Part shown: piece after piece, positions 1 through 64,000 of the stretch | Position numbering within the stretch: position 1 is the stretch's first letter | Layout: every line of letters begins with the position of its first letter | Assembly: GCF_015689175.1 (NCBI RefSeq) | Contig: NZ_CP065047.1 | Location: forward strand, 4,216,001-4,280,000 | DNA: 64,000 bases | Origin: Mycobacterium kubicae | Lineage (GTDB): Bacteria; Actinomycetota; Actinomycetes; Mycobacteriales; Mycobacteriaceae | Direction of reading: 5' to 3' | The notes under the pieces: generated by a model | What the model was told of the DNA's origin: nothing | What the model saw: only the letters and a program-made list of their open reading frames with translations | Database searches by the model: none | Program-made: the position numbers and the translations under genes

Positions 1-997
1 GCTTGAAGTAGTTCGCGAACCCGAGTCCGTGGTCGTCACCGGCGATCTTGAGTTCGCCGGCGAGGACGTACGCACCGAGCAGCGCGACGCTGGTGCCTTG
101 CCCGGCCAGCGGCGAACAGCAGTACGCCGCGTCGCCCACCAGCGCCACCCGCCCGATCGACCAGTGGTCCATCACGATCTGTGACATCTCGTCGAAATAG
201 AAATCCGGCGCAGATCGCATGTAACGCAGCAACTCCGGACGCACCCAGCCGTCGTCGGCCATCCGCCGTTCCACTTCGGCGAACTGGGCCTCGGTGTCGC
301 GGTAGTCGATCCGCAAATCGGGGTCCATGAAGCCCAGCATGGCGCGGGCTTCGGTGTTGTCGCGGGCACTGTAGACACCGGCCATGCTGTAGTCCCCGTA
401 GTGCCACATCTGCCAGTGGTCCAGATGCAGGAAGTTGGGAACGGTGAAGATGGCCGCGTAGGTGCCCAGTCTCTTGACGAAGCGCTCCTCGGGCCCGAAC
501 ACCAGGCTGCGCACATTGGAGTGCAGGCCGTCGGCGCCGATCACCAAGTCGAAGCTGCGCGGCGGCGCGTTCTGGAACGTCACGTCGACGGCGGGCCCTC
601 GGTTGGTCAACGTGGCGATGCTGTCGTCGAAGAGGAATTGGGTGTTGGTTTGGGTTGCGCCGTAGAGCAATTCGACGAGATCGTCGCGCAGCAACTCGAT
701 GTCGGGGCTGTCGATCGGACCGCCCGTCGGCGTGGATTCGGTGTCGCGTGACAGCTCGTTGCCGTCACGGTCGACGACCGAGGCCCCGCGGATGCCGGTC
801 CTGCGCTCCTGCGCGGCAGCCAGTAAGCCCATGCGGTCCAGCACCGTCAGCGCCGGCCCGCGCACGTCGATCGCCTGACCACCGGGCCGCAGCCCCGGGT
901 GACGCTCCACCACTGTGACCGAATAGCCATGCCGGCCAAGCCAATACGCCAGCGCCGTACCGGCGACGCTGGCGCCGGACACCAAAACGTCTCTCAC
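1..997 (-). CDS. FAD-dependent monooxygenase, PheA/TfdB family (C-terminus outside window)
   Basis: The gene reads off the left edge; 332 codons are visible from a GTG start that overlaps the udgB stop in a GTGA tetranucleotide, so the two are translationally coupled. The N-terminus carries a Rossmann dinucleotide-binding motif ([10 protein letters not shown]) followed by VVERHPG, where an acidic residue normally binds the FAD ribose. GADG lies near residue 152 and LVGDAA near residue 285, the DG and GD motifs of class A flavoprotein hydroxylases (PF01494). It resembles the M. tuberculosis Rv1260 product and keeps the Rv1259-Rv1260 order. The family hydroxylates aromatic or polyketide substrates with NAD(P)H and O2; the substrate here is unknown. 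Confidence 0.85.
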
Positions 998-1806
998 TTG
1001 ATCCCTGCCAGCTTCTTCGCGTTACTGAAAACGTCGTCGAGCATTACCGGAGTCAACCTACCGGTGAACATATTCTGTTGGCTCGGGTGGTAGCAGCCCA
1101 GCAAACGCACCCCGGAGGCGAGCGGGGCGACGACTCCGTGGCCGAACCGCGGCTTGGGCAGCCCGGCCGCCGGCGGCAGCCGTAGCGCCACCTGCCAGCC
1201 GAATCCGCCCAGGGCGACGATCACCCGCACGTGTTCGGCGATCAGGCCCCACTCGGCCTCGAGCCAGGGCGAGCACGTGACCCGCTCCTGCGGTGTCGGC
1301 GCGTTGGCCGGCGGGGCGCAGCGCACCGGTGCGGTGATCCGAACCTGATTGGCCCGCAAACCATCGGCAGCGTGCACGCTGGTGGGCTGGTTGACCAGCC
1401 CGGCGCGATGCAGTGCCGCATAGAGCTGATCGCCCGAGCGGTCCCCGGTGAACATGCGCCCGGTGCGGTTGGCGCCGTGCGCGGCGGGAGCCAGGCCGAC
1501 GATCAACAGTCGCGGCCGGTCCGATCCCCAGCCTGGCACCGGCCGTCCCCAATACGGTTGGTCGAGGAAGGCACGGCGTTTGACCACCGCGACCTCCTCG
1601 CGCCAGGTGACCAGCCGCGGGCAGGCCCGGCAGACGCTGACCGCCGCGTCGAGTTCCGGGATCGAGCCGACCGCGCCGGCCAGCGCCGTGACTGCGGCCG
1701 CGTCGGCGGCCACCGGTGTCTGCGGCGTCGCCAGATCACCCGGCCACCCGGTGCCGGGCGCAACCGGCGAACCGAACTCCTGACCGGTGGCGGGATGCTT
1801 GAGCAC
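994..1806 (-). CDS. udgB: Type-5 uracil-DNA glycosylase UdgB
   Basis: This 270-residue protein is a family 5 uracil-DNA glycosylase, which removes uracil, and in this family also hypoxanthine and ethenocytosine, from DNA during base excision repair. Four cysteines placed for a 4Fe-4S cluster are visible: C59 and C62 (VCRACPRL) and C163 and C178. Motif A is GLAPAAHG at about 104-111; motif B is [10 protein letters not shown] at 240-249. As is typical of family 5, motif A lacks the polar catalytic Asp/Asn of other UDG families. The GTG start at 1806 gives an N-terminus like the M. tuberculosis protein. The oxidoreductase gene follows with a 4-base overlap; the tap pump diverges 75 bp away. Confidence 0.95.
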
Positions 1807-1828
1807 AGCAACATCCTGCCCGCCGGGG

Positions 1829-1867
1829 AAAATTCGGTGGTTCGGGTTGCCGGTTTGGCGTTAGATT
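1829..1867 (+). promoter_or_regulatory. Candidate WhiB7-type promoter of the tap efflux gene
   Basis: The 75-bp divergent gap holds an AT-rich block (GAAAATT, 1829-1835) in otherwise GC-rich DNA. It is followed by CGGTGGTT near a -35 position and by a good -10 hexamer TAGATT (1862-1867), 14 nt before the tap ATG. WhiB7 is known to activate tap in M. tuberculosis, and its promoters carry an A/T block just upstream of the -35 element. The match is by eye only, and the -35 is weak. Confidence 0.35.
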
Positions 1868-1881
1868 CAGCCGCGATCCCC

Positions 1882-3129
1882 ATGAGCAACAGCAGCCGCG
1901 GCCCGGCGTTTCTGGTCCTTTTCGCCACCCTGATGGCGTGCGCGGGCGACGGCATCTCGATAGTCGCGTTCCCGTGGCTGGTGTTGCAGCGCCAGGGCAG
2001 CGCGGGGCAGGCGTCGATCGTGGCCGGCGCGACGACGCTGCCGCTGTTGTTTTCCACACTGGTCGCCGGCACGGCGGTCGACTACTTCGGTCGTCGCCGG
2101 GTGTCCATGGTCGCCGACGCGCTCTCCGGGACGGCGGTTGCGGCCGTTCCGCTGGTGGCGTGGACGTGGGGCGCCGACGCCGTGAACGTCGCGGTGCTGG
2201 CCGCGTTGGGCGCCTGCTCGGCCGCTTTCGACCCGGCGGGCATCACCGCTCGGCAATCGATGCTGCCCGAAGCGGCGGCCCGGGCCGGCTGGTCACTGGA
2301 CTCGGTCAACAGCAGCTACGAGGCGATCCTCAATTTGGGATTTGTGGTGGGTCCGGGCATCGGCGGCTTGATGATCGCCACGGTCGGCGGGATCACCACG
2401 ATGTGGCTCACCGCGTCGGCGTTCGGACTGTCCATCCTGGCGATCGCCGCGCTGCGTCTCGAGGGAGTGGGCAAGCCGCACCGCACGACTCGGCCCGAGG
2501 GCTTGGTGTCCGGTGTCACCGAGGGCCTGCGCTTCGTGTGGAGCCTGCGGGTGCTGCGGGTGCTGGCGCTGACCGACCTCTGCGTCACCGCGCTGTATCT
2601 GCCCATGGAAAGCGTGTTGTTTCCCAAGTACTTCACCGACCGTCACCAACCGGCTCAGCTGGGCTCGGTGCTGATGGCCCTGTCCATCGGCGGGCTGATC
2701 GGCGCGCTGGGCTACGCGATGGTGGCGAAGTTCTTGGCCCGGCGCACGATCATGCTGACCGCGGTGCTCACCCTGGGGGCGGCGACCACGGTGATCGCGC
2801 TGCTGCCCCCGCTGCCGATCATTTTGCTGCTGTGCGCGCTGATCGGGTTGGTGTACGGGCCCATCCAGCCGATCTACAACTACGTCATGCAGACCCGGGC
2901 GCCGCATTATCTGCGCGGCCGGGTGGTGGGCGTGATGACGTCGCTGGCGTATGCCGCCGGACCGCTGGGATTGCTGCTGGCCGGTCCGCTGACCGAAGCC
3001 GCGGGGCTGAAGGCGACGTTCTTCGCGCTGGCGCTGCCGATTCTGCTGGCCGGGCTGGTCTGCGTGCGGCTGCCGTCGCTACGGGAGTTGGACCGCGAGC
3101 CGGAGTTCGCCGCCGAAGCCGGGCCGTAA
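1882..3129 (+). CDS. tap: Tap-like MFS multidrug efflux pump
   Basis: The 415-residue inner-membrane protein is a 12-helix major facilitator close to Rv1258c (Tap), a proton-driven exporter linked to intrinsic tetracycline, aminoglycoside and rifampicin tolerance. FLVLFATLMACAGDG opens helix 1, and DYFGRRRVSM after helix 2 is the motif A loop. The ATG at 1882 was chosen because it places helix 1 about ten residues from the N-terminus and matches the family length; the open frame runs on upstream through udgB, but that extension is antisense noise. The stop codon is part of the -10 hexamer of the next gene. Confidence 0.93.
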   Translation: MSNSSRGPAFLVLFATLMACAGDGISIVAFPWLVLQRQGSAGQASIVAGATTLPLLFSTLVAGTAVDYFGRRRVSMVADALSGTAVAAVPLVAWTWGADAVNVAVLAALGACSAAFDPAGITARQSMLPEAAARAGWSLDSVNSSYEAILNLGFVVGPGIGGLMIATVGGITTMWLTASAFGLSILAIAALRLEGVGKPHRTTRPEGLVSGVTEGLRFVWSLRVLRVLALTDLCVTALYLPMESVLFPKYFTDRHQPAQLGSVLMALSIGGLIGALGYAMVAKFLARRTIMLTAVLTLGAATTVIALLPPLPIILLLCALIGLVYGPIQPIYNYVMQTRAPHYLRGRVVGVMTSLAYAAGPLGLLLAGPLTEAAGLKATFFALALPILLAGLVCVRLPSLRELDREPEFAAEAGP

Positions 3130-3132
3130 GAT
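3127..3132 (+). promoter_or_regulatory. -10 hexamer TAAGAT for a leaderless transcript
   Basis: TAAGAT includes the tap stop codon TAA and lies six bases before the GTG start of the FAD-linked oxidase. Initiation seven bases downstream would fall on the start codon, giving a leaderless mRNA. No convincing -35 box was seen, which is common in mycobacteria. Confidence 0.5.
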
Positions 3133-3138
3133 CGGCCC

Positions 3139-4506
3139 GTGAGCGATGGGGTGCTGGCGGCGCTGATTGCCGAGCTGCCCGAGGGAACGGTCGTCACCGA
3201 TCCCGCGGTGACCGAGGGTTATCGCCAAGACCGCGCACTCGACCCGTCGGCGGGCAAACCACTGGCCGTGGTGCGACCTCGGTGCACCGAAGAGGTGCAG
3301 ACCGTGCTGCGCTGGGCGGCCGCCCACCGGGTGCCGGTGGTGACCCGCGGCGCCGGCAGCGGCTTGTCGGGCGGGGCGACCGCCGTTGACAACGGAATCG
3401 TGCTGTCCACGGAGAAGATGCGCGACATCACCATCGACCCGGTCACCCGCACCGCGGTCTGTCAGCCCGGGCTGTTCAACGCCGAAGTCAAGAAAGCCGC
3501 GGCCGAATACGGGCTGTGGTATCCGCCCGATCCGTCGTCCTACGAGATCTGCAGCATCGGCGGCAACATCGCGACCAACGCCGGCGGACTGTGCTGTGTG
3601 AAGTACGGCGTCACCACCGATTACGTGCTGGGCATGCAGGTGGTGTTGGCCGACGGCACCGCGGTACGGCTGGGCGGCCCGCGCATCAAGGACGTCGCCG
3701 GGCTCAGCCTGACCAAGCTGTTCGTCGGCAGCGAGGGCACGCTGGGCGTCGTCACCGAAGTCACGCTGCGGCTGATGCCCGCCCAGAACGCGTTGAGTGT
3801 CGTGGTCGCGAGCTTCAGTTCGGTCTCCTCGGCGATCGACGCGGTACTCGGGGTCACCGCGCGGCTGCGCCCGGCGATGCTGGAGTTCATGGACTCGGTG
3901 GCGATCAACGCCGTCGAAGACACCCTGCGCATGGACCTGGACCGGTCCGCGGCCGCGATGCTGGTGGCCGGCTCCGACGAACGTGGGCCGGCGGGCACCC
4001 AGGACGCCGAGGTAATGGCGGCCGTATTCGCCGAAAACGGTGCAACTGAAGTCTTTTCGACCGACGATCCCGACGAGGGCGAAGCATTCGTGGCCGCGCG
4101 CCGGTTCTGCATTCCGGCCGTGGAGAGCAAGGGATCGCTGTTGCTCGAAGACGTCGGGGTGCCGCTGCCCGCGTTGGGTCAACTGGTCACCGGGATCGCG
4201 CGCATCGCCGCCGAGCGGGACCTGATGATCTCGGTGATCGCCCACGCCGGCGACGGAAACACCCACCCGTTGCTGGTCTTCGACCCCGCCGACGCCGCGA
4301 TGGCCGAACGCGCCCAATTGGCGTACGGCGAGATCATGGACTTGGCGGTCGGACTGGGCGGGACGATCACCGGTGAGCACGGGGTGGGGCGGTTGAAGCG
4401 GCCCTGGCTGCCCGGCTATCTGGGGCCCGAGGTGATGGACCTCAACCGGCGGATCAAGCAGGCGCTGGACCCGTTGGGAATTCTGAACCCGGGCGCGGGT
4501 ATCTGA
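3139..4506 (+). CDS. FAD-linked 2-hydroxyacid oxidase, GlcD/D-lactate dehydrogenase type
   Basis: This 455-residue flavoprotein is the homologue of Rv1257c. Residues about 45-185 form the PF01565 FAD-binding domain, with the pyrophosphate-binding stretch VTRGAGSGLSGGAT and PPDPSSYEICSIGGNIATN. The rest is the FAD-oxidase C-terminal domain (PF02913), with the conserved HAGDGNTHPLL and GTITGEHGVG motifs near the C-terminus. Relatives oxidise glycolate or D-lactate and feed electrons to the respiratory chain; the exact substrate is not known. There is no signal peptide or membrane segment. The GTG start is dictated by the leaderless promoter that overlaps the end of tap. Confidence 0.92.
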   Translation: MSDGVLAALIAELPEGTVVTDPAVTEGYRQDRALDPSAGKPLAVVRPRCTEEVQTVLRWAAAHRVPVVTRGAGSGLSGGATAVDNGIVLSTEKMRDITIDPVTRTAVCQPGLFNAEVKKAAAEYGLWYPPDPSSYEICSIGGNIATNAGGLCCVKYGVTTDYVLGMQVVLADGTAVRLGGPRIKDVAGLSLTKLFVGSEGTLGVVTEVTLRLMPAQNALSVVVASFSSVSSAIDAVLGVTARLRPAMLEFMDSVAINAVEDTLRMDLDRSAAAMLVAGSDERGPAGTQDAEVMAAVFAENGATEVFSTDDPDEGEAFVAARRFCIPAVESKGSLLLEDVGVPLPALGQLVTGIARIAAERDLMISVIAHAGDGNTHPLLVFDPADAAMAERAQLAYGEIMDLAVGLGGTITGEHGVGRLKRPWLPGYLGPEVMDLNRRIKQALDPLGILNPGAGI

Positions 4507-4557
4507 GTTCTGCTGCTGCGGTTGTTCGCCGGTCCTGCTGCTCTCGACCTTTTGCGC

Positions 4558-4653
4558 CGACTGTGCGCTGAGGGCTTCCAGTGAGCGTCCAGGGCGCGAT
4601 TTCGGCGTGTTCGTCGCCGCTTGTGCACTCTCGGCGCCCTCAACGCACACTCG
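4558..4653. repeat. Intergenic inverted repeat, CGAGYGTGCG family, copy 1
   Basis: The arms at 4558-4575 (CGACTGTGCGCTGAGGGC) and 4636-4653 pair at 16 of 18 positions across a 60-nt spacer. The core CGAGYGTGCG recurs in the arms at 23832-23891 and 43242-43303. Each copy lies just 3' of a plus-strand gene and is preceded by a C/T run. Here it fills much of the gap between the oxidase gene and cyp130. Confidence 0.65.
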
Positions 4654-4667
4654 AAGCAGTCACCCGG

Positions 4668-4696
4668 TTGACACTCAGCGCCAACTGTCGTACCAA
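4668..4696 (+). promoter_or_regulatory. cyp130 promoter, leaderless
   Basis: A consensus -35 TTGACA (4668-4673) is followed after 17 bp by TACCAA (4691-4696), a weak -10. Initiation seven bases downstream is the A of the cyp130 ATG at 4703, so the mRNA is predicted to be leaderless. Confidence 0.55.
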
Positions 4697-4722
4697 TGAG
4701 ACATGTCAGTGACATTGTCTCA
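4697..4722. promoter_or_regulatory. Palindromic operator over the cyp130 start codon
   Basis: The perfect outer arms TGAGACA (4697-4703) and TGTCTCA (4716-4722) enclose an inner inverted repeat TGTCA/TGACA (4704-4714). The palindrome covers the predicted transcription start and first codons of cyp130, the position expected for a repressor site. The TetR encoded immediately downstream is the obvious candidate ligand. Confidence 0.6.
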
Positions 4723-5938
4723 GCCGGTCGAATTCCAACTCGCCACCGCCGAGACGTGGCCCAACCCGTGGCCGATGTACCGGGCGCTGCGGGACCACGA
4801 CCCGGTGCACCATGTCGTGCCGCCGGGCCGTCCCGACCAGGACTACTACGTGCTGTCTCGGCATGCCGACATCTGGGCCGCAGCGCGTGACCACGAGACG
4901 TTCTCCTCCGCCCAGGGCCTGACGGTCAACTACGGCGACCTGGAAATGATCGGCCTGCAAGACAATCCGCCGATGGTGATGCAGGACCCGCCAGTGCACA
5001 CCGAGTTCCGCAAGCTGGTGGCCCGCGGATTCACCCCCCGCCAGGTCGAAGCGGTCGAGCCCAAGGTGCGGGCTTTCGTCGTCGACCGACTGGAAAGGCT
5101 GCGCGCCAACGGCGGCGGCGACATCGTCACCGAGTTGTTCAAACCCCTGCCGTCGATGGTGGTCGCGCACTATCTCGGTGTCCCCGAGGAAGACCGTGCC
5201 CAGTTCGACGGGTGGACCGACGCGATCGTGGCGGCCAACACCGGCGACGGCGGCATCGCGGGCGCGCTGGAAACCGTCGGGGACGCGGTCGGATCGATGA
5301 TGGGCTACTTCACCAGCCTGATCGAGCGCCGGCGCAGCGAACCCGAAGACGACACCATCTCCCATCTGGTCGCCGCCGGCGTCGGCGTCGACGGTGACAT
5401 CGCCGGAACACTGTCAGTGCTGGCGTTCACCTTCACCATGGTCACCGGCGGCAACGACACCACCACCGGCATGCTCGGCGGCTCCATGCCGTTGCTGCAC
5501 CAGCGCCCCGATCAGCGCCGGCTCCTGGCCGACGACCCGGGATTGATCCGGGACGCGGTCGACGAACTGTTGCGGCTCACCTCGCCGGTGCAAGGCCTGG
5601 CCCGCACCACCACCCGCGACGTGACGATCGGCGACACCACCATTCCGGCCGGGCGCAAGGTGCTGCTGCTGTATGGATCGGCCAACCGCGACGAACGCCA
5701 ATACGGCTCGGACGCAGCCGAACTGAATGTGACCCGCCGCCCCCGCAACATCTTGACCTTCAGCCACGGCGCGCACCACTGCCTGGGCGCGGCGGCCGCG
5801 CGAATGCAGTCCCGCGTGGCATTGACCGAGTTGTTCGCCCGCTGCCCCGACTTCGAGATCGACGAGGCCGGCATCGTCTGGTCGGGCGGCAGCTACGTCC
5901 GGCGCCCGTTGTCGGTGCCGTTCCGCGTGAAATCCTGA
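4703..5938 (+). CDS. cyp130: Cytochrome P450 CYP130
   Basis: The 411-residue soluble P450 matches M. tuberculosis CYP130 (Rv1256c). The I-helix oxygen-activation region is TMVTGGNDTTTG, the K-helix ExxR is in DELLRLTSP, and the heme-ligand loop is FSHGAHHCLG, whose Cys binds the iron. It needs separate ferredoxin and reductase partners, and none is encoded nearby. CYP130 has been reported to bind azoles and to demethylate dextromethorphan in vitro; the physiological substrate is not established. The ATG at 4703 coincides with the predicted transcription start. The stop overlaps the next start by one base (TGATG), so the P450 and the regulator are co-translated. Confidence 0.95.
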   Translation: MSVTLSQPVEFQLATAETWPNPWPMYRALRDHDPVHHVVPPGRPDQDYYVLSRHADIWAAARDHETFSSAQGLTVNYGDLEMIGLQDNPPMVMQDPPVHTEFRKLVARGFTPRQVEAVEPKVRAFVVDRLERLRANGGGDIVTELFKPLPSMVVAHYLGVPEEDRAQFDGWTDAIVAANTGDGGIAGALETVGDAVGSMMGYFTSLIERRRSEPEDDTISHLVAAGVGVDGDIAGTLSVLAFTFTMVTGGNDTTTGMLGGSMPLLHQRPDQRRLLADDPGLIRDAVDELLRLTSPVQGLARTTTRDVTIGDTTIPAGRKVLLLYGSANRDERQYGSDAAELNVTRRPRNILTFSHGAHHCLGAAAARMQSRVALTELFARCPDFEIDEAGIVWSGGSYVRRPLSVPFRVKS

Positions 5939-6516
5939 TGGCCGGCGACTGGCTGGGCGCGCGGCGCATCGAGGTAGCCGCCGACCGGATCCTCGACGCC
6001 GCCGAACGGCTCTACACCGAGCGCGACCCGGCTTCCATCGGCATGAACGAGATCGCCAGCGCCGCAGGGTGTTCCCGGGCGACGCTGTACCGCTACTTCG
6101 AGAATCGCGAGGCGCTGCGCACCGCCTACGTGCACCGCGAGACCTACCGGCTCAGCGACGCCCTCAAGCAGCAAGTGTCGGGCGTCAGCGATCCGCGGGA
6201 GCGCCTCATCCTCAGCATCACCACCACGCTGCGGATCGTCCGGCAGACGCCCGCCTTGGCGTCGTGGTTCGACACCACCCGACCCCCCATCGGTGGCCAG
6301 ATGGCCGGGCAGTCCGAAGTGATCGCCGCGTTGGCCGCCGCCTTCCTGGACTCGCTGGGCTCCGACGATCCGAACACCGTCGAGCGCCGGGCGCGGTGGG
6401 TGGTGCGAATCATCGCGTCGCTGTTGATGTTTCCGGGTCAGGATGAAGCCGACGAGCGCGCGATGCTCGAGGAGTTCGTCGTTCCCATCGTGACTCCTGC
6501 CGCGGCTCGCCGGTAG
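5938..6516 (+). CDS. TetR-family regulator next to cyp130
   Basis: The 192-residue homologue of Rv1255c has a typical N-terminal TetR DNA-binding domain: NEIASAAGCSRATLYRYFENREAL (read as MNEIASAAG-CSRATLYRYF, about residues 36-58) is the helix-turn-helix. The remainder is a helical ligand-binding domain. Its start overlaps the cyp130 stop, and the palindrome over the cyp130 start is the likely operator, so autoregulation of a two-gene operon is inferred. The last 79 bp overlap, tail to tail, the convergent N-hydroxylase gene. Confidence 0.9.
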   Translation: MAGDWLGARRIEVAADRILDAAERLYTERDPASIGMNEIASAAGCSRATLYRYFENREALRTAYVHRETYRLSDALKQQVSGVSDPRERLILSITTTLRIVRQTPALASWFDTTRPPIGGQMAGQSEVIAALAAAFLDSLGSDDPNTVERRARWVVRIIASLLMFPGQDEADERAMLEEFVVPIVTPAAARR

Positions 6517-7748
6517 GCGGACGACGGTACCGCGGCGGCCGCGGCGATCTCCCCCGCGCGCACCGCCACGTTGGACAGCAACGAGGACGCCAGCCCGTGT
6601 GTGTGTTCGACCGCGCCGTTGAGATAGATGTCTCCGGGTGCCTGCGGCTTGGCGACCAACCGGTAATCCCGCGTGACGGCGGGTCGCCCGTCGCCGCCGA
6701 ACTCGTAGTAGTCGGCCAGGTCGCCGAGGAAGTGCCGAACGTCCAGCGGTGCGTAGCCCGTCGCGTACACCACCGCATCGCAGTGCAGAGTGCTGCGCGA
6801 CTGATCGATCAGGTGGGCGACCGTCAGGCGCACCCCGTCGTTATCTTCTTCGGCCGCAACGACTTCGGAGGCGTTGTGCATGAACAGCCGCCGCTGCCCG
6901 GACACGCGTTCGGCATACTCGCGCGCATGCAGGTCGTCGATCAGGTGCGCATCGACCGCCGAGTAGTTGGTTGACCGGTGGTAGTCCAGCAGCCGCTGGC
7001 GCAGCGGCGCGTCAGCGGTGTAGAAGTCGTCCACCGCCGCCGGGTCGAAAATCCGGTTTGCATAAGGGCTGTCGTCGGCCACGCTGTATCCGTACCGGGC
7101 ATACACCGCATGCACCTCGGCGTGCGGATAAGTGCGGTGCAGATAAGCGGCCACTTCCGCCGCGCTTTGACCGGCCCCGACCACCGCGAACCGTTGTGGG
7201 GACGCAGGGTTGAGCGCGGCGAGGCTGCCCAGTAGCGAGCAGCTGTGCCACTGACGGGTGGTTTCGGTCACGCCGTCGGGCAGCACGCAGTGCAGGCCGG
7301 TACCCAACACGATTGCCGCCGCTCGGATTTCGGGCCCGGGTTCGGTGTGGACCACGAACCCCTGGTCGTCGGAGGAGATCTGGACGACACGGCGGCCGTA
7401 GCGAACGTCGGCGGCGACTCGCTTGGCGGCCCACTCGAGGTAGTCGTGAAACTCCACCCTGCTGGGAAACAGCGTGTGGCGACCGATGAACTCGACCAGC
7501 CGCCCCCGTTCGCTGAGATAGTTGACAAACGTGAAGTCGCTGTTGGCGTTTCGCAACGTCACCAGGTCTTTGAGGAAGGGCACCTGCATGCGGGCGCCCG
7601 GCAACAGCATTCCCCGGTGCCAGCCGAACTCCGATTGGGCTTCGACGAAGACGGCCGGCGCGTCCTGTTCGGCCAGCGCAATCGCCAGCGCGAGGTTGGA
7701 GGGCCCAAACCCGATACCGAGCAGGTCGGTGTGTTCAGGAAGTGACAT
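6438..7748 (-). CDS. FAD/NADPH-dependent L-lysine N6- or L-ornithine N5-monooxygenase
   Basis: This belongs to the K_oxygenase family (PF13434; MbtG, IucD, SidA, PvdA), which N-hydroxylates the side-chain amine of lysine or ornithine to make hydroxamate siderophores. FAD-binding LLGIGFGPSNLALA is at residues 9-22, the family block MQVPFLKDLVTLRNANS at about 54-70, NADPH-binding VVGAGQSAAE at 189-198, and ATGY at 329-332. An ATG at 7748 is preferred to an in-frame GTG at 7754; either way the gene overlaps the end of the upstream acyltransferase by 14-20 bp, so they are co-translated. About 35 low-complexity residues extend past the usual family end and overlap the convergent tetR. No siderophore synthetase is nearby. 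It is absent from the M. tuberculosis Rv1254-Rv1255c junction. Confidence 0.85.
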   Translation of the reverse strand: MSLPEHTDLLGIGFGPSNLALAIALAEQDAPAVFVEAQSEFGWHRGMLLPGARMQVPFLKDLVTLRNANSDFTFVNYLSERGRLVEFIGRHTLFPSRVEFHDYLEWAAKRVAADVRYGRRVVQISSDDQGFVVHTEPGPEIRAAAIVLGTGLHCVLPDGVTETTRQWHSCSLLGSLAALNPASPQRFAVVGAGQSAAEVAAYLHRTYPHAEVHAVYARYGYSVADDSPYANRIFDPAAVDDFYTADAPLRQRLLDYHRSTNYSAVDAHLIDDLHAREYAERVSGQRRLFMHNASEVVAAEEDNDGVRLTVAHLIDQSRSTLHCDAVVYATGYAPLDVRHFLGDLADYYEFGGDGRPAVTRDYRLVAKPQAPGDIYLNGAVEHTHGLASSLLSNVAVRAGEIAAAAAVPSSAYRRAAAGVTMGTTNSSSIARSSASS

Positions 7749-8571
7749 AAGCACGCGTCAACCGCCCGAGATAGCCCTCGCGCACCATGGTTCGGTTAAT
7801 CAACACGACGAAGTCGGCCATGTCGAAGTCGGGATCGTAGGAGGGTTCGCCACAGATCACCCCGCCGATCCACAGCGATCCCTGCACCATCGGCGGGATG
7901 CGTATCCGACCGGGGTCGGGCAACTCCGTCAGGCTCAACCCGTTGACCCGCACCGGGTTACGGGGCACCACCCGGTATTGCGGTGGCGCAGCGTGCGCAC
8001 CGAAGGCCACGTCGAGAACCCGTCGCACCAGGGCTCCCCGGAATTCGCCCGCTTCCATCCGCACCGACAGGCACCCGGCTCCCCATTCGTAGCCCGTCAA
8101 TTCCTGATAGCGAAGAATGCCCGCCCAGAGCAGGCCCATCACCGCGCCATTGCGGTGTTCGGGGTGCACGCTGGCCCGTCCCAGCTCAACCAGGCTGGGC
8201 CGCAACTCGTTCAAGCCGCCGATGTCGAAGATGGTGTCGGCGAATATCCCGCCGGCGGCGCGAGCACCTTCGGGTGGTAGCAGCCGGTAGCAACCGACGA
8301 TCTGTCCGCTGGTCTCGTCGCGGGCCAGCAGGTGCTCGCTGTGCGGGTCGAACTGGTCGACGTCGATCATCTGCCCGGTCAGCGGCCCGCGGATCGCTTG
8401 TGGCAGCGCTGCTCCCATCTCCTCGGCGAAAGTCAGGTAACGCAACCGCTGAGCAGCCTCGATATCTGCCGGGTCGGTGGAGATCAGGACGCTATAACGG
8501 CCGGTGTCGGTCGCGGGAATCAGCATCGCATCGCCAAGCATGGTATTGCCGAGGTTACCCAGCGCCGACAT
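7735..8571 (-). CDS. OlsB-like GNAT N-acyltransferase (PF13444)
   Basis: The 278-residue protein has the hallmarks of the OlsB/FeeM branch of GNAT enzymes, which move a fatty acyl group from acyl-ACP or acyl-CoA to an amino group, for example that of ornithine to form lyso-ornithine lipid. Visible blocks are LRYLTFAEEMG (about 43-53), DVDQFDPHSEHLLARD (70-85), VELGRASVHPEHRNG (128-142) and GEPSYDPDFDMADF near 241-254. The ATG at 8571 lies 14 bp after the exporter stop; the open frame continues upstream inside the exporter gene but that is shadow. It sits between an exporter and an N-hydroxylase. Acyl donor and acceptor are not known; an acyl-lysine or acyl-ornithine product is an inference. 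Confidence 0.75.
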   Translation of the reverse strand: MSALGNLGNTMLGDAMLIPATDTGRYSVLISTDPADIEAAQRLRYLTFAEEMGAALPQAIRGPLTGQMIDVDQFDPHSEHLLARDETSGQIVGCYRLLPPEGARAAGGIFADTIFDIGGLNELRPSLVELGRASVHPEHRNGAVMGLLWAGILRYQELTGYEWGAGCLSVRMEAGEFRGALVRRVLDVAFGAHAAPPQYRVVPRNPVRVNGLSLTELPDPGRIRIPPMVQGSLWIGGVICGEPSYDPDFDMADFVVLINRTMVREGYLGRLTRAYVTS

Positions 8572-8585
8572 CAGCAAATCCGATT

Positions 8586-10139
8586 TCAGGCCTCGGGCGA
8601 GGTGCGCCTGGCTCCGACCGCGATCAACACCGCCGTACCCACCGCGGCGACGCTGGCGGCGATCGCCGCTGCCAGCAGCGCGGCCTGCATACCGTCGGCG
8701 CTGGCTTGACGGGCCACCCGGGCAATCGCCGGCAGCGCGGGCCGCAAATCCCCGGGCAGGAACTCGAGGACCCGTAACCCCGCACCGGCGGAGAGCCGGT
8801 CGATGAGTTGCTGTATCGGTCGTGGGTCGCCACCAGGCAGGGCGGCCAACCCGTGGGCGGCGCTGCCGGCCGCGTGTCGGCTGAACAGTGCGCCAAGGCC
8901 GGCGACACCGGCCAGGATGCCGACCTGACGAGCTGTGCTCACCGCGCCCGTCGCCATCCCGGCGTCGGTGACCGGAACGAACTGCAGGGCAACATCGGAC
9001 GTCAGCGCGAACAGGCCGCCCAACCCCAGGCCCGCTACCACGCAGCCACCGATGAAGTGCGTCCAACCGGTGTGCTCGGTGACACCGGTCAGCAGCCACA
9101 GCCCGGCTGCGATCAGACCGACCCCACCGGGAATCGACATCCACGCCGGGAAGTAACGCGACCCGATCATGGCCAACGGGGCGCCGAGCACGCACGCGAC
9201 GGTCAACGGCAACGCCCGCACCCCGGACTGGAATGGGCTATATCCCAGCGTGTTCATGAAGTACAGCGCCAGGTAGTTGGTGGAGGCGATCAACGTCCCC
9301 GCGGCCGCGAACGCCGCCAGCGACACTCCGGCGAACCCCGGTCTGCGCACCACCCGCAGGTCGAGCATGGGCGCCTCGACCCGCGATTCCCACCACACGA
9401 ACAGCACCGCGGCCGCGACACAGAACGCGCTGAGCGTCAGAATCGTCGTGCTGGTCCACCCCAGATGGTTGCCTTCGATGAGGACGAACACACCTGCGAA
9501 CAGCGTGGCCGACAATACGGCGGTGCCGACCAGGTCGAGCGGGCGGTTCTGCGGCGCATGCGATTCGGTGACGAACCCCACGACGATGGCCAGGGCAGCG
9601 ATCCCGGTCGGCACGTTGATCAAGAAGATGGACTCCCAGCCGAAGGCGCCGACCAGGGCACCGCCGAGCAGCGGTCCGACGGCGGCGCCGGCTCCCATGA
9701 CCGCGCCGTAGATCGCAATCGCGACTCCCCTGCTGCGCTGCTCGGGGAACGCCGCGGCCACCATGGGCAGCGATACGCCCAGCAAGATGGAGCCGCCAGC
9801 ACCTTGCAGGGCCCGCGACGCGTTCAGCATTTCGATGCTGCCGGCCAGCGCGCAGCCCGCCGAGGCCAAGGTGAAGACGGTGATCCCGATCAGGTACAGA
9901 CGCCGCCGGCCGAGTCGGTCGCCCAACGTCGCGGCGGTCAGCAACAGCGCCGCCATAGGCAGCGCGTACGCGTCGACCACCCATTGCAGCCCGCTGAGTT
10001 CGGCGTCCAGTGAGGCCTGGATATTGGCCAGCGCGGCCGAGACGATCGTCATGTCCAGCAGCAACATGAACACCGCCAGGCATACCGCGGTCAGCGTCAG
10101 GCGCGGATGTAGCTGACCGGCCCGAGTCGTGGAGATCAC
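8586..10139 (-). CDS. DHA2-family (EmrB/QacA) 14-helix MFS exporter
   Basis: The 517-residue integral membrane protein has about 14 hydrophobic segments and the DHA2 signatures DMTIVSAALANIQ in helix 1, GDRLGRRRLYL after helix 2 (motif A) and a G/P-rich motif C region (GAVMGAGAAVGPLLGG). The GTG start at 10139 abuts the acyltransferase stop with no gap, so it is read from the same message. DHA2 pumps export drugs, dyes or secondary metabolites by proton antiport. Its place directly upstream of the OlsB-like enzyme and N-hydroxylase suggests it exports their product, but this is inference. Confidence 0.88.
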   Translation of the reverse strand: MISTTRAGQLHPRLTLTAVCLAVFMLLLDMTIVSAALANIQASLDAELSGLQWVVDAYALPMAALLLTAATLGDRLGRRRLYLIGITVFTLASAGCALAGSIEMLNASRALQGAGGSILLGVSLPMVAAAFPEQRSRGVAIAIYGAVMGAGAAVGPLLGGALVGAFGWESIFLINVPTGIAALAIVVGFVTESHAPQNRPLDLVGTAVLSATLFAGVFVLIEGNHLGWTSTTILTLSAFCVAAAVLFVWWESRVEAPMLDLRVVRRPGFAGVSLAAFAAAGTLIASTNYLALYFMNTLGYSPFQSGVRALPLTVACVLGAPLAMIGSRYFPAWMSIPGGVGLIAAGLWLLTGVTEHTGWTHFIGGCVVAGLGLGGLFALTSDVALQFVPVTDAGMATGAVSTARQVGILAGVAGLGALFSRHAAGSAAHGLAALPGGDPRPIQQLIDRLSAGAGLRVLEFLPGDLRPALPAIARVARQASADGMQAALLAAAIAASVAAVGTAVLIAVGARRTSPEA

Positions 10140-11294
10140 CTAGTCGGTCCGGACCCGGGTGAAGCGGTGCAACAACCAGGCCAGGGGAATGGTGATCACC
10201 ACGGTGGCGATGAACAGGTACAGCATGGGGCCGGTGTACACGTGCGCCCGGACCACGTAAACCATGGCGAACTCCATCGTCACCAGATGGATCAGGAAGA
10301 TCTCGTAGGAGATCTCACCCAGCCACACCATGGGCCGACTGGCCAGCGCCCGCGCATACCACCCTTGGGGCGTGGTGCCGCCGTCCAAGGCCAGCGGTGC
10401 CACCGCCAGGGTGGCGATCACGGCATAGAAGCAGGTCTTGACCAGCGCTTCCATCATGGACGCCGGCGACGTGGTGGGCGCCCCGGCTATCGGGGTGGCG
10501 GCGATGAAGTAGCTGATCACCGCCAGCGGTATGGCCACGAACGCATAGCAGCGCACTCCCATCGCCTGCAGCACGGTCAGCAGCATGCCGCCGAGAAACC
10601 AGGCCAGATAGGTCGGCAGCCACAGCCGCGCGCCGTCGGGGAACAGATGGTCGGTGTGCACCAGGACCAACCAGCCCGGGCTGATCAGCGTCATCGCGGC
10701 CAGCGCAGCGACCACCAACCGCGGCTGCCATTGCCGCCGGGACAGCAACACCAGCAGCAGGTAGGCCAACAACGGCAGGATCACATAGAACGAGGCCTCC
10801 ACCGCCAGGCTCCACATCTGGGTGAGGCCTTGGTGCAGATATTTCCCGAGATAGCCGTCGGTGTAGATCTGCGTCAGGGTCAGGTTGCGAACCAGCCCCA
10901 ACCAGCTGTGGCCGGGATTGGGGCCAGCTTCGCGGAAGTGGTACAGCACGTAGGCGAACAGCACGGTGACGACATAGGCGGGCATGATGCGCCGAACCCG
11001 GTGCCGCGCATAGCGACTCAACGACGGCGGCGGCGCCCCGGTGGCGGCCGATTTCACCCAGGGGCGGAAGAGCAGGAATCCGGACAGGACGAAGAAGATC
11101 GGCACACCGATCTCCATCCGGGCGCCCACCAGTCCCCAGTAGCCGTGGGTGTACTTGCCGGTGGTGTAGGCGGCATGGGTGCCGACCACCAGCAGGGCGG
11201 CCACGGCGCGAACACCGGTCAGTGCGGCGACCCGATCCACGTGGGAGGTCTGTTCGAGTCCCCCTTGGGCGTCCTGTTCCTCCGACAGCGTCAT
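10140..11294 (-). CDS. Acyltransferase family 3 membrane protein (Rv1254-like)
   Basis: The 384-residue protein (PF01757) has about ten membrane segments. Near the N-terminus it has LTGVRAVAALLVVGTHAAY with the conserved membrane-embedded His, and EIGVPIFFVLSGFLLFRPW, the FFxLSGF block of the family. Members O-acylate sugars, peptidoglycan or lipid-linked glycans in or across the membrane. It follows deaD with an ATGA overlap, as Rv1254 follows Rv1253. Here it is also fused at zero distance to the extra exporter gene. The substrate is unknown; it could acylate the product of the downstream module, but its conservation in species without that module argues for an independent role. Confidence 0.88.
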   Translation of the reverse strand: MTLSEEQDAQGGLEQTSHVDRVAALTGVRAVAALLVVGTHAAYTTGKYTHGYWGLVGARMEIGVPIFFVLSGFLLFRPWVKSAATGAPPPSLSRYARHRVRRIMPAYVVTVLFAYVLYHFREAGPNPGHSWLGLVRNLTLTQIYTDGYLGKYLHQGLTQMWSLAVEASFYVILPLLAYLLLVLLSRRQWQPRLVVAALAAMTLISPGWLVLVHTDHLFPDGARLWLPTYLAWFLGGMLLTVLQAMGVRCYAFVAIPLAVISYFIAATPIAGAPTTSPASMMEALVKTCFYAVIATLAVAPLALDGGTTPQGWYARALASRPMVWLGEISYEIFLIHLVTMEFAMVYVVRAHVYTGPMLYLFIATVVITIPLAWLLHRFTRVRTD

Positions 11295-12994
11295 CCGGCG
11301 TGTTTCCGGCGGGACTTGCCGCTGTCGCGGCCACGGGTCTTGTCGGATCTGCGGTCTAGTTGCAGATCGATCAGCACACCCGAGATTCGGGTGTGTTCAA
11401 GCTTTTTCATGGTTGCACGGGGAAGCTTGGCCGGCAGTTCGACCAGCGAGAAGTCCGGCCCGATGGTGATGTGACCGAAGTCGCTGCGGTGCAGTCCGCC
11501 CTCGTTGGCGATGGCGCCGACGATGGCGCCGGGCCCGATCTTGTGCCGTTTCCCGACGGCGATCCGATAGGTGCTGAGATCGGTTCTGGTCCTTGGCTTG
11601 TCGTGACGGTCCCGACGATCCTCGCGGCTGCGTTCCGCGCGCCGCTCCGGCGGCGGTTCGGGCGAAAGGAGAAACGCCTCGCCGTCGCGGGACTGCAGCG
11701 CCAGCGCCGCGGCGATATCGGCCAACGGCACATCGTGTTCGCGTTCGTAGTCTTGCACCAGCTTGCGGAAAAGATCGATACCCGGTCGGCCCAGCGCGTC
11801 GGTGATGGAGTCGGCGAACTTGGCGACCCGCTGCGCGTTGACGTCTTCGACGGTAGGCAGTTCGGTCTCGGTGAGGGTCTGCCGGGTGGCCTTTTCGATC
11901 GCCTTGAGCAGGTGGCGTTCGCGCGGTGAGACGAACAACAACGCCGTGCCCGATCGCCCGGCCCGGCCGGTGCGCCCGATGCGGTGCACGTAGGACTCGG
12001 TGTCGTGCGGGATGTCGTAGTTGAGCACATGCGAGATGCGTTCGACGTCGAGTCCTCGGGCGGCGACATCGGTGGCGACCAGGATGTCGATGCCTTTGGC
12101 GCCGCCGTCGCGCAGCGCGGTGATGGTCCGCTCCCGCTGCGCCTGTGGAATGTCACCGTTGATGGCTGCGGCGGAAAACCCTCGGGCGCGCAGTCTTTCG
12201 GCGACTTCCTCGGTGGCCTGTTTGGTCCGCACGAAGATGATCATCGCCTCGAACGGTTCGGTTTCCAGTATCCGGGTGAGCGCGTCCATCTTGCGGGGAC
12301 CCGCGACTTGGATGTAGCGCTGTGAAATGTTGTCCGCGGTCGCGGTTTTCGCTTTGGAGGTGACCTCGAGCGGATCGTGCAGATACTTGGTGGTCAGCTT
12401 GCGGATGGCCGCGGGCATGGTCGCCGAGAACAGCGCCACCTGTTTGTATTCCGGGGTGTCGGCCAGGATCCGCTCGACGTCTTCGGCGAAGCCCATGGTG
12501 AGCATTTCGTCGGCCTCGTCGAGCACGAGATAGTCGACTCGCGACAGGTCCAGCGTTCCGCGTTCGAGGTGGTCGATGACGCGCCCGGGCGTCCCGACCA
12601 CCACCTGGGCGCCGCGGCGCAGTCCGGCCAGTTGCACGGCGTACGACGATCCGCCGTAGATCGGCAGCACGTTGAGCTGGCGCAGGTGGGCCCCATAGCG
12701 GCTGAACGCCTCGGCGACCTGCAATGCCAGCTCCCGGGTGGGCGCCAGGATCAGGGCCTGGGTCGCCTTGCTCGAGGTGTCGAGCTTGGACAGGATCGGG
12801 ATCGCGAACGCCGCCGTCTTGCCGGTTCCGGTCTGGGCCAGCCCGACCACGTCGGTGCCTGCCATCAGCGCCGGGATGGTGGCGGCTTGGATACCCGTCG
12901 GCGATTCGTAGCCGACGTCGCCGATCGCCTGCAGAACCTTCGGATGAATCTGCAGGTCGGCGAAGGTGGTAGGGGGTGTCTCGGGATGGGCCAT
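11291..12994 (-). CDS. deaD: DEAD-box ATP-dependent RNA helicase DeaD/CsdA
   Basis: This 567-residue SF2 helicase unwinds RNA duplexes in ribosome assembly and RNA decay, especially in the cold. The motifs in order are the Q motif region (PTGIQAATIPALMAG), motif I AQTGTGKT, PTRELA, TPGR, motif II DEADEM, motif III SAT, and motif VI HRIGRTGRAG. After a charged Arg-rich linker (about 435-465) comes a DbpA/CsdA RNA-binding domain (RIAVGKRHKIGPGAIVGAI) and a basic tail. The ATG at 12994 starts a standard N-terminus. The stop overlaps the acyltransferase start, making deaD the first gene of the five-gene minus-strand operon. Confidence 0.95.
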   Translation of the reverse strand: MAHPETPPTTFADLQIHPKVLQAIGDVGYESPTGIQAATIPALMAGTDVVGLAQTGTGKTAAFAIPILSKLDTSSKATQALILAPTRELALQVAEAFSRYGAHLRQLNVLPIYGGSSYAVQLAGLRRGAQVVVGTPGRVIDHLERGTLDLSRVDYLVLDEADEMLTMGFAEDVERILADTPEYKQVALFSATMPAAIRKLTTKYLHDPLEVTSKAKTATADNISQRYIQVAGPRKMDALTRILETEPFEAMIIFVRTKQATEEVAERLRARGFSAAAINGDIPQAQRERTITALRDGGAKGIDILVATDVAARGLDVERISHVLNYDIPHDTESYVHRIGRTGRAGRSGTALLFVSPRERHLLKAIEKATRQTLTETELPTVEDVNAQRVAKFADSITDALGRPGIDLFRKLVQDYEREHDVPLADIAAALALQSRDGEAFLLSPEPPPERRAERSREDRRDRHDKPRTRTDLSTYRIAVGKRHKIGPGAIVGAIANEGGLHRSDFGHITIGPDFSLVELPAKLPRATMKKLEHTRISGVLIDLQLDRRSDKTRGRDSGKSRRKHAG

Positions 12995-13070
12995 TTGACG
13001 TTGAGCTTAGTAGTGGGACGCACGGCGGGTGGGGCGGGCGCGCCTGCCACACCGGCGCAACGGATAACGG

Positions 13071-13076
13071 TACGGT
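13071..13076 (+). promoter_or_regulatory. -10 hexamer TACGGT for lprE
   Basis: TACGGT lies eight bases before the GTG at 13085, giving a leaderless or near-leaderless start for lprE. An out-of-frame ATG at 13083 overlaps this GTG and would encode only 11 residues. Confidence 0.35.
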
Positions 13077-13084
13077 GCTGCGAT

Positions 13085-13684
13085 GTGTGGTCGCTTCCCC
13101 GCCGTTTGGCGCCTCTGACCGGCGTGGCCGCTGCTGTTCTGGTGGCCGCGACGTCAGCGGCCTGCGGCTCCGGTGACTCCACCGTCGCCAAGACGCCGCA
13201 GGCCACCACGCGCACCACGCCGCCAGCGCCCAGCGCACCAGACGCCGCCAACCCGCCACCTCAAGCCGCCGGCCCGCCACCCAGCAGCGCTGCGCCCGCC
13301 GACCCCTGTGCGGTCAACCTCGCCTCGCCGGCGATCGCGCGCGCCGTGTCGGAACTGCCGCGCGATCCGCGTAGTTCCCAGCCGTGGAACCCCGAGCCGC
13401 TGGCCGGAAACTACAACCAGTGCGCCCAGCTGTCGGCCGTCGTAATCAAGGCCAACACCAACGGTGACAACCCGACCACCCGCGCGGTGATGTTCCACCT
13501 CGGCCAGTACATCCCACAGGGCGTGCCCGACACGTACGGGTTCAACGGCATCGACACCACGCAGTGCACCGGGGACACGGTCGCGCTGACCTACTCCAGC
13601 GGGCTGCGCGGCTTGGGCAGCGTGGTGAAGTTCCGGTGGAACGGCAGCGCGGTCGAGCTGATCAGTAACGGCTCGGGTCGCTGA
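13085..13684 (+). CDS. lprE: Lipoprotein LprE
   Basis: The 199-residue lipoprotein is the homologue of Rv1252c. The N-terminus has basic residues (PRRL), a hydrophobic core and a lipobox AATSAAC with the lipidated Cys at 27. A Pro/Ala/Thr-rich linker of about 45 residues follows, and then a globular domain with two further cysteines (NQCAQL and TTQCTGD) that could form a disulfide outside the membrane. The GTG at 13085 gives a proper signal peptide; the longer frame upstream is antisense to deaD. The function is not established, although the M. tuberculosis orthologue has been implicated in host interaction. Confidence 0.85.
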   Translation: MWSLPRRLAPLTGVAAAVLVAATSAACGSGDSTVAKTPQATTRTTPPAPSAPDAANPPPQAAGPPPSSAAPADPCAVNLASPAIARAVSELPRDPRSSQPWNPEPLAGNYNQCAQLSAVVIKANTNGDNPTTRAVMFHLGQYIPQGVPDTYGFNGIDTTQCTGDTVALTYSSGLRGLGSVVKFRWNGSAVELISNGSGR

Positions 13685-13714
13685 AACCCGGTCTGATCTG
13701 TCGGACCCCTCCCC

Positions 13715-13720
13715 TACAGT
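13715..13720 (+). promoter_or_regulatory. -10 hexamer TACAGT for a leaderless helicase mRNA
   Basis: TACAGT is near consensus and lies seven bases before the GTG start at 13728, in the 43-bp gap after lprE. A leaderless transcript is predicted. Confidence 0.55.
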
Positions 13721-13727
13721 TGCTGCT

Positions 13728-16700
13728 GTGTTCGTCACCGACGACTGCATCGTTTACAGCGCATCGGATCTCGCCGCCGCGGCCCGCTGCGAGTACGCGC
13801 TGCTCAGGGATTTCGACGCCAAGCTGGGCCGGGGTTCCGCCGTCGTCGGCGACGACGCGCTACTGGTGCGAACAGCTCGGCTCGGCACCGAGCATGAGCG
13901 GCGCCGGCTGGACCGATTGCGCGAGCAGTACGGCGACGGTGTCGTGGTCATCGGTCGCCCGGCGTACACCCTGGCGGGCTTGACGGCCGCCGCCGCGGCC
14001 ACGCAGCGGGCCATCGCCGACGGCGCGCCGGTGGTGTATCAGGCCGCGATGTTCGATGGCCGCTTCGTCGGGTTCGCCGACTTCCTGGTCCGCGACGGCG
14101 CGCGGTACCGGGTGACCGACACCAAGCTCGCCCGCTCGGCCAAGGTGACCGCGCTGCTGCAACTGGCGGCCTATGCCGACGCGCTGGCGGCCGCCGACGT
14201 GCCCGTTGCCGACGAGGCCGAGCTGGAACTCGGCGACGGCACGGTGATGCGCTACCGCGTCGACGATCTCATCCCGGTCTACCGGTCGCAGCGGGTGCTG
14301 CTGCAGCGGTTGCTCGACGAGCACTATGCCTCGGGTGCGGCGGTGCGCTGGGACGACGAACACGTGCAGGCCTGCTTTCACTGCCCGCTGTGCACCGAGC
14401 AACTGCGCGCCGCCGACGACCTGCTGCTGGTCGCCGGGCTGCGAGTTCAGCAGCGCGACAAGCTGATCGAGGCCGGCATCACCACGATCGGCGCGCTGGC
14501 CGAGTTTCGCGGCTCGGATCCGGATCTGCCGTCGGGCACGCTGGTCAAGCTGACCGCGCAGGCCAGACTGCAAGTGCGACAACGGCAGACCGGCACTCCC
14601 CAGTTTGAGATCGCCAACCCCCAGCCGCTGGCCTTGTTACCGGAGCCGAACCCCGGCGACCTGTTCTTCGACTTCGAAGGCGACCCGCTGTGGACCGCCG
14701 ACGGGAAACACTGGGGGCTGGAATACCTATTCGGCGTGCTCGAGGCGGGGCCGGCCGGACGCTTCCGCCCACTGTGGGCGCATGACCGGGTCGAGGAACG
14801 CAAGGCGCTCGCCGATTTCCTGACCCTGGTGGCCAAGCGCCGAAAGCGCCACCCCAACATGCACATCTACCACTATGCGCCCTACGAGAGGTCGACGCTG
14901 CTGCGGCTGGCCGGACGCTACGGCGTGGGTGAGGACGAGGTCGACGATTTGCTGCGCAACGGTGTGCTGGTCGACCTGTACCCGTTGGTGCGCAAGAGCA
15001 TTCGGGTGGGCGCGGAGTCGTTCAGCCTGAAGGCGCTGGAGCCGTTGTACATGGGCAGCCAGCTGCGCTCGGGAGACGTCACCACCGCCGCGGACTCGAT
15101 CAACTCCTACGCCCGGTACTGCGAGCTGCGCGCCGACGGCCGCGCCGACGAAGCCGAGACCGTGCTCAAGGAGATCGAGGACTACAACCACTACGACTGT
15201 CTGTCGACCCGCAAACTGCGCGACTGGTTGTTGATCCGGGCCTGGGAAGCCGGCGTGACACCGGTTGGCTTCCAACCGGTTCCCGAGGGCGACACCATCG
15301 AGGACGACGACCAGGTGGCTGCGACATTGTCGGCGTTCACCGGTGATGGCGCCGCCGACACGCGCAGCGCCGAGCAGACCGCCGTTGCCTTGATCGCCGC
15401 TGCCCGCGGGTTCCACCGGCGCGAGGACAAACCGTTCTGGTGGACGCACTTTGACCGGCTGAACTATCCGGTCGACGAATGGTCGGACACCACCGACGTT
15501 TTCATCGCCAGTGAGGCTTGCGTCGACGTTGACTGGCATACGCCCCCGCGTGCGCGCAAGCCGCGCCGGCAGGTGCGGCTGACCGGTGAGCTGGCCCGGG
15601 GTGACCTCAAGACGGACGTTTTCGCGCTCTACGATCCACCGGCGCCGCCGGGCATGACCGACGATCCGGATCGGCGCGCGGCCGCTCGCGCGCAGATCGT
15701 CGACGTCAACGACCCCAGCCTGCCGACCGAAGTCGTGATCGTGGAGCGAACCGGCAGTGACGGCAACGAATTCGAGCAGCTGCCGTTCGCGCTGACTCCC
15801 GGGCCGCCGGTGGCGACGACGGCGTTGCGCGCTTCCATCGAAGCCACCGCCGCCGCGGTGGCCGGCGGACTGCCGCAACTGCCGCGCACCGCCGTCGTCG
15901 ACGTGCTGCTGCGACGCTCGCCGCGCACCCGCAGTGGCACAGGACTTCCCCATGGCGGTGACTGCGTCGCCGACATCACCTCGGCCACACTGGATTTGGA
16001 TTCGTCTTATCTGGCGGTGCACGGGCCACCGGGAACCGGGAAGACCTACACGGCCGCCCGGGTGATGCACCGATTGGTCAGCGAGCAGCACTGGCGCATC
16101 GGCGTGGTCGCGCAATCACACGCCACGGTGGAAAACCTGTTGGACTGTGTGATCGACGCCGGCGTGGACCCGGCGCGGGTGGCCAAGAAACCGTATGCCC
16201 ACCATGGGCCACGTTGGCAGCAGATCGACAGCAACGAATACCCAGCCTTCATCGCCAATACGGCGGGGTGCGTGATCGGTGGCACGGCTTGGGATTTCGC
16301 AAACGGCAACCGGGTGCCGCCGGGCAGCTTGGATCTGCTGGTCATCGACGAGGCGGGCCAATTCTCGTTGGCCAACACGATCGCCGTCGCGCCGGCGGCG
16401 GCGAACCTGATGCTGCTCGGAGACCCCCAGCAACTGCCGCAGGTCAGTCAGGGCACGCACCCCGAACCGGTCGACACTTCGGCGCTGGACTGGCTGGTCG
16501 ACGGCCAACGCACGCTGCCCGATACGCGCGGCTACTTCCTGGACCGCTCCTATCGCATGCATCCTGCGGTGTGCACGGCCGTATCGGCGTTGTCCTATGA
16601 AGGCAGGCTGCAATCCCACGTCGAGCGCACCACCGCGCGTGGTCTGGCCGGTTACGAGCCCGGGGTGCGGCTGCTCAATGTGCGCCACCAAGGCAATTCG

Positions 16701-17147
16701 GTGGAAAGCCCGGAAGAGGCCGACGCGATAGTCGCCGAAATCACGCGATTGCTGGGCCGGACGTGGACCGACGAACACGGCGCGCGCCCGTTGCGCGCCG
16801 CCGATGTGCTGGTGTTGGCGCCCTACAACGCCCAGGTGGCGCTGCTTCGTCAGCGACTGGGCTCGGCGAAGCTGGGCGGAGTCCGAGTGGGCACCGTCGA
16901 CAAATTCCAGGGCGCGCAGGCGCCGGTCGTCTTCATCTCCATGACCGCTTCGTCGGTCGAGGAAGTGCCACGCGGAATGTCGTTCCTGCTCAACAGGAAC
17001 CGGCTCAATGTCGCGATCAGCCGAGCGCAGTACGCGGCGATCATCGTGCGCTCGGAGGTGCTCACCCAGTACCTGCCCACCACGCCCGCCGGGTTGGTGG
17101 AGCTGGGCACCTTCCTGTCGCTGACCTATTCGGAGTGGCGACCGTAG
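13728..17147 (+). CDS. TM0106-type RecB-like nuclease fused to SF1 helicase
   Basis: The 1139-residue protein matches Rv1251c in length and layout. Residues 1 to about 230 are a TM0106-type RecB-like nuclease: [21 protein letters not shown] holds the D-x-K and Q-x3-Y catalytic signature, and CFHCPLC near 216-222 supplies part of a cysteine metal site. Residues about 305-500 look like an RNase H-type exonuclease domain ([11 protein letters not shown], then [12 protein letters not shown]). The C-terminal third is an Upf1/DNA2-like helicase with Walker A GPPGTGKT, Walker [18 protein letters not shown] and a final VAISRA motif. A role in DNA processing or repair is likely, but the pathway is unknown. 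Its 3' end overlaps the convergent MFS gene by 22 bp. Confidence 0.9.
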
Positions 17148-18931
17148 CTGGCCGGGCGGTCGGGGCCGGGTCGGCGGGAGTGGTCGGCGACGGGCCGCGC
17201 ACGGCGACCGTCGAGATGCGAGCCGTTGTAGCCCGCGCCGACGGGCGCCCACCGGTCAGCAGGCTCGCCGCGCCACTGCTGGGTCCCCCGCGGCGGCCGG
17301 CCGTGGGTCATCGGCGGCGCGGCTACCTGCGGCTCGGGGCGCAGCACGTACTCGACGTAGGCATCGTCGTCATAGCCTTCGTCGTCGTAGTCGTCGTAGT
17401 CGTCCTCGTCGAAGTCGTCGCCGGCGTAATCGAGGTCGTCGTCGTAGCCACCCCGGCGGACGAAGAGCGAGCGCACGACGCTGAGCATGAACAGCGCGGT
17501 GACGATCCCCAGTAACGAGATGAACGCCGGGAGCAACATCGATTGCGACATCGCCGTCGAGAACGGCTCGCGCAGGAAGCCAGGCAGTCGCACGGCGCCG
17601 CTGAAGTCGGAGTCGGCGGCATTGCTCGGCGTCGGCGGCATCTCGTCGCTGATCTGCGCCGTCATGAACGCGGCCATACCCGCGCTGCCCAACACCGCCC
17701 CCAGCTGGCGGGTGGCGTTGAAGACACCCGAGCTGGCCCCGGCCAGCTCCGGCGGCAGGTGCCGGGTCGCGGTGGCCGCAAGCGGCGACCACACGAACGC
17801 CATGCCCACCCCCGAGGCCATCAACGGCAACACCAGCCGCCAGATCGGGGTGTCGGGGTCCAGCTCGATCGACATCCACGTCATCGAGATCGCCAGCATG
17901 GAAAAGCCGAACCCGATCACCGGCACCGGATGCGCCCGGTCGACGATCCGGCCGACGAAGGGGGCCAGCACACCACTGGTGATGGCCATCGGCGCGATCA
18001 GCACCGCGGAGCGGGTGGGCGACAATCCGCACACGGCCTGGATGTAGAAGATCAGCGGCAACATCATCGCCGTGGTCGCGAACGCGGTGATGGCCACACC
18101 GATGCTGGACAGGCTGAAATCCGGGTCACGAAAGATCCGCAGCGGGATCAACGGCTCGTCGCGGTTGATCGACTGCCAGTAGACGAACGCCGACATGAAC
18201 CCGACGCCCGCCACCAACACCGCCCAGATCCACGGCGCCCACTCAGCCGACTGGCCTTCCTGCAACGCGAACACGATCCCGAACATGCCGATCCCCGACA
18301 GCGCGACGCCGATCAGGTCGAAGCGGTGTGCGTGCACGGGCAGGACCGGCAGCAGCCAGACCGCTACCACCAGCCCGATGACCCCCACCGGAACATTGAC
18401 AAAGAAGATCCACTGCCAGCCCAACGTGTCGACCAGCACACCGCCGGCCAGCGGCGCCACCAGGCTCGCGACGCCCGCGGTGGCGCCCCACATGCTCAAC
18501 GCCGTCCCCCGGCGCCGGGCGGGAAAGATCCGGGTGATCATCGACAACGTCTGCGGAGTCAGCACCCCGGCGCCCACCCCTTGCACCACCCGCGCGGCGA
18601 TCAGCATGGCGGCGCTGCCGGACAGACCGCACCACACCGATGCGGCGGTGAACAGGACGAGGCCCACCAGGTACAGGTTCTTGGGCCCGTACCGGTCGCC
18701 AAGCCGGCCGGCAACCAACAGCACGACCGCAAAACCAAGCAGGTATGCGCTGGTCACCCACACCACCGTGGCGTAGCCGATGTGCATTTCGGCCATGATG
18801 GTCGGGTTGGCGATCGCGACGATGGTCGAGTCGACCATGATCATGAAGAAGCCGACGATCATCGCCCACAGCGCGTGCCACGGGTTGCCCAGGTATCTGT
18901 CGCCGGTCAGCGGGTTCGTCGCCGTAGTCAT
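17126..18931 (-). CDS. DHA2-family MFS drug transporter with acidic C-terminal tail (Rv1250-like)
   Basis: The 601-residue inner-membrane transporter has 14 predicted helices. [13 protein letters not shown] in helix 1, [13 protein letters not shown] (motif A) and [14 protein letters not shown] (motif C region) place it in the EmrB/QacA family. After the last helix there is a cytoplasmic tail of about 90 residues whose first part is a run of Asp, Glu and Tyr ([18 protein letters not shown], about 506-523) and whose last part is Arg/Pro-rich. The tail is unusual for the family and may bind a partner or cations. It diverges from the 19136 gene; the substrate is unknown. Confidence 0.88.
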
Positions 18932-19075
18932 CTACACCCCGTTTCTGCTCCCGAGCAGGCTTTGGGTTGCGCAGGAATCCAGCTCGCCATTATTCCCCGT
19001 GCACATAATCGGCACTGACGCGAGGGGATGCCCGCGGAACGGGTACGGGATACCCAACGTGGGGGTTCGCGTCCC

Positions 19076-19105
19076 GTCCGCCTCCGGCCGGGCGGACGCT
19101 AGCCT
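19076..19105 (+). promoter_or_regulatory. Hairpin and -10 hexamer upstream of the Rv1249c homologue
   Basis: A perfect 7-bp stem, GTCCGCC (19076-19082) with GGCGGAC (19091-19097), is followed by TAGCCT (19100-19105), a good -10. This would give a leader of about 25 nt containing GAGAAGGGG before the ATG at 19136. A second small palindrome, GGGTA/TACCC, lies just upstream near 19040-19055. The site is in the 204-bp divergent gap and could hold an operator. Confidence 0.4.
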
Positions 19106-19135
19106 GAAAGAACGCCATCGGCGAGAAGGGGCACC

Positions 19136-19891
19136 ATGAGCGCTTGGCGACGCAAGAAGCAGCTGGATCAGCAGCCAATGGAGGGCACCGGCCGGGGCAA
19201 GTTGTCCAGCCGGGCGCTGGCCCAGGTCCTGGAGCGAAGTTCGCATATTCAGGGACCGGCCGCGGAGGCTTACGTGACGCGGCTGCGTCGCTCGCAGCCG
19301 GAAGCCAGTCCGGCGCAGATCGCGGCCAAGCTCGAGAAACGCTTCGTGCACGCGGTGACGGTCAGCGGCGCGGCCGTCGGGGCCACCGCGACGTTGCCCG
19401 GCATCGGCACGCTGGCCGCGTTGTCCGCCGCCGCCGGGGAGACCGCCGTCTTCCTGGAAGCCACCGCGGTGTTCGTGTTGGCGCTGGCGTCGGTGTACGG
19501 CATCCCGCTGGACAACCGGGAACGCCGTCGCGCCCTGGTGCTGGCGGTCCTGGTCGGCGACAACAGTAAGGGTGCGGTCGCCGAACTGGTCGGGTCCGGC
19601 CGCACCAAGGGCGGCTGGGTGTCGGAAAGCATGGCATCGCTGCCGCTGCCGGCGCTGTCGAAGTTCAACCAGCGGATGCTCAAGTACTTCGTCAAGCGAT
19701 TCGCCCTCAAGCGCGGCGCGCTGATGTTCGGCAAGCTGATGCCAGTCGGCATCGGCGCGATCATCGGAGCGATCGGCAACCGGATGGTGGGCAAGAGGCT
19801 TGTCCGCAACGCCCGTTCGGCGTTCGGCCCCCCGCCGGCGCGCTGGCCCGTGACCCTGCACCTGCTGCCGCCCATTCAGGACGCTAGCTAG
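19136..19891 (+). CDS. Conserved membrane-associated protein (Rv1249c-like)
   Basis: The 251-residue protein has a charged N-terminus (MSAWRRKKQLDQQ), a helical region, and two moderately hydrophobic glycine/alanine-rich segments (about 80-125), then a C-terminal segment MPVGIGAIIGAIGNRMVGK that could insert in or lie on the membrane. The ATG at 19136 has a GA-rich ribosome-binding site. It keeps its place next to kgd, as Rv1249c does, but there is no functional domain I can name. The separate promoter and the hairpin after it suggest a monocistronic transcript. Confidence 0.75.
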   Translation: MSAWRRKKQLDQQPMEGTGRGKLSSRALAQVLERSSHIQGPAAEAYVTRLRRSQPEASPAQIAAKLEKRFVHAVTVSGAAVGATATLPGIGTLAALSAAAGETAVFLEATAVFVLALASVYGIPLDNRERRRALVLAVLVGDNSKGAVAELVGSGRTKGGWVSESMASLPLPALSKFNQRMLKYFVKRFALKRGALMFGKLMPVGIGAIIGAIGNRMVGKRLVRNARSAFGPPPARWPVTLHLLPPIQDAS

Positions 19892-19912
19892 GGGTCTTGC
19901 GACTCGCTGGCG

Positions 19913-19935
19913 TATCGCTGGCAAAGCGATAGCCT
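19913..19935 (+). promoter_or_regulatory. 7-bp palindrome overlapping a -10 hexamer before kgd
   Basis: TATCGCT (19913-19919) and AGCGATA (19925-19931) form perfect arms around a 5-nt loop. The right arm runs into TAGCCT (19930-19935), a plausible kgd -10 element, leaving a leader of about 120 nt. The structure could be an operator at the kgd promoter or a hairpin ending the upstream gene; there is no clear T-tract for an intrinsic terminator. Confidence 0.4.
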
Positions 19936-20063
19936 TTATGGGGCGACGGTCGGAAGCCCACCGGCCTGCCGGAATGGTCAAGAACCTCGCCGAGCGGGGT
20001 GTATGAAGTCGCAGGCGTCGCGGATGCGCTTGCTGGACAAAGGAATCGAGGCGAACAGCGGCC

Positions 20064-23816
<3,753 letters not shown>

Positions 23817-23831
23817 CTCCCCCTTTTTGCC

Positions 23832-23891
23832 GCGAGCGTGCGTGTCTGTACGACGACACGCCGCGTGGGGTGGCAATCTGCGCACGCTCGC
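23832..23891. repeat. Intergenic inverted repeat, CGAGYGTGCG family, copy 2
   Basis: Perfect 11-bp arms GCGAGCGTGCG (23832-23842) and CGCACGCTCGC (23881-23891) enclose a second hairpin, GCGTGTC/GACACGC (23840-23861). A C5T5 run precedes the left arm, as in the copy at 43242. It begins 15 bp after the kgd stop. The T-run is on the wrong side for an intrinsic terminator of kgd. Confidence 0.7.
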
Positions 23892-23927
23892 CGGCTAGGC
23901 ACGGGTCGTCCTGAAACCAGCCACCCG

Positions 23928-23960
23928 CCGGTACTGGTAACCACCGGTACCGGCTAGCCT
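23928..23960 (+). promoter_or_regulatory. SDR gene promoter with GGTAC repeats
   Basis: GCCGGTACTGG (23928-23938) and the palindrome CCGGTACCGG (23944-23953) precede the -10 hexamer TAGCCT (23955-23960). A leader of about 25 nt with AAGGGAGA leads to the ATG at 23992. The repeated CCGGTAC units may be an operator. Confidence 0.4.
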
Positions 23961-23991
23961 CGACCCTGAGCTGACACAAGGGAGAACGTTC

Positions 23992-24825
23992 ATGCAGGGG
24001 TTCGCCGGAAAGGTAGCCGTCATCACCGGCGCCGGATCAGGTATCGGACAGGCGCTGGCTCTCGAGCTGGGCCGATCGGGCGCAAAGCTGGCGATCAGCG
24101 ACGTCAACATGGACGGACTCGCCGAAACTGAGGCCAAACTCAAGGCGATCGGCGCGGAGGTCAAGGCCGACCGCCTCGACGTCACCGAACGCGAGGCCTT
24201 CCTCGCCTACGCCGACGCGGTCAACGCGCACTTCGGCAAGGTCAACCAGATCTACAACAACGCCGGCATCGGGCACACCGGCGACATCGAGATCTGCGAG
24301 TTCAAGGACATGGACCGGGTGATGGACGTCGACTTCGGCGGCGTGCTCAACGGCACCAAAGCGTTTCTGCCCTACATCATCGCTTCCGGGGACGGCCACG
24401 TCATCAACATCTCCAGCGTGTTCGGGCTGTTCTCCTGCTCCGGCCAGGCGGCCTACAACGCCGCGAAGTTCGCCGTTCGCGGCCTCACCGAGGCGCTGCG
24501 CCAGGAGATGATCATGGCCGGCCACCCGGTCGGGGTCACCACAGTGCACCCCGGGGGTATCAAGACCGCCATTGCCCGCAACGCCACCGCCGCCGAGGGC
24601 CTGGACGCCGAGCAACTGGCCAAGCTGTTCGACAAGCGAGCCGCGCACACCAGCCCGGAAAAGGCCGCCAAGGTCATCCTGAATGCGGTGCGCAAGAACA
24701 AGGCTCGGGTGCTGGTCGGGCCGGACGCCAAGGTCCTCGACATCGTCGTGCGGCTCACCGGATCGGGTTACCAACGCCTGTTCATGCCGGTCCTCAGCCA
24801 ACTGATCCCCGCCCCGCACCGGTAG
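23992..24825 (+). CDS. Short-chain dehydrogenase/reductase (Rv1245c-like)
   Basis: The 277-residue protein is a classical SDR: cofactor-binding TGAGSGIG is at residues 12-19, NNAG near 88-91, the catalytic Ser in NISSVFG, and YNAAK holds the Tyr-Lys pair. It would oxidise or reduce an alcohol or carbonyl with NAD(P)(H); ASP at the end of strand 2 (SDVN) suggests NAD(H) preference. The substrate is unknown. The ATG at 23992 has a good AGGGAG site. It is convergent with lpqZ, with only 3 bp between the two stops. Confidence 0.92.
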   Translation: MQGFAGKVAVITGAGSGIGQALALELGRSGAKLAISDVNMDGLAETEAKLKAIGAEVKADRLDVTEREAFLAYADAVNAHFGKVNQIYNNAGIGHTGDIEICEFKDMDRVMDVDFGGVLNGTKAFLPYIIASGDGHVINISSVFGLFSCSGQAAYNAAKFAVRGLTEALRQEMIMAGHPVGVTTVHPGGIKTAIARNATAAEGLDAEQLAKLFDKRAAHTSPEKAAKVILNAVRKNKARVLVGPDAKVLDIVVRLTGSGYQRLFMPVLSQLIPAPHR

Positions 24826-24828
24826 GTG

Positions 24829-25677
24829 CTAGCGGCCCAGCGGATGTTCGGCCAGCCAGGCGCCCGCTACCGCTTGCGGGTCGGCACCACCGGCCACCTT
24901 GCGCCGCATCTCCACCAGCGCAGCAGTGTCGAGCACGCCGGCGACTTCGTTGATGGCCAGCAGCTGCCGATCGGTCAGCGCGTTGCGCCGATACAGCGGC
25001 ACCACGTTCTCGGCTTGGATCAGCGCCGGTTTGCCGTCAGCCAGCACCTGCACGTCGGCGGGTACGTCGGGATCGGCCGTCGTCGACCACGCCGCGGTGA
25101 CCTCGCCCGCCCGTAACGCTGCGAAAAGGGCTGCAGCATCCGGGAATTCGCGCGGGGCGGGCGGCCGGCAGGAACCGACCGCCGCGGGCGGGTGCAAGCC
25201 GCTGACCACGCCCACCACCAGCCCGCCGCAGTGACCCGGTAGCAGGCTGAGATCGCTGCCGCCCCATGCCTTGGCGGTGGCATGGGTAATCGCCAGGGCC
25301 GGCTTGTCCTCGGCCGCGGTGGTGTAATCGCCGGCAGCAATGCCTTCAGGCAGGGCCGCGTTCATCGCGCGGTAGACGTCTTTATCCGACAACGCGGTGG
25401 CACCGGGCTGCAGCCTGCGCAACACCCGGCCCGTGAACGCGGGGACGACGGTGAAGGCGCCCGAGTCCAGCTTGGCCATCGGGTCCGCGGCCGATTCGGC
25501 GTGCGCGGCAAAACCGTAGGAGCGCAGCGCGGCGACGTACAGTCCGGCCAGCAGTCTCGACTCAGTTTTCGAACCCGAGCCCACCACCAACTGCGGGTGG
25601 CCGCCGGAGTGGCTGCCGCAACCCGCCAGCGCCAGCACAACCGCCAGCAGCAGCGCGCTCAGCCTGGTGTGTCTCAC
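24829..25677 (-). CDS. lpqZ: Lipoprotein LpqZ, OpuAC-type substrate-binding protein
   Basis: The 282-residue lipoprotein has the signal peptide MRHTRLSALLLAVVLALAG and lipobox LAGC with Cys20. The mature part begins LVVGSGSKTESRLLAGLYV, the start expected for the glycine-betaine/choline/proline-type binding proteins (PF04069), and keeps the family's two-lobe length. No cognate permease or ATPase gene is adjacent. The GTG start lies 15 bp after the mdh stop, so lpqZ is probably transcribed with mdh. Rv1241-Rv1243c (VapBC33 and PE_PGRS23) separate these genes in M. tuberculosis but are missing here. Confidence 0.88.
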   Translation of the reverse strand: MRHTRLSALLLAVVLALAGCGSHSGGHPQLVVGSGSKTESRLLAGLYVAALRSYGFAAHAESAADPMAKLDSGAFTVVPAFTGRVLRRLQPGATALSDKDVYRAMNAALPEGIAAGDYTTAAEDKPALAITHATAKAWGGSDLSLLPGHCGGLVVGVVSGLHPPAAVGSCRPPAPREFPDAAALFAALRAGEVTAAWSTTADPDVPADVQVLADGKPALIQAENVVPLYRRNALTDRQLLAINEVAGVLDTAALVEMRRKVAGGADPQAVAGAWLAEHPLGR

Positions 25678-25692
25678 CCCGAAGTCGACGGC

Positions 25693-26682
25693 CTAGATCA
25701 GGCCTAGTTCTTTGACTGCCTTGCGCTCGTCGGCCAACTCGGCCGTGGACGCGTCGATGCGGCCGCGGGAGAACTCGTCGATCTCCAGCCCCTGCACGAT
25801 CGACCAGTTGCCGTCCTTGGTGGTGACCGGGAAGGAGGACACGATCCCCTCCGGCACGCCGTAGGAACCGTCGGAGAACACCGCCATCGACACCCAGTTG
25901 CCGTCCGGGCTTCCCAGCAGCCAGTCGCGGGCCGCGTCGACGGTCGCCGACGCTGCCGAGGCCGCCGAGGAGGCACCGCGCGCGTCGATGATGGCCGCGC
26001 CACGCTTGGCCACGGTGGGGATGAAGTCGTTCTCGATCCAGTTCTGGTCGTTGACCACCTCGGCCGCGTTCTTGCCGCCGATTTCGGCGTGGAAGATGTC
26101 GGGGTACTGGGTGGCCGAGTGGTTGCCCCAGATGGTCACCTTCTTGATGTCGGTGACGGCGGCGCCGGTCTTCTTGGCCAGCTGGGAGATGGCCCGGTTG
26201 TGGTCCAGGCGGGTCAGTGCGGAGAACCGCTCCTTGGGGATGTCGGGAGCATTGCTCAGCGCGATCAGCGCGTTGGTGTTGGCCGGGTTGCCGGTCACGC
26301 CGATGCGCACGTCGTCGGCGGCCACCTCGTTGAGCGCCTTGCCCTGAGCGGTGAAGATGGCGCCGTTGGCTTCCAGCAGGTCACCGCGTTCCATGCCCTT
26401 GCTGCGCGGGCGGGCACCGACCAGCAGCGCCAGGTTCACCCCGTCGAAGATCTTGTTGGCGTCCGCGCCGATCTCCACGCCGGCCAACAGCGGGAAGGCG
26501 CAGTCGTCGAGTTCCATGACGACACCCTCGAGCGCCTTGAGCGCCGGCTCGATTTCGAGCAGACGCAGCTCGATCGGACGGTCGGGGCCCAGCAACGAAC
26601 CGCTGGCCAGGCGGAACAACAGGCTGTAGCCGATCTGGCCGGCGGCGCCGGTGACGGCGACCTTGAGTGGACTAGCGCTCAC
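25693..26682 (-). CDS. mdh: NAD-dependent malate dehydrogenase
   Basis: The 329-residue TCA-cycle enzyme interconverts malate and oxaloacetate. NAD-binding [14 protein letters not shown] is at residues 9-22, the substrate-binding Arg loop is [13 protein letters not shown] near 91-103, and the catalytic Asp and His are in TRLDHNRA and [12 protein letters not shown]. It belongs to the cytosolic-type (MalDH group 1) family as in other mycobacteria. The GTG start has AGGAG nine bases upstream. It diverges from corA across 217 bp and leads an mdh-lpqZ transcript. Confidence 0.97.
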
Positions 26683-26850
26683 GTCGGGGTGCTCCTAAGG
26701 AGGTCATGCGGTATGAGGTTCGGGGTCGAAACTAGCGCACCGGCGTAGGCGGACGTGCGCCGGTCCACTACCCCGGCCGTTGGTCTGCCCGTTGCTGGGA
26801 ATTAGCTGATGACGGGCCGCTTCCGTTCGTCTCTGTCGCGACAAGACGCG

Positions 26851-26895
26851 TAGCATGGACCCCCGCCGGTCTGACCTGCGCCTGCGATCGGAGGT
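26851..26895 (+). promoter_or_regulatory. corA -10 hexamer and strong ribosome-binding site
   Basis: TAGCAT (26851-26856) is a good -10 and predicts a leader of about 37 nt. GGAGGTGA (26890-26897) ends just before the ATG at 26900 and decides that start over an upstream in-frame codon at 26855. The rest of the 217-bp mdh-corA gap shows no further clear signal. Confidence 0.5.
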
Positions 26896-26899
26896 GAAC

Positions 26900-28000
26900 A
26901 TGTTCCCAGGATTCGATGCGTTGCCGGAAGCCTTGCGGCCCGTTGCCCGGTCGCGTCCGCAGCATGTTCATCCCGTTCCGAATCCGCCCATTCAGACCAT
27001 GGTCGACTGCGGTGTTTATGTCGACGGCCATCGGCTGCCCGGCAAGTTCAGTCACACCGACGCACTGAAGAAGGTTCGCGAAGTAGCGCAGAGCGGCCAG
27101 CAGGCGTTTGTGTGGATCGGGCTGCACGAACCCGACGAAAGCCAGATGCAGCATGTGGCCGACGATTTCGGGCTGCACCCGCTGGCCGTTGAGGACGCGG
27201 TGCAAGCACACCAGCGGCCGAAAGTGGAACGCTACGACGAGACATTGTTCTTGGTGCTCAAGACGGTCAATTATGTGCCGCACGACTCGGTGGTGCTGGC
27301 CCGAGAGATCGTCGAGACCGGCGAGATCATGATCTTCGTCGGCAGCGACTTCGTCGTCACCGTGCGCCACGGCGAACACGGCGGCCTGTCCGAGGTGCGC
27401 AAGCGGATGGACGCCAACCCCGAGCACCTGCGACTGGGCCCGTACGCGGTGATGCACGCCATCGCCGACGATGTGGTGGACCACTACCTCGGCGTCACCA
27501 CCCTGATGGAATCCGACATCGACAACATCGAAGAGGTTGCGTTCGCGCCGGGCCGCAAGATCGACGTCGAACCGATCTACATGCTCAAGCGCGAGGTCGT
27601 CGAGCTACGCCGGTGCGTGGCGCCGCTGTCGGGTGCGTTCCAGCGCATGCAGACCGAGAGCAAGGACCTGATCTCGAAGGAAGTCCGGCGTTATCTGCGC
27701 GACGTGGCCGACCACCAGACCCAGGCCGCTGAACAGATCGCCAGCTACGACGACATGCTCAACTCGCTGGTGCAGGCCGCGCTGGCCCGCGTCGGCATGC
27801 AGCAGAACATGGACATGCGCAAGATCTCGGCCTGGGCCGGTATCATCGCCGTCCCCACCATGATCGCCGGAATCTACGGCATGAACTTCCGTTACATGCC
27901 CGAACTGGAGTCGAAGTGGGGCTACCCGACGGTGATCGCCGCGATGGTCATCGTGTGCCTGCTCCTGTATGGCATGTTCCGCCGCCAGAATTGGCTGTGA
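26900..28000 (+). CDS. corA: Magnesium/cobalt channel CorA
   Basis: The 366-residue protein has a large cytoplasmic N-terminal domain, a long helix (about 225-300) and two C-terminal membrane segments. The pore signature YGMNF (here GIYGMNFRYMPE) lies between them, and the short basic C-terminus RRQNWL is typical. CorA forms a pentamer that lets Mg2+ into the cell and closes when cytoplasmic Mg2+ is high. The length equals that of Rv1239c with this start. It converges with the SUFU-domain gene across a palindrome. Confidence 0.95.
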   Translation: MFPGFDALPEALRPVARSRPQHVHPVPNPPIQTMVDCGVYVDGHRLPGKFSHTDALKKVREVAQSGQQAFVWIGLHEPDESQMQHVADDFGLHPLAVEDAVQAHQRPKVERYDETLFLVLKTVNYVPHDSVVLAREIVETGEIMIFVGSDFVVTVRHGEHGGLSEVRKRMDANPEHLRLGPYAVMHAIADDVVDHYLGVTTLMESDIDNIEEVAFAPGRKIDVEPIYMLKREVVELRRCVAPLSGAFQRMQTESKDLISKEVRRYLRDVADHQTQAAEQIASYDDMLNSLVQAALARVGMQQNMDMRKISAWAGIIAVPTMIAGIYGMNFRYMPELESKWGYPTVIAAMVIVCLLLYGMFRRQNWL

Positions 28001-28078
28001 ATCCGCGGCTTCCGGTGTGAACCCAGGGCGGCATTGCGGCCGTTTGACCGACGTGACCGCAACCCGGGCGCCGCGGAT
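28001..28078. repeat. Inverted repeat between convergent corA and the SUFU gene
   Basis: Perfect 9-bp arms ATCCGCGGC (28001-28009) and GCCGCGGAT (28070-28078) enclose an inner pair TTGCGG/CCGCAA. The sequence GCACACTCG just after it matches one arm core of the CGAGYGTGCG family. It starts directly after the corA stop, and a bidirectional terminator or processing hairpin is possible, though no T-tract follows. Confidence 0.5.
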
Positions 28079-28096
28079 GCACACTCGACGCGACGG

Positions 28097-28666
28097 TCAT
28101 TTTGGTTGCGCGGCAGGGCGATTGGGGTCCAGCACGTCGACGCCGTCGTTGGCCCAGGCTTGCCGCATGGCATCGGCGCCTTTGAGCCGCACCCACGCCG
28201 CCTCGGTGGCGGTGATGGGCGTGGCGGTCAGGAAACGCACCGGATCGCGCGGCGGCTCCAACGGCAACTCGGGAATGTCGCTGGCGCCCAACAGAACGGC
28301 GGTGAACGGCGCGCCCGCCCACAATGGGGACCCGAGGTCGATCAGCGCTTCGGCCACCAACACCACCCCTTCGACCGCCGGCGTTGCGGCCAGCACAGCC
28401 AAGCTGCGCGCCAGCCCGGTGACCGGCCCGGGATCACGCAGCGAGAGCACCACCTCAGCCCGCGGCCCCCGAAGTCCCTCGGTCACCATCTCGGTCGGAT
28501 CGAGCATCGGATGACGCGAACACCCCAGCGACGCGTAGTGCACCAATCCGCCGGACCGAAAGCGCAGCACATCGATGGTCTCGGTACCCAGAAACGTCAC
28601 GCTGGCCGAGTCCGGCTCGGCATCGAAGTGCTCGCGCAGGTGGGCGCGCACCCGGTCCACGGTCAC
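28097..28666 (-). CDS. Suppressor-of-Fused (SUFU) domain protein, coupled to sugC
   Basis: The 189-residue soluble protein fits the bacterial SUFU domain (PF05076): a start helix RVRAHLREHFDAEP, then IDVLRFR, YASLGCSRHPM near residues 44-54, AEVVLSLRDP, FTAVLLG and the final PITATEAAWVRLKGADA. Bacterial SUFU proteins are poorly understood; some are immunity proteins of polymorphic toxins. Its GTG start overlaps the sugC stop (GTGA), so it is translated with the trehalose importer. I know of no such gene at this place in M. tuberculosis, where sugC is followed by corA. A link to trehalose uptake is inferred only from position. Confidence 0.7.
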   Translation of the reverse strand: MTVDRVRAHLREHFDAEPDSASVTFLGTETIDVLRFRSGGLVHYASLGCSRHPMLDPTEMVTEGLRGPRAEVVLSLRDPGPVTGLARSLAVLAATPAVEGVVLVAEALIDLGSPLWAGAPFTAVLLGASDIPELPLEPPRDPVRFLTATPITATEAAWVRLKGADAMRQAWANDGVDVLDPNRPAAQPK

Positions 28667-29829
28667 GACGGCACGGTGAGGTTGGCGCCGGAGTCGGCGT
28701 CGAAGACAGCCAGTTTGGTGGTGTCGCAAGCCAATTCGATCGTCTGACCGATAGCCGCCTTGGATTCGGCGAGCACCCTTGCCACGAACTGGTTTTCGGT
28801 GACCTCCCCTTGGGCCTCCAACTCGTCGAGTTGCGCGGCGTGCACGGCCGGGCCCGACGTGGTGAAGTACACGTACTTATCCGAACCCAGCGACTCCACC
28901 ATGTCGACGCTGACCTCGAACGTCAGCGCTCTGATGCGCTGGTAGCCGTCGATCAACGTGGCGTCTTGGATGTGTTCGGGCCGCACCCCGACGATGACAT
29001 TGTGCGGTTTGGGGTGCCGGGCGATGAGGTCCTGCAGCTGCGGGGTCAGCGTCACCTCCCCGAACGGCAGCGCCAGCCCCATCGACGTCAACGTCGCGGG
29101 AAAGAAGTTCATCGCCGGCGAACCGATGAAGCCCGCGACGAACAGATTCGCCGGGTGTTCGTAGAGCTCCTGGGGCGTGCCGATCTGTTGGGCCACCCCG
29201 CCGTGCATCACCACCACCCGGTCGCCCAGCGTCATTGCCTCGGTCTGGTCGTGGGTGACGTAGACGGTCGTGGTGCCCAATCTGCGCTGTAGCCGGGCGA
29301 TTTCGCCGCGCATCTGCACCCGCAGTTTGGCATCCAGGTTGGACAGCGGCTCGTCCATGAGGAAAGCCTTGGGTTGACGCACGATGGCCCGGCCCATGGC
29401 CACCCGCTGTCGCTGCCCACCGGACAGCTGGGATGGTTTGCGGTCCAACAATTCCGACAGGTCCAGTATCTTCGCGGTCTCCGCCACCTTCTGCGCGATG
29501 TCGGCCTTCTTCATCTTCGCCAGGGTCAACGGGAAGGCGATGTTCTGCCGCACCGTCATGTGCGGATACAGCGCGTAAGACTGGAACACCATCGCGATGT
29601 CACGATCTTTGGGCGCCTTGTCGTTGACCCGCTCACCGCCGATGCGCAATTCTCCCGACGAGATGTCTTCCAGTCCGGCAATCATGTTCAGCGTGGTGGT
29701 CTTGCCGCAGCCCGAAGGCCCCACCAGGATCAGGAACTCACCGTCGGCGAGGGTGATGTTGAGGTCCCTTACCGCAGTCGCGCCGTCGGGGTAACTCTTC
29801 GTGACATGCTCCAGCACAATTTCGGCCAT
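28663..29829 (-). CDS. sugC: Trehalose ABC importer ATPase SugC
   Basis: The 388-residue ATPase powers the LpqY-SugABC trehalose importer, which recycles trehalose released during mycolate transfer at the cell surface. Walker A is GPSGCGKTT (about residues 36-44), the Q-loop is in FQSYALYPHM, the signature is LSGGQRQR, Walker B is FLMDEPLSNLD and the switch His is in VTHDQTEAM. The C-terminal 140 residues are the OB-fold regulatory (TOBE/MalK-type) domain. The ATG at 29829 follows the sugB stop by 2 bp. Confidence 0.96.
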   Translation of the reverse strand: MAEIVLEHVTKSYPDGATAVRDLNITLADGEFLILVGPSGCGKTTTLNMIAGLEDISSGELRIGGERVNDKAPKDRDIAMVFQSYALYPHMTVRQNIAFPLTLAKMKKADIAQKVAETAKILDLSELLDRKPSQLSGGQRQRVAMGRAIVRQPKAFLMDEPLSNLDAKLRVQMRGEIARLQRRLGTTTVYVTHDQTEAMTLGDRVVVMHGGVAQQIGTPQELYEHPANLFVAGFIGSPAMNFFPATLTSMGLALPFGEVTLTPQLQDLIARHPKPHNVIVGVRPEHIQDATLIDGYQRIRALTFEVSVDMVESLGSDKYVYFTTSGPAVHAAQLDELEAQGEVTENQFVARVLAESKAAIGQTIELACDTTKLAVFDADSGANLTVPS

Positions 29830-29831
29830 CG

Positions 29832-30660
29832 CTATCCCTTCACCGCACCCGAGGTCAAACCGGCGACGATACGTCGTTGAAATATCAGCACAAAGATGAT
29901 GATGGGGATGGTGATCACCACCGCACCGGCCGCGATCGAACCGGTGGGTTCCTCGAATTGAGAAGTGCCGGTGAAGTTCGCGATCGCCACCGGCGCGGTG
30001 ATCGCCGCCTTCGTCGCGGTCAGCGACAGGGCGAGCAGCAGGTCGTTCCACGCGAAGATGAACACCAGAATCGCAGCGGTCACCACTCCGGGCGCGGCCA
30101 GCGGAACGATCACCTTCCGGAAGGCTTGGCCCGGGGTGGCGCCGTCCATCTTGGCCGCCTTCTCCAGGTCCCACGGGATCTCCCGGAAGAACGCCGACAA
30201 GGTGTAGATGGCAAGCGGCAGTGCGAAAGTGATGTAGGGCAGGATGAGCCCCGGCCAGGTGTCGAAGAGGCCGACAGCGCGTTCGATGTTGAACAGCGGG
30301 GTTACCAGGGAGATCGCCGGGAACATGGAGATCAGCAGGGTGGCCCCGATCAGCACCCGCTTGCCCGGAAATTCCAGGCGGGCAACGGCGTAGGCGGCCA
30401 TCGCACCGATCACCACCGCGATCAGGGTGGTGGTCAATCCGATACCGATGGAGTTGACCAGCGCGGAGCCGAACACGTCGCTGCGAAAGATGCCGCGGTA
30501 GTTGTCCAAGGTTACCGTCGCGGGAATCAGCTTGCCGTCCTTGACCATTGACGACGGTTTGAGCGACAGGCTCAGGATCCACAGCACCGGCAACAACGCA
30601 TACGCGACGACCAGCACGTCGATGACGGTCCATATGGCGGCGCGCCGCGCGCCTAGCGGA

Positions 30661-30671
<11 letters not shown>
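29832..30671 (-). CDS. sugB: Trehalose ABC importer permease SugB
   Basis: The 279-residue protein has six membrane helices and is the MalG-type subunit of the trehalose importer. The EAA loop that docks on SugC is [16 protein letters not shown] followed by a Pro, about residues 175-195. The C-terminus ends [16 protein letters not shown], as in MalG-type permeases. Its start lies 11 bp inside the end of sugA, so the two permeases are translationally coupled. Confidence 0.95.
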
Positions 30672-33498
<2,827 letters not shown>

Positions 33499-33599
33499 CG
33501 GTCTTCATTCTCCTCTTGCCGGTGCCATCGTTTCATCTATGGCAAGTCCGCGCACATAACGCCGGCCCGCGAGGTAGCCGAAACAGGGGTGAAGCACGC

Positions 33600-33605
33600 T
33601 AGGTT
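33600..33605 (+). promoter_or_regulatory. -10 hexamer TAGGTT for a leaderless transcript
   Basis: TAGGTT lies seven bases before the ATG at 33613, so transcription is predicted to begin at or next to the start codon. Confidence 0.5.
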
Positions 33606-33612
33606 GATCACC

Positions 33613-34242
33613 ATGACAGCTCCCGGCGAGCCCTCCGGCGAAGGCGCGAAGGCCCCCCACGACGGCCCGGCTTACTCGGCCGGATCCAACGAGCCGACCC
33701 AGCAGGCGCCGTGGGCTGCACCGTCGGGCACTCCCGCAGCCGAGCCGGCCGCCGACTACCCGCCGGCCTATCCGCCCGGCTATTCCCCCGACTACGGCGC
33801 CGGCTACCCGCCGCCCAGCCCCGGAGTCGGCTACCCGCCACCGGGCCCGCAGCCGACTCCGGGCTACCAGCCCTATCCCCCCATGCCGCCGCCGTACGGG
33901 AGCTCCCCGGGTGGCTACGGCGCGCCCTCGTATCCGAGCGGGTATCCGGGCGGCTACCCCGGCGCCGGCTATCCGCCGCCGCCGGATTACTCGACCGCGT
34001 ACGGCGCGGCCCAACCCGGCACCAACAACCTGGCCATCGCGTCGCTGGTCACGTCGTTCGCCGGCTTCTTCTGCTGCATCATCGGTTCCATCGCGGCCAT
34101 CGTGCTCGGCGTCATGGCGCTCAACCAGATCAAGCAGACCCGCGAAAGCGGCTACGGCATGGCGGTGGCGGGCATCGCGATCGGTGCCGCCGGGCTGCTG
34201 TTGATCATGGTGATCGGGATCATCAACGTGGCGTCCAGTTAG
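33613..34242 (+). CDS. Pro/Tyr/Gly-rich DUF4190-type membrane protein (Rv1233c-like)
   Basis: The 209-residue protein has a low-complexity first half (about residues 30-135) built of irregular PPYPxGY-like units, rich in Pro, Tyr and Gly. It is followed by two membrane helices: IASLVTSFAGFFCCIIGSIA and AVAGIAIGAAGLLLIMVIGI, with the intervening loop LGVMALNQIKQTRESG characteristic of DUF4190 proteins. The Pro/Tyr-rich region is probably cytoplasmic and may bind partner proteins. The ATG is set by the leaderless promoter, and the longer frame upstream is antisense to the Rv1234-like gene. No function is known. Confidence 0.8.
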   Translation: MTAPGEPSGEGAKAPHDGPAYSAGSNEPTQQAPWAAPSGTPAAEPAADYPPAYPPGYSPDYGAGYPPPSPGVGYPPPGPQPTPGYQPYPPMPPPYGSSPGGYGAPSYPSGYPGGYPGAGYPPPPDYSTAYGAAQPGTNNLAIASLVTSFAGFFCCIIGSIAAIVLGVMALNQIKQTRESGYGMAVAGIAIGAAGLLLIMVIGIINVASS

Positions 34243-34299
34243 CACCTGACGTATCTGACGGGTGAACCTGGCCCCGCTGCCAACCCAGTGCCGGCTGCC

Positions 34300-34305
34300 T
34301 AGGCT
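34300..34305 (+). promoter_or_regulatory. -10 hexamer TAGGCT for a leaderless transcript
   Basis: TAGGCT lies seven bases before the ATG at 34313 of the MgtE-N/CBS protein. This supports 34313 rather than the in-frame codon at 34262. Confidence 0.5.
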
Positions 34306-34312
34306 CTCACTC

Positions 34313-35620
34313 ATGGGATCGGTCAACAGGGTGTACGTCGCGCGCCTGTCGCGGATGATGGTGCTCGGCCCACTGGGAGAATCCTTCGGGCGGGTGCGCG
34401 ACGTGGTCATCAGCATCAGCATCGTCCGGCAGCAACCCCGCGTGCTTGGGCTGGTCGTCGACTTGGCAACCCGTCGCAGCATCTTCATCCCGATCCTGCG
34501 GGTCGCCGCGATCGAACCCAAGGCGGTGACACTGAAGACCGGCAACGTGTCCCTGCGCCACTTCGAACAGCGCCCGGGTGAAGTGCTGGCGCTGGGGCAG
34601 GTGCTGGACACCCCGGTGAAAGTGACCGACCCCGCGCTGCCCGAACTGGCCAACGTCGAGGTGGTGATCACCGACCTGGGCATCGAACAAACCCGCACCC
34701 GCGACTGGATCGTGACCAGGGTGGCCGTGCGCACTCATCGCCGCCTGGGCCGGCGCGGTCCGGTGCACATCGTGGACTGGCACAACGTGCACGGGCTGAC
34801 ACCTTCCGCCCTGGCGATGCCGGGGCAAGCGGTGGCGCAGCTGCTGGACCAGTTCGAAGGGCGCCGGGCCGTCGACGTCGCCGATGCCATCCGCGGACTA
34901 CCGTCCAAGCGCCGCCTCGAGGTGTTCAAGGCCCTCGACGACGAACGGCTCGCCGACATCTTGCAGGAGCTGCCCGAGGTCGACCAGGCCGAAGCGCTGT
35001 CGCAGCTGGGCACCGAACGTGCCGCCGACGTGCTCGAGGAGATGGATCCCGACGACGCGGCCGACCTGCTCGGCGTGCTGAACCCGACCGACGCCGAGAT
35101 GCTGCTGACCGAGATGGACCCTGACGACTCCGACCCGGTGCGACGGCTGCTCAAGCACTCCCCTGACACCGCGGGCGGGCTGATGACCTCCAACCCGGTG
35201 GTGCTCACCCCCGACACCGCGGTGGCCGAGGCGCTGGCCCGGGTGCGCGACCCGGACCTGACTCCGGCGCTGTCCTCGATGGTGTTCGTCGCGCGTCCGC
35301 CGACGGCCACGCCCACCGGGCATTACCTTGGGTGCGTGCAGCTGCAGCGGTTGCTGCGCGAGCCGCCGGCCGAACTGGTCGGCGGCATCGTCGATACCGA
35401 TCTGTTCACCTTGACGCCGGAGACTCCGCTGGGCGCCGTGACCCGCTACTTCGCCGCCTACAACCTGGTGTGCGGGCCGGTGGTCGACGACCAGAACCAT
35501 CTGTTGGGAGCGGTAACCGTGGACGACCTGCTCGATCATCTGTTGCCGCATGACTGGCGCGCCGACGTCCAACAGCTCGACCCGGCCGGCAGGCCCGCCC
35601 GGACCGGAGGAACTTCGTGA
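34313..35620 (+). CDS. Soluble MgtE-N plus CBS domain protein (Rv1232c-like)
   Basis: The 435-residue protein has an N-terminal beta-rich region with two PRC-barrel-like stretches (about 1-175), an MgtE N-terminal helical domain (about 185-285) with repeated acidic units such as LEEMDPDDAADLLG and LLTEMDPDDSD, and a pair of CBS domains (about 295-420). In MgtE channels the N and CBS domains bind Mg2+ and gate the pore, but no membrane segment is present here. A soluble Mg2+ sensor working with another membrane protein is likely. The DUF1003 gene is fused to it by a GTGA overlap, so that protein is the best partner candidate. Confidence 0.85.
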   Translation: MGSVNRVYVARLSRMMVLGPLGESFGRVRDVVISISIVRQQPRVLGLVVDLATRRSIFIPILRVAAIEPKAVTLKTGNVSLRHFEQRPGEVLALGQVLDTPVKVTDPALPELANVEVVITDLGIEQTRTRDWIVTRVAVRTHRRLGRRGPVHIVDWHNVHGLTPSALAMPGQAVAQLLDQFEGRRAVDVADAIRGLPSKRRLEVFKALDDERLADILQELPEVDQAEALSQLGTERAADVLEEMDPDDAADLLGVLNPTDAEMLLTEMDPDDSDPVRRLLKHSPDTAGGLMTSNPVVLTPDTAVAEALARVRDPDLTPALSSMVFVARPPTATPTGHYLGCVQLQRLLREPPAELVGGIVDTDLFTLTPETPLGAVTRYFAAYNLVCGPVVDDQNHLLGAVTVDDLLDHLLPHDWRADVQQLDPAGRPARTGGTS

Positions 35621-36159
35621 GCAGCTCCCCCACTCCGCGGCGGCTGTACACCCCGCGGACCTCACGCGGCTTCTCCCTGCGGTTGGATCCCGACACCGTC
35701 GGGCAGTTCACCGAATCCATCGCGCGGTTCTTCGGCACCGGCCGGTACCTGTTGCTGCAGACCATGGTGGTGCTGGCTTGGATCGCGGTGAATCTCTTTG
35801 CGGTGCAATGGCGTTGGGACCCGTACCCGTTCATTCTGCTCAACCTGGCTTTTTCCACCCAGGCCGCTTATGCCGCGCCGCTGATCCTGCTCGCCCAGAA
35901 CCGCCAGGAGAACCGCGACCGCGTCGCGCTGGAAGAGGATCGCCGCCGGGCCGCGCAAACCAAGGCCGACACCGAGTACCTGGCGCGCGAGTTGGCCGCC
36001 TTGCGGCTGGCCATCGGTGAGGTGCCCACCCGGGACTACCTGCGCCACGAACTGGACAGCTTGCGGCAGCTGCTGGCCGAACCGCAGCCCAAGACAGCAG
36101 AGTCCACGCCACTGCGGGTGAGCGAAGCAGCCGAGCGGCGCGCCAAGCGGTCAAGCTGA
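35617..36159 (+). CDS. DUF1003 membrane protein (Rv1231c-like)
   Basis: The 180-residue protein has the DUF1003 core: an amphipathic start (VGQFTESIARFFGTGRYLLLQ), two membrane helices (about 48-90) around the conserved WDPYPFILLNLAFSTQAAY, and the following QNRQENRDR. A long charged, coiled-coil-like C-terminal helix follows. The GTG start overlaps the end of the MgtE-N/CBS gene by 4 bases, so the two are made together. The biochemical role is unknown; the context suggests divalent cation handling. Confidence 0.88.
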   Translation: MSSSPTPRRLYTPRTSRGFSLRLDPDTVGQFTESIARFFGTGRYLLLQTMVVLAWIAVNLFAVQWRWDPYPFILLNLAFSTQAAYAAPLILLAQNRQENRDRVALEEDRRRAAQTKADTEYLARELAALRLAIGEVPTRDYLRHELDSLRQLLAEPQPKTAESTPLRVSEAAERRAKRSS

Positions 36160-36206
36160 GAATTAGAGTTCCGCCATTGCGCTACTGCCGTGACGCGAGT
36201 TATGTA

Positions 36207-36224
36207 TGGTGATCTAGTTCACCA
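36207..36224. promoter_or_regulatory. CRP-like palindrome TGGTGA-N6-TCACCA
   Basis: The perfect 6-bp arms TGGTGA and TCACCA are separated by TCTAGT. The core GTGA-N6-TCAC agrees with the cAMP-receptor-protein consensus known for M. tuberculosis Rv3676. It lies about 48 bp before the transglycosylase start in an AT-richer 112-bp gap, a position suited to promoter control. No regulator gene is adjacent. Confidence 0.5.
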
Positions 36225-36271
36225 AACTGAGACAACGTCGTTTCCTGACGGCTCATATTGAGGACGGTCGA

Positions 36272-37675
36272 GTGCGCATAGGGGGACGCTGGGGTGCTCA
36301 CCCGGCCGTCGCGAAGGTGCGGCAGCGTGCGTACGCGGCACGGACACCGGTCTTTGGCGTAGCCGTCATCACTCCGTTGATTTTCGCCGGCGCGGTCGGC
36401 GGGGCACCGCCGGCTTTCCCCGGGAAAACTCCGGTGCGCACCGCGATCACCCCGGTAGCCGCGGTGGCCCCGTCGCCGCACACCGACCTGTCCGGGCCGG
36501 TGGTCATCTCCACCGAGCGTCCGCCCACCAGCTTCCACGTCGCGGCCGCGAGCAGTTCGGCGCCGCCGCCCCCGATGATCGTCAATGCCCCTGGCGCACT
36601 TGGAATCCCGATCATGGCCCTGTCGGCCTACCGCAACGCCGAGCAGAAGATGGCCGCCGCCGAACCGGGCTGCGGCGTCAGCTGGAACCTGTTGGCCGGC
36701 ATCGGCCGCATCGAGTCGGGTCACGCCGGCGGCGGAGCGGTCGATGCGCGCGGCACCGCGGTCAACCCGATCTACGGTCCGTCACTGGACGGGACGCTGC
36801 CCGGCAACGAAGTGATCGTCCAGGGCAATGTCGGCAACCGCGTCACCTACGCCCGCGCCATGGGACCCATGCAGTTCCTGCCCGGCACCTGGGCGCGCTA
36901 CGCGGTCGACGGTGACGGCGACGGTGTGCCCGACCCGCAGAACCTGTTCGACTCCACGCTGGCGGCCGCCCGCTACCTGTGCAGCGGCGGGCTCAACCTG
37001 CGCGACCCGGCACAGGTGACGGCGGCGATCCTGCGCTACAACAACTCCATGCCCTACGCCCAGAACGTGCTGGGCTGGGCCGCCGCGTATGCCACCGGTG
37101 TGGTCCCGGTCGACCTGCCGCCGATCACCGGTCCGCCGCCACCGATCGGCGACGCCCACCTCGAGCATCCGGAGGGCCTGGGCCCCGGCTTGCCGATGAA
37201 CGTCAACGGACTCGGCAGCAACGACCCGATGACCCACATTCCGTTGATCGACTTCGGGCCCCCGCAGCTGATCAGTCAGACACCGGCGTGGCAGCAACCC
37301 ATGTGGCCGTGGATGGCGCCCGCACCCGCACTGCAGGCGCCCGCACCGGTGGCGACGCCAGGCTGCACGCTGATCTGCATCGGCGCGCAGAACGCGCCGG
37401 AATCCGCGCCGCCAGGTGTCGGACCCGTCCCCGCAGGCGGAATCGTCATCGCCCCACCGGCTCCCGCGGCGCCACCGCCGTCGGATCCGCTGGCCCCGCC
37501 CGTCGCTCCGGCGCCGGCCGCGCCTGCCCTGCCGGTGCCGCCAGCCGGTCCCGCAGCAGCCAACCCTGCGGCAGGGCCCAACGCCTCGCCAGCGCCCAAG
37601 CCGGCCGGACCGCCGCAAAGCCCGGCGCCCAAGCCGCCGCAGGGCAATGAGCCGGTGTTCACACCCGTCAGCTGA
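36272..37675 (+). CDS. Exported lytic transglycosylase-like protein (Rv1230c-like)
   Basis: The 467-residue protein begins with a basic segment and one hydrophobic helix (VAVITPLIFAGAVGG, about 30-45), a signal anchor or uncleaved export signal. Residues about 115-275 form an MltB/SLT_2-type transglycosylase domain: SWNLLAGIGRIESGHAG carries the probable catalytic Glu, and GPMQFLPGTWARYAVDGDGD and ILRYNNSMPYAQNVLGW are the other conserved blocks. Such enzymes cleave the MurNAc-GlcNAc bond of peptidoglycan during growth. The last 190 residues are a Pro/Ala-rich disordered tail that may span the wall. The GTG at 36272 is favoured by the leader length from the CRP-like site. Confidence 0.88.
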   Translation: MRIGGRWGAHPAVAKVRQRAYAARTPVFGVAVITPLIFAGAVGGAPPAFPGKTPVRTAITPVAAVAPSPHTDLSGPVVISTERPPTSFHVAAASSSAPPPPMIVNAPGALGIPIMALSAYRNAEQKMAAAEPGCGVSWNLLAGIGRIESGHAGGGAVDARGTAVNPIYGPSLDGTLPGNEVIVQGNVGNRVTYARAMGPMQFLPGTWARYAVDGDGDGVPDPQNLFDSTLAAARYLCSGGLNLRDPAQVTAAILRYNNSMPYAQNVLGWAAAYATGVVPVDLPPITGPPPPIGDAHLEHPEGLGPGLPMNVNGLGSNDPMTHIPLIDFGPPQLISQTPAWQQPMWPWMAPAPALQAPAPVATPGCTLICIGAQNAPESAPPGVGPVPAGGIVIAPPAPAAPPPSDPLAPPVAPAPAAPALPVPPAGPAAANPAAGPNASPAPKPAGPPQSPAPKPPQGNEPVFTPVS

Positions 37676-37691
37676 CCCGCCGGGAACCGCC

Positions 37692-37697
37692 TACACT
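37692..37697 (+). promoter_or_regulatory. -10 hexamer TACACT for leaderless mrp
   Basis: TACACT is near consensus and lies five bases before the GTG at 37703 and eight before the ATG at 37706. Either codon could be the leaderless start. Confidence 0.55.
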
Positions 37698-37702
37698 CGG
37701 CG

Positions 37703-38848
37703 GTGATGTCCGGAACTCAACAAGACCTGATCGCGGCTATTCGTGCCGCGCTGGCGAAAGTGATCGACCCCGAACTGCGGCGGCCCATCACCGAGCTCGG
37801 CATGGTCAAAAGCATTGATGTCAATCCCGACGGCAGCGTGCACGTCGGGGTCTACCTGACCACCGCCGCGTGTCCGAAGAAGACGGAGATCAGCGAACGG
37901 GTCACCCAAGCGGTCACCGATGTACCCGGCACGGGAGCCGTCCAGGTGAGCCTGGACGTGATGAACGACGAGCAACGCACCGAGCTGCGCAAGCAGTTGC
38001 GGGGAGATGCCGCCGAACCCGTCATCCCGTTCGCCCAGCCCAGCTCGCTGACTCGGGTGTACGCGGTCGCCTCGGGTAAGGGCGGTGTCGGCAAGTCCAC
38101 CGTGACCGTCAACCTGGCCGCGGCGATGGCCGCCCGCGGCCTGTCCGTCGGGGTGCTCGACGCCGACATCCACGGCCACTCCATCCCGCGCATGATGGGC
38201 ACCACCGACCGGCCCACCCAGGTCGAGTCGATGATCCTGCCGCCCATCGCCCACGAGGTGAAGGTCATCTCGATCGCCCAGTTCACCCAGGGCAACACCC
38301 CGGTGGTGTGGCGCGGACCCATGCTGCACCGGGCCTTGCAGCAGTTCTTGGCCGACGTCTACTGGGGTGACCTGGACGTGCTGCTGCTCGACCTGCCGCC
38401 GGGAACCGGCGACATCGCCATCTCGGTGGCCCAGCTGATCCCGAACGCCGAGATCTTGGTGGTGACCACCCCGCAGCTGGCCGCCGCCGAGGTGGCCGAG
38501 CGGGCCGGCAGCATCGCGCTGCAGACCCGCCAGCGCATCGTTGGCGTGGTCGAGAACATGTCGGGCCTGATCCTGCCCGACGGCAGCACCATGCAGGTGT
38601 TCGGTGAGGGCGGTGGCAAGCAGGTCGCCGAGCGGCTGTCCCGGGCGGTCGGCGCCGATGTGCCGCTGCTGGGTCAGATTCCGCTGGATCCGGCACTGGT
38701 GGCGGCCGGGGATACCGGTGTGCCGCTGGTCCTCAGCGCCCCCGACTCGGCGGTGGGCAAGGAGTTGCGCAGCGTGGCCGACGCCTTGTCGGCGCGGCGC
38801 CGGGGGCTGGCGGGCATGTCGCTGGGCCTCGACCCGTCGCGGCGCTAG
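37703..38848 (+). CDS. mrp: Mrp/NBP35-family Fe-S cluster carrier ATPase
   Basis: The 381-residue protein joins an N-terminal MIP18/DUF59 domain (about 5-85; IDPELRRPITELGMV) to a ParA/MinD-type P-loop ATPase. The deviant Walker A is SGKGGVGKST near residue 122, and LLLDLPPGTGD is the Walker B region. ApbC/Mrp proteins carry Fe-S clusters to target enzymes; the CxxC common in the family is not obvious here, as in other mycobacterial Mrp proteins. GTG at 37703 or ATG at 37706 is the start. The lpqX-Rv1225c group that lies beyond mrp in M. tuberculosis is missing. Confidence 0.93.
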   Translation: MMSGTQQDLIAAIRAALAKVIDPELRRPITELGMVKSIDVNPDGSVHVGVYLTTAACPKKTEISERVTQAVTDVPGTGAVQVSLDVMNDEQRTELRKQLRGDAAEPVIPFAQPSSLTRVYAVASGKGGVGKSTVTVNLAAAMAARGLSVGVLDADIHGHSIPRMMGTTDRPTQVESMILPPIAHEVKVISIAQFTQGNTPVVWRGPMLHRALQQFLADVYWGDLDVLLLDLPPGTGDIAISVAQLIPNAEILVVTTPQLAAAEVAERAGSIALQTRQRIVGVVENMSGLILPDGSTMQVFGEGGGKQVAERLSRAVGADVPLLGQIPLDPALVAAGDTGVPLVLSAPDSAVGKELRSVADALSARRRGLAGMSLGLDPSRR

Positions 38849-38879
38849 CTCAGCGGGTCGCCACGATCAGAACTGGCGC

Positions 38880-39287
38880 TCAGGTCGCGTCGGAGTCGAA
38901 CGGGGTCCGTTCCTGCACCGCGGGCGGCTGAGTCGGCTCGGCGGCCTGCGGTGGCGGCTCCGGGGCAGGGGTTGTCCCGTTGGCTGCGGGCCGGTCGAAG
39001 TTGCCGGTGAAGATGGAGTCGTCGCCGTCGAGTAGGTGCTTGGTCAGCGCCGCGCGCGGTGTCATGCCGCGCAGCTTCTGCAGCTCGCCGAGCTGCCCGC
39101 GCAGCTCGTCGAATTCTGGTCCCATGTCTTCGCGCAGCTGGCTGCTCACACCGCTGAGGTAGTCGCGCGCCTGCCGCAAGGCGCTCGCGGTCCAGCGAAT
39201 GGCCCCGGGCAGCCGCTCCGGGCCGAGCACCACCAGCCCGACCACGACGAGGACGAGCATCTCCCCCCAGCCGATATTGGCGAACAT
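38880..39287 (-). CDS. tatB: Twin-arginine translocase subunit TatB
   Basis: The 135-residue protein has the TatB layout: [20 protein letters not shown] is an N-terminal helix with the conserved Glu at residue 9, LGPERLP is the hinge, then an amphipathic helix and a charged, Pro/Ala-rich tail. TatB recognises twin-arginine signal peptides with TatC. The ATG overlaps the stop of the repeat-borne mini-ORF (TGATG), and GGACC of the repeat supplies the ribosome-binding site. It follows htrA as Rv1224 follows Rv1223. Confidence 0.94.
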
Positions 39288-39289
39288 CA

Positions 39290-40935
<1,646 letters not shown>

Positions 40936-41045
40936 CTAAGCGTTCGAGACGGGGCCATATGTGCAGCGAAATACCGGCGCGACCCTAACAACGCACGTCC
41001 GTGTTCACCCTAGTATCCACGGATCGCAGTGACTCGGCAGAAACC

Positions 41046-41426
41046 CTAGCGGCGCTTCCGCTGATCACGGGCATCGCGCCCGGATCGCGAGGCAGCGTCA
41101 TCGGGCGGAAAGTGCGGTATCTCGGAGAGCAACCCGAGCAGGTCGCTGGGAATGCGAATGGGCTGTGAGTCTCGCAGCGCGGCCCGCGCGCGGCTGTGGT
41201 CGTCGACCTCGGCCGCGCACTGCGGGCACAGCGAAAGGTGATGCGCCGCGCGCAGGTGGGCATTCATCCGCAACTCGCCGTCGACGAAGGCGGCGATGGC
41301 CTCGGTGGACAGGTGCTCGGTGGACGCGAACTGGCGCGGTGCGCCGACCGGTGCGTCACTCTGGGAGGCGAATTGAGCCGGGAGCCAGGAGAACGCGCGC
41401 CGAAACACATCTCCCCGGTCGGACAT
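41046..41426 (-). CDS. rseA: Anti-sigma-E factor RseA
   Basis: The 126-residue protein binds and inhibits SigE. HHLSLCPQC (about residues 62-70) is the H-x3-C-x2-C zinc-associated anti-sigma motif, within HLSTEAIAAFVDGELRMNAHLRAAHHLS read in overlapping helices. M. tuberculosis RseA is phosphorylated by PknB and degraded by ClpC1P2, releasing SigE. Two adjacent ATGs (41429 and 41426) are possible; GAGGAG is spaced best for the second. The C-terminus is short and basic compared with the Gly/Ser-rich M. tuberculosis tail. The gene is 130 bp downstream of sigE. Confidence 0.92.
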   Translation of the reverse strand: MSDRGDVFRRAFSWLPAQFASQSDAPVGAPRQFASTEHLSTEAIAAFVDGELRMNAHLRAAHHLSLCPQCAAEVDDHSRARAALRDSQPIRIPSDLLGLLSEIPHFPPDDAASRSGRDARDQRKRR

Positions 41427-41556
41427 CATCAGCTCCTCTCGCTGCCTCGATAATCTCGAATGTAGCGCGGTGACGGGGCCGATAACCATGTTCAGGCACT
41501 GAATCCCGTGGATTTGGAACCGGTTGGCAACCACACAGTGGCCAAACCGATGGGCC

Positions 41557-42321
41557 TTACTTGACCGACCCGGAGTGCAGCGAGCCTTCGGCGTGCTCGG
41601 GGTGTGCGGCCAGATAGTCGCGCAGCGCCTGGCGTCCCCGGTGGATGCGGCTGCGCACGGTGCCCAGCTTGACGCCCAGCGTGGCGCCGATTTCCTCATA
41701 TGACAGGCCTTCGATGTCACACAGGACAACCGCGGCGCGAAATTCCGGCGGCAGTGAGTCCAAGGCGGCCTGCAGGTCCGGCCCGAGGCGCGAGTCGTGG
41801 TAGATCTGCTCGGGGTTCGGGTCGTCGGCGGGCACTCGGTCGTAGTCCTCGGGCAACGCTTCCATCCGGATACGGGCCCGGCGGCGGACCATGTCGAGGA
41901 ACAGGTTGGTGGTGATGCGGTGCAACCAGCCCTCGAACGTGCCGGGCTGGTAATTCTGTACCGACCGGAAGACCCTGATGAAGGTTTCCTGGGTCAGGTC
42001 CTCGGCGTCGTGCTGGTTGCCGGAAAGTCGGTAGGCCAGCCGGTACACCCGGTCGGCGTGCTGACGCACCAGCTCGTCCCACGACGGCATGGCTGCCTTG
42101 TCCCCGGTCGCATCGAATACCGCGGTACCGAGCAACTCGTCGGTGGACTCGGCCCACTCGTCGTCGCGGACCTGCTGGGGATGAGACATGGTGCTCGGGC
42201 TCAAGGTTGTACTCGTCGGATCCTCCACAATTCCCCTGCCGTCAAGCGTCGGCAGTTCGTCAGTGACGGCAACGCGAAGCTGCCATTCGGTATTCCCAGC
42301 CCAGCGTCCACCGCGTTCCAT
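41557..42321 (-). CDS. sigE: ECF sigma factor SigE
   Basis: The 254-residue sigma-70 family member controls the response to surface stress, detergent and heat. Region 2 begins [21 protein letters not shown] and includes [14 protein letters not shown]; region 4 has [23 protein letters not shown]. The first 75 residues vary and are extended, as in M. tuberculosis, where several alternative starts are used. ATG 42321 is chosen by similarity of the N-terminus (GNTEWQL); ATG 42189 (MSHPQQV) would give the short form. The 219-bp divergent gap to the methyltransferase gene holds AT-rich stretches, but no clear GGAAC/GTT autoregulatory pair was found. Confidence 0.95.
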
Positions 42322-42528
42322 GTGGCTACCGTCGCGCACCGGCGTATGGGCGGTATAGGAACAAACTGAGGTTTGGCTGAGAAACCGGATCGTTACCTGG
42401 GTTATCCAGCGGATATGGCGGTGACGTGACGTTCGTCGCCTCGCCCTGCGGCGGGCGTGTCTCCATGGCGCCGCCGGGCGCCCACGGCCAGTTTCGCGCG
42501 CCTGCCCGCCCGCGCCGCCGATTCGACA

Positions 42529-42534
42529 TACGCT
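42529..42534 (+). promoter_or_regulatory. -10 hexamer TACGCT for a leaderless methyltransferase mRNA
   Basis: TACGCT ends exactly seven bases before the A of the ATG at 42541, which predicts a leaderless transcript and decides that start. Confidence 0.55.
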
Positions 42535-42540
42535 GCGGAC

Positions 42541-43206
42541 ATGTCCAGCAGCGACGACACCCCGGGCCAGGACACCCGCACCCCGGCCGAGTCCCTCTCC
42601 GCGCACGCCGAGGGGTCGATATCCGAGGACGCCATCCTGGCGAGCGCCCGGGAGCGGGCCGCGGACATCGGCGCCGGCGCGATCACTCCCGCGGTGGGCG
42701 CCCTGCTCAGCTTGCTGGCCAAGCTCAGCGGCGGCAAGGCCGTCGCCGAGGTGGGAACCGGCGTCGGCGTCAGCGGCCTGTGGTTGTTGTCCGGTATGAG
42801 CGACGACGGGGTGCTCACCACTATCGACATCGAGCCCGAGCACGTGCGCCTCGCCAAGCAGGCGTTCTCCGAGGCGGGCGTAGGGCCGTCGCGTACCAGG
42901 CTGATCAGCGGCCGCGCCCAAGAGGTGTTGACGCGGCTGGCCGACGACTCTTATGACCTGGTGTTCATCGACGCCGACCCGATCGATCAGCCCGAATACG
43001 TCGTTGAGGGCGTGCGCCTGTTGCGCTCCGGCGGAGTCATCGTGGTGCATCGCGCCGGACTCGGGGGCCGCGCCGGTGATCCGTCCGCCCGCGACCCCGA
43101 GGTGACCGCGGTCCGCGAGGCCGCCCGGCTCATCGCCGAAGACGAACGCCTCACCCCGGCTCTGGTGCCGTTGGGTGACGGCGTGCTGGCCGCGGTGCGC
43201 GACTAG
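42541..43206 (+). CDS. SAM-dependent O-methyltransferase (Rv1220c-like)
   Basis: The 221-residue class I methyltransferase is of the O-methyltransferase family 3 type (PF01596). The SAM-binding motif is [17 protein letters not shown] (about residues 66-82), the acidic end of strand 2 is TTIDIEPEH, and [10 protein letters not shown] has the metal- and substrate-site Asp of catechol-O-methyltransferase-like enzymes. The substrate is unknown. It is always beside sigE in mycobacteria, transcribed away from it. A long frame upstream of 42541 lies in the divergent promoter region and is not used in this call. Confidence 0.9.
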
Positions 43207-43241
43207 CTCTCCTTCTCTCCCCCTGTTCTCTCCCCCTTTTT

Positions 43242-43303
43242 CGGCGAGTGTGCGGCTGGCTTCACGCTGGGCGCCCACGGTGCGGCTGGCCGCACGCTCG
43301 CCG
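43242..43303. repeat. Intergenic inverted repeat, CGAGYGTGCG family, copy 3
   Basis: The 15-bp arms CGGCGAGTGTGCGGC (43242-43256) and GCCGCACGCTCGCCG (43289-43303) match at 14 positions. A C5T5 run precedes the left arm, as in the copy after kgd. A partial copy of the arm (GGTGCGGCTGG) lies in the loop. It starts 36 bp after the methyltransferase stop. Confidence 0.7.
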
Positions 43304-43325
43304 GGCGTGGCATCCGGCGCACCCC

Positions 43326-43371
43326 TTGACGCACGACTGAACGGGTGTTTAGTGTACTGAACATGCGTTCA
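43326..43371 (+). promoter_or_regulatory. Promoter and operator of the TetR-ABC efflux operon
   Basis: The -35 TTGACG (43326-43331) and -10 TAGTGT (43350-43355) are 18 bp apart, with a predicted leaderless start at the ATG, 43363. A long inverted repeat at 43338-43371, with half-sites TGAACGGGTGTTTAGT and the reverse of TGAACGCATGTTCAGT (13 of 16 matching), spans the -10 and the start codon. This is a probable binding site for the TetR it precedes. Confidence 0.6.
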
Positions 43372-44001
43372 GCCGACATGACCGCGGTGGCCCGCATCCG
43401 GGATGCGGCCATCGACCAGTTCGGCCAGCACGGGTTCGGCATCGGCCTGCGCGCCATCGCCGAAGCGGCCGGCGTGAGCGCGGCCCTGGTGATCCACCAC
43501 TTCGGCTCCAAGGACGGTTTGCGCAAAGCCTGCGACGATTACATCGCCGAGGAGATCCGCACCACCAAGACCGAAACGATCAAATCCAACGACCCGGCCA
43601 CCTGGTTCGCCCAATTGGCGGAAATCGAGTCGTATGCGCCGATGATGGCGTACCTGGTTCGCAGCATGGTGACCGGTGGCGAGCTAGCGAACATGTTGTG
43701 GCGCCGGATGATTGACAACACCGAAGAATACCTGGACGAGGGCGTGCGCGCGGGCACGGTAAAGCCCAGCCGCGACCCGCGCGCTCGGGCACGCTATCTC
43801 GGCATCACCGGCGGCGGGGGCTTCCTGCTCTATCTGCAGATGCATGAAACACCAACCGACCTTCGGGCGGTGCTACGTGATTACGCCCGCGAGATGGTGC
43901 TGCCCGCGCTGGAGATCTACACCGAAGGACTGATGGTCGATCGCACCATGTACGACGCATTCCTGGCCGCCGACGATCAAGGAGGATCCCATGCCAGTTG
44001 A
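43363..44001 (+). CDS. TetR-family repressor of the adjacent ABC efflux pump (Rv1219c-like)
   Basis: The 212-residue protein equals Rv1219c in length from this start. The helix-turn-helix is [20 protein letters not shown] (about residues 25-44), and the ligand domain is long, as in TetR class 2. In M. tuberculosis the orthologue represses the Rv1218c-Rv1217c multidrug exporter. The in-frame ATG at 43345 is rejected because it lies upstream of the predicted transcription start. The 3' end overlaps the ATPase gene by 11 bp, confirming an operon. Confidence 0.92.
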
Positions 44002-44926
44002 CAATGTTACGCCCATCGAAATCGACGGGCTGACAAAGCGTTTCGGCGCGGCCCGGGCGCTGAACGGACTTGACATGACGGTACGCGAGGGAGAGGTGCA
44101 CGGGTTCCTCGGGCCCAACGGCGCGGGCAAGTCGACCACCATCCGCATCCTGCTGGGCGTGGTGAAGGCCGACGGCGGAACCGTCCGGTTACTGGGCGCA
44201 GACCCTTGGACTCACGCGGTGGAGCTGCACCGCCAGATCGCTTACGTGCCAGGAGATGTGACGCTCTGGCCGTCGCTGACCGGCGGTGAAACCATTGACC
44301 TGCTGGCCCGCATGCGCGGTGGGATCGACAACAAGCGCCGGGCGGAGCTGATCGAGCGGTTCGAGCTCGACCCGCACAAGAAGGTGCGCACCTATTCAAA
44401 AGGCAACCGGCAGAAGGTATCTCTGGTGTCCGCGTTCTCGTCGCAGGCCCGCCTGCTGTTGCTGGACGAACCGAGCAGCGGCTTGGACCCCTTGATGGAG
44501 AACGTGTTTCAGCAGTGCGTCGCCGAAGCACGCGACCGTGGCGTCACCGTCCTGCTGTCCAGCCATATCCTGGCCGAAACCGAGGCGCTGTGTGAGCGGG
44601 TGACCATCATCCAGGCCGGCAGAACCGTCGAGAGCGGGTCGCTGGAGTCCATGCGCCATCTCAGCCGGACCTCGATCAAAGCCGAACTGATCGGCGATCC
44701 CGGCGACGTCACCCGCATCAAAGGCGTCGAGGACGTCAGTGTCGAGGGCAGCACACTGCGCGCCCAGGTCGACAGCGAAAGCCTCGGGGAACTGATTCGG
44801 GTTCTCGGCGACGCGGGAGTTAGTAGCTTGGTCAGCCAGCCTCCGTCGCTGGAAGAACTCTTCCTGCGGCACTACAGCACCAAGGGCTCGGCCGGGCACA
44901 ACGCCAAGGAGGTGTCGACCCTATGA
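43991..44926 (+). CDS. ABC multidrug exporter ATPase (Rv1218c-like)
   Basis: The 311-residue ATPase has Walker [10 protein letters not shown] (about residues 40-48), a signature region in which [16 protein letters not shown] replaces the usual LSGGQ, Walker [13 protein letters not shown] and the switch His in LSSHILAE. The C-terminal 80 residues are the extra domain common in DrrA/CcmA-type exporters. AAGGAGGA precedes the ATG at 43991 at ideal spacing. It pairs with the permease encoded next; in M. tuberculosis the pair exports several drug classes. Confidence 0.93.
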
Positions 44927-46563
44927 GCACCGCACTGCTGGAGCGCCCCGGCCACGCGGCACCGCCGCGCCGGGCATCGAATTTCGTTGGCACCCTTGGT
45001 CTGCTGCGACTCTACCTACGCCGGGACCGGGTGGTGTTGCCGCTGTGGGTGCTGCTGCTGTCGGTGCCACTGGCGACGGTCTACATCGGCAGCATCGACA
45101 AGGTCTACCCCACCCAGGCGGCTCGGGCTGGATTCGCCGCCTCGATCATGGCCAGTCCCGCCCAACGTGCGCTCTACGGCCAGGTGTACAACGACAGCCT
45201 CGGCGCCGTCGGCATCTGGAAAGCCGGCATGTTTCACCTGCTCATCGCGGTCGCCGTCATCTTGACCGTCATTCGCCACACCCGGGCGGATGAGGAATCC
45301 GGTCGCGCCGAACTGATCGACTCGACGGTGGTCGGCAGGTACGCCAGCCTCACCGCCGCGCTGCTACTGTCCTTCGCCGCATCGGTCGCGACGGGAGTGA
45401 TCGGAGCGGCCGGACTACTCACGACCGATGTACCGCGTTCGGGCTCACTGGCTTTCGGCGCAGCGCTGACCGCCTCCGGCCTGGTCTTCACCGCGGTAGC
45501 CGCAGTCGCCGCACAGTTGTCGCCGAGCGCCCGGTTCGCGCGGGGCTTCGCCTTCGCGGTGCTGGGCACAGCGTTCACCCTGCGCGCCGTCGGTGACGCC
45601 GGCGCCGGGGCACTGTCCTGGTTGTCTCCGCTGGGCTGGTCACTGCAGGTGCGGCCGTATGCCGGTGATCATTGGTGGGTATTACTGCTGCATTTGGCGA
45701 CCACCCTCGTGGTCACCGCGGTGGCCTACCGATTGCTCGCCGGCCGCGACGTCGGCGCTGGGCTCATCGCCGAACGATCCGGACGGGGCACCGCCGGGCC
45801 GGCGTTGAGCAACGTGTTCGGTCTGGCATGGCGGCTGGATCGCGGCGCGCTGGTGGTGTGGACGGTTGGCTTGAGTCTGTACGGGTTGTTGATCGGCAGC
45901 GTGGCACACGGCATCGGTGCGGAGCTGGGCACCGGGCCGGGTGCGCGCGACATCGTGGCGCGGCTGGGTGGCACCGGCGCCATGGAGCAGGGGTTCATCA
46001 CGGTGGGCTTCACCATGCTGGGCATGGTTGCGGCCGCGTTCGCGGTTTCCTTGACGCTGCGACTGCACCAGGAGGAGACCGGCCTGCGAGCCGAGACGCT
46101 GCTGGCCGGAGCGGTCTCCCGAACCCGTTGGCTGGCAAGTCATTTGCTGATGGCACTGACCGGGTCCGCGGCGGCGATCCTGCTGTCGGGGTTCGCGGCC
46201 GGGCTGGCCTACGGTGTGGCCGACGGTGACGTCGGCGGCAAGTTGGCAACCGTGCTGGCCACCGCGGCGGTACAGCTGCCGGCCGTATGGCTGTTGTCGG
46301 CGGTGACGCTCGCCTTGTTCGGGCTGGTCCCGAGATTCACCCCGATAGCCTGGGGCCTGCTGGTCGGGTTCATCGCCTTGTACTTGCTGGGCTCCCTGTC
46401 TGGGTTCCCGCAGTGGCTGCTTGATCTCGAGCCGTTCGCGCATACGCCCCGCGTCGGCGCCGATGACTTCACCATGGTGCCGCTGCTGTGGCTCTCGGTC
46501 GTCGATGCGCTGTTGATCGGCTTGGGCCTGTTGGCTTTTCAACGACGGGACCTGCGGTCATGA
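44923..46563 (+). CDS. ABC multidrug exporter permease (Rv1217c-like)
   Basis: The 546-residue membrane protein has about twelve hydrophobic segments in two similar halves, so one polypeptide can provide both membrane domains of the exporter. [19 protein letters not shown] begins the first half and [20 protein letters not shown] the second. Its ATG overlaps the ATPase stop (ATGA), and its stop overlaps the following methyltransferase start. The substrate range in this organism is not known. Confidence 0.92.
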
Positions 46564-47234
46564 ACACCGGCCTGCGGACGTTGGTATCGACGGTGTTCGG
46601 GCTCGTGGTGCTCGGACTGCTGTTGTTCTATCCGGCGGGCACGACGCACTACTGGCAGGGGTGGGTCTTCATCGTGGTGTTCACCGTGGTGACGATCGTG
46701 CCGAGCCTGTATCTGGCCCGCACCAACCCGGCCGCCCTGCAGCGGCGCATGCGCGCCGGGCCGGTGGCCGAAGGCCGGACGGTGCAGAAAATCATCATCG
46801 TCGTCGCGATGGCTTCCTTCTTCGCGCAGATGGTGCTCAGCGCGCTGGATTATCGGTTCGGTTGGTCATCGGTTCCGGCTCCGGTGTGTGTGGTCGGTGA
46901 TGTTCTGGTGGCGGTCGGACTCGGCGCGGCCATGCTGGTGGTCATCCAGAACGCCTATGCTGCGGCCACCGTCACGGTGGAGTCGGGACAACAGGTCGTC
47001 TCCAGCGGCTTCTACCGGTTCGTCAGGCATCCCATGTACGTCGGCAACGTCATCCTGATGTGTGGCATACCGCTGGCGCTGGGTTCCTACTGGGGTTTGG
47101 TGCTACTGGTCCCGGGAGTGCTCGCCATGGTGATCCGGATTCTCGACGAGGAGAAGTTGCTCACCCAAGACCTACCCGGCTACCGCGACTACACACAGCG
47201 GGTGCGCTATCGATTGGTGCCTTACGTCTGGTAG
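46560..47234 (+). CDS. Isoprenylcysteine carboxyl methyltransferase-family membrane protein (Rv1216c-like)
   Basis: The 224-residue protein has five or six membrane helices. The C-terminal block GFYRFVRHPMYVGNVIL, followed by EEKLLTQDLPGYRDYTQRV, is the conserved SAM-binding part of ICMT/phospholipid-methyltransferase-like enzymes (PF04191/PF06966 group). It would methylate a lipid-linked substrate at the membrane; which one is not known. The ATG at 46560 overlaps the permease stop (ATGA), so it is the fourth gene of the TetR-regulated operon. A role in modifying the exported compound is possible but unproven. Confidence 0.87.
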   Translation: MNTGLRTLVSTVFGLVVLGLLLFYPAGTTHYWQGWVFIVVFTVVTIVPSLYLARTNPAALQRRMRAGPVAEGRTVQKIIIVVAMASFFAQMVLSALDYRFGWSSVPAPVCVVGDVLVAVGLGAAMLVVIQNAYAAATVTVESGQQVVSSGFYRFVRHPMYVGNVILMCGIPLALGSYWGLVLLVPGVLAMVIRILDEEKLLTQDLPGYRDYTQRVRYRLVPYVW

Positions 47235-47252
47235 CGCGCGGCCGGCACGTTC

Positions 47253-47258
47253 TAAGGT
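47253..47258 (+). promoter_or_regulatory. -10 hexamer TAAGGT for a leaderless hydrolase mRNA
   Basis: TAAGGT ends seven bases before the G of the GTG at 47265, predicting a leaderless transcript separate from the upstream efflux operon. Confidence 0.55.
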
Positions 47259-47264
47259 AGCGGC

Positions 47265-48950
47265 GTGGCGCGAGATCCCGCACCCGTCCTCGACCGGCCG
47301 TGGCGGCGTCGGGGCCGACTTCGCTATGCGGCCGACCGGGTGCGGCGGGCCGTCAAGCCGCCCGTCACCGTCACCGACCCGCCGGCGGACCTGCTGGTGG
47401 ACCGCGACGTCGAGGTGCCCACGCGTGACGGAACACTGTTGCGCATCAACGTGTTTCGGCCACAGGACAGTGCTGCTCGACCAGTTGTTCTCAGTATCCA
47501 TCCTTACGGCAAGGACAATCTGCCAACTCGTCGGCGCAAGAAGTGGACGTTCTCGCCGCAATATCGGATGCTGCGTCAGCCCAGACCGGTGAGCTTTTCG
47601 GCTTATACGAGCTGGGAGGCACCCGACCCGGCGTGGTGGTCCGCGCAGGGCTTCGTTGTGGTCAATGCCGACGCACGCGGCTGCGGCCACTCCGACGGCA
47701 CCGGCAACCTGCTCTCGCTGCAGGAGGCGCAGGACACCTACGACCTGGTGCAGTGGCTGGCCGAGCAGCCGTACAGCGACGGCCGCATCGTCATGCTCGG
47801 GGTGTCGTATCTAGCCATCAGCCAGTACGCGGTTGCTGCGTTGCAGCCGCCGGCGCTGCGGGCGATCTGCCCGTGGGAAGGGTTCACCGATGCCTACCGC
47901 GATCTGACGTTTCCCGGTGGTATCCGGGAGAACGGGTTCACTAAGCTGTGGTCGCGCAACGTATCTCGCGCCACCCGGCAGAGCTACGCCCTGGGCCCGA
48001 TGCAGGATGCCCACCCGCTGCGCGACGGCTTCTGGCGCTCGCTGGTGCCCGACCTTTCGGCCATCAAGGTGCCCATGTTGGTCTGTGGCAGCTTCTCGGA
48101 CAACAACCTGCACAGCCGCGGCTCCATCCGCGCGTTCACCCATGGCGGCTCGGACTACGCCCGGCTCTATACGCATCGCGGCGGCAAATGGGAGACGTTC
48201 TACTCCGGCGCCGCGCTGGCCGAGCAACTGAAGTTCTTCCGCGGCGTGCTCGACGGCGTGGCGCAACATCGCAGCGTACGCCTGGAGGTGCGAGAAGACC
48301 GCGACACGGTCGTCGCGGTGCGCGAAGAAAGCGAATGGCCGCTTGCCCGGACCCGGTGGCGCCCAATGTATGTGGCCGGGGCCGGCGTTCTGTCGCCCGA
48401 TCCCGCTACCCGAGCCGGCAGCATCACATTCGAAACCCATTCGCGTGCAGCGACATTCAGCTGGACCTGCACCGAAGACGTCGAGCTGACCGGACCCATG
48501 GCGGCGCGGCTGTGGGTGCAACTCGACGGGTGCGACGACGCGAACCTGTTCGTCGGCGTGGAGAAGTGGCGCGACGGCCGCCACGTGGAGTTCGAGGGCT
48601 CCTACGGCTACGGCCGGGACCGAGTGACCACCGGCTGGCAACGGGTCTCGCTGCGCGCGTTGGACCCTGAGCTCTCCCAGCCCTTCGAGCCGGTGCCGAC
48701 GTGTGACCGTCGCCGACCGGCCACCCCGGGTGAGGTGACCGCGGTCGATGTTGCACTGGGCCCGTCGGCGACGCTGTTTCGCGCCGGCGAGCAGCTGCGG
48801 CTGGTGGTGGCCGGACGTTGGCTCGCGCCCCGCAACCCCCTCTACGGCCAGTTCCCGGCGGCCTACGCCGACTCACCGCGGGGGTTGGTGACGCTGCGCT
48901 GGGGTCCGCGCTACGACGCGCACCTGCTGGTGCCGCAGATCCCCGAGTAG
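47265..48950 (+). CDS. CocE/NonD-family serine hydrolase (Rv1215c-like)
   Basis: The 561-residue protein belongs to the X-Pro dipeptidyl-peptidase S15/CocE family. The alpha/beta-hydrolase part (PF02129) has the oxyanion region VLSIHPYGKDN (the Tyr takes part), ADARGCGHSDG, and the nucleophile elbow MLGVSYLAISQYA with Ser. The C-terminal jelly-roll domain (PF08530) begins near residue 370 (SITFETHSRAATFSWTC) and includes ELTGPMAARLWVQ. Relatives hydrolyse esters or acyl-peptides; the substrate is unknown. The GTG is set by the leaderless promoter. It converges with glgC, with 15 bp between stops; PE14, present here in M. tuberculosis, is absent. Confidence 0.9.
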   Translation: MARDPAPVLDRPWRRRGRLRYAADRVRRAVKPPVTVTDPPADLLVDRDVEVPTRDGTLLRINVFRPQDSAARPVVLSIHPYGKDNLPTRRRKKWTFSPQYRMLRQPRPVSFSAYTSWEAPDPAWWSAQGFVVVNADARGCGHSDGTGNLLSLQEAQDTYDLVQWLAEQPYSDGRIVMLGVSYLAISQYAVAALQPPALRAICPWEGFTDAYRDLTFPGGIRENGFTKLWSRNVSRATRQSYALGPMQDAHPLRDGFWRSLVPDLSAIKVPMLVCGSFSDNNLHSRGSIRAFTHGGSDYARLYTHRGGKWETFYSGAALAEQLKFFRGVLDGVAQHRSVRLEVREDRDTVVAVREESEWPLARTRWRPMYVAGAGVLSPDPATRAGSITFETHSRAATFSWTCTEDVELTGPMAARLWVQLDGCDDANLFVGVEKWRDGRHVEFEGSYGYGRDRVTTGWQRVSLRALDPELSQPFEPVPTCDRRRPATPGEVTAVDVALGPSATLFRAGEQLRLVVAGRWLAPRNPLYGQFPAAYADSPRGLVTLRWGPRYDAHLLVPQIPE

Positions 48951-48965
48951 GTGGCGGTCGGCCGG

Positions 48966-50180
48966 CTAAATCCAGACGCCCTTGCCGACCGCGACGACCC
49001 CGCCCGTGCTGATCGCGAAGCGTTCCCGGTCCTTCTCCAGGTCGACGCCGACCATCTCACCGGGCCCGACGACGACGTTCTTGTCCAGAATCGCGTGCCG
49101 GACCACCGCACCGCGACCGACCCGGGCGCCGGGCATGATGACACTGCCTTCCACGATGGCGCCGTCGTCGACCACGACGTTGGACGACAGCACCGAATTG
49201 CGCACCGACGCCGCCGAGATGATGCTGCCGGCGCCCACCACCGATTCCTGCGCGGAGCCGCCGTTGACGAATTTCGCCGGTGCCAGGTTTTCCGACTCAC
49301 CGCGGATGGGCCAGCGCTTGTTGTACAGGTTGAACACCGGATGCACCGACACCAGATCCATGTGGGCGTCGTAGAAGGCGTCCAGGGTCCCGACGTCACG
49401 CCAGTAGGCCCGGTCGCGGTCGGTGGCACCGGGCACTTCGTTGTCGTTGAAGTCGTACACCGCGGCCATCCCGTCGGACACCAACCGCGGGATGATGTCA
49501 CCGCCCATGTCGTGGTCGGAATGGTCGTCGTCGGCGTCGGCGCGGATGGCGTCGATCAGCACCTTGGTGGTGAAGATGTAGTTGCCCATCGAGACGAACG
49601 TGGAATCGGGGTCATCGGGGGTTCCCGGCGGATTCCTCGGCTTCTCGACGAACGCGCGGATCCGCCCGGAGGGATCGGCGTCGATGCATCCGAAGGCGCT
49701 GGCTTCGCTACGCGGCACCCGGATCCCGGCCACGGTGGCGCCGGCGCCGCTGTCGATGTGGAACCGGACCATTTGCTCGGGATCCATCCGGTACACGTGA
49801 TCGGCGCCGAAAACGACTATGTAGTCAGGGTCTTCGTCGTAAATGAGGTTCAGCGACTGATAGATCGCGTCCGCGGAGCCGGTGTACCAGCGCGGACCGA
49901 GGCGCTGCTGGGCGGGGACCGGGGTGATGTACTCCCCGGCCAGGCCCGACAACCGCCAATTCTGCGAAATGTGGCGGTCGAGTGAATGCGACTTGTATTG
50001 CGTCAGAACGCAGATCCGCAGGTAACGGGCATTGACCAGATTCGACAGCACGAAGTCGATGAGGCGATAGGCGCCGCCGAAGGGAACGGCGGGTTTGGCC
50101 CGGTCCGCGGTCAGCGGATAGAGCCGTTTACCCTCGCCGCCGGCCAAGACAATGCCCAGCACGTGTGGCGCTTCCCTCAT
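48966..50180 (-). CDS. glgC: Glucose-1-phosphate adenylyltransferase GlgC
   Basis: The 404-residue enzyme makes ADP-glucose from glucose-1-phosphate and ATP, the donor for glycogen and for GlgM. The nucleotide-binding start is [18 protein letters not shown], followed by [27 protein letters not shown] and FVEKP. The C-terminal part is a left-handed beta-helix of hexapeptide repeats. The ATG at 50180 gives the conserved MREAPHVLG start; the open frame extends 26 codons further upstream, but not in related proteins. TAGGTT lies seven bases before this ATG on the minus strand, so the mRNA may be leaderless. Confidence 0.96.
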
Positions 50181-50214
50181 GGCTTCAAACCTATCGGCCG
50201 CTGAGAACTGCTGC

Positions 50215-50229
50215 CAGGGGAAACCCCTG
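50215..50229. promoter_or_regulatory. Perfect palindrome CAGGGG-AAA-CCCCTG
   Basis: The short perfect dyad lies 35 bp upstream of the glgC start, around its -35 region, and is a possible operator. No regulator is known to me for this motif. Confidence 0.35.
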
Positions 50230-50272
50230 TTGCGCCGTTCTGACGGGGTGTCTGTCAACGAATTTGGCTTAA

Positions 50273-50301
50273 TTCGACGACTCGACGGGATTCATTATTG
50301 T
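50273..50301 (+). promoter_or_regulatory. Upstream glgM promoter
   Basis: TTCGAC (50273-50278) and TATTGT (50296-50301) are spaced by 17 bp in an AT-rich island. Use of this promoter would put the whole repeat array in a glgM leader of about 330 nt. Confidence 0.4.
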
Positions 50302-50362
50302 CCCGCCTCTGACCGGCCGGCGCGCGCCCCCCGGTGCGGGGCTGGATTGCGACGGGACTATG

Positions 50363-50627
50363 TCGATCGTTCGGCTCTCCCCCGCAAGCGGGGGGCCCCC
50401 GCATCGCCCCGCGGAGCGGGGCGCATCGTCACCGACAGATTCGATTGTTCGGCTCTCCCCCGCAAGCGGGGGGACCCCCGCATCGCCCCGCGGAGCGGGG
50501 CGCATCGTCACCGACAGATTCGATTGTTCGGCTCCTCATCGCCCCGCGGCGCGGGGCGCATCGTCGCCGACAGATTCGATTGTTCGGCTCCTCATCGCCC
50601 CGCGGCGCGGGGCGCATCGTCGCCGAA
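50363..50627. repeat. Four-unit hairpin-rich tandem repeat upstream of glgM
   Basis: Units begin at 50363 (78 bp), 50441 (79 bp), 50520 (56 bp) and 50576 (about 52 bp), each starting TCGATYGTTCGGCTC. The two long units contain CCCCCGCAAGCGGGGG and CGCCCCGCGGAGCGGGGCG hairpins; the two short ones lack the first hairpin and read CTCCTCATCGCC then GCATCGTCGCCG. The first and last blocks resemble MIRU-type repeats, such as the senX3-regX3 one. Units 1 and 2 are nearly identical, as are 3 and 4, so duplications look recent. Confidence 0.9.
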
Positions 50628-50628
50628 C

Positions 50629-50634
50629 TAGCGT
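50629..50634 (+). promoter_or_regulatory. Proximal glgM -10 hexamer TAGCGT, leaderless
   Basis: TAGCGT directly abuts the last repeat unit and ends seven bases before the A of the glgM ATG at 50641, predicting a leaderless transcript. No -35 match is seen in the repeat upstream. Confidence 0.5.
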
Positions 50635-50640
50635 GCGGGT

Positions 50641-51804
50641 ATGCGCGTGGCGATGATGACCCGGGAGTACCCACCTGAGGTCTACGGCGGAGCCGGGGTA
50701 CACGTCACCGAACTGGTGTCGCAGCTGCGCCGTCTGTGCACCGTGGACGTGCATTGCATGGGTGCGCCGCGTCCTGGCGCATTCACCTACAAGCCCGACC
50801 CCCGGCTGCATAACGCCAACCCGGCGCTGTCCACCCTGTCCTCAGATCTCCTGATGGCCAACGCCGCGAGCGGGGCCACCGTGGTGCATTCCCACACCTG
50901 GTACACCGGCATGGCCGGCCATCTCGCCTCGCTGTTGCACGGCATCCCCCATGTGCTGACCGCGCACTCCCTGGAGCCCAGGCGGCCGTGGAAGGCCGAG
51001 CAGCTCGGCGGCGGATACCGGATATCGACCTGGGTGGAGCGCACGGCGGTGCTGGCCGCCGATGCCGTCATCGCGGTCAGTTCCGGCATGCGCGACGACA
51101 TCTTGCGCGTGTACCCGGAGCTGGATCCCAGCGCGGTTCACGTGATCCGCAACGGCATCGACACCGACGTATGGCATCCGGCCGGCCCGGCCAGCACCGG
51201 TTCCATCTTGGCCGAGTTGGGCGTCGATCCAGACCGGCCCATCGTGGCGTTCGTCGGTCGGATCACCCGGCAAAAAGGCGTCCCGCACTTGCTGGCCGCT
51301 GCCCACCACTTCGACCCGGACGCGCAACTGGTGCTGTGCGCCGGCGCACCCGACACCCCCGAGATCGCCGCCGAAGTCGAGGCCGCGGTCGCCGAACTGT
51401 CCCGAATCCGCACCGGCGTGTTCTGGGTCAGGGAGATGCTGCCGACCGATGAACTACGCGAAATACTCTCAGCGGCATCGGTTTTCGTGTGTCCATCGAT
51501 ATATGAGCCGCTGGGCATCGTGAACTTGGAGGCAATGGCGTGCGGAACGGCGGTGGTGGCCTCCGACGTCGGCGGCATACCGGAGGTCGTTGCCGACTCG
51601 GTCACCGGCACAGTGGTGCACTACGACGCGCACGACCCGGCCGGCTATCAAGCCGGGTTGGCACAGGCCGTCAACGCCTTGATCGCCGACCCCGCGCAGG
51701 CGCAGCGCTACGGCCAGGCTGGACGCCGGCGTTGTATCGAAGAATTCAACTGGACGCACATCGCCGAGCAGACGCTCGACATCTATCGCAAGGTGTGCGC
51801 GTAA
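50641..51804 (+). CDS. glgM: Alpha-maltose-1-phosphate synthase GlgM (GT4)
   Basis: The 387-residue glycosyltransferase adds glucose from ADP-glucose to glucose-1-phosphate, making maltose-1-phosphate for GlgE and so for alpha-glucan synthesis (it was formerly annotated glgA). The N-terminal GT-B domain has YPPEVYGGAGVHVTELV and VVHSHTWYTGM; the C-terminal domain has FVGRITRQKGVPHLL and the E-x7-E region VCPSIYEPLGIVNLEAMA. The length equals Rv1212c. It is transcribed divergently from glgC, which makes its donor. Confidence 0.95.
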   Translation: MRVAMMTREYPPEVYGGAGVHVTELVSQLRRLCTVDVHCMGAPRPGAFTYKPDPRLHNANPALSTLSSDLLMANAASGATVVHSHTWYTGMAGHLASLLHGIPHVLTAHSLEPRRPWKAEQLGGGYRISTWVERTAVLAADAVIAVSSGMRDDILRVYPELDPSAVHVIRNGIDTDVWHPAGPASTGSILAELGVDPDRPIVAFVGRITRQKGVPHLLAAAHHFDPDAQLVLCAGAPDTPEIAAEVEAAVAELSRIRTGVFWVREMLPTDELREILSAASVFVCPSIYEPLGIVNLEAMACGTAVVASDVGGIPEVVADSVTGTVVHYDAHDPAGYQAGLAQAVNALIADPAQAQRYGQAGRRRCIEEFNWTHIAEQTLDIYRKVCA

Positions 51805-51808
51805 CGCC

Positions 51809-51976
51809 CTAGCTGGTGACGCCCTTCAGCTCGTCGCCCAGAGCGGCGGCTTCGTCGGGGGTCAGCTCGACCACGAGGCGACCGCCGCCCTCGAGTGGTA
51901 CTCGCATTACGATGCCACGCCCCTCCTTGGTTGCTTCCAGTGGACCGTCGCCGGTCCGGGGCTTCATCGCCGCCAT
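51809..51976 (-). CDS. DUF3117 small protein (Rv1211-like)
   Basis: The 55-residue protein starts MAAMKPRTGDGPLEATKEGR and continues with IVMRVPLEGGGRLVVELTP, the full DUF3117 family (PF11314), found throughout actinobacteria. GGAGGGAG before the ATG at 51976 fixes the start; the longer open frame to 52081 lacks similarity. The function is unknown. It is convergent with glgM (4 bp between stops) and is the last gene of the minus-strand cluster. Confidence 0.88.
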   Translation of the reverse strand: MAAMKPRTGDGPLEATKEGRGIVMRVPLEGGGRLVVELTPDEAAALGDELKGVTS

Positions 51977-52072
51977 CGAGTGCTCCCTCCAAATTCGAGC
52001 TGGCCCGCGGTCACGGACCTGGCCGGCGCCGAGCATGCCCCGCCAGTGGATTTCCAGCCATACCCGACATTG

Positions 52073-52100
52073 AACTGCCAAATCACCCCTCTATTGTTCC
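52073..52100 (-). promoter_or_regulatory. Possible SigH/SigE-type promoter before the DUF3117 gene
   Basis: On the minus strand, GGAAC (52100-52096) is followed after 19 bases by AGTT (52076-52073), close to the GGAAY-N18/19-SGTT pattern of stress-sigma promoters. The site lies in the 210-bp gap after tag, with about 90 nt of leader. The gap shows nothing else. The S position is mismatched. Confidence 0.25.
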
Positions 52101-52186
52101 CTATCCGGGCCGCTAGGTGCACAAGACCCGGTTCACGAGCCTTACTGAGGTGTGGCGGGGCAATGACGACGACTCATTGCGGCCCG

Positions 52187-52768
52187 TCACGGCCGCACGG
52201 AGGGCACCCAGCACGTCTCGACGTGGTCGTCGACCATTCCGGTCGCCTGCATCAGCGCGTAGGCCGTGGTGGGACCGACGAAACGGAATCCGCGACGTTT
52301 CAATTCACGGGCCATCGCCTTGGATTCGTCAGTCGCCGAGGGGATTTGGGACAAGTCCGGGTAGCGCGGGCGCGGCGGCGGGGCGAACGACCACAGCAGC
52401 TGGGACAGGTCGTCGGGCGAGCCGAGCTCTTCGGCGGCTCGCGCGTTGGCGATGGTGGCTTCGATCTTGGCGCGGTTGCGCACGATCCCGTCGTCAGCCA
52501 GCAGCCGTTGCACGTCGGCGTCGGTGTAGCGGGCGATCTTCTCCACGTCGAACCCGGAGAAGGCGCGGCGGAAGTTCTCCCGCTTGCGCAAGATGATCAG
52601 CCACGACAGCCCGCTCTGGAAGGCTTCCAGGCTCATCCGCTCGAACAACGCCACCCCGTCGTGCACGGGTTGGCCCCACTCGTGGTCGTGGTAGTTGCGG
52701 TACAGGTCGGCGTCGGGCCCGGGTCGAACCTCTGCCCAGCCGCACCGGACCAGGCCGTCCTCGCTCAC
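52187..52768 (-). CDS. tag: DNA-3-methyladenine glycosylase I
   Basis: The 193-residue base-excision enzyme removes 3-methyladenine from DNA. It has the family zinc ligands: Cys in VRCGWAEV (residue 9), His in NYHDHEWG, and the His-Cys pair of DDHVETCW near the C-terminus. LSWLIILRKRENFRRAF and GFRFVGPTTAYALMQATG are the helix-hairpin-helix-like core. The GTG start overlaps the stop of the DivIVA-like gene (GTGA). Confidence 0.93.
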   Translation of the reverse strand: MSEDGLVRCGWAEVRPGPDADLYRNYHDHEWGQPVHDGVALFERMSLEAFQSGLSWLIILRKRENFRRAFSGFDVEKIARYTDADVQRLLADDGIVRNRAKIEATIANARAAEELGSPDDLSQLLWSFAPPPRPRYPDLSQIPSATDESKAMARELKRRGFRFVGPTTAYALMQATGMVDDHVETCWVPSVRP

Positions 52769-53139
52769 GTGGGACCGGATCGCTCTTGGGCAACCGCCTC
52801 AGCGTCCGGGACGGCCTCTAACTCGTCGGCATCCTCCGGGGAGCCCGGCGACGAGGAGGCCTGGATGGCGGCCAGCTGGCCGCGCAGCGTCTCGATCTCG
52901 CGGCCCAGTCGATCCAGCACCCAGTCCACTTCGCTGGTCTTGTAACCCCGCAGCACCTGGGTGAACTTGACCGCGTCGACGTCGGCGCCGGTGACCCCGT
53001 AGGCCGGCAAAACCGTCGCGGTGGTTGCCCGGGGCAGCGGCGGCAGTTGCTCACCGCGGCCGAACAGCAGGCTGGCCACGCCGAACAGCACGATCGCCAC
53101 CAGGATCAGCACCACCAGGTAGAGCAATACCAACGCCAC
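52765..53139 (-). CDS. Membrane-anchored DivIVA-domain protein (Rv1209-like)
   Basis: The 124-residue protein has one N-terminal membrane helix (VLLYLVVLILVAIVLFGVASLLF) and a short cytoplasmic DivIVA-like segment: VDAVKFTQVLRGYKTSEVDWVLDRLG, read as FTQVLRGYKTSEVDWVL around residues 59-75, then a short coiled coil. The tail is acidic. DivIVA domains bind curved membrane at poles or septa; a role in envelope growth is inferred. The GTG start at 53139 gives the intact helix. It lies 33 bp after gpgS and overlaps tag. Confidence 0.82.
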   Translation of the reverse strand: MALVLLYLVVLILVAIVLFGVASLLFGRGEQLPPLPRATTATVLPAYGVTGADVDAVKFTQVLRGYKTSEVDWVLDRLGREIETLRGQLAAIQASSSPGSPEDADELEAVPDAEAVAQERSGPT

Positions 53140-53172
53140 GCGATCGATATTGCCCTATGCCGCCGACAACGA

Positions 53173-54129
53173 TCAGCGTGGGCGCACCACGTTCATCGGT
53201 GGGCGGTCCGCCAACGACACCGGCGACGTGTGTTGGGTGTAGCTATCACCGGCGGGAAAGAACTGGGTGAGCCCGACGCCGGAGTCCGGGATTCCGCACC
53301 GCGACAGCAGGGTGGCGATGACCTGGCGGCTCATGGCGCCCAGCTCGGCCAGGGGACGGTTGCGGTGCGCCCGAACACCAAGGTTGACCTGCGCAATCGC
53401 CTCCAGCCCCAGGCGGTCGAAGGTATCGACCAGCAAGCCGATTTCCACGCCGTAACCCGGTGCGAACGGCAGCGACGTCAGCAGCTCTCGGGTGGCCGCG
53501 TACTCGCCCCCCAGCGGCTGCAGCACACAACCCAGCTCTGGCCGCAGCGCCGCTAACAGCGGCCGCGCGACCAGTTCGGTGACTCGTCCCCCGCCGGTGT
53601 CCCCTGCCCCGCCACTGACATCGCTGACGTTGAGCGGTCGGCGATAGAAGCTCTTGACCAGGTGCACGCCCTCGCCGGTGAGCAGCGGGCCGACCAGCCA
53701 CGGCACGAACATCGGATGCGGGTCGATCAGATCTGAGTCCACGAAAACCACGATGTCGCCGCTGGTCGCCGCCAGGGAACGCCATAGTGCCTCGCCCTTG
53801 CCCGGGCGAACCGGCAGGTCGGGCACGGCTTGCTCCCGGCTGACGACGCGGGCGCCGGCGGCGATGGCGCGGATCTCGGTGTCATCGGTGGAACCGGAGT
53901 CCAGCACGATCAGTTCGTCGACCAGGTTGTCGACCAGCGGGGAGATGCTGTCGATGACCGACTCGATGGTTTCTTCTTCGTTGAGGGCCGGTAGTACGAC
54001 CGAGATGGTGCGGCCGGCCTTGGCGGCGATCAATTCCTCGGTGGTCCACCGGGGACGACTCCAGGTGCGGTCGGACCACCGGGTGTCCCCGGGCCGGGCC
54101 GCGAGCTCGCCGGCGACGAGATCGGTCAT
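53173..54129 (-). CDS. gpgS: Glucosyl-3-phosphoglycerate synthase GpgS
   Basis: The 318-residue GT-A glycosyltransferase (GT81) makes glucosyl-3-phosphoglycerate from UDP-glucose and 3-phosphoglycerate, the first step of methylglucose lipopolysaccharide synthesis. ISVVLPALNEEETIESVID is the nucleotide-binding start, LDSGSTDDT follows, and VFVDSDLIDPHP holds the metal-binding DSD motif. PGYGVEIGLLVDT lies in the acceptor half. The ATG at 54129 overlaps the folP2 stop (ATGA). The longer frame upstream is shadow within folP2. Confidence 0.95.
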   Translation of the reverse strand: MTDLVAGELAARPGDTRWSDRTWSRPRWTTEELIAAKAGRTISVVLPALNEEETIESVIDSISPLVDNLVDELIVLDSGSTDDTEIRAIAAGARVVSREQAVPDLPVRPGKGEALWRSLAATSGDIVVFVDSDLIDPHPMFVPWLVGPLLTGEGVHLVKSFYRRPLNVSDVSGGAGDTGGGRVTELVARPLLAALRPELGCVLQPLGGEYAATRELLTSLPFAPGYGVEIGLLVDTFDRLGLEAIAQVNLGVRAHRNRPLAELGAMSRQVIATLLSRCGIPDSGVGLTQFFPAGDSYTQHTSPVSLADRPPMNVVRPR

Positions 54130-55001
54130 GCCAGTCCCCTCACCGTGCGCGCCGGCGGCCGCGTTCCCTGTATCGAGGCGACCATCTCCAGCACCCGTCG
54201 GGTCGGCAACACCTGGTGCACGCGGAACATGCGGGCACCGGCGGCGGCCGCCAAAGCGGTGGCCGCCAGAGTCCCCTCCAGCCGTTCGGTCAGCTCCACT
54301 CCCAGAGTCTCCCCGACGAAGTCCTTGTTGCTCAACGCCATCAGCACCGGCCAGCCGGTCTCGACGAGTTCGTCCACATGGCGCAACAGCTGCAGGCCGT
54401 GGAAGGTGTTCTTGCCGAAGTCGTGGGCCGGGTCGATCAGCACCCGATCGCGGGCTACTCCGGCCGCGACGGCCCGCTCGGCGGCGGCGGTGACCTGCTC
54501 GATCACGTCGTCCACCACGGCGCGGGTAGTCGTACCGTAACTCACCCGGAAGGGGCGGGTGCGCGGCAGCGCACCGCCGGTGTGGGCGCACACCAGGCCC
54601 GCGCCGCATTCGGCGGCCACCTCGGCGATCGCCGGGTCGATGCCGCCCCAGGTGTCGTTGATCAGGTCCGCCCCGGCCGCGCACGCGACGCGGGCAACCT
54701 CCGAGCGCCAGGTGTCCACGCTGATCAGCTGGTCGGGATAGGCGTCGCGCAGCCATGCGATGAACGGCACCAGCCGGGCGATCTCGGTCTTGGCGTCCAC
54801 GGTGTCACCGGGACCGGCCTTGACGCCGCCGACGTCGATCACGTCGGCGCCATCGGCGATCGCCTGGTGGGCGGCGTCGCGGGCGGCCTGGTCGGTGAAG
54901 GTCGCACCCTTGTCGAAGAACGAGTCCGGGGTGCGGTTGACGATCGCCATGATCAGCGCGCGATCGGCTGCTACCGGGCGGCCGCACAGCATTGACTGCA
55001 C
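54126..55001 (-). CDS. folP2: FolP2, a dihydropteroate-synthase-like protein
   Basis: The 291-residue TIM-barrel protein is a DHPS homologue, but its active-site loops differ from true FolP: the usual NVTPDSFSDGG is NRTPDSFFDKG, and the STRPG loop that binds pterin and sulfonamide is replaced by VKAGPG. Mycobacterial FolP2 lacks DHPS activity in published tests. The position between fadD6 and gpgS, with an ATGA overlap to gpgS, suggests a role tied to methylglucose lipopolysaccharide. GTG 55001 is the best start; the repeat-rich N-terminal extension of the M. tuberculosis protein is absent. Confidence 0.9.
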   Translation of the reverse strand: MQSMLCGRPVAADRALIMAIVNRTPDSFFDKGATFTDQAARDAAHQAIADGADVIDVGGVKAGPGDTVDAKTEIARLVPFIAWLRDAYPDQLISVDTWRSEVARVACAAGADLINDTWGGIDPAIAEVAAECGAGLVCAHTGGALPRTRPFRVSYGTTTRAVVDDVIEQVTAAAERAVAAGVARDRVLIDPAHDFGKNTFHGLQLLRHVDELVETGWPVLMALSNKDFVGETLGVELTERLEGTLAATALAAAAGARMFRVHQVLPTRRVLEMVASIQGTRPPARTVRGLA

Positions 55002-55037
55002 GCCTCCATAGTGCCTGGTCGTCGGCGACGCCCGTCA

Positions 55038-55097
55038 CCGCGAGTGGAACGCCACTGCGATTTTCGGCTTGAGTTCTCGCTGTGGTTCCGCTCGCGG
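55038..55097. repeat. Long intergenic inverted repeat between fadD6 and folP2
   Basis: The left arm 55038-55060 (starting CCGCGAGTGGAAC) pairs with the right arm 55077-55097 (ending GTTCCGCTCGCGG), with two mismatches and a two-base offset, around a 16-nt loop. It lies in the 115-bp gap of the minus-strand operon. Confidence 0.65.
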
Positions 55098-55116
55098 CCA
55101 ATGAAGCGGCCAGACG

Positions 55117-56889
55117 CTAGCCCTGCGGCCGCTTGCCCGCCGACACTTCGTCGGGGTACTCGTCGTAGAAGGGCACGTAGCCCTCCTTGCGCCCGGCCAG
55201 CACGTACAGCGGGTCCTTTACGTCGGGCCCGTAGGCCTGCTCACGCAGCTCGACCTTGCGGCTCTTGAACGTCGACGTGTGTTCCAACGTCTCGACCACC
55301 CGCACGAACAGCGGCAGCGCGTAGGAGGGCAGCTCCTGATACACCGCCTTGGCCAGGGACTTGCCGTCGAACTCCGCGCCCTCGCGCAGCTTGATCGCGG
55401 CCATGCCGGCGCGCCCGCCCGTGTTCGGCACCTCGACGCCGTAGACGGTGCATTCCTCGACATTGCGGTCCGACGCCACGGCCGCTTCCACCTGCGTGGT
55501 GGCCACGTTCTCACCCTTCCAGCGGAAGGTGTCGCCGAGCCGGTCGACGAACGCGGCGTGGAACAACCCCTGCGGGCTCATCACGTCGCCGGTGTTGAAC
55601 CAGGTGTCACCGTCCTTGAAAGCGTTGCGCACCAACTTCTTTTCGGTGGCTTCCTTGTCGGTGTAGCCGTCGAACGGCTGCAGCCGGTTGACCGGGCTGA
55701 GCAACAGGCCGGGCTGGCCGGAAGGCACCCGCTGCACCCGACCGGACTCGTCACGCAGCGGTTCGCCGGTGTCGGGGTCATAGGCCACGTACGCCAGCGG
55801 CATCGGCGAGATGCCGGTGCTGCGCGGCACGTTGAAGACGTTGATGAACGCGGTGGTGCCTTCGCTCGCGGCGTAGAACTCACAGACCCGCGGAATATTG
55901 AACCGCTCGGTGAACTCATTCCAGATCTCGGGCCGCAGCCCGTTGCCGGCGATCACGCGGATCTTGTGGGCGCGGTCGGTCGGCTTGGGCGGCTGGTTGA
56001 GCAGATACCGGCAGACTTCACCGATGTAGATGAACGCGGTGGCCTGGTAGGCGATCACCTCGTCCCAGAACCGCGACGCCGAGAAGGACTTGCCCAGCGC
56101 CAGCGTGGCCCCGGAGTTGACCACCGACGACACCGCAACCGTCAGCGCGTTGTTGTGGTACAACGGCAGGCAGCAGTAGAGCGTGTCGTTGCTGTTCAGC
56201 CGCAATCCCAGCCCGCCGAAGGCGCCGAGGGCCTTCAGCCACCGGTAGTGCGTCATCACGCTCGCCTTGGGATATCCGGTGGTGCCGGAGGTGAAGATGT
56301 AGAACGCGGTGTCCTTGGCCCGCACCTGAGACGCGGCGGCCGGGTTGGTGGCCGGCGCGGTGGCGGCAAAGCGCTCCAAATCTTCAATGGTCAGCACTTC
56401 ACCGGCCGAGCCGCCGGATTCGCTGACCGCGCTGACCAGGTCGGACTCGGCGACCAGCACCTTGGCATTCAGCAGGCCCAGGCTGTGGGCCAAGACGTCG
56501 CCGCGCTGGTGGTAGTTGAGCATGCCGGCGATGGCCCCGCACTTGACGACGGCCAGCATCGTCAACACCGCATGCGGGGAGTTGCGCAGCATGACCCCGA
56601 CGACGTCGCCGGGGCCCACGCCGCGCGCGGCCAGCACCGCCGCGTACCGGTTGGCCGTCGCGTTGGCGTCGCGGTAGGTGATCTGCTGGTCGCCGAACTT
56701 GAGGAAGACCCGGTCGGCGTAGCGGGCCGCGCGCTCCTGGAACACCGTGCCGATCGACGTCTTCGAGCTGGGCCGGGGCAACAACCCGGTCAGCAGCCCC
56801 CGGGCGATCGTCGGTGTATCGGCCAGCAGGCCCGGTACTTGTGCTGCCAGGTGAGTGAGCTTGACGCGCGTGCCGCCGTGATCGGCCAC
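55117..56889 (-). CDS. fadD6: Long-chain acyl-CoA synthetase FadD6
   Basis: The 590-residue adenylate-forming enzyme activates long-chain fatty acids to acyl-CoA and resembles very-long-chain acyl-CoA synthetase/FATP proteins. The P-loop is YIFTSGTTGYPKASVMTH, CEFYAASEGTTAF is motif A5, WFNTGDVMSPQG and FRWKGENVATTQVE are the later FATP-type motifs, and the C-terminal Lys is in FKSRKVELR. The GTG at 56889 is preferred for its GAGGGG site and its fit to the M. tuberculosis length; the frame opens further upstream within the LOG gene region. It is third-last to folP2 and gpgS in this operon. Confidence 0.94.
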   Translation of the reverse strand: MADHGGTRVKLTHLAAQVPGLLADTPTIARGLLTGLLPRPSSKTSIGTVFQERAARYADRVFLKFGDQQITYRDANATANRYAAVLAARGVGPGDVVGVMLRNSPHAVLTMLAVVKCGAIAGMLNYHQRGDVLAHSLGLLNAKVLVAESDLVSAVSESGGSAGEVLTIEDLERFAATAPATNPAAASQVRAKDTAFYIFTSGTTGYPKASVMTHYRWLKALGAFGGLGLRLNSNDTLYCCLPLYHNNALTVAVSSVVNSGATLALGKSFSASRFWDEVIAYQATAFIYIGEVCRYLLNQPPKPTDRAHKIRVIAGNGLRPEIWNEFTERFNIPRVCEFYAASEGTTAFINVFNVPRSTGISPMPLAYVAYDPDTGEPLRDESGRVQRVPSGQPGLLLSPVNRLQPFDGYTDKEATEKKLVRNAFKDGDTWFNTGDVMSPQGLFHAAFVDRLGDTFRWKGENVATTQVEAAVASDRNVEECTVYGVEVPNTGGRAGMAAIKLREGAEFDGKSLAKAVYQELPSYALPLFVRVVETLEHTSTFKSRKVELREQAYGPDVKDPLYVLAGRKEGYVPFYDEYPDEVSAGKRPQG

Positions 56890-56927
56890 GTGACCCCTCG
56901 ATTCGTTCTGACCCGAGCCGTCGACGG

Positions 56928-57491
56928 CTAAGCGGGTGCGCACTGTTGTAGCGCCTCGGCGACCTTATCGACCACCACCAGTCGATCGACCGCGGCCTGC
57001 GTGATGTAGCCGCTATCGACCAATCCGTAAACCCAAGCGCGCAGGCCGTCGTAGTGGCCCCAGGGATCAAGCAACACAATGGGCTTCTCATGGACCCCCA
57101 GATAGCCCTCGGTCCACACGTTGAGCAGTTCGTCGAGGGTGCCGATCCCGCCTGGCAGCGTCAGGAATGCGTCGGCGCGGTCTTCCATGACCTGCTTGCG
57201 CTCCCACATGGCGTCGGTGACGATCAGCTCGTCGGCCTCGTGGTCGGCCAGTTCCCGGTGCAGCAACATTTTGGGAATGACGCCGACGGTCCAGCCGCCG
57301 CGCGCCCGCGCCGCCGAGGCCACCGCCCCCATCGCCGACACGTGGCCACCGCCCCACACCAGCGTCCAGCCGCGCTCGGCGATCGCCTCGCCCACCGCTG
57401 CGGCGACCTCCAGCAGCTCCGGGTGCGTCGGTCCGGCCGCGCAATACACCGCAACCGCCCACTTGCCGGGCGCAGCGCTTCGCTCAGGCAT
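56928..57491 (-). CDS. LOG-family cytokinin-type phosphoribohydrolase (Rv1205-like)
   Basis: The 187-residue protein belongs to the Lonely Guy family: GGGHVSAMGAVASAA near residue 45 and the signature PGGIGTLDELLNVW (about 109-122), preceded by MWERKQVMEDRADAFLTL. LOG enzymes release free cytokinins from their nucleoside monophosphates. In M. tuberculosis, Rv1205 makes cytokinins, and its loss of proteasomal degradation causes aldehyde build-up and nitric oxide sensitivity. The ATG at 57491 matches that length. TACCTT lies seven bases before it, so a leaderless start is possible. It is the first gene of the minus-strand cluster. Confidence 0.93.
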   Translation of the reverse strand: MPERSAAPGKWAVAVYCAAGPTHPELLEVAAAVGEAIAERGWTLVWGGGHVSAMGAVASAARARGGWTVGVIPKMLLHRELADHEADELIVTDAMWERKQVMEDRADAFLTLPGGIGTLDELLNVWTEGYLGVHEKPIVLLDPWGHYDGLRAWVYGLVDSGYITQAAVDRLVVVDKVAEALQQCAPA

Positions 57492-57565
57492 ACACCGAAA
57501 GGTAAACCAACCCCGCACCCCCGGGCGACGTTCGGGGTTAGCGCCCGCCGGGGTGGACGCCGCAA

Positions 57566-57571
57566 TATGAT
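57566..57571 (+). promoter_or_regulatory. -10 hexamer TATGAT for a leaderless STAND ATPase mRNA
   Basis: TATGAT, one base from TATAAT, ends seven bases before the G of the GTG at 57578. It is the strongest leaderless signal in the window. Confidence 0.65.
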
Positions 57572-57577
57572 CCGGCC

Positions 57578-59809
57578 GTGCGCTGGGTGATTACGCCGGA
57601 AGAATCCGTCCTTCGGCAGGCGCAGGCCGCGCTGGCAGACACCGAGCGCTGCGGGGCGCTGCTCGTCGGGTCCGACGGAGTCGGCAAGACCGCGCTGGCC
57701 CAGACCCTGTGCGCCCAGACGGACAAGACGGTCCGCTGGGTCACCGGCACGCCGGCGCAACGATTCGTCCCGTTCGGCGCATTCCGCCACCTGGTCGACG
57801 TCACTGACATCGGGCGGCCCGCGGCGTTGTTGCGCGCGGCGCGCGATTCGCTGACCCGCGACGAGCCCGATTTGCTGTTGGTGGTCGACGACGCACACAA
57901 CTTGGACGGCCTTTCCGCGGCGCTGGTGTACCAGTTGGCGCTGACGCGCGCGGCGCGGTTGCTGGTCATCGCCGGGTCGACGGCAACATTGCCCGACGCC
58001 GTCGCCGCGTTGCGCTCTGACGATCTGCTGGTCCCGGTCGACGTGGTGCCGCTGGATCGCGGACCGACGGTGGCGCTGGTGGAGACCGCGCTGGGCGCAT
58101 CGCTGGATCTGGCGGTGGCCGACGAAGTGTTCGGGCGCAGCCAGGGCAACCCGCTGTATCTGCGGCACCTGGTCAGCGAAGGCGGGCTCAAGCACCAGAA
58201 CGCCCTGCCTCTTGCGGGCGTCATCGACGACTACCTGAGCGGGTTGCCTGCGCCGGCGCGCGTGGTGCTCGATTACCTGGCCATCACCGAACCGCTGGCC
58301 CGCGCCGACCTTTCGGCCCTGGCCGGTGAGCAGGCCGTGTCCGACGCGGAGGTCAGCGGCGCGGTGCGTCCGGGCTACCAGGACGACCTCTTCGCCGCTC
58401 ACCCGCTCTACACCGAGCGGGCCCGGGCTGCACTGACGCCCGAGGGGGCGCGGGTGCTGCGCACCGCGGTGGTCACCCAGCTTTCCAAGCACCGTGGCGA
58501 CCACGTCAGTGACCGGCTGCGCCTGTCGGTGCTGGCCGTCGACAGCGACAATCCCGAGCCGGTGGAGGTTGCGGTGGCGGCGGCCGAGGAGGCGCTGCGG
58601 CTGGGTGACCTGCCCCTTGCCGAGCGGTTGGCGCGGGCCGCGCTGGACCGCTCGGGAGCACTGGCGGCGCGGCTGCCGTTGGCCCACGCCCTGGGCTGGC
58701 AGGGCCGGGGCCGGGAAGCCGGCGCGGTGCTGGCCGAAGTGGACCCCGCCGAGTTGTCCGAGACCGAGTTGATGGCCTGGGCGGTGCCGCGGGCCGCCAA
58801 CCAGTTCTGGATGCTCGACGAGCCTGAGCGGGCCACCGCGTTCCTGCAGACCACCCGGAACCGCATCTCCGATCCGACGGCACGCAGCGCGTTGGACGCG
58901 TTGACCGCGACCTTTGCGATGAACTCGGGCAACCTGCAGCGCGCCGTCGCGTTGGCCACCGAAGTGCTTTCCGACCCGTCGGATTCCGGGATGGGCACGC
59001 CCTGGGCGGCCAGTGCGGCCGCGTTGTGCTCGGCGCGGATGGGCCGCTGGTCGGATGTCGACCGGCTGGCCGAGCGAGCGGCGGCTACCGAGCATCCCGG
59101 GTTGCTGCGCTTCACGGTGGGCTTGGGTCAGATCACCGCGTTGCTGATGTCCGGTGACGTCGAGGCGGCCCAGGCGCTGGCCCAGCGGTTCACCGATTTC
59201 GCCGAATCCCAACAGCCCGGCCGAGCGATCGGTGAGGTGCTGTTAGCCGATGTGTTGCTCGTCAAGGGCGAGTTCTCCGCCGCCGCGCAGCTTTTGGAGC
59301 CGGCCGCGGCGACGCTGGAGCGCACCGGATACTCGTGGGGTCCGCTGTCGTTGATGTTGTTGGCCACCGCACGGGCCCAGCAGGGTGACATTCCCGGCTC
59401 GGCAAAAGCGTTGCGGCGCGCGGAAACTCGTCATGGCACCAAGTCGGGCTTGTTCGCACCAGAGCTGGGATTGGCGCGGGCCTGGACCAAGGCGGCGGCG
59501 CGCGACAAGACGGCTGCCATTACTGCCGCACGCGAGGCGGCGCGCGCCGCCGAACGCGCGGGACAGTTAGGAGTTGCGCTGCGCGCCCACCACGACGCCG
59601 TCCGGCTCGGTGACGTCCGCGCGGTGCTGCCGATCAGCCAGCTGGTGAGCCAGATTCATTGCGCCACTGGCCAGTTGGCCCTCCGCCATGCCCAAGCACT
59701 GGCCGACGCGGACGCCGACGCCTTGGCGACGGTCGCCGAGCAACTCGCGGCGGCCGGGATGGCGGCCGCGGCGGCCGACGCGGCCCGCGCCGCCCAGGAA
59801 TTGCGCTAG
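57578..59809 (+). CDS. STAND/LuxR-type ATPase without a DNA-binding domain (Rv1204c-like)
   Basis: The 743-residue protein has an N-terminal AAA/NTPase module: Walker [12 protein letters not shown] (about residues 31-41), Walker [13 protein letters not shown] (about 103-114) and [14 protein letters not shown], the sensor-like stretch common in large LuxR regulators. From about residue 320 on it is alpha-helical, TPR-like repeats. Relatives such as MalT or the mycobacterial LuxR-AAA proteins end in a LuxR helix-turn-helix, but this protein stops at [11 protein letters not shown], where that domain would begin. It may therefore act as an ATP-driven scaffold or signalling switch. The stop shares CTAG with the convergent dapE stop. 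Confidence 0.8.
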
Positions 59810-60870
59810 CTGCTCAGGTAGCGGCGCAGCATGTCCGCCGCCGCGGTGATCCGCTCCACCGGGACCCGCTCGTCGCGCCGGTGTGCGAGATTCGGATCGC
59901 CGGGACCGTAGTTGACCGCCGGAATGCCCAGGGCCGCAAAGCGCGACACGTCGGTCCAGCCGTACTTCGCCCGGAACTGCCCGCCGGTGGCTTCCACCAG
60001 CGCCTTGGCGGCGGGTTGGGACAGGCCGGGCAGCGCCCCGGCAGCGGCATCGACCTGTTCGATGTGCACGTCGAGTCCGTCCAGCACGTCGTGCACGTGT
60101 TGTAGGGCCTCGGTCAGCGAACGATCGGGCGCGAAGCGGTAGTTGACCGTCACCGACGCCGCGTCGGGAATCACGTTGCCCGCCACGCCGCCGTCGACGC
60201 GTACCGCCGACAGACCCTCGCGGTACACACAGCCGTCGATGTCGACGCTGCGCGCCTGGTAGCTCGCCAGCCGGTCCAGCACGGCGCCCAGCTTGTGAAT
60301 GGCGTTGTCGCCCAACCAGGATCGCGCCGAATGCGCCCGTGTTCCGGTCGTGCTGACTACCAGCCGCAGCGTGCCCTGGCAGCCGGCTTCGATCCAGCCC
60401 GCGGTGGGTTCACCCAGAATCGCCACGTCGGCGGCCAGCCAATCGGGCAATTCCCGCTCGATGCGGCCCAATCCGTTTGCCGCCGAATCGATTTCCTCGC
60501 AGTCGTAGAACACCAGGGTCAGATCGTGTGCCGGTTCGGCCACGGTGGCGGCCAGGTGCAGAAAGACGGCGTCACCGGCTTTCATGTCGGCGGTGCCGCA
60601 GCCGTGCAGTTCGCCGCCCTCGAGGCGGCTGGGCAGGTTGTCGGCCACCGGGACGGTGTCCAGATGCCCGGCCAGCAACACCCGCGTCGGCCGGTTGCGG
60701 TGGGTGCGGGCCAGCACCGCGTTGCCGTTGCGGATGATCTCGAAGCCGGAGGTCTGCGCGCGCAGTGCCGCGGCGACCTCGTCGGCGATACGGGCCTCGT
60801 CTCGCGACTCGCTGGGGATGTCGACCAGTGCCGCGGTCAACTCGATGGGATCCCCGCGTAAGTCCAGCAC
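59806..60870 (-). CDS. dapE: Succinyl-diaminopimelate desuccinylase DapE
   Basis: The 354-residue M20 metallopeptidase removes succinate from N-succinyl-LL-diaminopimelate in the lysine/DAP pathway. Metal ligands are in [13 protein letters not shown] (His, with the following Asp-Thr), [10 protein letters not shown] (Asp), and YDCEEIDSA (the Glu pair: catalytic base and ligand). A dimerisation domain follows from about residue 175, and WTDVSRF and the terminal [15 protein letters not shown] supply the remaining conserved residues. GTG 60870 gives exactly the Rv1202 length. It diverges from dapD. Confidence 0.95.
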
Positions 60871-60893
60871 CGGATCAGGGTATCTCCCGGTCA

Positions 60894-60951
60894 CGAGCAG
60901 ACACAGAATCGCACGTGCGCACCCTTGCCGATGCGATTCTGCGTCTGCTCG
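60894..60951. repeat. 20-bp-arm palindrome in the dapE-dapD divergent promoter
   Basis: The arms at 60894-60913 (CGAGCAGACACAGAATCGCA) and 60932-60951 match at 19 of 20 positions around an 18-nt loop. They fill most of the 105-bp gap between the two divergent dap genes. TAACCT (60962-60967), a possible dapD -10, lies just to the right. It could be an operator, or a dispersed intergenic repeat. Confidence 0.7.
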
Positions 60952-60975
60952 GCGGCCACAGTAACCTTGTCGACC

Positions 60976-61923
60976 GTGACTGGAGCTGCAGGCATCGGCC
61001 TGGCGACCCTCGCCGCGGACGGATCGGTTCTCGACACCTGGTTTCCCGCACCGGAACTGACCGAGTCGGGCACCAGTGCGACCACCCGCCTCTCCGGAGA
61101 CGACGTCCCGGGCGAACTTGCCGCCCTGGTGGGCCGCGACGACGACCGCAACACCGAGACCGTCGTGGTCCGCACGGTGATCGGATCGCTGGACGATGCG
61201 GCCGCCGACGCGTACGACGCCTACCTCCGGCTGCACCTGCTCTCGCACCGCCTGGTGGCCCCGCACGGGCTGAACGCCGGCGGCTTTTTCGGAATATTGA
61301 CCAATGTGGTGTGGACCGACCGCGGACCGTGCGCCGTCGACGGCTTCGAAGCGGTGCGCGCCAAGCTGCGCCGCCATGGGCCGGTGACGGTGTACGGCGT
61401 CGACAAGTTTCCCCGGATGGTCGACTACGTCGTGCCCTCCGGGGTCCGCATCGCCGACGCGGACCGGGTGCGCCTCGGCGCCCACCTGGCGCCCGGCACC
61501 ACCGTGATGCACGAGGGCTTCGTCAACTTCAATGCCGGCACCCTGGGCGCCTCGATGGTCGAGGGCCGCATCTCGGCCGGCGTCGTGGTGGGCGACGGCT
61601 CCGACGTCGGCGGCGGTGCTTCGATCATGGGCACCCTGTCCGGCGGGGGCGAGCAGGTCATCTCGATCGGCAAGCGCTGTCTGCTCGGCGCCAACGCCGG
61701 AATCGGCATCTCGCTGGGTGACGACTGCGTGGTCGAGGCGGGCTTGTACGTCACCGCCGGCACCAAGGTCACCACGCCCGACGGCGGCTCGGTCAAGGCC
61801 CGCGACCTCTCGGGCAGCAGTAACCTGCTGTTTCGCCGCAACTCGGTCAGCGGGGCGGTCGAGGTGGTGTCACGCGCCGGCCAGGGCATCGCCCTCAACG
61901 AGGACCTGCACGCCCACAACTAG
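60976..61923 (+). CDS. dapD: Tetrahydrodipicolinate N-succinyltransferase DapD
   Basis: The 315-residue enzyme succinylates tetrahydrodipicolinate, two steps before DapE acts. It is the long actinobacterial type: an N-terminal domain to about residue 115 and then a left-handed beta-helix of hexapeptide repeats ([54 protein letters not shown]). [11 protein letters not shown] is the conserved active-site region. The GTG at 60976 fits the family; the longer frame from 60925 runs through the palindrome and is rejected. Confidence 0.95.
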
Positions 61924-61928
61924 CCCGA

Positions 61929-63233
61929 TCAAGCGTCCGCGGACAGTGCGGTCCCGTTGGTCTCCGGCAGTAGATACGTGCACACCAGGCTGATCAAGCC
62001 CAAGGCGGCCAGCATCACCCCGATGGCCCAGCTGCCGTAGGTGACCAGCAGCGTGCCGGCGATCAGCGGGGGAACTGCGCCGCCCAACACCCCGGCGGTG
62101 TTGAGCGCCAGCGCCGAGCCGCTGTACCGGTAGCGGGTCGCGAAGAGCTCCGGGATGAACGCTGCCGTCGGCCCCGAGCCGATGCCTGCTAGCGACGACA
62201 TGCCGACGATGGCCACCGCGTACAGGGCGGGCTCGCCGGTGTCCATCAACGGGATCACCACGAACGACCACGGCAGGCAGCCCAGCCAACCCACCAGCAT
62301 CATCCGTCGGCGCCCCACTCGATCACTCAGCGTGGCCGAAAGCGCAACGCAGGTGATGCTGGCCAATCCGCCCAGCGCGGAGACGGTCCAGATGAAGCCA
62401 CGCGAGTAGCCCAGGTGCGAGTGGGCGTAGATGGCCAGGAACGTGCTGGAGGTGTACGCGAACCCGAACCCGCCCAGGATGCTGCCGCCGGCCAGGACGA
62501 TCTCCCGGCGCTGTAGCCGAAGCACCTCGGCAATCGGCGTCTTCGGTATCAGGTCGCGAGCTTTCTCCTGGGCGAAAACCGGCGTCTCGTTGATGTTGAG
62601 CCGCACGTACAACGCGATCGCGATCAGGGCCGCGCTGATCAAGAACGGGATGCGCCAGCCCCACTGCAGGAACGCCGGGCTGTTCTCCCCGATCGTGGAG
62701 CTGACGCCGAGGAAGGTCAGACTGCTCAACACGGCCGCGGTGCCGCCACCGAGCAAGGTGAACATGCCGTAGCGGCCGCGTTTGCCGGCCGGGGCGTACT
62801 CGGCACTCAGCAGCGCCGACCCGGCCCATTCCCCGCCCACGGCGAATCCCTGCAGCAGGCGCAGCGCCACCAGGATCAGCGGGGCCGCCATGCCGATGAC
62901 CGCCGTACTGGGGACCAGACCCACGGTGACCGTCGACACGGCCATGATGAGCAGCGTGGCCACCAAAGTCTTCTTGCGTCCGAGCCGATCGCCGAAGTAG
63001 CCGAAGACGGCGGCACCGAGCGGACGGGACAAAAACGCCGTGGCGAACGTCCCCATCGAGGCGATGGTCGCCACGGCCGGGCTCAGATGCGGGAAGAACA
63101 CGAACGGAAACACCAGCGCGGCGGCGGTCCCGTAGATGAGGAAGTCGTAGTACTCGATCGCCGAGCCGACCAGACACGCGGCCGCGATCCGCTTCATCGG
63201 GGTGGCGGGGGCGTCCTTGACGGTGGCAGCCAC
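61929..63233 (-). CDS. MHS-family MFS transporter (Rv1200-like)
   Basis: The roughly 434-residue, 12-helix transporter belongs to the metabolite:H+ symporter family (ShiA, ProP, KgtP type): VGSAIEYYDFLIYGTAAAL in helix 1, FGYFGDRLGRKKTL (motif A) and RLLQGFAVGGEWAGSALL are diagnostic. It would import an organic acid, osmolyte or similar compound by proton symport. The start is uncertain: GTG 63233 gives MAATVKDAPATPMKR before helix 1, while an upstream GTG near 63263 sits seven bases after TACCGT and could be a leaderless start. It converges with dapD with 5 bp between stops. Confidence 0.88.
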   Translation of the reverse strand: MAATVKDAPATPMKRIAAACLVGSAIEYYDFLIYGTAAALVFPFVFFPHLSPAVATIASMGTFATAFLSRPLGAAVFGYFGDRLGRKKTLVATLLIMAVSTVTVGLVPSTAVIGMAAPLILVALRLLQGFAVGGEWAGSALLSAEYAPAGKRGRYGMFTLLGGGTAAVLSSLTFLGVSSTIGENSPAFLQWGWRIPFLISAALIAIALYVRLNINETPVFAQEKARDLIPKTPIAEVLRLQRREIVLAGGSILGGFGFAYTSSTFLAIYAHSHLGYSRGFIWTVSALGGLASITCVALSATLSDRVGRRRMMLVGWLGCLPWSFVVIPLMDTGEPALYAVAIVGMSSLAGIGSGPTAAFIPELFATRYRYSGSALALNTAGVLGGAVPPLIAGTLLVTYGSWAIGVMLAALGLISLVCTYLLPETNGTALSADA

Positions 63234-63333
63234 GTGGTGGCGCTGTTTCCCCTGCACTTGCACAGCGACGACGGTATGTGAAATTCCAGGGCCTTTCACG
63301 TCGAAACGCCTGGCAATTTCCTGCGTGTCGCTG

Positions 63334-63383
63334 AACTGCGCCGCGCAGGCGATCATCGATAACGAAACGGTCTCAGCGCAGTT
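63334..63383. repeat. 8-bp inverted repeat between the MHS transporter and fadD36
   Basis: AACTGCGC (63334-63341) and GCGCAGTT (63376-63383) are perfect arms in the 193-bp gap upstream of the transporter. They could form an operator or an end-of-gene hairpin for the fadD36-like gene. Nothing else stands out in the gap. Confidence 0.3.
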
Positions 63384-63426
63384 GCATTGTGGTGCACGGT
63401 GTTACCGATTTCTCGCCGGCGCGGGT

Positions 63427-64000
63427 TCACCCTTGCGACAGCAACTGCTTCTTGAGCACCTTGCCCAGCGCGTTGCGCGGCAGCGAATCGACGATGCGCA
63501 CCTCGCGTGGCCGCTTGTGGACCGAAAGTTGTTGCGCAACAAAGTTGATCAAGTCCTGTGGGTTAACAGCCGGTGAACCGACGACGTACGCGACGATGCG
63601 CTGCCCCAGGTCCTCGTCGGGCACGCCGACGACGGCGGCCTCCGCCACCTCGGGATGTCCCAACAGCACGGTCTCGATTTCCCCTGCCCCGATGCGATAT
63701 CCGCCGGACTTGATCAAGTCGACCGACTCTCGTCCGACGATGCGGTGCATGCCGCCGCTGTCGACGACGGCGACGTCGCCGGTGCGGTACCAGCCGTCGG
63801 GGTCGAAGGCCTCAGCGGTGGCGTCCGGCCGGTTCAAGTAGCCGTCGAACAAGGTGGGGCCACGCACCTGCAGTTTGCCGACGGTCTCCCCGTCCGCCGG
63901 GACCGCATGCCCGTCGTCGTCGACCAGCCGGGTTTGCACACCCGTCAGCGGCAGACCCACCCAGCCGGGGCGGCGTTCGCCGTCGGCCCGAGTGGACAAG
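63427..64000 (-). CDS. fadD36: Acyl-CoA synthetase, C-terminal part (FadD36-like), cut by window edge
   Basis: About 190 residues are visible, open to the right edge. They carry the A7-A10 motifs of adenylate-forming enzymes: GWYRTGDVAVVD, then HRIVGRESVDLIKSGGYRIGAGEIE (read as GRESVDLIKSGGYRIGAGE), and the catalytic Lys in LPRNALGKVLKKQLL near the end. The sequence resembles Rv1193 (FadD36). In M. tuberculosis, Rv1194c-Rv1199c with PE13, PPE18, esxK/esxL and an IS1081 lie between this gene and Rv1200; here only 193 bp separate them. Confidence 0.82.
   Translation of the reverse strand, partial: LSTRADGERRPGWVGLPLTGVQTRLVDDDGHAVPADGETVGKLQVRGPTLFDGYLNRPDATAEAFDPDGWYRTGDVAVVDSGGMHRIVGRESVDLIKSGGYRIGAGEIETVLLGHPEVAEAAVVGVPDEDLGQRIVAYVVGSPAVNPQDLINFVAQQLSVHKRPREVRIVDSLPRNALGKVLKKQLLSQG

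Follow-up and report, generated by a model that had tools for sequence, protein, structure and literature searches.

A conserved exporter–N-acyltransferase–N-hydroxylase gene trio in mycobacteria as a possible make-and-export module for an acyl-hydroxyornithine

Main finding

Three tightly coupled genes of Mycobacterium kubicae, encoding a DHA2-type exporter, an N-acyltransferase (GNAT) and a flavin-dependent amino-acid N-hydroxylase, form a conserved unit that was seen in the same order in 26 distinct loci among the matches listed, including the one in the window (the whole stretch of 64,000 nucleotides analysed here). We read this trio, with a probability of roughly 0.45, as a self-contained module that makes and exports an acyl-hydroxyornithine. 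A hydroxylase, an acyltransferase and an exporter are similarly combined in one unit in hydroxamate siderophore pathways. Of the make-and-export scheme proposed in the initial annotation, the conserved three-gene unit lacking a synthetase of its own is retained, while the part given to a neighbouring membrane acyltransferase, and the IdeR box that it proposed to look for, are dropped.

Gene organization

The trio extends a gene string headed by deaD (Table 1). The exporter gene directly follows that of the membrane acyltransferase (0 bp), 14 bp separate it from the GNAT gene, and the GNAT and hydroxylase genes overlap by 14 bp; the proposed spacings are thus borne out by the window coordinates, as are the three protein families (PF07690, 151 bits; PF13444, 102 bits; PF13434, 325 bits). 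At the distal end, the TetR gene overlaps the hydroxylase gene by 79 bp, and the final 26 hydroxylase codons are antisense to the TetR 3' end. Aligned relatives of the hydroxylase mostly stop at about residue 405–425, short of this tail. In M. tuberculosis, the corresponding junction, which we take to be Rv1253-Rv1254-Rv1255c-Rv1256c, would lack the trio.

Table 1. Genes of the trio and its surroundings, in window coordinates
Feature	Position	Strand	Remarks
DHA2-type MFS exporter	8586..10139	-	517 aa, GTG start; first of the conserved trio
PF13444 N-acyltransferase (GNAT)	7735..8571	-	278 aa; predicted autoinducer-synthase/FeeM fold; OlsB-like paralogue
Flavin-dependent amino-acid N-hydroxylase	6438..7748	-	436 aa; ornithine-type as judged by sequence
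Membrane acyltransferase PF01757 (Acyl_transf_3)	10140..11294	-	Upstream in the same gene string; judged outside the module
DeaD RNA helicase	11291..12994	-	Head of the gene string extended by the trio
TetR-family regulator	5938..6516	+	Downstream, convergent with the trio; putative link to the module
CYP130 orthologue	4703..5938	+	789 bits to PDB 2uuq; conserved neighbour outside the module

Conservation of the trio

The 26 loci fall into two contexts: 21 are situated at the deaD-acyltransferase junction, and five, of the Mycobacteroides type, at another site (L114, L117 and L126, among the 28 fetched module records, were dropped as lying on the same contigs as others). Since neither deaD nor the membrane acyltransferase gene is found near any of these five, the trio is a conserved unit of its own, independent of the deaD junction, and its description as an extension of the deaD-acyltransferase pair applies to the 21 loci only. 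The recurrence with kept order, which answers the question of co-occurrence across species, is more than chance. The three genes are confirmed to be intact and under purifying selection: all frames are open in each of the 26 loci in alignment to the window proteins, the alignments stopping only at exporter query residue 16–18 or at hydroxylase residue 405 or beyond, and pN/pS relative to the window is 0.17–0.48 (25 comparisons per gene). The 14-bp overlap of the GNAT and hydroxylase genes, which in the window is counted from an ATG, recurs in 16 of the 21 deaD-junction loci when the longest frame is taken.

In a genus sample of 148, close relatives of the acyltransferase and close relatives of the hydroxylase are confined to one and the same set of 12 genomes. 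Among the best 80 of 442 hydroxylase relatives in GTDB genomes, the trio accompanies 17. Within a sample of 200 genomes from the order, an acyltransferase at least 60% identical was seen in G000 and G017 alone, and the best matches outside the genus in this sample are about 50% identical.

The exporter belongs to a family in which multidrug pumps are common, and its best NCBIfam matches are efflux models (TIGR00711, 234.3 bits against a cut-off of 230.2). Most copies at the deaD junction are 80–84% identical to the window protein; those of M. setense and M. houstonense are 64% identical, and the Mycobacteroides-type ones 60–63%. Given these matches, and the mixed functions of many operons, the three genes might have a promoter in common without serving one pathway, with a pump that exports drugs or metabolites, a GNAT that makes another lyso-ornithine lipid, and a hydroxylase of separate function. 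The order maintained in two unrelated genomic contexts and the joint presence of the close GNAT and hydroxylase in the same 12 of 148 genomes argue against such a purely transcriptional association, and we consider it improbable, at long odds.

Flanking genes and regulation

The membrane acyltransferase at 10140, to which the addition of a second acyl chain had been ascribed, was rejected as a part of the module: it occurs in 10/10 loci that have no trio and is missing near the trio in 5/5 Mycobacteroides-type loci. The CYP130 orthologue, in turn, is found at loci both with and without the trio, and the P450 beside the Mycobacteroides-type trio shares only about 30% identity with CYP130. Conservation of the TetR gene as the regulator was likewise not upheld, the TetR beside the trio at the Mycobacteroides-type locus L081 being closer to another TetR of the window genome than to that of the window itself.

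Using an IdeR consensus, which recovered control sites ahead of mbtI and within the mbt locus, we observed no IdeR-like box within five mismatches before the module in any of the 26 loci, window included; iron control of the module, which the initial annotation proposed to check, is therefore unsupported, and this observation counts against an acyl-hydroxyornithine product. Three loci (L077, L128, L129) do contain IdeR-like sites. These are located after the hydroxylase gene and before a gene for a siderophore-interacting protein (SIP), and hence are read as belonging to the SIP gene itself. Adjacency to SIP was not accepted as support for a role in iron uptake either, as the order deaD, membrane acyltransferase, SIP is seen in 10/10 of the top-scoring SIP loci that have no trio. 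We read the SIP gene as an ancestral neighbour that says little about the module.

The N-hydroxylase

The hydroxylase matches PF13434 with 324.9 bits (cut-off 21.3) over model positions 2–338 of 339. Among PDB chains it is closest to 9nns, deposited under the name MbtG (413 bits), and to KtzI (4tlx, 361 bits); next come chains named L-ornithine N5-monooxygenase (220–227 bits) and the lysine enzyme 5cqf (191 bits). That the nearest solved hydroxylase, 9nns, bears the name of a lysine enzyme counts against an acyl-hydroxyornithine product. Residues K60, N231, N261 and S392 align with K107, N293, N323 and S469 of SidA, which we take to be contacts of free ornithine. By sequence, the enzyme thus appears to be an ornithine-type hydroxylase that resembles KtzI and is not MbtG-like, which narrows the previous assignment to a lysine/ornithine N-hydroxylase while keeping its family. 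Because the free-ornithine contacts are kept, hydroxylation can be argued to come first.

In a tree of 64 of 97 rows, with L092, L114, L117, L126 and the rows beyond L160 left out, all 26 hydroxylases of the module group as one clade (SH-aLRT 98). Their genes are bordered by those for the exporter and GNAT at one end; at the other end lie TetR, SIP or various other genes. The nearest hydroxylases outside the module in the genus sample come from 15 genomes and are 55–60% identical, the weak matches G122 and G083 (37–38%) being placed in neither class. These nearest relatives lie in loci that we call, from their neighbours, exochelin-type. The two kinds of loci differ in content. Exochelin-type locus L084 has, as judged by eye, PanD-like, formyltransferase and ABC transporter neighbours; no PF13444 or DHA2 relative was found near the exochelin-type hydroxylases in the nine loci fetched, and no formyltransferase, NRPS or PanD-like gene was found beside the hydroxylase at the module loci.

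Relation to mycobactin genes

A search for mbtG and mbtK, suggested by the initial annotation, found MbtG-like and MbtK-like proteins both present in the window genome, together with MbtA-like and NRPS genes; the absence of a synthetase therefore holds for the module itself and not for the genome. In mycobactin synthesis MbtG and MbtK likewise combine a hydroxylase with a GNAT, converting the side chain of lysine to an acyl-hydroxamate. They differ from the module proteins, however: the MbtK-like protein belongs to PF13523, and the MbtG-like one (469 bits to PDB 4d7e) is from another hydroxylase subfamily, has 24% identity to the window hydroxylase and has a separate gene, in the mbt locus roughly 100 kb away from mbtI. 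The idea that the window hydroxylase is the sole MbtG of the genome was accordingly discarded; when the window protein was used as query at E 1e-5, the genome yielded no further copy of it. As mycobactin genes are present in the window genome, and a salicylate synthase in all 12 module genomes of the genus sample, the module is an addition to the mycobactin genes and not a replacement.

N5-hydroxyornithine from the hydroxylase could nevertheless go into an NRPS siderophore assembled elsewhere in the genome, of the mycobactin type or exochelin-like with a formyltransferase, which the GNAT and pump would finish or export. Salicylate synthase exceeds its cut-off in 12/12 module genomes and in 63/136 others (naive p 3e-4, ancestry ignored), a formyltransferase of the type in the window mbt locus (at least 75% identity) occurs in 9/12 and 20/136, respectively (naive p 2e-5, ancestry ignored), and all 15 genomes with the nearest non-module hydroxylases have a related formyltransferase. 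The association with mycobactin genes leaves room for such a supply role, and to that extent counts against an acyl-hydroxyornithine product. On the other hand, 20 genomes have the formyltransferase without the module, and three (G017, G134, G050) have the module without the formyltransferase. In the window genome and 29 fetched loci, ten genomes have the formyltransferase next to an MbtE-like gene, six of them carrying the module and four lacking it, and seven have it next to a G088-like NRPS, three carrying the module and four lacking it. Adenylation domains, compared in ten genomes and anchored on the YGPTE motif, do not follow the module: one MbtE type is shared by genomes with it (G000, G064, G023, G105, G108, G088, G050) and without it (G029), and the other by module-bearing G134 and module-less G073. 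Moreover, the mbt locus has an MbtG-like gene of its own. Feeding of a formyltransferase-bearing NRPS by the hydroxylase is thus associated with the module, but weakened by the double dissociation and the adenylation comparison, and we regard it as unlikely.

The N-acyltransferase

The best NCBIfam matches of the GNAT are OlsB models, with scores far under the cut-offs (104.4 against 350 and 92.8 against 320 bits). The "OlsB-like" label therefore stands as regards the PF13444 acyl-amino-acid-synthase type and fails as regards OlsB itself. The match to PF21926, the FeeM family, is also below the gathering score (21.6 against 27 bits), and the predicted fold matches FeeM and the AHL synthases, i.e., the autoinducer-synthase GNAT fold.

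The GNAT is a diverged paralogue of an OlsB-like protein found almost universally in mycobacteria. Wherever the remaining PF13444 copies were examined (43/43 loci), a PlsC/OlsA-like gene lies nearby, with no hydroxylase or exporter, and the 24 new loci from the order search, inside and outside the genus, all have a PlsC-like neighbour and no hydroxylase. The operon copy shares its family and best NCBIfam matches with the OlsB/OlsA ornithine-lipid system but differs in its surroundings: no PlsC-like gene was found near it at E 1e-5 in 29 records representing 26 distinct loci, and a hydroxylase and a pump are there instead.

The product might then be an alpha-N-acyl ornithine, acting as an envelope lipid or as a secreted surfactant or signal, with the side-chain nitrogen oxidised to a hydroxylamine, oxime or nitroso group and no role in metal binding. 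Not only is OlsB the nearest named family of the GNAT, but FeeM and the AHL synthases, and to our knowledge all characterised relatives of the fold, acylate alpha amines, which alone gives no hydroxamate and so counts against the acyl-hydroxyornithine reading; the lack of an IdeR box before the module points the same way. Against this, a PlsC/OlsA-like gene for a second acyltransferase is missing near the module, and N-hydroxylases of this class are known mainly from pathways to hydroxamates or N-N bonds. Although lyso-ornithine lipid is reported as a surfactant in a passage of PMC12856293, we judge this alternative quite unlikely.

Proposed pathway and its relation to known systems

In the preferred reading, that of an acyl-hydroxyornithine module, the flavin enzyme would hydroxylate free L-ornithine on its side-chain nitrogen, the acyltransferase with its autoinducer-synthase fold would move a fatty acyl chain from its carrier onto the hydroxyornithine, and the DHA2 pump would secrete the product. 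A chain attached to the hydroxylated nitrogen would give a single-hydroxamate lipid able to bind iron, whereas attachment to the alpha nitrogen would give a lyso-ornithine lipid with a free hydroxylamine. Mycobacterial iron uptake is thought to run through mycobactins and exochelins, both peptide-synthetase products. A more specific proposal, which we find rather doubtful, is that a duplicated OlsB-like enzyme acylates N5-hydroxyornithine in a pathway without an NRPS or an IucA/IucC-type synthetase, the exported one-amino-acid hydroxamate lipid being a second, membrane-active metal chelator beside mycobactin.

No description of this three-gene unit was found among the open-licence papers listed. 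The proposed pathway would belong to an already known kind, non-NRPS N-acyl amino acid biosynthesis. Such clusters exist in M. tuberculosis, where they direct the synthesis of tyrazolones (tyzACB) and tryptazolones (trzAS, Rv1356c-Rv1355c), according to passages of PMC12856293. As described there, these too are small clusters in which an amino-acid N-acyltransferase and a tailoring flavoenzyme yield an N-acyl amino acid derivative, but by cyclisation and desaturation of aromatic amino acids by ThiF-like and oxidase domains; for the module, we propose N-hydroxylation of a basic amino acid, with a pump within the unit. A precedent for a lipid-like chelator with one amino acid is provided by the lipothrenins of Streptomyces aureus, hydroxamates with siderophore activity in which the amino acid is amide-linked to a C16 diacid (passages of PMC10616846). 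They differ in containing threonine and an amide whose N-hydroxylation is ascribed to a diiron N-oxygenase, and those passages name no flavin ornithine hydroxylase or GNAT.

Of the lipid features detected in M. tuberculosis, 75–90% have no counterpart among mycobacterial database entries (a passage of PMC12856293). The module predicts a specific small molecule of testable mass, possibly a lipid-like metal binder. It also suggests a route by which a housekeeping OlsB-like gene, duplicated and parted from its PlsC/OlsA-like partner, may have become the core of a pathway for a secreted metabolite.

Genomic context and conservation of the module

The initial annotation had noted a three-gene module encoding a DHA2 exporter, a PF13444 acyltransferase of the GNAT type and a PF13434 N-hydroxylase in the 6.02 Mb genome of M. 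kubicae. The observation is confirmed by open frames and the same gene order in 26 distinct loci, the window counted and three named records removed as duplicates of other contigs, and the gene spacings given there are correct.

Features of the gene string in the window and of siderophore-interacting-protein (SIP) genes at other compared loci (L)
Feature	Position	Strand	Remark
DeaD helicase	12994-11291	minus	head of string
Acyl_transf_3 membrane acyltransferase	11294-10140	minus	domain match
DHA2 MFS exporter	10139-8586	minus	domain match
PF13444 GNAT acyltransferase	8571-7735	minus	domain match
PF13434 N-hydroxylase	7748-6438	minus	domain match
TetR gene	5938-6516		converges on the string
CYP130 gene			converges on the string, with TetR; orthologue, 789 bits to PDB 2uuq, an M. 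tuberculosis protein
SIP gene beside the trio, with its IdeR-like box	L128:9221, L129:9221, L077:9794		IdeR-like box in front

In a genus sample of 148 genomes, the close acyltransferase (60–82% identity in relatives) and the close hydroxylase (62–75%) share one set of 12 genomes, that of the window among them, and the order exporter-acyltransferase-hydroxylase is kept in all 11 others. The same order was found in 17 of the best 80 of 442 hydroxylase loci from named GTDB genomes, including M. asiaticum, M. alsense, M. interjectum, M. paraense, M. terramassiliense, Mycolicibacterium setense, M. houstonense, and one Mycobacteroides. The other 63 of these 80 loci lack a related acyltransferase in the neighborhood; an MFS relative, about 30% identical, is present at four of them.

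The trio lies downstream of the deaD-side membrane acyltransferase in 21 of the 26 loci, followed by TetR and CYP130 on contigs long enough to include them; at one of the 21, L077, no DeaD gene was found within the region compared. At the five Mycobacteroides-type loci, neither deaD nor the membrane acyltransferase was found in the stretch compared; in the two that are annotated (L081, L083), the gene ahead of the trio is of the RDD family and itself adjoins an apparent glutamine synthetase gene. The module thus does not depend on deaD or on the membrane acyltransferase at 10140, and the proposal that the latter adds a second acyl chain is not sustained, given its absence from these five loci.

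Together with the window's named relatives, its CYP130 orthologue assigns the window to Mycobacterium. CYP130 at L077 is covered only at residues 11–225, in two pieces, suggesting a decayed gene in that species (genome G105). PE-family-like Gly-/Ala-rich frames, whole or partial, were seen by eye between the hydroxylase and TetR genes at L078:10147-12756, L122:9291-14618, and L123:9548-10074.

All three frames are open in 26/26 loci, alignment stops being confined to exporter query residues 16–18 or hydroxylase residues from 405 onward. The acyltransferase and hydroxylase genes overlap by 14 bp in 16/21 deaD-junction loci (longest frame), and in the window when read from the hydroxylase ATG. 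In 25 comparisons per gene with the window, pN/pS was 0.19–0.48 for the exporter, 0.17–0.40 for the acyltransferase, and 0.27–0.39 for the hydroxylase (residues up to 404), at high, uncorrected pS (0.42–0.71). In the window (6438-6516), the hydroxylase gene and the oppositely directed TetR gene share 79 bp at their 3' ends; most relatives' hydroxylases at the deaD junction are about 10–30 residues shorter.

Functional assignment of the enzymes

The hydroxylase matches PF13434 across nearly the full model. Its nearest solved chain by sequence is 9nns (413 bits; deposited as L-lysine N6-monooxygenase MbtG), with KtzI next at 361 bits; scores are 220–227 bits for chains named L-ornithine N5-monooxygenase and 191 for a lysine enzyme, 5cqf. 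Residues K60, N231, N261, and S392 align with K107, N293, N323, and S469 of SidA, its ornithine contacts. Judged by sequence, the module hydroxylase is of the ornithine type. A stray MbtG is ruled out, since the genome's own MbtG-like protein, in the mbt locus, is only 24% identical to it and matches PDB 4d7e (469 bits).

In a quick-method tree of 64 of 97 rows, the 26 module hydroxylases form a single clade (SH-aLRT 98). Another 15 genomes of the genus sample have a hydroxylase 55–60% identical; the tree includes eight of them, all outside the module clade. We named them exochelin-type after L084, from the PanD-like, formyltransferase, and ABC transporter genes seen by eye around the hydroxylase, one locus being read closely. 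Records titled Kitasatospora arboriphila carry hydroxylases near-identical to those of Williamsia muralis (L147/L148/L149, L155/L157/L158), and the assembly may be mislabelled.

The module acyltransferase is an OlsB-like paralogue with new partners. A pair of OlsB-like and PlsC-like genes, corresponding to Rv3027c-Rv3026c, is near-universal (L101:7609-9344 and 42 other paralogue loci), which makes it a good candidate for ornithine-lipid synthesis in mycobacteria; in the window's genome it adjoins iscS-like and mnmA-like genes (by eye).

Possible links to iron control and mycobactin

A check for an IdeR box upstream of the module had been proposed. Scanning with the IdeR consensus (up to five mismatches) yielded no IdeR-like site anywhere in the window, nor ahead of the module at any of the 26 loci. 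As controls, the scan found three intergenic sites in the window genome's mbt locus, a further one with five mismatches before mbtI, and a single match in 192 kb of shuffled sequence. In three of the 26 loci (L077, L128, L129), an IdeR-like site lies just 3' of the hydroxylase, ahead of a SIP gene. All ten top-scoring trio-less SIP loci (L224-L233) have deaD, the membrane acyltransferase, and then SIP, hence we read SIP as an ancestral neighbor; TetR is nearby in nine. No close SIP copy was found in the window's genome (best 34%, an IrtA-like frame). The module adjoins, or once adjoined, an iron-uptake gene, but the SIP-side site is no proof of iron control of the module.

That no synthetase is involved holds for the module itself but not for the genome, which has an mbt NRPS locus (G000:C1:3667500-3691000). 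About 100 kb from mbtI (3792544-3793800) lie MbtA-, MbtB/E/F-, MbtC/D-, MbtG-, MbtH-, MbtK-, and MbtT-like genes together with a formyltransferase, several names being assigned from domains and order. The co-occurrence with mbtG and mbtK raised in the initial annotation is thereby seen in this genome. In G108, G064, G023, G105, and G134, mbtI is about 10–25 kb from the NRPS genes.

Salicylate synthase exceeds the model cut-off in 12/12 module genomes versus 63/136 others (naive Fisher p 3e-4, ancestry uncorrected) and in 0/15 exochelin-type genomes; the mbt-locus formyltransferase type occurs in 9/12 versus 20/136 (naive p 2e-5, likewise uncorrected), one of the 20, G031, being a fragment. These associations raise the alternative that the hydroxylase feeds an NRPS, which we consider unlikely: G017, G134, and G050 have the module without the formyltransferase, while 20 genomes show the reverse; the formyltransferase adjoins an MbtE-like gene in 10 genomes but another NRPS in 7; and the type of MbtE adenylation domain fails to track the module among ten genomes compared. 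In this domain module-less G029 resembles the window's genome (G000), as does module-bearing G050, and module-bearing G134 resembles module-less G073.

In the G000 mbt locus, the formyltransferase (L113:6704-7642) adjoins an MbtE-like NRPS (L113:1666-6669), a pairing shared by 10 sampled genomes. Most of those compared have an MbtE adenylation domain unlike the one in G073 and G134, which is suggestive of mycobactin variants with a formyl cap. A 4033-aa NRPS of Mycobacteroides-type G088 (L242:780-12878) adjoins the same formyltransferase type, as do its relatives in G132, G110, G102, and G143 (without the module) and in G147 and G092 (with it).

Proposed pathway

Of the initial interpretation, a maker and exporter of an N-acyl, N-hydroxy amino acid, the predicted ornithine-type hydroxylase and OlsB-like acyltransferase stand, whereas the membrane acyltransferase drops out. 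In the preferred reading, the hydroxylase would convert ornithine to N5-hydroxyornithine, the acyltransferase would convert this to acyl-hydroxyornithine, and the DHA2 pump would export the product. Hydroxylation before acylation is favored because SidA-type contact residues hold the free amino acid. Known enzymes of the acyltransferase's fold acylate alpha amines. With the chain on that amine, the product would keep its hydroxylamine free; a chain on the hydroxylamine would make it a one-hydroxamate lipid.

Lipothrenins are lipid-like one-amino-acid hydroxamates with siderophore activity, made by other enzymes (PMC10616846). In mycobacteria, tyzACB and trzAS are N-acyl amino acid clusters that work without an NRPS and include flavin tailoring (PMC12856293). 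No description of the trio as a unit was found in the open-licence papers searched. The module predicts a well-defined product that is open to testing.
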